Part shown: piece by piece, positions 1-21,581 of the stretch
How positions within the stretch are numbered: position 1 is the first letter of the stretch
Layout: each line of letters opens with the position of its first letter
Virus record (IMG/VR): IMGVR_UViG_3300043425_000595
Span: 1 to 21,581 of that record
Source of the DNA: a virus
Reading direction: 5' to 3' (one strand)
Length of the DNA stretch: 21,581 nt
The notes under the pieces: generated by a model
Database searches by the model: none
The model's input: only the letters and a program-made list of their open reading frames with translations
Told to the model about the DNA's origin: nothing
Translations under genes and position numbers: made by a program

Positions 1-21
1 TGTGTTCACTTGCGCTTCCAT
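1..21 (-). CDS. Start of an unknown gene cut by the window edge
   Basis: Only the first seven codons (MEAQVNT) are present, running off the left edge. The start is chosen because an AAGGA ribosome site sits five bases before the ATG. It would be the next gene of the minus-strand early operon after the DUF551-like gene. An integrase is commonly found near an excisionase-like gene such as the one at 260-514, but seven residues cannot identify the product. Confidence 0.45.
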
Positions 22-58
22 TGTTTTTCCTTAGTTAATTTATCGTGTTTAAAAGTAT

Positions 59-253
59 CTATTTGATTCTCTTTGGTAAAGGGCTCCACGCCTGAAACCC
101 GCCATCTTTGTGCCACAGCCCAATCACCGCAACACCTCCATCAGTCAGTAGCAGCAACTTTCGGCCAACCGGAGGACTTCGTTTTGCAGGATCACGCCAA
201 TACACTTCTCCGGGTTTGGCGCTGCACGCAGGTAAATTTACGTTATCTCGCAT
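59..253 (-). CDS. DUF551-like small phage protein
   Basis: A 64-residue protein. Its C-terminal half has the pattern typical of DUF551-like phage proteins: a hydrophobic strand KLLLLTDGGVAVIGLW followed by a Trp-rich ending around AWSPLPKR. Members are short, soluble, of unknown function and frequent in early phage regions. The start at 253 is the first usable ATG after the preceding gene ends at 260; its ribosome site is weak, so it may be translated by coupling to that gene. Family call rests on pattern recall, not a search. Confidence 0.7.
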   Translation of the reverse strand: MRDNVNLPACSAKPGEVYWRDPAKRSPPVGRKLLLLTDGGVAVIGLWHKDGGFQAWSPLPKRIK

Positions 254-259
254 TGATAA

Positions 260-514
260 TCATTTCTGAATTTGTGGAGCTTTCCAGTTGAGCTTAATTG
301 GCTCTAAATTAGCCCAGAACGAAATGCTTTTTTGCTTGCTTACGTAAAGACCAACCGTATCCGCTAAATAAACAATCTCGCCGTTTTTCGTCATCCATTT
401 AGGTCCTGTTTTGAGGCTCCGCATGTTCGCCAAGTGCGCCTTGCTGACTGACAATTGTTTAGCCGTCTCATCAACAGACAGATACTTCTGTTTTTTAACT
501 TGCGCCGTATCCAT
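260..514 (-). CDS. Excisionase-like helix-turn-helix DNA-binding protein
   Basis: An 84-residue protein with a MerR/excisionase-type (HTH_17-like) N-terminal half. A LSVDETAKQLSVSKAHLANM helix-turn-helix at about residues 12-31 is followed by a basic wing and the strand GEIVYLADTVGLYV. Such proteins usually bind att-site DNA as directionality factors, or act as small regulators. An ATG at 514 is preferred over the upstream GTG at 523 because a GAGG site lies eight bases before it. It follows the 62-residue gene by 12 bases and so belongs to the same operon. Being next to the left edge, where an integrase may lie, favours excisionase, but this is inference. Confidence 0.65.
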   Translation of the reverse strand: MDTAQVKKQKYLSVDETAKQLSVSKAHLANMRSLKTGPKWMTKNGEIVYLADTVGLYVSKQKSISFWANLEPIKLNWKAPQIQK

Positions 515-526
515 ATGCACCACCTC

Positions 527-715
527 TCAATGAGTAGGTTGATTGTCGATTCGCATGCGCATACGCTCCAGGATTGCGCGCATCCTCTCGGTAGCCTCGG
601 AAACTTCGGCAGAGTAAGTGCTGGATTTATAGTCGGCCATAACAGCCGCTTGTATATCAAGCGCCGCATCTTCTAAAAACCCTTGAAAATCATAACGATC
701 ATTTTCGTCAATCAT
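527..715 (-). CDS. Small hypothetical helical phage protein
   Basis: A 62-residue protein not recognised as a named family. It is acidic at the N-terminus (MIDENDRYDF) and ends in a long predicted helix rich in Glu, Arg and Met (TERMRAILERMRMRI). There is no signal peptide, membrane segment or Cys motif. The start at 715 is supported by a strong AAGGAG site eight bases upstream; the longer open frame reaching to 856 has no such site. It sits between the lipoprotein gene and the excisionase-like gene on the same strand, so co-expression is likely. Confidence 0.65.
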   Translation of the reverse strand: MIDENDRYDFQGFLEDAALDIQAAVMADYKSSTYSAEVSEATERMRAILERMRMRIDNQPTH

Positions 716-734
716 TTTTGTCTCCTTTGACTTG

Positions 735-932
735 TTACATAGGGCATGGGCCGTTAAACGGTGGCCATCCGTGCCTATCCTCTTCAGCGATTCCGCGCTC
801 TGCCTGAGACGTCCATATTTCGACCATCTGACAATAACGAGCCATCTCAATGTCATCGTCGTTATCTTTGCTGCACGCAGTAATTAATAACGCCGCACAA
901 CACATCAAAAACGGTTTAAAAAGTCGGCACAT
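735..932 (-). CDS. Small predicted lipoprotein
   Basis: A 65-residue protein with a lipoprotein signal. A short basic start (MCRLFKP) is followed by a hydrophobic stretch ending in the lipobox ITAC, so Cys20 would be lipidated after signal peptidase II cleavage. The mature part is acidic (DNDDDIEM) and carries the segment ARYCQMVEIW and a Gly-Trp-Pro-Pro turn, a pattern I associate with small phage early proteins of unknown function. Start 932 overlaps the preceding gene by 17 bases and has a GGAG site about 11 bases upstream. Possible roles include envelope modification or superinfection exclusion, but nothing in the sequence proves either. Confidence 0.6.
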   Translation of the reverse strand: MCRLFKPFLMCCAALLITACSKDNDDDIEMARYCQMVEIWTSQAERGIAEEDRHGWPPFNGPCPM

Positions 933-1065
933 ATTTAGAAAGACTCCATCCAAAGCGGGCACCTGACCCTGCAAGAAAAAACGACACACAATCTTCGTAC
1001 TTGCCAGAAAATACAATGTGTCCTTTTTTGTTTTTAATCACGTGATCCCAGTTTTTCCAGTTCAT
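916..1065 (-). CDS. Small hypothetical protein
   Basis: A 49-residue protein of unknown function. It has a central pair of predicted strands (HIVFSGKYEDCVSFF) and an aromatic, Gly-rich C-terminus. The start at 1065 is chosen because a GGAG site lies nine bases upstream; an in-frame ATG at 1080 is an alternative. It overlaps the end of the Arc-like gene by 32 bases and the start of the lipoprotein gene by 17 bases. Such nested overlaps occur in compact phage operons but also lower certainty that this is a gene. Confidence 0.45.
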   Translation of the reverse strand: MNWKNWDHVIKNKKGHIVFSGKYEDCVSFFLAGSGARFGWSLSKYVPTF

Positions 1066-1219
1066 GTAAGTTAACTCCATCGGACTCAAGACCTTTTTTG
1101 ATGTAGAAAACAATCTGCCCTGCATAGGTTCTAGTGTTTAACTTAGCCTTCTTGCCTATCTCGTTTTTGAGGTATGTCGGAAGGCGAATCGATAGGGTGT
1201 TGCTTGGTTGGTTTTTCAT
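1034..1219 (-). CDS. Arc/MetJ-type ribbon-helix-helix regulator
   Basis: A 61-residue protein with the ribbon-helix-helix layout. An N-terminal strand NTLSIRLPTYLKNEIGKKA would insert into the DNA major groove as a dimer, followed by a helix (RTYAGQIVFYIKKGLE) of the kind seen in Arc-like proteins. Length matches Arc and Mnt, which are small phage repressors. The start is fixed by a strong AAGGAGAT site. The gene heads its own transcription unit, with a near-consensus promoter directly upstream at 1253-1281, so autoregulation of that promoter and of the small genes downstream is the likely role. Its operator was not identified. Confidence 0.8.
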   Translation of the reverse strand: MKNQPSNTLSIRLPTYLKNEIGKKAKLNTRTYAGQIVFYIKKGLESDGVNLHELEKLGSRD

Positions 1220-1252
1220 GTGTTGATCTCCTTTTTGTTCATGAATGTAAGA

Positions 1253-1281
1253 ATATTAGTACAAATACAGTCGTGTGTCAA
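1253..1281 (-). promoter_or_regulatory. Sigma70-type promoter for the Arc-like gene
   Basis: Read on the minus strand, TTGACA (1276-1281) and TAATAT (1253-1258) are separated by 17 bases, and the start codon is about 34 bases downstream. The -35 is perfect; the -10 matches four of six. TGTTG repeats just upstream of and overlapping the -35 could be part of an operator. It gives the Arc-like gene and those beyond it independent expression within the larger early operon. Confidence 0.65.
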
Positions 1282-1299
1282 CAGGTGTATCGCAACAGA

Positions 1300-1665
1300 T
1301 TACAGATCTATCACGTAGGCAATGCTTACGCCGTCAATTGCTCCGTTCGGAGCGATCGGTGTGATGATGTATTTAGGCGGGATGGTTGCGCCAACTAATA
1401 CGCCGACTAGATTTGCGGCCATGTCTTTGAACGACGGGGTACCTGCCCCTGACATGTCGGACAGTTCTTTCGCGATTCCTGGGGCTATGGCAATTGCAAT
1501 GCCTGTAATCCCTGGATGTGTCCGTGTTGTGATGCTTGAGATAGTGGCAGACGTTGCAAAGTGGGATAGTTTGTCTATCCCTGTTATGTCATCTGCCATC
1601 GAGTTTTGAGCGACTCCAATTGAGGACAAAAGCAGAACAATTTTTGCGATGATCTTCAATGGCAT
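1300..1665 (-). CDS. Exported YfiM/DUF2279-like protein
   Basis: A 121-residue protein with a clear signal peptide: basic MPLKIIAK, a hydrophobic core, then AQNSMADD as a probable signal peptidase I site near residue 24. The mature part has the layout of the YfiM (DUF2279) family of small envelope proteins: DKLSHFATSATISS, then a Gly-rich segment, GIAKELSDMSGAGTPSFKD and a final hydrophobic LVGVLVGA helix. Family function is unknown. The start overlaps the stop of the 53-residue membrane protein (TAATG), pointing to coupled translation and perhaps a joint envelope role. A lysis-related function is possible but unsupported. Confidence 0.65.
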   Translation of the reverse strand: MPLKIIAKIVLLLSSIGVAQNSMADDITGIDKLSHFATSATISSITTRTHPGITGIAIAIAPGIAKELSDMSGAGTPSFKDMAANLVGVLVGATIPPKYIITPIAPNGAIDGVSIAYVIDL

Positions 1666-1826
1666 TACGCGATGTCTTTGTGTTTAGTCATGCAATCACA
1701 AGCACGCCTTCCTTGCTCACATGATCCTCGGCAGACTGGGGATGTGCGATTTGATGAAAAAACAACAATCGACAGCATTCCTCCGATTGCAACCAAGACA
1801 TATATGGCAATCAACAAATTGATCAT
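1665..1826 (-). CDS. Small single-span membrane protein with Cys-rich tail
   Basis: A 53-residue protein, short enough to be missed by length-filtered gene callers. Residues 2-23 form one transmembrane segment (INLLIAIYVLVAIGGMLSIV). The tail after it is basic and Cys-rich, with Cys at 32, 36, 43 and 45 (CRGSCEQGRRACDC), a pattern I recall from small phage membrane proteins of unknown role. ATGA overlap with the MazG-like gene upstream and TAATG overlap with the exported protein gene downstream place it firmly in the operon. The Cys cluster could bind metal or form disulphides. Confidence 0.65.
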   Translation of the reverse strand: MINLLIAIYVLVAIGGMLSIVVFSSNRTSPVCRGSCEQGRRACDCMTKHKDIA

Positions 1827-2134
1827 CTTTCAACGTCTTTCACAAATGTGCCGTCTGGCATTAGCGTGCCTTTTCGGTCTTTGATTTGGTCATACGCTCC
1901 TGCCAAGCATTTGACAATGCTGATATCTCGTAAAGCGCAGTAGTTGATTAAGCAAACCAGCACATCGCCTACAGCATCTTGGATAGCATCATGGTCGCGT
2001 TTGCCTTCGGCATCGCATAGTTCGCCCAACTCGCTAACCGCCTTTAGAAGCTGACTGCTTGGCGTTGCGTTAGGGATAATCTTGCGTGCTTCTGCCCACC
2101 TGATAACTTTCATTTCGAGATCATTCCAACTCAT
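1823..2134 (-). CDS. MazG-like nucleotide pyrophosphohydrolase
   Basis: A 103-residue all-helical protein of the MazG-like type. The segment LLKAVSELGELCDAEGKRDHDAIQDAVGDVLVCLIN holds the acidic pattern (SELGEL, then DAVGD) that binds magnesium and hydrolyses NTPs or dNTPs to monophosphates in this family. Phages carry such enzymes in early regions, where roles in nucleotide-pool control or in blunting (p)ppGpp-type starvation signals have been proposed. The start at 2134 is supported by a GGGGA site and an ATGA overlap with the preceding gene; the longer frame to 2167 lacks this. The C-terminal tail LMPDGTFVKDV is typical of phage members. Confidence 0.75.
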   Translation of the reverse strand: MSWNDLEMKVIRWAEARKIIPNATPSSQLLKAVSELGELCDAEGKRDHDAIQDAVGDVLVCLINYCALRDISIVKCLAGAYDQIKDRKGTLMPDGTFVKDVER

Positions 2135-2343
2135 AAAATCCCCTTCAAATAGTCGTCGGTCACGCATTGGCTAACGCATTCAAGTTTTTGCAAAGCCACC
2201 TCAAGAGCACGCCTTAAGTCGTCAATCTCCTCCTGCATGCGTGCCTGTATCATTGAGTCGTTAACGATGCCTGTGTGTATATCGCAACGCTCAACCCATG
2301 TCGGGATGTGACGACGAGCTGAGATTTTTTTGTTTGATCTCAT
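2131..2343 (-). CDS. Small hypothetical coiled-coil protein
   Basis: A 70-residue protein with no recognised family. The N-terminus is basic (MRSNKKISARRH) and residues about 32-57 form a strongly helical, coiled-coil-like stretch (MQEEIDDLRRALEVALQKLE). It begins with an ATGA overlap with the alanine-repeat gene and ends in an ATGA overlap with the MazG-like gene, which is the main reason to regard it as real. No function can be proposed. Confidence 0.55.
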   Translation of the reverse strand: MRSNKKISARRHIPTWVERCDIHTGIVNDSMIQARMQEEIDDLRRALEVALQKLECVSQCVTDDYLKGIL

Positions 2344-2987
2344 TCCACCACCTCAGCTTTCCGTAAGACGGCACCAAACCTGCGGCGGAATTCTGCCGCT
2401 TGAGCGTCCCGCACTGCGTCCCACGCTGCGGCCCGCTCTGCGAAGCTTACTGCGACCCTAGTTGCGGCCCGCGCTGCGGCATTCGCTGCGTCCCACGCTG
2501 CATCCAACGCTGCATCCCTCGCTGCGTCACTAACTGCATACCACACTGCCGGATTCACCGCGGCATTCGCTGCGGCATGGGCTGCGTCCCACGCTACAGC
2601 ACTTTCTGCGGCCCGCGCTGCGGCATTGGCTGCGTCCCACGCTGCGTCCCGCGCTGCGGACCACGCTGCAAATAACTCATCATCAGTTGCGTCTCCGGTC
2701 GCGTATCGCTCTGCGACATCTAAAGCATTAATAGATCGTTGGTCTGGCATAAGGTGCTGGACTTGTCTTGCGCACCACACTGCAAACAACCGTGCGTCTC
2801 TGTCAATACCGTCTACTGTGTGCAAACACCATATCGCATCCTCGATACCATTGCTGTCTAAGATGGTTATGATTGATAGCGGTTCATCGTCTGATTTAGT
2901 TTTCTTAAGATTACGCAAAAGTTTTTTCCATCCATCAAAGCATGGTTGGTTAGTCCTAATCTTATTTAATGTCGTGTAGTAGGTCAT
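2340..2987 (-). CDS. Imm-5-like protein with long alanine tetrapeptide repeat
   Basis: A 215-residue protein in two parts. Residues 1-105 resemble the Imm-5-like domain seen in phage and bacterial hypothetical proteins, with SNGIEDAIWCLHTV, an FAVWCARQV helix and the linker ERYATGDATDDEL. Residues about 107-197 are a run of roughly 22 four-residue units of the type Ala-x-x-Ala (AWDA, ANAA, ARAA, ARDA), which would form a very long alanine-faced helix. The underlying DNA is a 12-bp repeat. The gene overlaps its neighbours on both sides by ATGA. Immunity-type function is known only by family resemblance; the repeat's role is unknown. Confidence 0.7.
   Translation of the reverse strand: MTYYTTLNKIRTNQPCFDGWKKLLRNLKKTKSDDEPLSIITILDSNGIEDAIWCLHTVDGIDRDARLFAVWCARQVQHLMPDQRSINALDVAERYATGDATDDELFAAWSAARDAAWDAANAAARAAESAVAWDAAHAAANAAVNPAVWYAVSDAARDAALDAAWDAANAAARAATRVAVSFAERAAAWDAVRDAQAAEFRRRFGAVLRKAEVVE
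2397..2669. repeat. Degenerate 12-bp tandem repeat encoding Ala-x-x-Ala units
   Basis: On the plus strand, units close to GCTGCGTCCCAC follow one another with 12-bp spacing. They encode the alanine tetrapeptide run of the Imm-5-like protein on the minus strand. Unit number is likely to vary between relatives through slippage or recombination. The same repeat creates a spurious Cys-rich frame on the plus strand. Confidence 0.8.
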
Positions 2988-3316
2988 TCATTTTCCTTTG
3001 CAAGCTCAGCGGCAGCGCGGACAATGGCGCGGCGTGTAGCGGCGCATGGGTCGAGATTGAAAGACTCAAGCACCTTGATGCCAGATGAGTGCCTGACCTC
3101 AACGCTTCCGCGCCCTATATAAATTTCAAATAACAACTTCACCGCCAAGCGCAGCGCATCGTCATCATCGGTAAGAGGATTAAATAGAGACTTGTCTTTA
3201 GTTAGCTCTTGTCCAACCCACAGATACAAAAGGTTTCCGGCATCGCATTTCAAGTGACCTTTAATATGCAATTGCAGTGCTTTTGCGGCGGATTCTAGTA
3301 GTTCTAGATCACTCAT
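2984..3316 (-). CDS. Phage ABA-sandwich-like hypothetical protein
   Basis: A 110-residue protein containing the hallmark NPLTDDDDALRLAVKL at about residues 46-61. I associate this with the family called phage ABA sandwich, common in early regions and of unknown function. A Trp before the motif (LYLWVGQEL) and a C-terminal Ala/Arg-rich helix (CAATRRAIVRAAAELA) agree with relatives. The start has an excellent GGAGG site seven bases upstream, so it is well translated. It ends with an ATGA overlap onto the Imm-5-like gene. It follows ssb after a 110-base gap. Confidence 0.7.
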   Translation of the reverse strand: MSDLELLESAAKALQLHIKGHLKCDAGNLLYLWVGQELTKDKSLFNPLTDDDDALRLAVKLLFEIYIGRGSVEVRHSSGIKVLESFNLDPCAATRRAIVRAAAELAKENE

Positions 3317-3426
3317 TATTACCCTCCGATTGATCGATGGCGTAGATGTCAGCGCCCCAAAATCTGCGTCTAAAAAATGTCAATAAGTCTATCACAACTC
3401 GTGCTTGATATGACTACTTTTTAGCA
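3317..3426. other. Short intergenic gap with no gene
   Basis: The gap between ssb and the ABA-sandwich-like gene is AT-rich. Apart from the GGAGG ribosome site next to 3316 it shows no convincing hairpin with a T-run. A TTGACA is present on the minus strand but no good -10 follows at the right distance. It may be an untranslated spacer in a continuous operon. Confidence 0.5.
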
Positions 3427-3846
3427 CTAAAAAGGGATATCGTCATCAATATCAGACAAGTCTGCACTTGCTTTAACTGTGTCTGGTTTGCTTTGTGTGT
3501 GCTCTTTTCTGCCTTCTCCGGTGCCTCCAAGGAGTTTTATAGAGTCGGCTCTAATCTCTGTTGATTGTTTTTCTATCCCGTCTTTGTCTTGATACTTGCG
3601 AGTAACGATCTTGCCGCTTACATAGACAAGAGTGCCTTTTTTTACCCAGGTTTGGACAATTTCTGCCAGCTTTCCAAAGACGCTCACGCGATGCCATTCG
3701 GTCGCCTCGCGTTTTTCTCCTGTTGCTTTGTCCGTCCATTTTTCTGTTGTTGCGATCGAAAACGACGCTACGGTGTCGCCGTTTTGCAGGCTGCGAACGT
3801 CAGGATCGCGCCCGACGTGTCCAATAATTTGCGCTTGATTTAACAC
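3427..3846 (-). CDS. ssb: Single-stranded DNA-binding protein
   Basis: A 139-residue SSB. It starts MLNQAQIIGHVGRDPDVR, typical of the OB fold, continues with EKWTDKATGEKREATEWHRVSVFGKLAE and the strand VYVSGKIVTRKYQDKDG, and ends in the acidic tip DDDIPF that recruits replication and repair partners. It is shorter than E. coli SSB (about 178) because the linker is short, as in many phages. The start codon is GTG, fixed by an AAGGAG site six bases upstream. It overlaps the YqaJ gene by seven bases. In this operon it would coat ssDNA made by the exonuclease and hand it to Erf. Confidence 0.95.
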   Translation of the reverse strand: MLNQAQIIGHVGRDPDVRSLQNGDTVASFSIATTEKWTDKATGEKREATEWHRVSVFGKLAEIVQTWVKKGTLVYVSGKIVTRKYQDKDGIEKQSTEIRADSIKLLGGTGEGRKEHTQSKPDTVKASADLSDIDDDIPF

Positions 3847-4457
3847 TTGCTGCTCCTTGAATTAAGTAGTTCGACGGTTTTAGAAACTTCCGCAAGGAAA
3901 ATGCTTACAGCCTCGCTGTATTGATCAATCAATAACTGATCTCGCTCAACTCTGATGATCTCGAGCATTAAATGCTCTGGTAGGCGCGGGTCGAAGCTAA
4001 CAAAGTCAACCCATTGCCGACCCGTGCAGGCCATTTGCCATTGCATCTGAGGTATGTACTTAGACGGCGCTTTTTTGCTTGTCAGCGTCTCAATGTGCGT
4101 TTTTGTCTCTGGGCACTTGATCTCAATGAGTCCGTCATCCCCTACCAAGCCATCTGGGCTTGCACCGGCCATCGCAATAGTCGGATGGTCAACAAAGCCG
4201 ACCTCGGTCACGATTAACCCTGTTTCTGTCTCATATGCCGACCTTGCCATCGGCTCGCATTCAACACCCCATTGCATAGCAGCAGACGTAAATCCTGGCG
4301 TGCTTTTGCCTGTCAGGCGCTCGGCAACTAGATCGATGCGGTAATTGGCCCGCGCTGCGGCCTCTCCGGTTTTGATCGTTGCCAGGACATCAGATAATCG
4401 GCTTGCCGTAACTTTGCCAAGCCTAGCCGCGAACCATTCTTCGCTGCGCTGGTCCAT
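3840..4457 (-). CDS. YqaJ-type (lambda exonuclease family) recombination nuclease
   Basis: A 205-residue nuclease of the YqaJ/lambda-Exo branch of the PD-(D/E)XK fold. The N-terminal QRSEEWFAARLGKVTAS is the family signature. The active site is visible as Glu66 (GVECEP), Asp102 (GASPDGL), Glu112 and Lys114 (IEIKCP), followed by Gln137/Gln139 (IPQMQWQM). It is expected to digest the 5' strand at double-strand ends, giving 3' overhangs for the annealing protein. It starts with a TAATG overlap on the stop of the erf-like gene and overlaps ssb, so the three recombination proteins are translationally linked. All catalytic residues appear intact. Confidence 0.93.
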   Translation of the reverse strand: MDQRSEEWFAARLGKVTASRLSDVLATIKTGEAAARANYRIDLVAERLTGKSTPGFTSAAMQWGVECEPMARSAYETETGLIVTEVGFVDHPTIAMAGASPDGLVGDDGLIEIKCPETKTHIETLTSKKAPSKYIPQMQWQMACTGRQWVDFVSFDPRLPEHLMLEIIRVERDQLLIDQYSEAVSIFLAEVSKTVELLNSRSSKC

Positions 4458-5080
4458 TATTCGGCCGCCTTTTGTGCTGCTGCTTTAAGCGATGCGCCGT
4501 GTTTTTGCCAAAACGCAGCTTTTTCCGGGCTCTTTGCCAACTTTCCGAAAGCCGCTGCTAGAGCTTCTTGACCAGCTAAAGCCGCTTCGCGCAATCCAGA
4601 CAGGTGCTCTGTCTCGTATGTCTCAATATCCATAACCGGAGCACGCTGCACCACATGCGTCACGGCATCGGCATCGTTATCGCCCTCGGTCGGAATACAA
4701 AATGTCTGAAATGCCGCGTATTTATAAGCCGCCGACATTGCCTTATTTGTAGCCTTGTCTGCGCTATCCATTGCCTCGCCGTAGGTCTTAACCGTGTGCT
4801 TGCTGCCGTCGTGACTAGACACAAAGTCAAACTCAGCCTCGACAACGACCGAGAACAACACACCACCTTTAGCACTTGCACGCTCGGTCAGTTCACGCGA
4901 CAAGATGCGCGGCATGATCACTAGGCCATGCTTTGCCATAACCGGGGCCAGAGCGTTGTAAACGTCATCGATCCCACGAAATGAGTAGCCCTGCTGTTGA
5001 TTTTTGCGGCTCTTGCTAATCCCATCTTGGGCAATCTCAGCCGATACTGCTGCGATCAATTGATAAACTGTTTTGCTCAT
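4457..5080 (-). CDS. erf: Erf-family single-strand annealing protein
   Basis: A 207-residue protein of the ERF superfamily, named after P22 Erf. Hallmarks are YSFRGIDDVYNAL (residues 32-44), KHGLVIMPRIL, and the core GEAMDSADKATNKAMSAAYKYA (101-122) followed by FCIPTEGDNDAD. It anneals complementary single strands and helps circularise or recombine phage DNA. The start at 5080 is used because the conserved region begins at MSKTVYQLIAAV; the longer frame to 5143 adds 21 residues unlike the family. The C-terminal quarter is Ala/Lys-rich and helical. Its neighbours, YqaJ exonuclease and SSB, form the usual partner set. Confidence 0.93.
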   Translation of the reverse strand: MSKTVYQLIAAVSAEIAQDGISKSRKNQQQGYSFRGIDDVYNALAPVMAKHGLVIMPRILSRELTERASAKGGVLFSVVVEAEFDFVSSHDGSKHTVKTYGEAMDSADKATNKAMSAAYKYAAFQTFCIPTEGDNDADAVTHVVQRAPVMDIETYETEHLSGLREAALAGQEALAAAFGKLAKSPEKAAFWQKHGASLKAAAQKAAE

Positions 5081-5099
5081 GTTTGGCTCTTTTAAATAA

Positions 5100-5420
5100 T
5101 CAATCATCAAACGCTTCGTCTTGTGCCATTTCGTCAGCGTCAATAGTCGCCGACTCTTCCCAATATCCGACTATTTGGGCGTACAACATGCGACCGGCTT
5201 TTTCAAACTTTTTTGCTTTCAAAGCCTCGATTAATTCGACAACCTGGATATCATTAAAAGCTTCGAGAAAATTATCTTCGCTCCACGGGTAATGTTTTTC
5301 GCCTTCTGCCATCAGCCTTTCCCTGGCTGCAAAAAATAATCGCTCGAATTCGTCGCCAGAAAAGAAGTCTTGGCGCCGCATGTATCTTTCGAGGTCTATT
5401 GTTACCGCGCAATGTTTCAT
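5100..5420 (-). CDS. Unknown acidic early protein, first gene of the left operon
   Basis: A 106-residue acidic, largely helical protein that I do not recognise. It contains FSGDEFERLFFAARERLM, a middle helix VVELIEALKAKKFEKAGRML and a very acidic end (IDADEMAQDEAFDD). No membrane segment, signal or Cys motif is seen. It is the first gene downstream of the PL-like promoter and lies 19 bases before erf, so it would be expressed earliest. Its ribosome site is weak. The position is where phages often keep kil-, N- or anti-RecBCD-type genes, but the sequence does not show which, if any, it is. Confidence 0.65.
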   Translation of the reverse strand: MKHCAVTIDLERYMRRQDFFSGDEFERLFFAARERLMAEGEKHYPWSEDNFLEAFNDIQVVELIEALKAKKFEKAGRMLYAQIVGYWEESATIDADEMAQDEAFDD

Positions 5421-5452
5421 GATGTTTCTGTGTGCTCGTTAGCGACAAAAGA

Positions 5453-5481
5453 AGTTTAACAGAACACAAACGCAAACGCAA
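5453..5481 (-). promoter_or_regulatory. PL-like promoter of the left early operon
   Basis: On the minus strand TTGCGT (5476-5481) and TAAACT (5453-5458) are 17 bases apart, about 33 bases before the first gene of the operon. Both boxes match only four of six. An AGAACAC heptamer at 5461-5467 lies in the spacer and recurs at 5519-5525 beside the opposite promoter, suggesting a shared operator half-site. Confidence 0.45.
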
Positions 5482-5525
5482 GCACTCTCTACACGTGCGC
5501 CAAACGGTGTCAATGTATAGAACAC

Positions 5526-5554
5526 TTGACTCAGACGCGATCGGCCTGTATAGT
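5526..5554 (+). promoter_or_regulatory. PR-like promoter of the Cro-like and replication genes
   Basis: TTGACT (5526-5531) and TATAGT (5549-5554) with a 17-base spacer make a strong sigma70-type promoter. The GTG of the YdaS-like gene is 27 bases past the -10. Directly upstream, GTGTC and AACAC (5507-5525) form a loose inverted repeat around a short AT-rich centre, a candidate operator. Confidence 0.75.
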
Positions 5555-5581
5555 AGTCTTGTGCTTAAAGTAGGGGGACAC

Positions 5582-5836
5582 GTGAACGAAAAAGACGAAA
5601 GCAAAGAGCACTTAAAGCGTGCAATAGATATAGCAGGCGGTTTTCAAAAATTTGGGCGGTTGATGACAGTCAATGGCCCAAAAGGTGTAACTAGGTGCTG
5701 TGTCCATTTGTGGCTTAAGCCTGGGAAAAAAGTCCCGGCTGAATACTGTCCTGATATTGAAAAAGCCACTGGTGTTCTGTGCGAACAAATCCGACCTGAT
5801 GTTAACTGGGCGGTTGTAAGGGGTGTCAAAAGTTAA
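5582..5836 (+). CDS. YdaS-type Cro-like transcriptional regulator
   Basis: An 84-residue protein with the YdaS/Cro-like helix-turn-helix layout: LKRAIDIAGGFQKFGRLM, a loop, then a recognition segment ending VHLWLKPGKKVPAEYCPDIEKATGVLCEQIRPDVNW. The ending (IEKATG followed by LRPD-like) is characteristic of YdaS regulators, which act as Cro in lambdoid prophages. The GTG start is chosen because AGGGGGA lies just upstream and because an earlier in-frame ATG at 5515 lies upstream of the promoter. As the first gene after the PR-like promoter it should bind the divergent operator region and repress early transcription. A CI partner was not found in the window. Confidence 0.8.
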   Translation: MNEKDESKEHLKRAIDIAGGFQKFGRLMTVNGPKGVTRCCVHLWLKPGKKVPAEYCPDIEKATGVLCEQIRPDVNWAVVRGVKS

Positions 5837-5879
5837 TTTAATTGATGCAAAACTGAGTTAATTTGTTTATAGTGTTACT

Positions 5880-5940
5880 AGACCCGGCTAGGTTGGAAGT
5901 CATGAGCCAACCGAAAAGCGAGCCTCCCGTCTGCCGGTCT
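5880..5940 (+). ncRNA. Structured leader RNA, C4-antisense-like in position
   Basis: A base-paired domain in the 240-base gap between the Cro-like gene and the replication initiator. AGAC(C)CGGC at 5880-5888 pairs with GCCGGTCT at 5933-5940, with one bulged C, enclosing a perfect 6-bp hairpin GGTTGG/CCAACC (5891-5896 with 5907-5912). A further 5-bp hairpin, TGCGC/GCGCA, follows at 5944-5961. The layout recalls C4 antisense RNA of phage P1 and the CI RNA of P4, which control the next gene through pairing. Assignment to the C4 family is inference and was not checked against a covariance model. Confidence 0.45.
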
Positions 5941-5979
5941 ACATGCGCCGTGAGAAGCGCAAAAGGCTGGTATCGATAC

Positions 5980-6076
5980 AGTCTCCATTGGGGACGGTCT
6001 TAGATACCGTTTTCATCACTCTATGAGTGCACCGGCCCGGTAATTCTCACACTAGGGCCGTCCACCAATGGGGACT
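5980..6076 (+). promoter_or_regulatory. Long RNA duplex covering the initiator ribosome site
   Basis: Bases 5980-6000 are complementary to 6055-6076 over 21 pairs, including four G-U pairs and a single bulged A at 6064. The 3' arm contains the ATG at 6068 and the GGGGA ribosome site at 6070-6074 that serves the ATG at 6080, so the folded form should block initiation. The 54-base loop holds two more hairpins: CACTC/GAGTG (6017-6029) and ACCGG/CCGGT (6031-6041). Opening could come from a competing fold, a trans-acting RNA, or translation of a short upstream frame at 5902-6003 that ends just after the 5' arm. Confidence 0.7.
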
Positions 6077-6079
6077 TTC

Positions 6080-6949
6080 ATGCCATGTAGATTGATCCGC
6101 GATGACATGCTCGAGAGCGAGCGCGTTCTGGCTCTGCCAGTTGAGGCGCGCTGGCTGTATGTCACCATCTTGCTATCAGCAGACGACCTTGGTCTGTTTG
6201 AGGCCACTGCGTTCAAGCTGGCCAGGCGCTCGGACATCAAAAGAGAGACCGGAGAGAGGCTGCTAACGATGCTGGCCGACTCCGATTTGGTCCGCCTGTA
6301 TGAGGTCAACGGCAAGCGTTACGGATTCGTTCCAAGGTTCCGCCAGCGCATCCAAATCAAGAACCTAAAGCACCCGGCGCCGCCTGATGCTCTAATGTGT
6401 GACGATGTAGACGCACTCAATAAAATCAAGCACTTAGCATCTAAAACAACCGTTGGGAAACCGTTGGATAACAGCTGCGCAACTGTTGGCCAACCGTCTG
6501 AAGCGAAAGCGAAAGCGAAACTAGAAGCGAAAGAACAACAAAAAGAAGAGACAGAAAAGACAAAACAACGCGCTACGCGCTCGCAGGCTGTCGCCTGCCC
6601 TGTTGGTGTCGGTCAGCAGGTCTGGGCTGACTGGCTTCAGCTTCGCAAAGTCAAGAAAGCGCCGGTCACTGAGTCGGCCTTGGCTGGCATCGAGAGGGAG
6701 GCAAAAGCAGCTGGCATGAGCCTGCAAGACGCGATGGCCTATAGCTGCGCGAGAGGATGGGCCGGTTTTAAGGCGGAGTGGATGCAATCCGCAGCACAAA
6801 CGCAGTACGCAAAACAGCCGACAAGGAGATCAATCCATGACGAACGAGCAGACACAATCCGCGCACTTACCGGCAGAGACCGCCAGCCATCAGGCGAGAT
6901 CATCGACATCGGGCCAGATCCCACAAGCTTGGATTGGTCGCCTTTTTGA
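6080..6949 (+). CDS. Phage replication initiator (lambda O-like role)
   Basis: A 289-residue protein with a winged-helix N-terminal domain (residues about 4-95: LIRDDMLESERVLALPVEARWLYVTILLSADDLGLFEA, then LARRSDI and VRLYEVNGKRYGFVPRF), a charged repetitive linker (141-163, EAKAKAKLEAKEQQKEE), and a C-terminal region (about 181-235) with VWADWLQLRK and GWAGFKAEW. The tail SIHDERADTIRALTGR resembles endings of other phage replication proteins. It likely binds the origin encoded by its own linker and loads the P-like partner. The ATG at 6080 is preferred over 6068 for its GGGGA site. Its start is inside the leader duplex, so translation is probably regulated. The last 113 bases overlap the next gene. 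Confidence 0.75.
   Translation: MPCRLIRDDMLESERVLALPVEARWLYVTILLSADDLGLFEATAFKLARRSDIKRETGERLLTMLADSDLVRLYEVNGKRYGFVPRFRQRIQIKNLKHPAPPDALMCDDVDALNKIKHLASKTTVGKPLDNSCATVGQPSEAKAKAKLEAKEQQKEETEKTKQRATRSQAVACPVGVGQQVWADWLQLRKVKKAPVTESALAGIEREAKAAGMSLQDAMAYSCARGWAGFKAEWMQSAAQTQYAKQPTRRSIHDERADTIRALTGRDRQPSGEIIDIGPDPTSLDWSPF
6448..6571 (+). other. Probable replication origin: iterons plus purine-rich tract
   Basis: Five consecutive 11-bp units begin at 6448, 6459, 6470, 6481 and 6492, each opening with AAC; the first two share AACCGTTGG and the others match it in six to eight of nine positions. They are followed by hexamers GCGAAA (6503-6535) and a purine-strand-biased A-rich tract to about 6571, then a perfect 6-bp hairpin GCAGGC/GCCTGC (6583-6598). 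Iterons inside the initiator gene followed by an easily melted tract is the layout of lambda ori in gene O. An 11-bp period does not follow codons, so a DNA-level role is likely. Confidence 0.6.
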
Positions 6950-7478
6950 CCGGCTGTCCGGGTTCTACGGGGCAAAGTTTGCCGACCTGTGGCGTGGCTG
7001 CGATATGTCGACCGTCAAGGACACCTGGGCCGATGCACTAGCTGGTTACAGTGCCGACGAGATTCGTAGGGGGCTTGAACTTTGCAGGACTCGAGTTTTT
7101 CCGCCAACACTCCCGGAGTTCTTGATGCTGTGCCGACCGCCAATCGACCCCGAGTCTGCTTACATCGAAGCCTGCAAGCAGATGAGCGCACGAGACAACG
7201 GGGCGGACATCTGGAGCAATCCGGCGATTTTCTGGGCAGCTAGGGCATTTGGCGTGCACGAGTTGCGCGGATCAACCTGGCAGACAGCGAAAACCAGGTG
7301 GACTCGAATCCTCGACGAATACCTTGCCAAGCCATCGCACGACCCAGTACCGCAGCGCATGGCTTGCTTGCCAGAGCCAGGCAATGGCACCGCAGATCCC
7401 GCAAAGGTCAAGGCCGCGATGGACTTGCTGCGCAAGGCACTGTCGGCCAAGAGCGCCGCATTTACGGACGCGCCATGA
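6837..7478 (+). CDS. Replication protein P-like (helicase-loader role)
   Basis: A 213-residue protein. After a low-complexity N-terminus (about residues 1-28) the segment IPQAWIGRLFDRLSGFYGAKF, then DTWADALAGYSADEIRRGLELC and FPPTLPEFLMLCRPP, matches the pattern of phage replication protein P-like families that work with an O-like initiator to bring in host DnaB helicase. A middle part has WSNPAIFWAARAFG and TRWTRILDEYLA. The start is fixed by a strong AAGGAGAT site, although it lies 113 bases inside the preceding gene in another frame. It ends with an ATGA overlap onto the next gene. A primase-associated role is the main alternative. Confidence 0.75.
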   Translation: MTNEQTQSAHLPAETASHQARSSTSGQIPQAWIGRLFDRLSGFYGAKFADLWRGCDMSTVKDTWADALAGYSADEIRRGLELCRTRVFPPTLPEFLMLCRPPIDPESAYIEACKQMSARDNGADIWSNPAIFWAARAFGVHELRGSTWQTAKTRWTRILDEYLAKPSHDPVPQRMACLPEPGNGTADPAKVKAAMDLLRKALSAKSAAFTDAP

Positions 7479-7714
7479 CCTGCAAGCAATGCACACAAGG
7501 CGGCGGCATGTACCACCTCGGATGCCTGGAGTGCTGCGCCCGCCTTGTCATGTCAGCCCGACCAAGCAAACAGAGGGCCGGGGCAATGCTGGCAGCAATC
7601 GCACGGCATCGAGACGCCCCTGAGCGCGAAAAAATTACGGAGCGGGTGGCCGTGCTATGTGGCAATGCCCATAGGAACGATTTAAACCCACCTAGCGGGG
7701 CTCGAAATGGGTGA
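7475..7714 (+). CDS. Small Cys-rich (zinc-finger-like) protein
   Basis: A 79-residue basic protein with Cys at 3, 6, 18, 21 and 22 and a nearby His14 (CKQC...YHLGCLECCARLV), suggesting a small zinc-binding fold. The rest is helical and basic (KQRAGAMLAAIARHRD, then EREKITERVAVLCG). Similar short Cys-rich proteins occur in nin-type regions between P-like genes and NinB. Its start overlaps the P-like stop by four bases, and its end overlaps ninB by eight. It may bind nucleic acid; no specific function can be given. Confidence 0.65.
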   Translation: MTCKQCTQGGGMYHLGCLECCARLVMSARPSKQRAGAMLAAIARHRDAPEREKITERVAVLCGNAHRNDLNPPSGARNG

Positions 7715-8114
7715 GGCGAGGGTCTATGTCATGTCGCACGCAGAAGCCCGCAAAAGGGCTTTAAACGCGGTTGCCGAATCGCCGGATGGATACAGGGTCA
7801 AGATTGAGCCGCCGAAGCGATCGCTTGACCAGAACGCGAAATTTCACGCCTTGTGCTCTGATCTTGCCCGGCAGTGTGTCGAGTGGGGAGGTATGCCGAG
7901 GACGGCCGAAGACTGGAAAGTCCTGTTGGTGTCTGGTCACGCTGTGGCTACCGGGCTTGAGGCTGAGTTAGTCCGTGGGCTTGAGGGTGAGTTGGTGATG
8001 CTGCGCGAGAGTACTGCCGCGATGAGTAAGTCCAGGGGGTCAAGCCTTATCGAGTACGCTCTGGCGTGGTGCGCTCAGAACAACGTCAAAGTATCCGGGG
8101 GTTTTAATGATTGA
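7707..8114 (+). CDS. ninB: NinB (lambda Orf-family) recombination protein
   Basis: A 135-residue protein of the NinB/Orf family. The signature is PPKRSLDQNAKFHALCSDLARQ followed by WGGMPRTAEDWKVLLVSGHAVATG and a C-terminal SSLIEYALAWCAQNNV, close to the length of lambda Orf (146). Orf acts as a recombination mediator that can replace RecFOR functions by helping recombinase load onto SSB-coated DNA. The presence of SSB, Erf and YqaJ on the left arm makes a second recombination module. It overlaps its neighbours on both sides (eight bases each). Confidence 0.93.
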   Translation: MGEARVYVMSHAEARKRALNAVAESPDGYRVKIEPPKRSLDQNAKFHALCSDLARQCVEWGGMPRTAEDWKVLLVSGHAVATGLEAELVRGLEGELVMLRESTAAMSKSRGSSLIEYALAWCAQNNVKVSGGFND

Positions 8115-8712
8115 AGCGGGAAATAAAGCATTAAAGCCGCCAAAAATGGTAAAATGCAAGGCATGCTGCACGTTATTTATTCGCGTGCGTCCGATGCAAA
8201 AGGCGTGCAGTGTTTCGTGCGCCGTCGATCTTTCAAAAATCAGCGCAGCAAAAGCCGAGGCTAAGCAGAAAAAAGCCGAGCGCAGGCAGGATAAGGCAAA
8301 GCTAGATGCAATGCGCACTAGGCCTCAATTAATGCGAGTTGCTCAATCTGCTTTTAATGTTTACGTCAGGGCGCGTGATGCGGGAAAACAATGCATCTCG
8401 TGCGGCAATCAGTTACCTATTAATGCGATAGGTGGTGCGTTTGATTGTGGTCATTATCGATCCGTTGGATCCGCCCCACATTTGAGATTTGATGAGCGCA
8501 ATGCTCACGGACAGTGCAAGCACTGCAATCGATACTTATCCGGTAATCACGTTGAGTATCGTAAGGGATTGATTGCTAGGGTAGGGATAGAGACGGTTGA
8601 GGCTCTGGAGTGTGACCAAGAGCCCCGGAAATACTCAAAGGATGATTTGATCATGCTTGCCGAGAGTTACAGGCGGCAAGCCAGGATGATTAAACGATCG
8701 GCAGATGTATAA
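8107..8712 (+). CDS. ninG: NinG/Rap recombination endonuclease
   Basis: A 201-residue protein of the NinG (Rap) family. A first Cys cluster (Cys17, Cys20, Cys34, Cys38) is followed by a highly charged helix (AKAEAKQKKAERRQDKAKLDAM), and an HNH-like zinc region with CISCGNQLP (Cys96, Cys99), DCGHYRSVGS (113-122), LRFDERNAHGQCKHCNRYLSGN and a final KYSKDDLIMLAESYR. Lambda Rap cleaves branched recombination intermediates such as D-loops and Holliday junctions. All metal ligands appear present, so it should be active. It ends the plus-strand early operon; its last 23 bases overlap the end of the convergent minus-strand gene. Confidence 0.95.
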   Translation: MIEAGNKALKPPKMVKCKACCTLFIRVRPMQKACSVSCAVDLSKISAAKAEAKQKKAERRQDKAKLDAMRTRPQLMRVAQSAFNVYVRARDAGKQCISCGNQLPINAIGGAFDCGHYRSVGSAPHLRFDERNAHGQCKHCNRYLSGNHVEYRKGLIARVGIETVEALECDQEPRKYSKDDLIMLAESYRRQARMIKRSADV

Positions 8713-8878
8713 GTGTTGATGGTTTGCGAGAGTCTCTAACGATTAACCCGTCTGCGCGCTCGAGCATCCTCTCGTACTCGTCTGCGTTAAACAACACGAG
8801 TTCGCCGGATGGATCAAAAACCGCGAGAGTGTCTAGGTCCGAGAGTAATTGTTTGAGTCGTGTTTTGTGGTCGTGCAT
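8690..8878 (-). CDS. Small hypothetical protein of the reverse cassette
   Basis: A 62-residue protein with no recognised family. It opens with a helical charged stretch (MHDHKTRLKQLLSDLDTL), continues with two predicted strands (VFDPSGELVLFNADEYERML) and ends with RKPSTLIHLPIV. The start at 8878 has an AGGG site nine bases upstream; the longer frame to 8920 lacks one. It is the last gene of the unit driven by the promoter at 9285-9313 and overlaps the end of ninG tail-to-tail. Confidence 0.5.
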   Translation of the reverse strand: MHDHKTRLKQLLSDLDTLAVFDPSGELVLFNADEYERMLERADGLIVRDSRKPSTLIHLPIV

Positions 8879-8930
8879 GTCTAGTGCCCTAGTAGACGTG
8901 CGGCTCACATAGGACCGCACAGGTTGATCG

Positions 8931-9227
8931 TTATCGGCTTGTTGTTTTAACGCTAAAGACTGCTGCTACCTTGGTATGGCTGGCAATCAGATCAGCCGGC
9001 ACGTTTGCTGCTTTAGCAACCGATGCCCAGTCAACCGTTTTGCGATTGGATTCGACGACTGTAGATCGAAACAAAACCCCGTCAAACACTGATGTACCGC
9101 CCGAGGTTGCCTCATCCTTCATCGCCTCTTTGATTGCATCGGCTTGCTTTGTTAGCAGATCAATCTCTGCAAGCAATTGGCCAAGTTGATCAGCTTTCGA
9201 AATTACGAGGTCAGAGAGGTTCGACAT
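8931..9227 (-). CDS. Hypothetical phage protein with coiled-coil start
   Basis: A 98-residue protein. Residues about 5-40 form a coiled-coil-like helix (ADQLGQLLAEIDLLTKQADAIKEAMKDE). A C-terminal part follows with VFDGVLFRSTVVESNRKTVDWASVAK and SHTKVAAVFSVK, a pattern I recall from small phage proteins in the region between replication and packaging genes. No function is known to me. The start is set by a strong AAGGAG site; the frame reaching 9272 is not supported. It is the first gene behind one of the two matching promoters. Confidence 0.65.
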   Translation of the reverse strand: MSNLSDLVISKADQLGQLLAEIDLLTKQADAIKEAMKDEATSGGTSVFDGVLFRSTVVESNRKTVDWASVAKAANVPADLIASHTKVAAVFSVKTTSR

Positions 9228-9263
9228 TTGAGGCTCCTTGCTATCTCCGGTTCCGCCGGGTCG

Positions 9264-9323
9264 GTGCGTCACTGCATGTAGAGTATTGTATACATACCGT
9301 GTTAAAGTGTCAACAAGTTTTTA
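9264..9323 (-). promoter_or_regulatory. Twin promoter A of the reverse cassette
   Basis: On the minus strand TTGACA (9308-9313) and TACAAT (9285-9290) are 17 bases apart, near-perfect sigma70 consensus. Around them, a TGTATACA palindrome overlaps the -10 and GTGCGTCACTGCATGTA (plus-strand reading, 9264-9280) covers the transcribed leader. The same blocks recur, at identical spacing, in the promoter at 9942-10000, while the spacer bases differ. The conserved leader and palindrome are candidate binding sites for a common regulator. Confidence 0.8.
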
Positions 9324-9329
9324 CACAAG

Positions 9330-9348
9330 CCCATGCGCTTAGCATGGG
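9330..9348 (-). terminator. Possible weak terminator hairpin
   Basis: A perfect 7-bp stem, CCCATGC/GCATGGG, with a five-base loop lies 21 bases past the end of the gene at 9369-9611, just before twin promoter A. On the minus strand it is followed by CTTGTGT rather than a proper T-run, so termination would be inefficient. It may instead be a stabilising or regulatory hairpin. Confidence 0.35.
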
Positions 9349-9368
9349 TGTCTTGGTCAGTCAGATGA

Positions 9369-9611
9369 TTAGCCGACGGTGTAGTGCATAACCGTCCAGC
9401 TCAGATCGTCCAGGTTTTCAACCGCGTCAACGTCGCGCCGATCCTGGTAGTAGTAAGCAGTCAGAGTCTCATCGCCGCACGACACGCTGGCGGTAAATTC
9501 GACCGTGTCGTCAATCTCTCTGTGGGAAAAATCTGGGCCCTCGCTGTCTACTCGGTCCACAGCCTCAATGCCGCACAGGTCAATGGCTTGTTTACGGGTA
9601 AGTGTTTGCAT
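9369..9611 (-). CDS. Hypothetical acidic phage protein
   Basis: An 80-residue acidic protein that I cannot name. It starts with a short helix (LTRKQAIDLCGIEAVDRV), then an acidic segment (SEGPDFSHREIDDTVEF) leading into a beta-rich part with LTAYYYQD and a final ENLDDLSWTVMHYTVG. No membrane segment. The start has an AAAGGA site seven bases upstream. It is the second gene of the unit behind twin promoter B. Compact acidic beta-rich proteins in such cassettes are sometimes anti-defence proteins, but there is no direct evidence here. Confidence 0.6.
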   Translation of the reverse strand: MQTLTRKQAIDLCGIEAVDRVDSEGPDFSHREIDDTVEFTASVSCGDETLTAYYYQDRRDVDAVENLDDLSWTVMHYTVG

Positions 9612-9645
9612 GATTTAGTCCTTTAGTCGGTCGTTAGTCAGTTGA

Positions 9646-9918
9646 TTACTTAACACGTGCTTTTTCGATCAGCGAGCGCACCGGGCTGATCTTTGCGGTG
9701 TGCATGTCGATCACTTGCTTAGCCGTTACTTTTGCAAACCCTGACATCAAACTATTCCGCGATGCCTGGAGGTTGTCTGCATACCAAGCAAGCGATGGGT
9801 CTTGGCGCAGTTCGGTGTTGCTGATCTCTGCATCAAGCACTGCGAGCCAGTCAGATGCGATTTTCGACGCCCATGCGTTTTGCTTTTCGCTACCACCGTT
9901 GATCTGAATCGCTGCCAT
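9646..9918 (-). CDS. Hypothetical helical phage protein
   Basis: A 90-residue, mainly helical protein with a Trp-rich first half (QNAWASKIASDWLAVLDAEI, later LAWYADNLQASRNSLM) and a basic end (SPVRSLIEKARVK). No recognised domain, membrane segment or Cys motif. The start at 9918 has a strong AAGGAG site seven bases upstream; the longer frame to 9981 overlaps the promoter and is rejected. It is the first gene of the unit behind twin promoter B, followed 34 bases later by the 80-residue gene. Confidence 0.65.
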   Translation of the reverse strand: MAAIQINGGSEKQNAWASKIASDWLAVLDAEISNTELRQDPSLAWYADNLQASRNSLMSGFAKVTAKQVIDMHTAKISPVRSLIEKARVK

Positions 9919-9941
9919 GTCTTGCTCCTTTGTGTGTCGCA

Positions 9942-10000
9942 GTGCGTTACTGCATGTAAAGAATTGTATACACATTGGCACAGGATGTCAACAAGTCTTA
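9942..10000 (-). promoter_or_regulatory. Twin promoter B of the reverse cassette
   Basis: On the minus strand TTGACA (9986-9991) and TACAAT (9963-9968) are 17 bases apart. As in twin promoter A there is a TGTATACA palindrome at the -10, ACTTGTTGACA at the -35, and the leader block GTGCGT(T)ACTGCATGTA in plus-strand reading. It drives the 90- and 80-residue genes. Identity to promoter A in the boxes and leader but not the spacer suggests shared regulation rather than a recent simple copy. Confidence 0.8.
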
Positions 10001-10108
10001 GCAGTTTTTTTTGCATTGATTGACTGTATCCGTAGCGCGACAGTTGATTGCGACGTAAAATCTAATACACGGGCCACCGCTTAGGCTCGACAACAAGTAG
10101 GCGAGACG
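10001..10108. other. Gap between reverse cassette and late genes
   Basis: About 100 bases separate the divergent reverse cassette from the packaging genes. No convincing plus-strand promoter with both boxes was found; late transcription may come through from upstream under antitermination. A modest AGGCGAG ribosome site precedes the ATG at 10109. No gene, tRNA or strong hairpin is seen. Confidence 0.45.
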
Positions 10109-10450
10109 ATGGATAGTAAAAAAGTAGAGGGTAGTGTGCGGCGCAGGCCGCCGGCTGCTGGCAAGGGGCGGCCAAAGGGCTCGGTAAATAAGTTGACTGC
10201 AAGCGTCAAAGAGGCGATCGAGGCGGCGTTCCATGGCGTCGGCGGGCACGAATACCTAATGAGGCAAGCTAACGAGCACCCGCAGGCGTTTTTGACGTTG
10301 TTAGGCAAGATCATCCCGGCGCAGGTGCATGCAGAGCTAACCGGGCGCAACGGCGGCCCTATTGAGTCAGTAAGCCTGGACGTGACCAAGCTATCTACCG
10401 ACGCTCTGGCTCAGATCATGGCGGCTAGGACTGGTGGCTCGGATGAGTGA
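10109..10450 (+). CDS. Probable small terminase subunit-like protein
   Basis: A 113-residue protein with a basic AT-hook-like start (RRRPPAAGKGRPKGSVNKL, residues about 11-29), then helices (TASVKEAIEAAFHGVGGHEYLMRQANEHPQAFLTLLGKIIP). This layout is common in short phage proteins directly upstream of the large terminase, where it would bind the packaging site on DNA. It lacks the length of P22 gp3 (162 residues), so the assignment rests on position and the DNA-binding start. Its end overlaps the next gene by eight bases. Confidence 0.6.
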   Translation: MDSKKVEGSVRRRPPAAGKGRPKGSVNKLTASVKEAIEAAFHGVGGHEYLMRQANEHPQAFLTLLGKIIPAQVHAELTGRNGGPIESVSLDVTKLSTDALAQIMAARTGGSDE

Positions 10451-10718
10451 CATAGATCAAGTATTGTCCGAGCGTGGCGAGCGGTACGGTGAGTTTGTCA
10501 ATCATGCAAGGATAAGTCAGGCGCTCAAAAAAGTAATATTTGAGTCAGCGACTCCGGGCTTGCTTGATGATGATATGTGCGAGGCGCTCGAGATGATCGC
10601 GCACAAGATCGCACGTATCTGCAACGGCGACCCGCGATATGTAGACTCTTGGACCGACATTGCTGGCTATGCGACTCTAGTAGCCCGGCGACTACTTAAG
10701 ACCGATGCATCTGACTAA
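10443..10718 (+). CDS. DUF6378-like phage protein
   Basis: A 91-residue helical protein with the DUF6378-like signature: LSERGERYGEFVNHARISQALKKV near the N-terminus and EALEMIAHKIARICNGDPRYVDSWTDIAGYATLVARRL to the end. It is a frequent phage family of unknown function found near nucleotide-metabolism or packaging genes. The ATG at 10443 is preferred over the GTG at 10434 since the conserved region begins immediately after it. It overlaps the preceding gene by eight bases and the large terminase by fourteen, showing tight co-translation. Confidence 0.8.
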   Translation: MSDIDQVLSERGERYGEFVNHARISQALKKVIFESATPGLLDDDMCEALEMIAHKIARICNGDPRYVDSWTDIAGYATLVARRLLKTDASD

Positions 10719-12174
10719 GGCCGACTTGGTGGCGGTAGAGCGTGAGCTGTGTAAGCGCAGCCTCGCTCACTTTGCGCGCCGTGCTTGGCATGTGCTAGAG
10801 CCAGCGGCAGAGCTTAAATGGGGATGGGCGCTCGATGCTATCTGCTTGCATCTTGAGGCGGTGACTGACGGTCGGATAACGCGCCTGCTGATGACCGTGC
10901 CGCCGGGGTCCATGAAATCGCTACTCACTGGCGTTATCTGGCCAGCATGGGAGTGGGGGCCGCGCAACATGCCCGAGATGCGATTTGTTGGCACCGCCCA
11001 CGAGGAGCAGTTAGCAATCCGTGATAGCCGACGCTGCCGTGACCTAATCAAGTCAGACTGGTATCAGTCGCTCTGGCCCATCGAGCTATTATCCGACCTG
11101 GATGGCAAGCGGGAGTTTGGCAATACCCGCAAGGGCGTGCGCCAAGCCAGGAGCTTTACGAGTATGACCGGGGTACGCGGCGACCGTGTGATACTTGACG
11201 ACCCAATCAGCGCAGACAACGCAAACAGTCAATCAAAACTTGACGCGGCAAAAATAGCATTTACAGAGACCCTGCCGACGCGCGTCAACTCTGATAAGTC
11301 TGCAATCGTGGTCATCATGCAGCGGCTGCACGAGGACGACACGTCGGGCGTCATCCTCAAGATGGGCTTGCCTTATGTGCATCTGTGCATCCCGATGCGG
11401 TTTGAGCCAGACAGGCGGTGTGTAACGTCGATTGGGTGGCAGGATCCTCGCACCGAGGCCGGAGAGTTAATGTTTCCGGAGCGGTTTGGCGAGCAGCAAG
11501 TAAGGGAGCTAGAGTCTACGCTCGGGACGTATGGCACTGCTGGCCAGCTACAGCAGCGACCATCCCCGCGCGGTGGTGGGATGCTCAAGTCATCGTGGCT
11601 GACGTACTGGCACACAGTGCCGCCCGCGCTCGACTTTAGGTTTGTCACTGCCGACACAGCGCAAAAGACAAGCACGCAGCACGATTACTCAGTGTTGCAG
11701 TGTTGGGGGCGCTCTGTGGCAGGCAAGGCGGTACTGCTAGACCAGATTAGGGGCAAGTGGGAGGCGCCTGATCTGATCACAGAGGCTCGTGCGTTTTGGC
11801 TTAAGCACCTGCACGATGGCAGGCCGATCATGACTAAGGCTCCGCTGCGGGCTATGTACGTTGAGGACAAGGTGTCCGGCACCGGGCTTATCCAGACATT
11901 GCGCCGCGAAAGCATTACCGTTTTGCCAGTCCAGCGCACTAAGGACAAGCAGTCCAGGGGATACGACGCAGCGCCATTTATCGAGTCCGGGAACGTTGTA
12001 GTCCCGCAAGATGCGCCTTGGTTATCTGATTTTTTAGCCGAGTTTTCGACATTTCCGAATGGCGCGCATGATGACCAACTTGACCCGTTATTTGATGCTA
12101 TCGACCTTGCGCAAAAGCTGCCGTCTGTAAAATCACAGTCTGTTAAAGTGTTGCCAATAATGTCGCGTTGGTAG
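10705..12174 (+). CDS. terL: Large terminase subunit
   Basis: A 489-residue packaging motor. The ATPase half has a Walker A VPPGSMKS (65-72) and Walker B VILDDP (162-167), with the TSMTGVRGD segment just before it. The nuclease half has the RNase H-like acidic positions Asp317 (VTADTAQ), Asp388 (YVEDKVSGTG) and Asp456/Asp457 (NGAHDDQLD). The Walker A form with Met and Lys-Ser and the C-terminal pattern fit the Terminase_6C group common in podovirus-like prophages. It translocates DNA into the procapsid through the portal encoded 28 bases downstream and cuts concatemers. All catalytic residues look intact. Confidence 0.95.
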   Translation: MHLTKADLVAVERELCKRSLAHFARRAWHVLEPAAELKWGWALDAICLHLEAVTDGRITRLLMTVPPGSMKSLLTGVIWPAWEWGPRNMPEMRFVGTAHEEQLAIRDSRRCRDLIKSDWYQSLWPIELLSDLDGKREFGNTRKGVRQARSFTSMTGVRGDRVILDDPISADNANSQSKLDAAKIAFTETLPTRVNSDKSAIVVIMQRLHEDDTSGVILKMGLPYVHLCIPMRFEPDRRCVTSIGWQDPRTEAGELMFPERFGEQQVRELESTLGTYGTAGQLQQRPSPRGGGMLKSSWLTYWHTVPPALDFRFVTADTAQKTSTQHDYSVLQCWGRSVAGKAVLLDQIRGKWEAPDLITEARAFWLKHLHDGRPIMTKAPLRAMYVEDKVSGTGLIQTLRRESITVLPVQRTKDKQSRGYDAAPFIESGNVVVPQDAPWLSDFLAEFSTFPNGAHDDQLDPLFDAIDLAQKLPSVKSQSVKVLPIMSRW

Positions 12175-12201
12175 TACTCTCGCGCGCGAAAGGGCCAGAT
12201 A

Positions 12202-14274
12202 ATGCCGCGTATATCAAAATCACAAAAACTTTCAGAAATACACCAAGAAGCTCTTGCCGAGTTTGACGAGATCCAGGGAGTCATGCGAGATGAGCGTTTG
12301 CAGTGTTTGCAAGCAAGGCGTTTTTATTCGATTCGCGGCGCGCAGTGGGAAGGCAATCTAGGCGAGCAATTTTCCAACAAGCCAAAATTCGAAGTAAATA
12401 AAATACATTTGGCGGTTATTCGGATTATCAACGAATATCGAAATAACAAATTTGACCCGGTATTTGTAAGTAAAGACGGATCAAAGAACGATAGCCTTGC
12501 AGATTTTTGCGCCGGTTTATTCCGATCTGACATGCAAGATTCTGGCGCCGAAGAGGCCCTAGACAACGCTTTCGAGGAGGCTGTAGGTGGCGGGTTTGGT
12601 GCGGTAAGACTGCGCAACGTCCTCGAAGATGAGGAAGACGAGGAAAACGACGAGCAGCGGATCGTTATCGAGCCCATTTACGACGCTGATAGTTCGGTTT
12701 TCTACGACCTTGATTCAAAGCGCCAGGATAAGAGCGACGCCAAACGATGTTATGTGATTACTGCTATGTCTCGATCGGCATATGAGGCGGAGTACGGTGA
12801 CAACCCAGCAAGCTGGCCTAAAGATATCCAACAACTAGAGTTTGACTGGGAGACTCCAGATTTTGTGTATGTCTGCGAGCACTATCGTGTTGAGGAGACC
12901 AGCGAAAAGCTTTACACATACGAGGGCGTTGACGGCACCCAGGAAAAGGTCTATCAGTCTCAACTCGACGCCGATGACGACCTAGAGGACGATTTGGTTG
13001 AGCGTGGTTACCGTGTCGTAAAAGAGCGCAAGGTCAAGCGTCGCAGGGTGCGCAAGTACATTTTTTCTGGGGTCCCGCTTGAGGACTGTGGATACATCGC
13101 AGGCCGGCACATCCCAATCGTCCCGACCTACGGTAAGCGTTGGATGGTTGATGGCGTGGAGCGTTGCATGGGGCACGTGCATTTAGCTCAAGACGCCCAG
13201 CGGTTAAAGAATATGCAACTCTCAAAGCTTGCGGAAATCAGCGCGCTATCGAGCGTCGAAAAGCCTATTTTTACGCCAGAGCAGATTGCAGGCCATCAAT
13301 TAATGTGGGCAGAGGACAACCTTAAAGATTACCCGTACCTGCTGACCAATCCCATTACCGGGCCGGATGGATCAACTCAGGCCGTTGGACCTGTTGCGTA
13401 CACTAAACCGCCGTCAATCCCTCCGGCGATGGCTGCGTTATTGCAGCTTACCGAGCAGGACATGGCGGATATCTTGGGCAGTACGCAGCAAGCCGACAAG
13501 ATGGTGCCAAATATCTCAGGTAAGGCTGTTGAGTTAATCCAGGAGCGTATCGACGCACAAGCCTACATATACATGTCTAACCACGCCAAAATGCTTAAGC
13601 GCGTTGGCGAGGTCTATTTGAGCATGGCTAAAGATGTGTACGTCGAAGAGGGTCGCAAGGTTAAAGTTATTGACCCCCAAGAAAAAGTCGAGCCTGCCGT
13701 ACTCATCAAACCAAAGGTCAACGACGAGACCGGCGAAATAGAGTATGAAAACGATATAAACGATGCTGATTTTGATGTTGTGGTGTCTGTAGGCCCGACA
13801 TCGCGCAGCAAACGCCAATCCACATTGCGCGCATTGACTGGGATGATTGGTATCTCTGACGACCCCGAAACACGCCAAGTGCTGACAGCTATGGCGATGA
13901 TGAACATGGAAGGCGAGGGTATCGAGCCGATCCGCGATTATTTCCGCAAGAAGCTTGTCAGGATTGGAGTTATTGATCCAACAGAGGAAGATAAAGCCGA
14001 GATGCAGGCAATGGCAGAAAATCAGCCGCAGGACCCGAACGCGGTATTTTTGCAGGCCGCAGCCGAGGAAGCTATGGCTAAAGCATCTCAGGCACGTGCA
14101 TCGGTTATTAAGACTGTTGCTGATGCCGAGCTTACAAAAGCAAAAACAATCGAGACTTTAGGAAAGGTTGATTCGCAGGCTCAGGATCAAGTTATGCAAA
14201 TGGTGCAAACATTAGGCGGGTCGCTTGGGTCGCCAGAGCAGATACAACAACCTAATATCACCCCACCGATGTAA
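12202..14274 (+). CDS. P22-type portal protein
   Basis: A 690-residue protein of the P22 gp1 portal family, near the 725 of P22. Family features are QCLQARRFYSIRGAQWEG near the start, KFEVNKIHLAVIRIINEYRNNKF, the acidic insert after GGGFGAVRLRNVLEDEEDEEND, the clip/stem region GRHIPIVPTYGKRWMVDGVERCMG, and the C-terminal helical barrel (QAAAEEAMAKASQARASVIK). It forms the dodecameric ring at one vertex, through which terminase packages DNA and onto which gp4-like proteins bind. AAGGG lies seven bases before the start. The C-terminus is Gln-rich and helical, as in P22. Confidence 0.95.
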   Translation: MPRISKSQKLSEIHQEALAEFDEIQGVMRDERLQCLQARRFYSIRGAQWEGNLGEQFSNKPKFEVNKIHLAVIRIINEYRNNKFDPVFVSKDGSKNDSLADFCAGLFRSDMQDSGAEEALDNAFEEAVGGGFGAVRLRNVLEDEEDEENDEQRIVIEPIYDADSSVFYDLDSKRQDKSDAKRCYVITAMSRSAYEAEYGDNPASWPKDIQQLEFDWETPDFVYVCEHYRVEETSEKLYTYEGVDGTQEKVYQSQLDADDDLEDDLVERGYRVVKERKVKRRRVRKYIFSGVPLEDCGYIAGRHIPIVPTYGKRWMVDGVERCMGHVHLAQDAQRLKNMQLSKLAEISALSSVEKPIFTPEQIAGHQLMWAEDNLKDYPYLLTNPITGPDGSTQAVGPVAYTKPPSIPPAMAALLQLTEQDMADILGSTQQADKMVPNISGKAVELIQERIDAQAYIYMSNHAKMLKRVGEVYLSMAKDVYVEEGRKVKVIDPQEKVEPAVLIKPKVNDETGEIEYENDINDADFDVVVSVGPTSRSKRQSTLRALTGMIGISDDPETRQVLTAMAMMNMEGEGIEPIRDYFRKKLVRIGVIDPTEEDKAEMQAMAENQPQDPNAVFLQAAAEEAMAKASQARASVIKTVADAELTKAKTIETLGKVDSQAQDQVMQMVQTLGGSLGSPEQIQQPNITPPM

Positions 14275-14331
14275 TATTATGTTTTATCGGTAACCGGCCG
14301 CCGTCAATGGCCGAGATTAAGGAAAAACGTG

Positions 14332-15207
14332 ATGCTAGAAAACAAAGTCAATCAGGAACCGCAAGACATCGAAAACGAGTCGATCGACCAAGAGCCGGCC
14401 GAAGATATTAATGACGAGCCAAATACCGTCGAAGATGTCGAAGTCGAGCAGGAAGGCGACGACGAGCAGGAAGATGAGATTATCGTTTCGATTGGCGATG
14501 TTTCGCCCCAAGAGGAAGAGCGCAAGCCCGCCGCGAAGTGGATAAAAGAAGTACGCAAGATAAATCGCGAACTGGCACGTAAAAATCGAGAGCTTGAGGC
14601 GCAGTTAAACTCTACTAGGACCGAGCCCAATCCGGTCAAGGTAGTGGCTAAGCCCACGCTTGATGGTTGCGACTATGACTCGGAGCGGTATGAAGCCGAG
14701 TTAAGTTCGTGGTACGAGCAAAAGAGACAAGCGGATTTATTGGATGCCCAGGCCAAAGAGGCTGAAGCCCAGCAAATCCGCAAGTATCAAGAGCGATTAG
14801 CAGCGTATGGGAAGGCAAAAGCCGAGTTACGAGTGCGCGACTATGAGGACGCAGAGGAAACTGTTTTGCAGCACCTCGACATTCCTCAGCAAAACGTAAT
14901 CGTAAAGGGCGCAGAGAACGCCGCATTGGTGGTCTATGCGCTTGGAAAAAACCCGACCAAGGCGAAGGAGCTAGCATCAATTAAAGACCCGATCGATTTT
15001 GCGTTCGCGATAGCACGACTGGAGAAAGATTTGAAAGTTAGCAACCGAACAAAAAAGGCGCCGCCACCTGAGAGGATAGTTACCGGGAGCGGGCGTATTT
15101 CTGGGTCAGTGGATTCTGAACTTGAACGGCTGCGGGCACACGCTGAAAAAACCGGCGATATTTCCGCAGTCCTTAGGTATAAACGTCAACGTAAAAAAAC
15201 AGGTTAA
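14332..15207 (+). CDS. P22-like scaffolding protein
   Basis: A 291-residue, highly charged protein between portal and coat, as in P22 (gp8, 303 residues). The N-terminal 65 residues are very acidic (DIENESIDQEPAEDINDEP), followed by a basic coiled-coil (WIKEVRKINRELARKNRELEAQ). The C-terminal 30 residues (ELERLRAHAEKTGDISAVL then YKRQRKK) match the basic helix-turn-helix by which scaffolds hold coat protein. It directs procapsid assembly and is then released. ATG 14332 is preferred to the GTG at 14329 for spacing to AAGGA. A second scaffold-like gene begins at 20969. Confidence 0.85.
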   Translation: MLENKVNQEPQDIENESIDQEPAEDINDEPNTVEDVEVEQEGDDEQEDEIIVSIGDVSPQEEERKPAAKWIKEVRKINRELARKNRELEAQLNSTRTEPNPVKVVAKPTLDGCDYDSERYEAELSSWYEQKRQADLLDAQAKEAEAQQIRKYQERLAAYGKAKAELRVRDYEDAEETVLQHLDIPQQNVIVKGAENAALVVYALGKNPTKAKELASIKDPIDFAFAIARLEKDLKVSNRTKKAPPPERIVTGSGRISGSVDSELERLRAHAEKTGDISAVLRYKRQRKKTG

Positions 15208-15210
15208 AAC

Positions 15211-16485
15211 ATGTCTAACTCTTTCGGCAAAGAAGAGCGCGTACAGTTTGAGGACATCCTCGAAGGCTTCAATGACGCGCTTATCCTCTCCAAAAACGTC
15301 GCGGTTTATAACACCGACCAGACGATGATGGAGCGTACCGATAACGTTATTTGGCGTCCTCAGCCTTATATCGCGACGTCGTTTGACGGCACCGACCAAA
15401 CGACCAATTTTAAGGACTATACCCAGTTGTCGGTCCCTGCGACTATTGGTTTTAAAAAGTCTGTCCCTTGGACGATGACTGCGACCGAACTTAGAGACGC
15501 GCTCCAAGAAGGCCGTCTCGGTAGCTCTGCTAAACAAACATTGGCAAGCGATATCAACGAGGCTGTGATGAACGTCGCAGCTCAACAAGGTACGTTGGTT
15601 GTTAAGCGCACCGCTGCCGCGTCTGGTTTTGATGATGTTGCGCAGTGCGAGGCAATTTTCAACGAGCAGGGCGTGCCGGCTAACGACCGCTATCTGGCTT
15701 TGTCTACTCGCGACTATAACGGCATGGCCTCCAACCTTGCCGTGAGCACCCGGTCGTTCGGCAACGATATTTCCGACCGCGCTCTGCGTGCCGCGTATGT
15801 CGGCCCCGTGGCGTCTTTTGAGACCTACAAGCTTGATTACGCTGTGCGTAAAACGGCAGCCGCCGGGGGCGCTGGCATCACGATGTCTACGCTTACCGCT
15901 GCTGGCAATTACTGGGTGCCTAAAGCAAAGACTGTCAGCGTTACCGGGGAGTCTGGCAACGTCGATAACCGTTTTCAGACCATCACGGTTTCGAGCACGA
16001 CCAGCGTCGCTGCTGGCGATGCTTTCACAATTGCCAACTGCGAGGCTGTGCATCACATCACCAAGGGCAGCACGGGTCAGCTTAAGACCTTCCGTGTTAT
16101 TTCGGTGCCATCTGCTACGACCTTGGTTATTTCGCCCCCGATTATCAGCAACCAGGGTGGCACGGATGCCGAGGCTCAGTATCAAAATGTGGTATTTACG
16201 GCGACGGCCTCGAACGCTGCTTTGGTGTTTTTGAACACGGCAACGGCTGCCATGAATCCGTTTTGGCAAAAAGACGCGATCGAAATCCTCCCCGGTCGTT
16301 ATGCTGTGCCCGATAATGCTGGCGTTGCTGTGATGCGCGGATCTACGGATCAGGGCATTGAGTTGGTTATGACTAAGTTTTACGACATCAACACCATGAA
16401 AACTAAATTCCGGGTTGATACTCTGTTTGGTGTTGTCAATAAACAGCCCGAAATGTCCGGCATCATTATGTTCGGCCAGCCCTGA
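15211..16485 (+). CDS. P22-type major coat protein
   Basis: A 424-residue protein, close to P22 gp5 (430). It starts right after the scaffold gene. Visible family features are the N-arm (FEDILEGFNDALILSKNVAVYNT), IWRPQPYIATSFDGTDQT, the beta-hinge with VPATIGFKKSVPWTMTATEL, an I-domain-like beta-rich middle (residues about 220-345, many VSVTGESGNV- and TLVISPPI-type strands) and an ending VDTLFGVVNKQPEMSGIIMFGQP. It adopts the HK97 fold with an inserted domain and makes the icosahedral shell. Codon use here is the most C-ending of the window, suggesting high expression. Confidence 0.95.
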   Translation: MSNSFGKEERVQFEDILEGFNDALILSKNVAVYNTDQTMMERTDNVIWRPQPYIATSFDGTDQTTNFKDYTQLSVPATIGFKKSVPWTMTATELRDALQEGRLGSSAKQTLASDINEAVMNVAAQQGTLVVKRTAAASGFDDVAQCEAIFNEQGVPANDRYLALSTRDYNGMASNLAVSTRSFGNDISDRALRAAYVGPVASFETYKLDYAVRKTAAAGGAGITMSTLTAAGNYWVPKAKTVSVTGESGNVDNRFQTITVSSTTSVAAGDAFTIANCEAVHHITKGSTGQLKTFRVISVPSATTLVISPPIISNQGGTDAEAQYQNVVFTATASNAALVFLNTATAAMNPFWQKDAIEILPGRYAVPDNAGVAVMRGSTDQGIELVMTKFYDINTMKTKFRVDTLFGVVNKQPEMSGIIMFGQP

Positions 16486-16503
16486 TAAAAAGGATTAGAT
16501 ATC

Positions 16504-17103
16504 ATGTTGTTATCTGCTAACGGGACCGTACAGGTCACCATCCCGGCCGGCGAATCGATCGCTGTTTATAGCCAAGGCTATGCAGCCGTGTCGCGTCTGG
16601 TCGGTTTCCCTAACTACCCCGACAAAATTGCAGCGGTCGGAACCGTCAACAACTCCCAGGCTGTTTTCGGCCCATACGCTAGTGGCGCTCAGATCATCAT
16701 TGAGGCCCAAGGTGGCGTCGAAGTGCAGTACGAAGTCGGCAGTGCTCCGGTGGTCAAGCAAGACCGCCGTGAGGCAACGTTGCAGGTCACGCCAGTGGCG
16801 GTTAATGTCACCGGCACACTGACTGCCGCAAACTTGCTTGCTGGAATCATCACGTCAACCACTGCGGCCGCAGTTACTGGCACGCTCCCAACCGGCGCGT
16901 TGCTTGATGCTGCGTCGGATTTCGCGATTGATGAAGGGTTTGATTGGGTGGTTATCAATACTGGCGCGACTAACGCATTTACGATCGCAGTCGGAACCAA
17001 CCACACGATCGTAGGATCTGCAACCGTGGCATTGTCTAGTTCTGGTAACTTCCGCACCCGTAAGACCGCCGCCAATACGTTTGTGACGTATCGAATCGGT
17101 TAA
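16504..17103 (+). CDS. Beta-rich head-associated protein, possible decoration protein
   Basis: A 199-residue protein, Val/Thr/Ala-rich and nearly all predicted beta strand. The N-terminal part (1-85) has VQVTIPAGESIAVYSQGYAAV and AQIIIEAQGGVEVQYEVG. The C-terminal part (about 97-199) is a repeat-like barrel ending FRTRKTAANTFVTYRIG, similar in form to the end of the protein at 18134. Its place right after the coat gene and before a strong terminator suggests a decoration or head-fibre protein made in large amounts. The ribosome site AAGGA is nine bases upstream. No family name was recognised with confidence. Confidence 0.65.
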   Translation: MLLSANGTVQVTIPAGESIAVYSQGYAAVSRLVGFPNYPDKIAAVGTVNNSQAVFGPYASGAQIIIEAQGGVEVQYEVGSAPVVKQDRREATLQVTPVAVNVTGTLTAANLLAGIITSTTAAAVTGTLPTGALLDAASDFAIDEGFDWVVINTGATNAFTIAVGTNHTIVGSATVALSSSGNFRTRKTAANTFVTYRIG

Positions 17104-17112
17104 TGTGCTTAG

Positions 17113-17145
17113 CCCGAGGGAGTTTCGACTCTCTCGGGTTTTTTT
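17113..17145 (+). terminator. Intrinsic terminator after coat gene block
   Basis: An 11-bp stem (CCCGAGGGAGT with ACTCTCTCGGG, one G-U) closed by a TTCG tetraloop and followed by seven T. This is a textbook rho-independent terminator. It lies 10 bases after the stop of the 199-residue gene, inside the structural operon, so it should set a step down in transcription after the coat block unless antitermination acts. Confidence 0.95.
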
Positions 17146-17157
17146 GAGGTGTACGTT

Positions 17158-17325
17158 ATGCCGCTCAAAAAGGGTTACTCCAAAAAGAGTATTTCGACCA
17201 ACATTTCCAGAGAGATGAAGGCTGGCAAACCGCAAAAGCAGGCGATTGCGATTGCATTATCAACCGCGCGCACGGCCGCCGCGAAGGCAGGCAAGCCTAG
17301 CAAAGCGCCCAAAAAGGCTAAGTGA
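17158..17325 (+). CDS. DUF6496-like small basic protein
   Basis: A 55-residue basic protein, short enough to be missed by length-filtered gene callers. It reads MPLKKGYSKKSISTNISREM then KAGKPQKQAIAIALSTAR, the DUF6496 pattern, followed by a Lys/Ala-rich tail. Such proteins occur widely in phages near structural genes; their function is unknown, though high basic charge suggests nucleic-acid contact. GAGGTG six bases upstream serves as ribosome site, directly behind the terminator hairpin. The next gene begins three bases after its stop. Confidence 0.85.
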   Translation: MPLKKGYSKKSISTNISREMKAGKPQKQAIAIALSTARTAAAKAGKPSKAPKKAK

Positions 17326-17327
17326 CA

Positions 17328-17645
17328 ATGGAATATCCCGCGTTTGTATACCGAAAAGCAGACAAAGCCCGTCAAGACGGCAGCAAGTTTGATACCTTGT
17401 TGGTACACAACGACGACGAGCGCAAGAGTGCATTAGATGTGGGTTGGGCTGATGACGTATTACAGGCGCTGGCGCCAAAACAAAAGACCGTCGTTGTGGA
17501 TGAGCCTGTTCGTGTTCCTGATGACGATGCGCCTCCTACTCGCGCAGAATTAGAATCCAAAGCAACAGAGTTAGGGTTAAAATTCGACGGGCGCACATCA
17601 GATCGCAAGCTTTGTCTAATGATCGATGAGGCATTGGGGGAATAA
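17328..17645 (+). CDS. Hypothetical phage head-region protein
   Basis: A 105-residue protein. The first part, EYPAFVYRKADKARQDGSKFDTLLVHNDDERKSALDVGWAD, has the layout often seen in short phage proteins between coat and head-completion genes. The second part (about 70-105: RAELESKATELGLKFDGRTSDRKLCLMI) resembles a SAP-like or LEM-like two-helix motif that can bind DNA. The ATG at 17328 is preferred over the GTG at 17322, which overlaps the preceding stop region. It ends with a TAATG overlap onto the gp4-like gene. Function unknown. Confidence 0.65.
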   Translation: MEYPAFVYRKADKARQDGSKFDTLLVHNDDERKSALDVGWADDVLQALAPKQKTVVVDEPVRVPDDDAPPTRAELESKATELGLKFDGRTSDRKLCLMIDEALGE

Positions 17646-18124
17646 TGGGATACAGCAAGCGTCAATTTGTGACCGCAGCGTTTGAGGAGTTGGGGCTTGC
17701 ATCCTACGTTTTTGACTTGTCTCCAGAGCAGTTAGAAAGCGCTTTACGCCGTCTTGACACGATGATGGCAGAATGGAACGGGATGGGGATTAGATTGTCT
17801 TATCCGATCCCAGGAAGCCCTGAGAACAGCGATATTGATGCAGAGTCAACCGTCCCGGACTCGGCGAACGAGGCAATTATTGCTAATTTGGCTGTGCGTC
17901 TTGCTCCGGCTCTTGGAAAGACTGTCCAACCAGAGACTAAGGTTGTAGCAAAACAGGCTTATAACGTACTTTTAAGTCGCGCCGCCCATCCTATTAATAT
18001 GTCTTTGCCAAACACAATGCCATCTGGATCCGGAACCAAACCGTGGCGCAGAGACAATGCGTTTCTGTACCCTCAGCCTCCGGCTATTGATGCCGGGTCA
18101 GACGGCACAATTGAGTTTAACTAG
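17645..18124 (+). CDS. P22 gp4-like head-completion/tail accessory factor
   Basis: A 159-residue protein matching the P22 gp4 family (166 residues in P22). Features are SKRQFVTAAFEELGLASYVFDLSPEQLESALRRLDTMMAEWNGMGIRL, then NEAIIANLAVRLAPALGKTVQPETKVVAKQAYNVLLSR and a C-terminal segment with LPNTMPSGSGTKPWRRD. In P22 gp4 binds the portal after packaging, seals the DNA and provides the base for the tail; it also has reported lytic-transglycosylase activity. GGGGG lies five bases upstream of the start, which overlaps the preceding stop (TAATG). Genes for gp10-, gp26- and gp9-like proteins are not in the window. Confidence 0.9.
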   Translation: MGYSKRQFVTAAFEELGLASYVFDLSPEQLESALRRLDTMMAEWNGMGIRLSYPIPGSPENSDIDAESTVPDSANEAIIANLAVRLAPALGKTVQPETKVVAKQAYNVLLSRAAHPINMSLPNTMPSGSGTKPWRRDNAFLYPQPPAIDAGSDGTIEFN

Positions 18125-18133
18125 GGGGCTAAT

Positions 18134-18589
18134 ATGCCTACAATCAACCAGTTATCGACCGTTGACGATTTATCTGGGGGAGACCTTTTCCCGGTTTATG
18201 TAAGCGCAAACGGTGATGCTAGAAAAGTATCAGCGACAAACCTACGTGACTTTGTCTTATCAAATGCGTCTGTCACTGATGACAAAATCACGCAATACGC
18301 GGCTCCGTCGTCAACCGGGTTCACGGTGTCGATCCTAAATGGGTCTGAGAGCGTATGGTTAATTTTGCTTCCGACAGGTGGATTTGCTGCGGGGACTATT
18401 GTGTTGCCTGCTTTAGCGGTGTGTGTTGATAAGCAAGAGGTTTTGGTCAACTGCACCCAGGCCGTTTCAAGTCTCACGATCAACGGCAACGGCGCGACTG
18501 TCACTGGCGCTCCGACTTCGTTATCAACCAATGGGTTTTTTAGATTGCGGTTCGATGGGCTTGCAAAAGTCTGGTACCGCGTCGGTTAA
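18134..18589 (+). CDS. Beta-rich structural protein
   Basis: A 151-residue protein starting MPTINQLSTVDDLSGGDLFPVYVSANGDARKVS, a start I associate with short phage structural and tail-fibre-like proteins, followed by LRDFVLSNASV and a beta-rich C-terminal domain ending GFFRLRFDGLAKVWYRVG. This ending parallels that of the 199-residue protein after the coat gene. A GGGGG ribosome site is five bases upstream. Likely a minor virion protein; whether head or tail cannot be decided from sequence. Confidence 0.65.
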   Translation: MPTINQLSTVDDLSGGDLFPVYVSANGDARKVSATNLRDFVLSNASVTDDKITQYAAPSSTGFTVSILNGSESVWLILLPTGGFAAGTIVLPALAVCVDKQEVLVNCTQAVSSLTINGNGATVTGAPTSLSTNGFFRLRFDGLAKVWYRVG

Positions 18590-18598
18590 GAGGCAATC

Positions 18599-18901
18599 AT
18601 GACAATGCAAGCACCATTTGCGCCGAACTATGGATCCGGCGTAACAGTATCCCCAGGAACTGTATCGGCATCTACAACTTTGGCAAACAAAACCAAGTCT
18701 ATTGTCCTCACAAACCTATCATCGTCTGTGGTGGCATATGTAAGGATTGGTGCTGCTAGCGCAGATGCGACAACGGCCGACTACCCTGTTTTGCCATCAA
18801 CACAAATTGTGCTGAGCAAATCAGACGATGACCAAACTATCTCGTACATAACTGCATCAGGGACCGGATCTATGCATATCATGGCCGGAGAGGGTTATTA
18901 A
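18599..18901 (+). CDS. Small beta-rich structural protein
   Basis: A 100-residue Ser/Thr/Ala-rich protein. It has alternating strands (TKSIVLTNLSSSVVAYVRIG, PSTQIVLSKSDDDQTISYIT) and ends SGTGSMHIMAGEGY. The composition and size resemble small phage decoration or fibre-associated proteins. An AGAGG site is five bases upstream and the following gene starts at the next base after its stop. No enzyme motif, membrane segment or Cys. Confidence 0.65.
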   Translation: MTMQAPFAPNYGSGVTVSPGTVSASTTLANKTKSIVLTNLSSSVVAYVRIGAASADATTADYPVLPSTQIVLSKSDDDQTISYITASGTGSMHIMAGEGY

Positions 18902-19639
18902 ATGTGGCCTCTGACGCGCCAACGTGATAGGCGAAGATTTTTTTCATTATCACGCTGGACCCCAGCCAATCTCACGTCTTATGTATGGCTTGACGCTGCG
19001 GACGCAAGCACGATTACGCTCAACGGCAGCACCGTAAGTCAGTGGGCGGACAAATCAGGAAACGGGCGCAATGCTACGCAAGTGACGACGGCGTATCAGC
19101 CGCTTTATTCTGCAACGGCAATAAACAATAAGGCGGCAATTATCACGGACGGAGTTGACGATGCTCTGTATGTCCAGTCGTGGGGCGTAATAAGCCATCC
19201 TTTTACGCGAGTGTTTGTGTTTAACCCGGTGACGATGGTTAGTAACAAGCATTATATAAACAACCAAAATGCACAACCTGGCGGGGAATTTAATGTTGCT
19301 GATCAGACAAACACATCAACAAGAATGGCGCAATATGCCGGCGCAACCGCCAACGCAGTTACTACTTCAGCGAATACTAATTACATACGCATAAGCGAGT
19401 TTGCAACAACAAATAGCCGCGTTTACACAAACGGGACGGTCACTGGACCGGCAAACTCTGGGAGTATAGGACTTAGAGGGGTGTGCATAGGAGGATATAG
19501 TCTTGATGGGAGTGGCCCGGTAGTTAATGCGTGTAATGCAAGATTTGGAGAAGTCTTAGTTATTCCCGGAGTATTAAGTACTGACAGCCGCCAGAGACTT
19601 GAAGGCTACCTAGCTTGGAAATGGAGTGGGTGGATATGA
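18902..19639 (+). CDS. LamG/concanavalin-like virion protein, copy 1
   Basis: A 245-residue protein with the LamG-like signature early on: WLDAADASTITLNGSTVSQW then ADKSGNGRNATQ (about residues 30-60), followed by INNKAAIITDGVDDAL, and an ending FGEVLVIPGVLSTDSRQRLEGYLAWKWSG. This jelly-roll fold often binds sugars and in phages is found on decoration or receptor-binding proteins. It starts directly after the preceding stop, with GGAGAGGG upstream. It ends in an ATGA overlap with a second, related protein, forming a tandem pair. Confidence 0.8.
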   Translation: MWPLTRQRDRRRFFSLSRWTPANLTSYVWLDAADASTITLNGSTVSQWADKSGNGRNATQVTTAYQPLYSATAINNKAAIITDGVDDALYVQSWGVISHPFTRVFVFNPVTMVSNKHYINNQNAQPGGEFNVADQTNTSTRMAQYAGATANAVTTSANTNYIRISEFATTNSRVYTNGTVTGPANSGSIGLRGVCIGGYSLDGSGPVVNACNARFGEVLVIPGVLSTDSRQRLEGYLAWKWSGWI

Positions 19640-20400
19640 GTTTAGTTCGCGAGTTACCGTACACCCACCCCTACCGTTGGGATGGTACCTTGTTTGGTGG
19701 GCCAAGGTTGTGGCGGCCAAATGATTTAGGGTCTGCGCTTGCGCTCTGGCTTGACGCTGAAGACGCGGCAAGTATCACGCTCAACGGCGCGACTGTTAGC
19801 CAATGGAGTGATAAGTCTGGCAATAATCGTAACGCAACGCAAGCAACGGCGGCCAATCAGCCGACATGGACGGCATCTGGATTAAATAATAAGCCTGTAG
19901 TGAGATTCGACGGAGCCGGGGACACCATGGTTTTCCCGCAGGTCACCACGTTGCGGACGTTTGTTGCGCTAACCAAATGGACAGATGGCTCGGGTGACTT
20001 CAGAGTTATTATCGGAGACAGTACTGATTACTACCCGTTTCACGGCGCCACGGCAATCGCTGGAACCTTATTTCATCCATATCTTACACCTCCGTCAGTA
20101 TTAAACGGAGGCAAATCAATAAATGGTGTTATGCAGGCGGCGGGATCCCTCTTGAGCAGATACATTACTCCGACAATTCATGTCTTAACCACGACTGCGC
20201 CCGTCAGTGTAAGTAGTTTTGATGATAGAAACCTTGAAAATAGAGGGTTTTTCGGCGATTACGCCGAAATGATTATTCTCGACTCCCCAGTTTCGGAGAG
20301 TGACCGCCAAAAATTAGAAGGTTACCTTGCTTGGAAGTGGGCTTTAGAAAGTTCTCTTCCCTCTGGGCATCCATACAAAAACAGGGCTCCAACACAGTAG
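19636..20400 (+). CDS. LamG/concanavalin-like virion protein, copy 2
   Basis: A 254-residue relative of the preceding protein. It shares ALWLDAEDAASITLNGATVSQW, SDKSGNNRNATQ, the LNNKPVVRFDGAGDTM strand and the ending ESDRQKLEGYLAWKWALE. The N-terminal 30 residues (VRELPYTHPYRWDGTLFGGPRLW) and the middle region differ. ATG 19636 is preferred over the TTG at 19615 since it gives the ATGA overlap. A glycan-binding or decoration role is inferred from the fold; two diverged copies could bind different sugars or sit at different positions on the virion. Confidence 0.8.
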   Translation: MSLVRELPYTHPYRWDGTLFGGPRLWRPNDLGSALALWLDAEDAASITLNGATVSQWSDKSGNNRNATQATAANQPTWTASGLNNKPVVRFDGAGDTMVFPQVTTLRTFVALTKWTDGSGDFRVIIGDSTDYYPFHGATAIAGTLFHPYLTPPSVLNGGKSINGVMQAAGSLLSRYITPTIHVLTTTAPVSVSSFDDRNLENRGFFGDYAEMIILDSPVSESDRQKLEGYLAWKWALESSLPSGHPYKNRAPTQ

Positions 20401-20408
20401 GTTGAACT

Positions 20409-20795
20409 ATGATGTACTTGGTATTTGATACGCTGGAAGCAGCAAAGAGTGCTCTGGAAACGATCTACAAAAACATGATCTTTGGCGTGTCATCGCCGGA
20501 TCTGATGAATGTGGATAGCGGACAGGTGGTTGACAAGGACACGTTAACCCCAGAGCAAGCTATTGAGGTAAACGCTCATGATCGGAATTACCCGGTTTTT
20601 GGAGTCAATGCCGCTACGCAGGAACTCGACACACAAAGCGGTTACACGACCGCATGGGCGGTGCCGAAACAGCGGGTGACGGATTCCAAGTCTGTGTTCC
20701 CAAGGCCTGATGATGCGCTGATGGTTGGCGTGACGGGCTTTGTAGAGGAACAGTACGACTTGGATTGGTTCCCCGTGCAACACATGGAACCCTGA
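20409..20795 (+). CDS. Hypothetical phage protein, last of the structural block
   Basis: A 128-residue protein starting MMYLVFDTLEAAKSALETIYKNM; either of the two adjacent ATGs may be used. It contains YPVFGVNAATQELDTQSGYTTAW and VPKQRVTDSKSVFPRPDDALM, and ends VEEQYDLDWFPVQHMEP. The composition suggests a compact mixed alpha/beta protein like the small chaperone-type proteins that follow fibre genes. No family was recognised. It lies nine bases after the second LamG-like gene and is followed by a terminator, so it closes that transcription unit. Confidence 0.65.
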   Translation: MMYLVFDTLEAAKSALETIYKNMIFGVSSPDLMNVDSGQVVDKDTLTPEQAIEVNAHDRNYPVFGVNAATQELDTQSGYTTAWAVPKQRVTDSKSVFPRPDDALMVGVTGFVEEQYDLDWFPVQHMEP

Positions 20796-20818
20796 CACGC
20801 GCTTTTGCAACCTCAGAC

Positions 20819-20840
20819 AACCCGCTTCGGCGGGTTTTTT
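20819..20840 (+). terminator. Intrinsic terminator closing the structural block
   Basis: A perfect 7-bp stem AACCCGC/GCGGGTT with a TTCG loop followed by further T residues. It lies 23 bases after the stop at 20795 and separates the gp4/LamG block from the scaffold-like gene at 20969. With the terminator at 17113 it divides late expression into segments. Confidence 0.92.
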
Positions 20841-20968
20841 GTTTAAACAGTCAAATTGTGAAACGTGATTTAGATTTGGCATACCTGTAAGGCCGTTTTT
20901 CCCCGTCATGGGTTATTGGCACGACCATCAGGATTTCCGCAAGCCAACGCGATAAGTGGAGTGAAGTA
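20841..20968 (+). promoter_or_regulatory. Leader of the second scaffold-like gene
   Basis: A 128-base gap follows the terminator and must hold any promoter for the next gene. No near-consensus pair of boxes was found; TTGTGA near 20856 has only a poor -10 at a suitable distance. A GGAG ribosome site lies seven bases before the ATG at 20969. Confidence 0.3.
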
Positions 20969-21581
20969 ATGGATTTGAACCTTGACGCAAGCAACCTTCC
21001 GACCAATCCCGAGGACTTGATGAAAGTCTTTGAGCAGCTTGAAGCCGGCGGCGAACCAAAAGCCCCCGAGCCCCAGGCGGACGAGTCAAAGGACGCCGAA
21101 GTCAAAAATGACCCGAAGAACGAGGACGATCAGAAAGCCGGGCAAGGGCAGTCTGAGCCGGAGAGCGAGCCGCAGGGCATCGCCACCAAAGACGGAAAGC
21201 ACGTCATTCCGTATTCGGTGCTCAAAAGCGAGCGCGACCGTGCGTCACGGGCCGAGCAATTGGCCTCTGAAATGCGGGAGCGAGTCGAGGCACTTGAGGC
21301 AGCGGTTAAGGCAGCCAGTCAAGGGGCGAACAATGGTGAGAGCGCCCGCACCAATGCCAGTGAGCAGACTGTTAGCGATCTATCGTCTGACGACTTGGAA
21401 GCTCTGAAAGAGGACTTTCCTACGGTTTACAAGGCGGTGCAGGCGGCCATGGCAAAAGCCGCGCAGCTTGAAGCCAAATTGCAACCAGTAGAGGAAAGCG
21501 TGCGCAGTGCCGAGGCTGAGCAAGCGCGATCTGCAACGGAAACAGTGCAGGATGCGATTGATGCAGTGCCAAAGCTGGCGC
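20969..21581 (+). CDS. Scaffold-like acidic coiled-coil protein (incomplete)
   Basis: The first 204 residues of a protein that runs off the right edge. It begins MDLNLDASNLPTNPEDLMK, then an acidic Gln/Glu/Pro-rich region (about 28-72), a conserved-looking block ATKDGKHVIPYSVLKSERDR (about 74-93), a coiled coil (RAEQLASEMRERVEALEAAV), and a further acidic and helical part. This layout is typical of phage scaffolding proteins, and the DGKHVIPYSVL block recalls scaffolds upstream of N4-gp56-like coat proteins rather than P22-like ones. GGAG before the start supports translation. A large coiled-coil virion protein is the alternative. Confidence 0.6.
   Translation, partial: MDLNLDASNLPTNPEDLMKVFEQLEAGGEPKAPEPQADESKDAEVKNDPKNEDDQKAGQGQSEPESEPQGIATKDGKHVIPYSVLKSERDRASRAEQLASEMRERVEALEAAVKAASQGANNGESARTNASEQTVSDLSSDDLEALKEDFPTVYKAVQAAMAKAAQLEAKLQPVEESVRSAEAEQARSATETVQDAIDAVPKLA

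Follow-up and report, generated by a model that had tools for sequence, protein, structure and literature searches.

The replication step of phages is usually described as being under the control of repressor and Cro. The window analyzed here, which is the whole 21,581-nucleotide stretch of the IMG/VR virus record IMGVR_UViG_3300043425_000595, raises the question of whether this step can also be controlled at the RNA level, in the leader that separates a YdaS/Cro-like gene from the gene of an O-like replication initiator (Table 1). The original prediction had noticed in this leader a 21-bp RNA duplex, with one bulge and four G-U pairs, that hides the start of the initiator, and took it as a sign of such control.

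Structure of the leader RNA

The duplex, named stem B, is real and has a single bulge (A6064), although it consists of 24 pairs (5980-5991/6065-6076 and 5992-6003/6052-6063) rather than 21 and includes three G-U pairs rather than four. Folding of nucleotides 5970 to 6090 yielded stem B in both the minimum free energy and the centroid structure (−51.6 kcal/mol, z = −6.4) and none of 200 dinucleotide shuffles was equally stable; the stem was still present when it was folded within the 284-nt context of nucleotides 5837 to 6120. The shuffles, together with the covariation described below, rule out a chance hairpin. The ATG at 6068 and the GGGGA Shine-Dalgarno (SD) sequence of the initiator are located as had been claimed, and the SD lies in the 3′ arm of the lower half of the stem. 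Its predicted probability of being unpaired was 0.000 in the window and did not exceed 0.009 in any of the 30 full-length copies of the structure. When the stretch from the SD to the start codon was forced to remain single stranded, the minimum energy predicted was −45.0 kcal/mol, compared to −64.0 kcal/mol without this constraint. As judged from the sequences, translation of the initiator almost certainly starts at the ATG at 6080 and not at that at 6068, because the relatives of this initiator have their N terminus, M-P-N/C-R-L-I-R, at precisely the former codon; the ATG at 6068 is not conserved and is missing from other copies.

The picture of a duplex, while correct, was incomplete in that stem B is just half of a 132-nt pseudoknotted RNA element with a competing fold. 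At the 5′ end of this element is the hairpin P0, whose first pair varies (GC, AU or GU) and which provides, from its loop, the 5′ strand of PK1, an H-type pseudoknot that crosses stem B. A second helix, P3, also crosses stem B, and nucleotides 5981-5995 within the 5′ arm of stem B have an alternative use in the local hairpin P5. The helix P2 was seen in folds of truncated transcripts and is paired in 98.3% of the cells of the alignment with little covariation; its sequence variation is too small for it to be considered independently proven. A covariance model of the element gave the window copy a score of 137 bits (E = 1.5e-33), and the members searched scored 106-140 bits.

Table 1. Coordinates in the window of the features of the initiator leader and the adjacent genes.
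Feature	Position	Strand	Remarks
YdaS/Cro-like regulator, upstream gene	5582-5836	+	PF15943, 4.4e-15
Likely −10 box of the leader promoter, TATAGT	5868-5873	+	from sequence; no clear −35
int-alpA-like RNA (RF02996), second leader module	5881-5955	+	23.6 bits; gathering score 35.8
Whole conserved element, 132 nt	5945-6076	+	3′ end at initiator SD; 30 distinct homologues aligned
P0, 5′ hairpin	5945-5960	+	GCGC (5945-5948)/GCGC (5957-5960); 100% of cells paired
PK1, 5′ strand, GTGAGAA	5950-5956	+	7-nt loop segment; pairs with TTCTCAC 6044-6050
P3, 5′ strand, GGCTGG	5965-5970	+	pairs with CCGGCC 6032-6037; crosses stem B
P2, 5′ strand, GGTATC	5969-5974	+	pairs with GATACC 6003-6008; alternative helix
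Stem B, 5′ arm	5980-6003	+	originally noticed duplex, extended
P6, 5′ strand, TACCG	6005-6009	+	pairs with CGGTA 6038-6042; inside stem B; 97.3% paired
P4, apical hairpin, CACTC-TAT-GAGTG	6017-6029	+	inside stem B; hairpin here in 30/30 sequences
P3, 3′ strand, CCGGCC	6032-6037	+	pairs with 5965-5970
PK1, 3′ strand, TTCTCAC	6044-6050	+	covariation
Stem B, 3′ arm	6052-6076	+	contains bulged A6064 and SD 6070-6074
SD, GGGGA	6070-6074	+	buried by lower stem B
Replication initiator, O-like	6080-6949	+	PHROG 678 (replication initiation O-like), 4e-17

Covariation and distribution of the element

Pattern scans found the element in about 50 IMG/VR contigs of uncultivated phages, with 30 distinct sequences. 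One clearly divergent copy (L007, contig 3300043395_002453) precedes a different initiator gene and has compensating changes in the duplex as well as in two further helices. When the 30 sequences were aligned, 98.2% of the cells of P0, PK1, stem B and P6 were paired and both sides had changed at 16 pairs (89 cells), a result matched by no shuffle; sliding the partners along the alignment lowered the pairing to about 40%. Stem B by itself was 97.6% paired, with both sides changed in 10 of its 24 pairs, and PK1 was 99.5% paired, with both sides changed in five of seven. P3, which was aligned separately and is interrupted in L095-L097, was 94.4% paired, versus a mean of 63.8% and a maximum of 75.6% after strands were swapped between sequences. 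We also applied a tree-aware test of our own, similar to R-scape, in which substitutions are re-placed on the tree (60 simulated alignments, with coarse E-values). Just three of 7,021 column pairs reached E < 0.05, one each in PK1 (E < 1/60), P3 (E = 0.017) and the SD half of stem B. The covariation, whose lack in relatives would have refuted the original idea, is strong and includes the pairs that hold the SD.

Among the pairs of the element G-U combinations outnumber A-C by 144 to 11, and it is therefore the + strand RNA that is under selection. This bias and the fixed position of the SD disfavor a structure that acts at the DNA level, such as a cruciform or an origin. Adenines predominate among the unpaired letters with the highest conservation, and the bulged A of stem B is one of these (28 of 30 sequences, G in the other two). 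Conservation of sequence is partly due to the search patterns that were used to collect the copies; covariation is not.

A further scan of IMG/VR with other conserved letters gave no true new copy (the candidate L138 lacks the fold), and for this collection the set looks near saturation at the level of similarity used. Comparison to Rfam 15 gave no match at the gathering score for the window, none at E up to 10 for the element and none at E up to 1 for six of its divergent relatives; a known Rfam RNA is thus ruled out as the identity of nucleotides 5945-6076, as no family reached the gathering score. The element was not found by blastn among named phages and plasmids and is absent near the initiator gene of four named phages with a related initiator, while a strict pattern scan of bacterial genomes produced 20 chance matches, none of them with the fold. 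Low-sensitivity scans with the model were empty for 399 genomes from the order of a Pusillimonas genome and for 369 from the class of a Gammaproteobacteria MAG, and carry little weight because only 8-9 candidates were scored per genome. No description of the element was found in the open-access literature.

Organization of the leader and the replication operons

Wherever enough downstream sequence exists the element directly precedes the first gene of the replication operon, and its 3′ end is always at the SD of that gene. The first gene codes for an O-like initiator in the window and for initiators of the DUF1376 or primosomal type, the KRPSFQF type or the HTH_36 type in other phages; further operons start with a small gene (HNH, GIY-YIG or an ORF of 73-80 amino acids) that is followed by the initiator. 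In L108, L113, L072 and L078 a GIY-YIG or HNH endonuclease gene is inserted first in the operon, directly behind the element. Several initiators have in common an O-like C-terminal domain (PHROG 678) and differ in their N-terminal domains (O-like, DUF1376, HTH_36 or KRPSFQF), an arrangement in the window and its relatives that can be considered domain swapping behind a common leader RNA. Neither L069 nor L074 has an initiator that matches PHROG 678. Halfway through the initiator gene of the window, at nucleotides 6448-6535, there are short direct repeats (GAAGCGAAAG and AACCGTTGG, each present twice), which by comparison with lambda O are a candidate origin of replication. Elsewhere in the window (2340-2987, − strand), a predicted protein carries repeats that are rich in alanine and of the AWDAANAAARAA type.

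The location between a Cro-like gene and the initiator, part of the original prediction, holds for the window but does not extend to all relatives, some of which have a gene other than a Cro-like one upstream. In L071, L077, L102, L110, L111 and L114 the sequence 5′ of the element codes for a short DUF1376-like protein (103-119 amino acids), so that these phages have a small initiator-like protein encoded ahead of the full-length one; in L071, L110, L111 and L114 its gene is preceded by a Cro-like gene. The YdaS/Cro-like gene of the window has a promoter-like TTGACT-17-TATAGT upstream (5526-5554).

A promoter-like site is usually found 5′ of the element (mean score 10.4, versus 8.0 in shuffles), with the −10 box ending 6-8 nt before P0, and therefore the element would in the usual case be the whole 5′ leader. 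The TATAGT that likely serves the leader of the window was not picked up by a consensus promoter scan; the same hexamer is found 7 nt before P0 in L003, L007 and L062, which have the element without the int-alpA-like RNA. The predicted start of transcription of the initiator leader is also where this latter RNA begins, and the match overlaps P0 at its own unpaired tail. It covers the full model length in the window, in L001 (2814-2888, 26.2 bits) and in L006 (2503-2578, 31.2 bits), in no case reaching the gathering score; it is related-looking to int-alpA RNA and not a formal member of RF02996. The order promoter, int-alpA-like RNA, element is present in the window, L001, L059 and L060 (the last two by sequence likeness), while in L006 the int-alpA-like RNA alone is the leader of a DUF1376-type initiator. 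On the basis of sequence comparison only, the two RNAs have the appearance of interchangeable modules in a single leader slot, which in this phage group can be filled by a relative of int-alpA. They are nonetheless separate, the int-alpA-like RNA being an upstream module with no structure in common with nucleotides 5945-6076.

A putative translational switch

What is observed are the helices, their covariation and their location, which covers the SD and precedes replication genes; by virtue of this covariation and position RNA-level control of the initiator, as first proposed, is well supported on comparative grounds. Repression of translation is an inference from the comparative evidence alone, and so is the direction of the effect. 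RNAs ending before the 3′ arm of stem B were predicted to adopt another fold, which includes PK1 in 28 of 30 cases, and as long as this arm has not been synthesized the 5′ half forms the alternative helices P2 and P5. The linker between P3 and stem B has 4-12 nt, far too short to span a 24-bp helix, and hence P3 and lower stem B seem to be mutually exclusive, as inferred from this geometry. Since P3 would be incompatible with the SD half of stem B, a translational on/off switch is the best reading: we consider it probable, in the absence of any experiment, that the element, located in the 5′ leader of phage replication operons, switches translation in cis in response to a trigger that has not been identified. 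In the OFF state stem B would be closed, burying the SD of the first gene and blocking initiation. In the ON state the P0 loop would pair downstream as PK1 and the adjacent strand would form P3, which would use up the linker needed to close lower stem B and so free the SD. The choice may be set during transcription and then shifted by the trigger, for which a host protein factor, a metabolite or other ligand, a small RNA and folding kinetics are candidates. Nested-fold energies, which do not include the pseudoknots, were about −56 kcal/mol for the closed form and −29 kcal/mol for the alternative; the closed form is far more stable, and therefore the ON state would need help or kinetics.

One form of help that we can suggest only tentatively is a ligand. 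The element would then be a phage-specific riboswitch class in which the double-pseudoknot core and the conserved unpaired adenines bind a host metabolite or alarmone, releasing the initiator SD; such ligand binding is hypothetical. A conserved structured domain coupled to an SD expression platform, as expected of a riboswitch, is present, and pseudoknotted translational riboswitches likewise have a conserved pseudoknotted core and unpaired adenines beside an SD-sequestering stem. The element differs from them in having no known ligand or Rfam match and in preceding replication rather than metabolic genes.

It is also possible, without being likely, that no ligand is necessary and that the element is a kinetic timer, in which the nascent RNA exposes the SD briefly before stem B closes for good, allowing few initiator molecules per transcript. 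The prefix folds, in which stem B replaces other helices once the 3′ arm is present, agree with this, and there is a precedent in the leader of the MS2 maturation gene, in which a transient fold precedes a stable SD-hiding one (PMC6733600), albeit in an RNA phage genome and with another fold and sequence. A timer alone leaves unexplained why two crossing helices, PK1 and P3, were selected and why unpaired adenines are conserved.

Phage leaders, for example that of lambda N, are among the targets of RNase III, which cleaves double-stranded RNA about two turns long. The 24 bp of stem B would suit this enzyme, whose cleavage could free the SD and couple replication to host growth. We find this unlikely, as 28 of 30 copies retain the bulged A, an interruption of the stem, and PK1 and P3 are left unexplained.

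Pseudoknots control repZ or repA in IncI, IncB and IncL/M plasmids such as ColIb-P9. As far as can be gathered from titles cited in PMC10724649, ColIb-P9 repZ is a precedent for the activation of a replication initiator by a pseudoknot, in which a 5′ hairpin uses its loop to pair with a segment close to the start of the initiator, a structure covers this start and replication is the target. The element has the same kind of loop pairing, and PK1 covaries; the pairing is conserved and may, by analogy, be needed for initiator translation. In contrast to ColIb-P9, it has a different sequence and architecture, a 24-bp SD stem and a second crossing helix, belongs to a phage rather than a plasmid operon, and no leader peptide or antisense promoter was seen. 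The logic suggested by those titles would permit a small antisense or trans RNA to occupy the P0 loop in competition with PK1, in the manner of the control of plasmid copy number. This is quite improbable, since no antisense sigma70-like site was detected at 5480-6300 (in a scan blind to other promoter types) and the P0 loop differs among phages.

That the leader acts on transcription, for instance as a put-like antiterminator, and covers the SD incidentally would fit its usual start at the predicted transcription start and its place at the head of a long operon; it is very doubtful given the covariation of the SD-bearing pairs themselves and the invariable position of the SD at the end of the element. 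Autoregulation by binding of the initiator to its own leader, through the C-terminal domain in which several different initiators match PHROG 678, is hardly credible when the first product of some operons is an HNH, GIY-YIG or small protein and the L069 and L074 initiators lack that match.

Whichever trigger acts on the putative translational switch, the element adds a conserved structured RNA family without an Rfam match at the gate of phage DNA replication, and its function can be tested with a simple reporter. If the timer were true, it would show how the dose of an initiator can be fixed per transcript. Should the riboswitch reading be correct, phage replication would be timed to the state of the host without a protein regulator, and sensing by the element would represent a compact, testable decision device common to phages whose initiators differ in their N-terminal domains.
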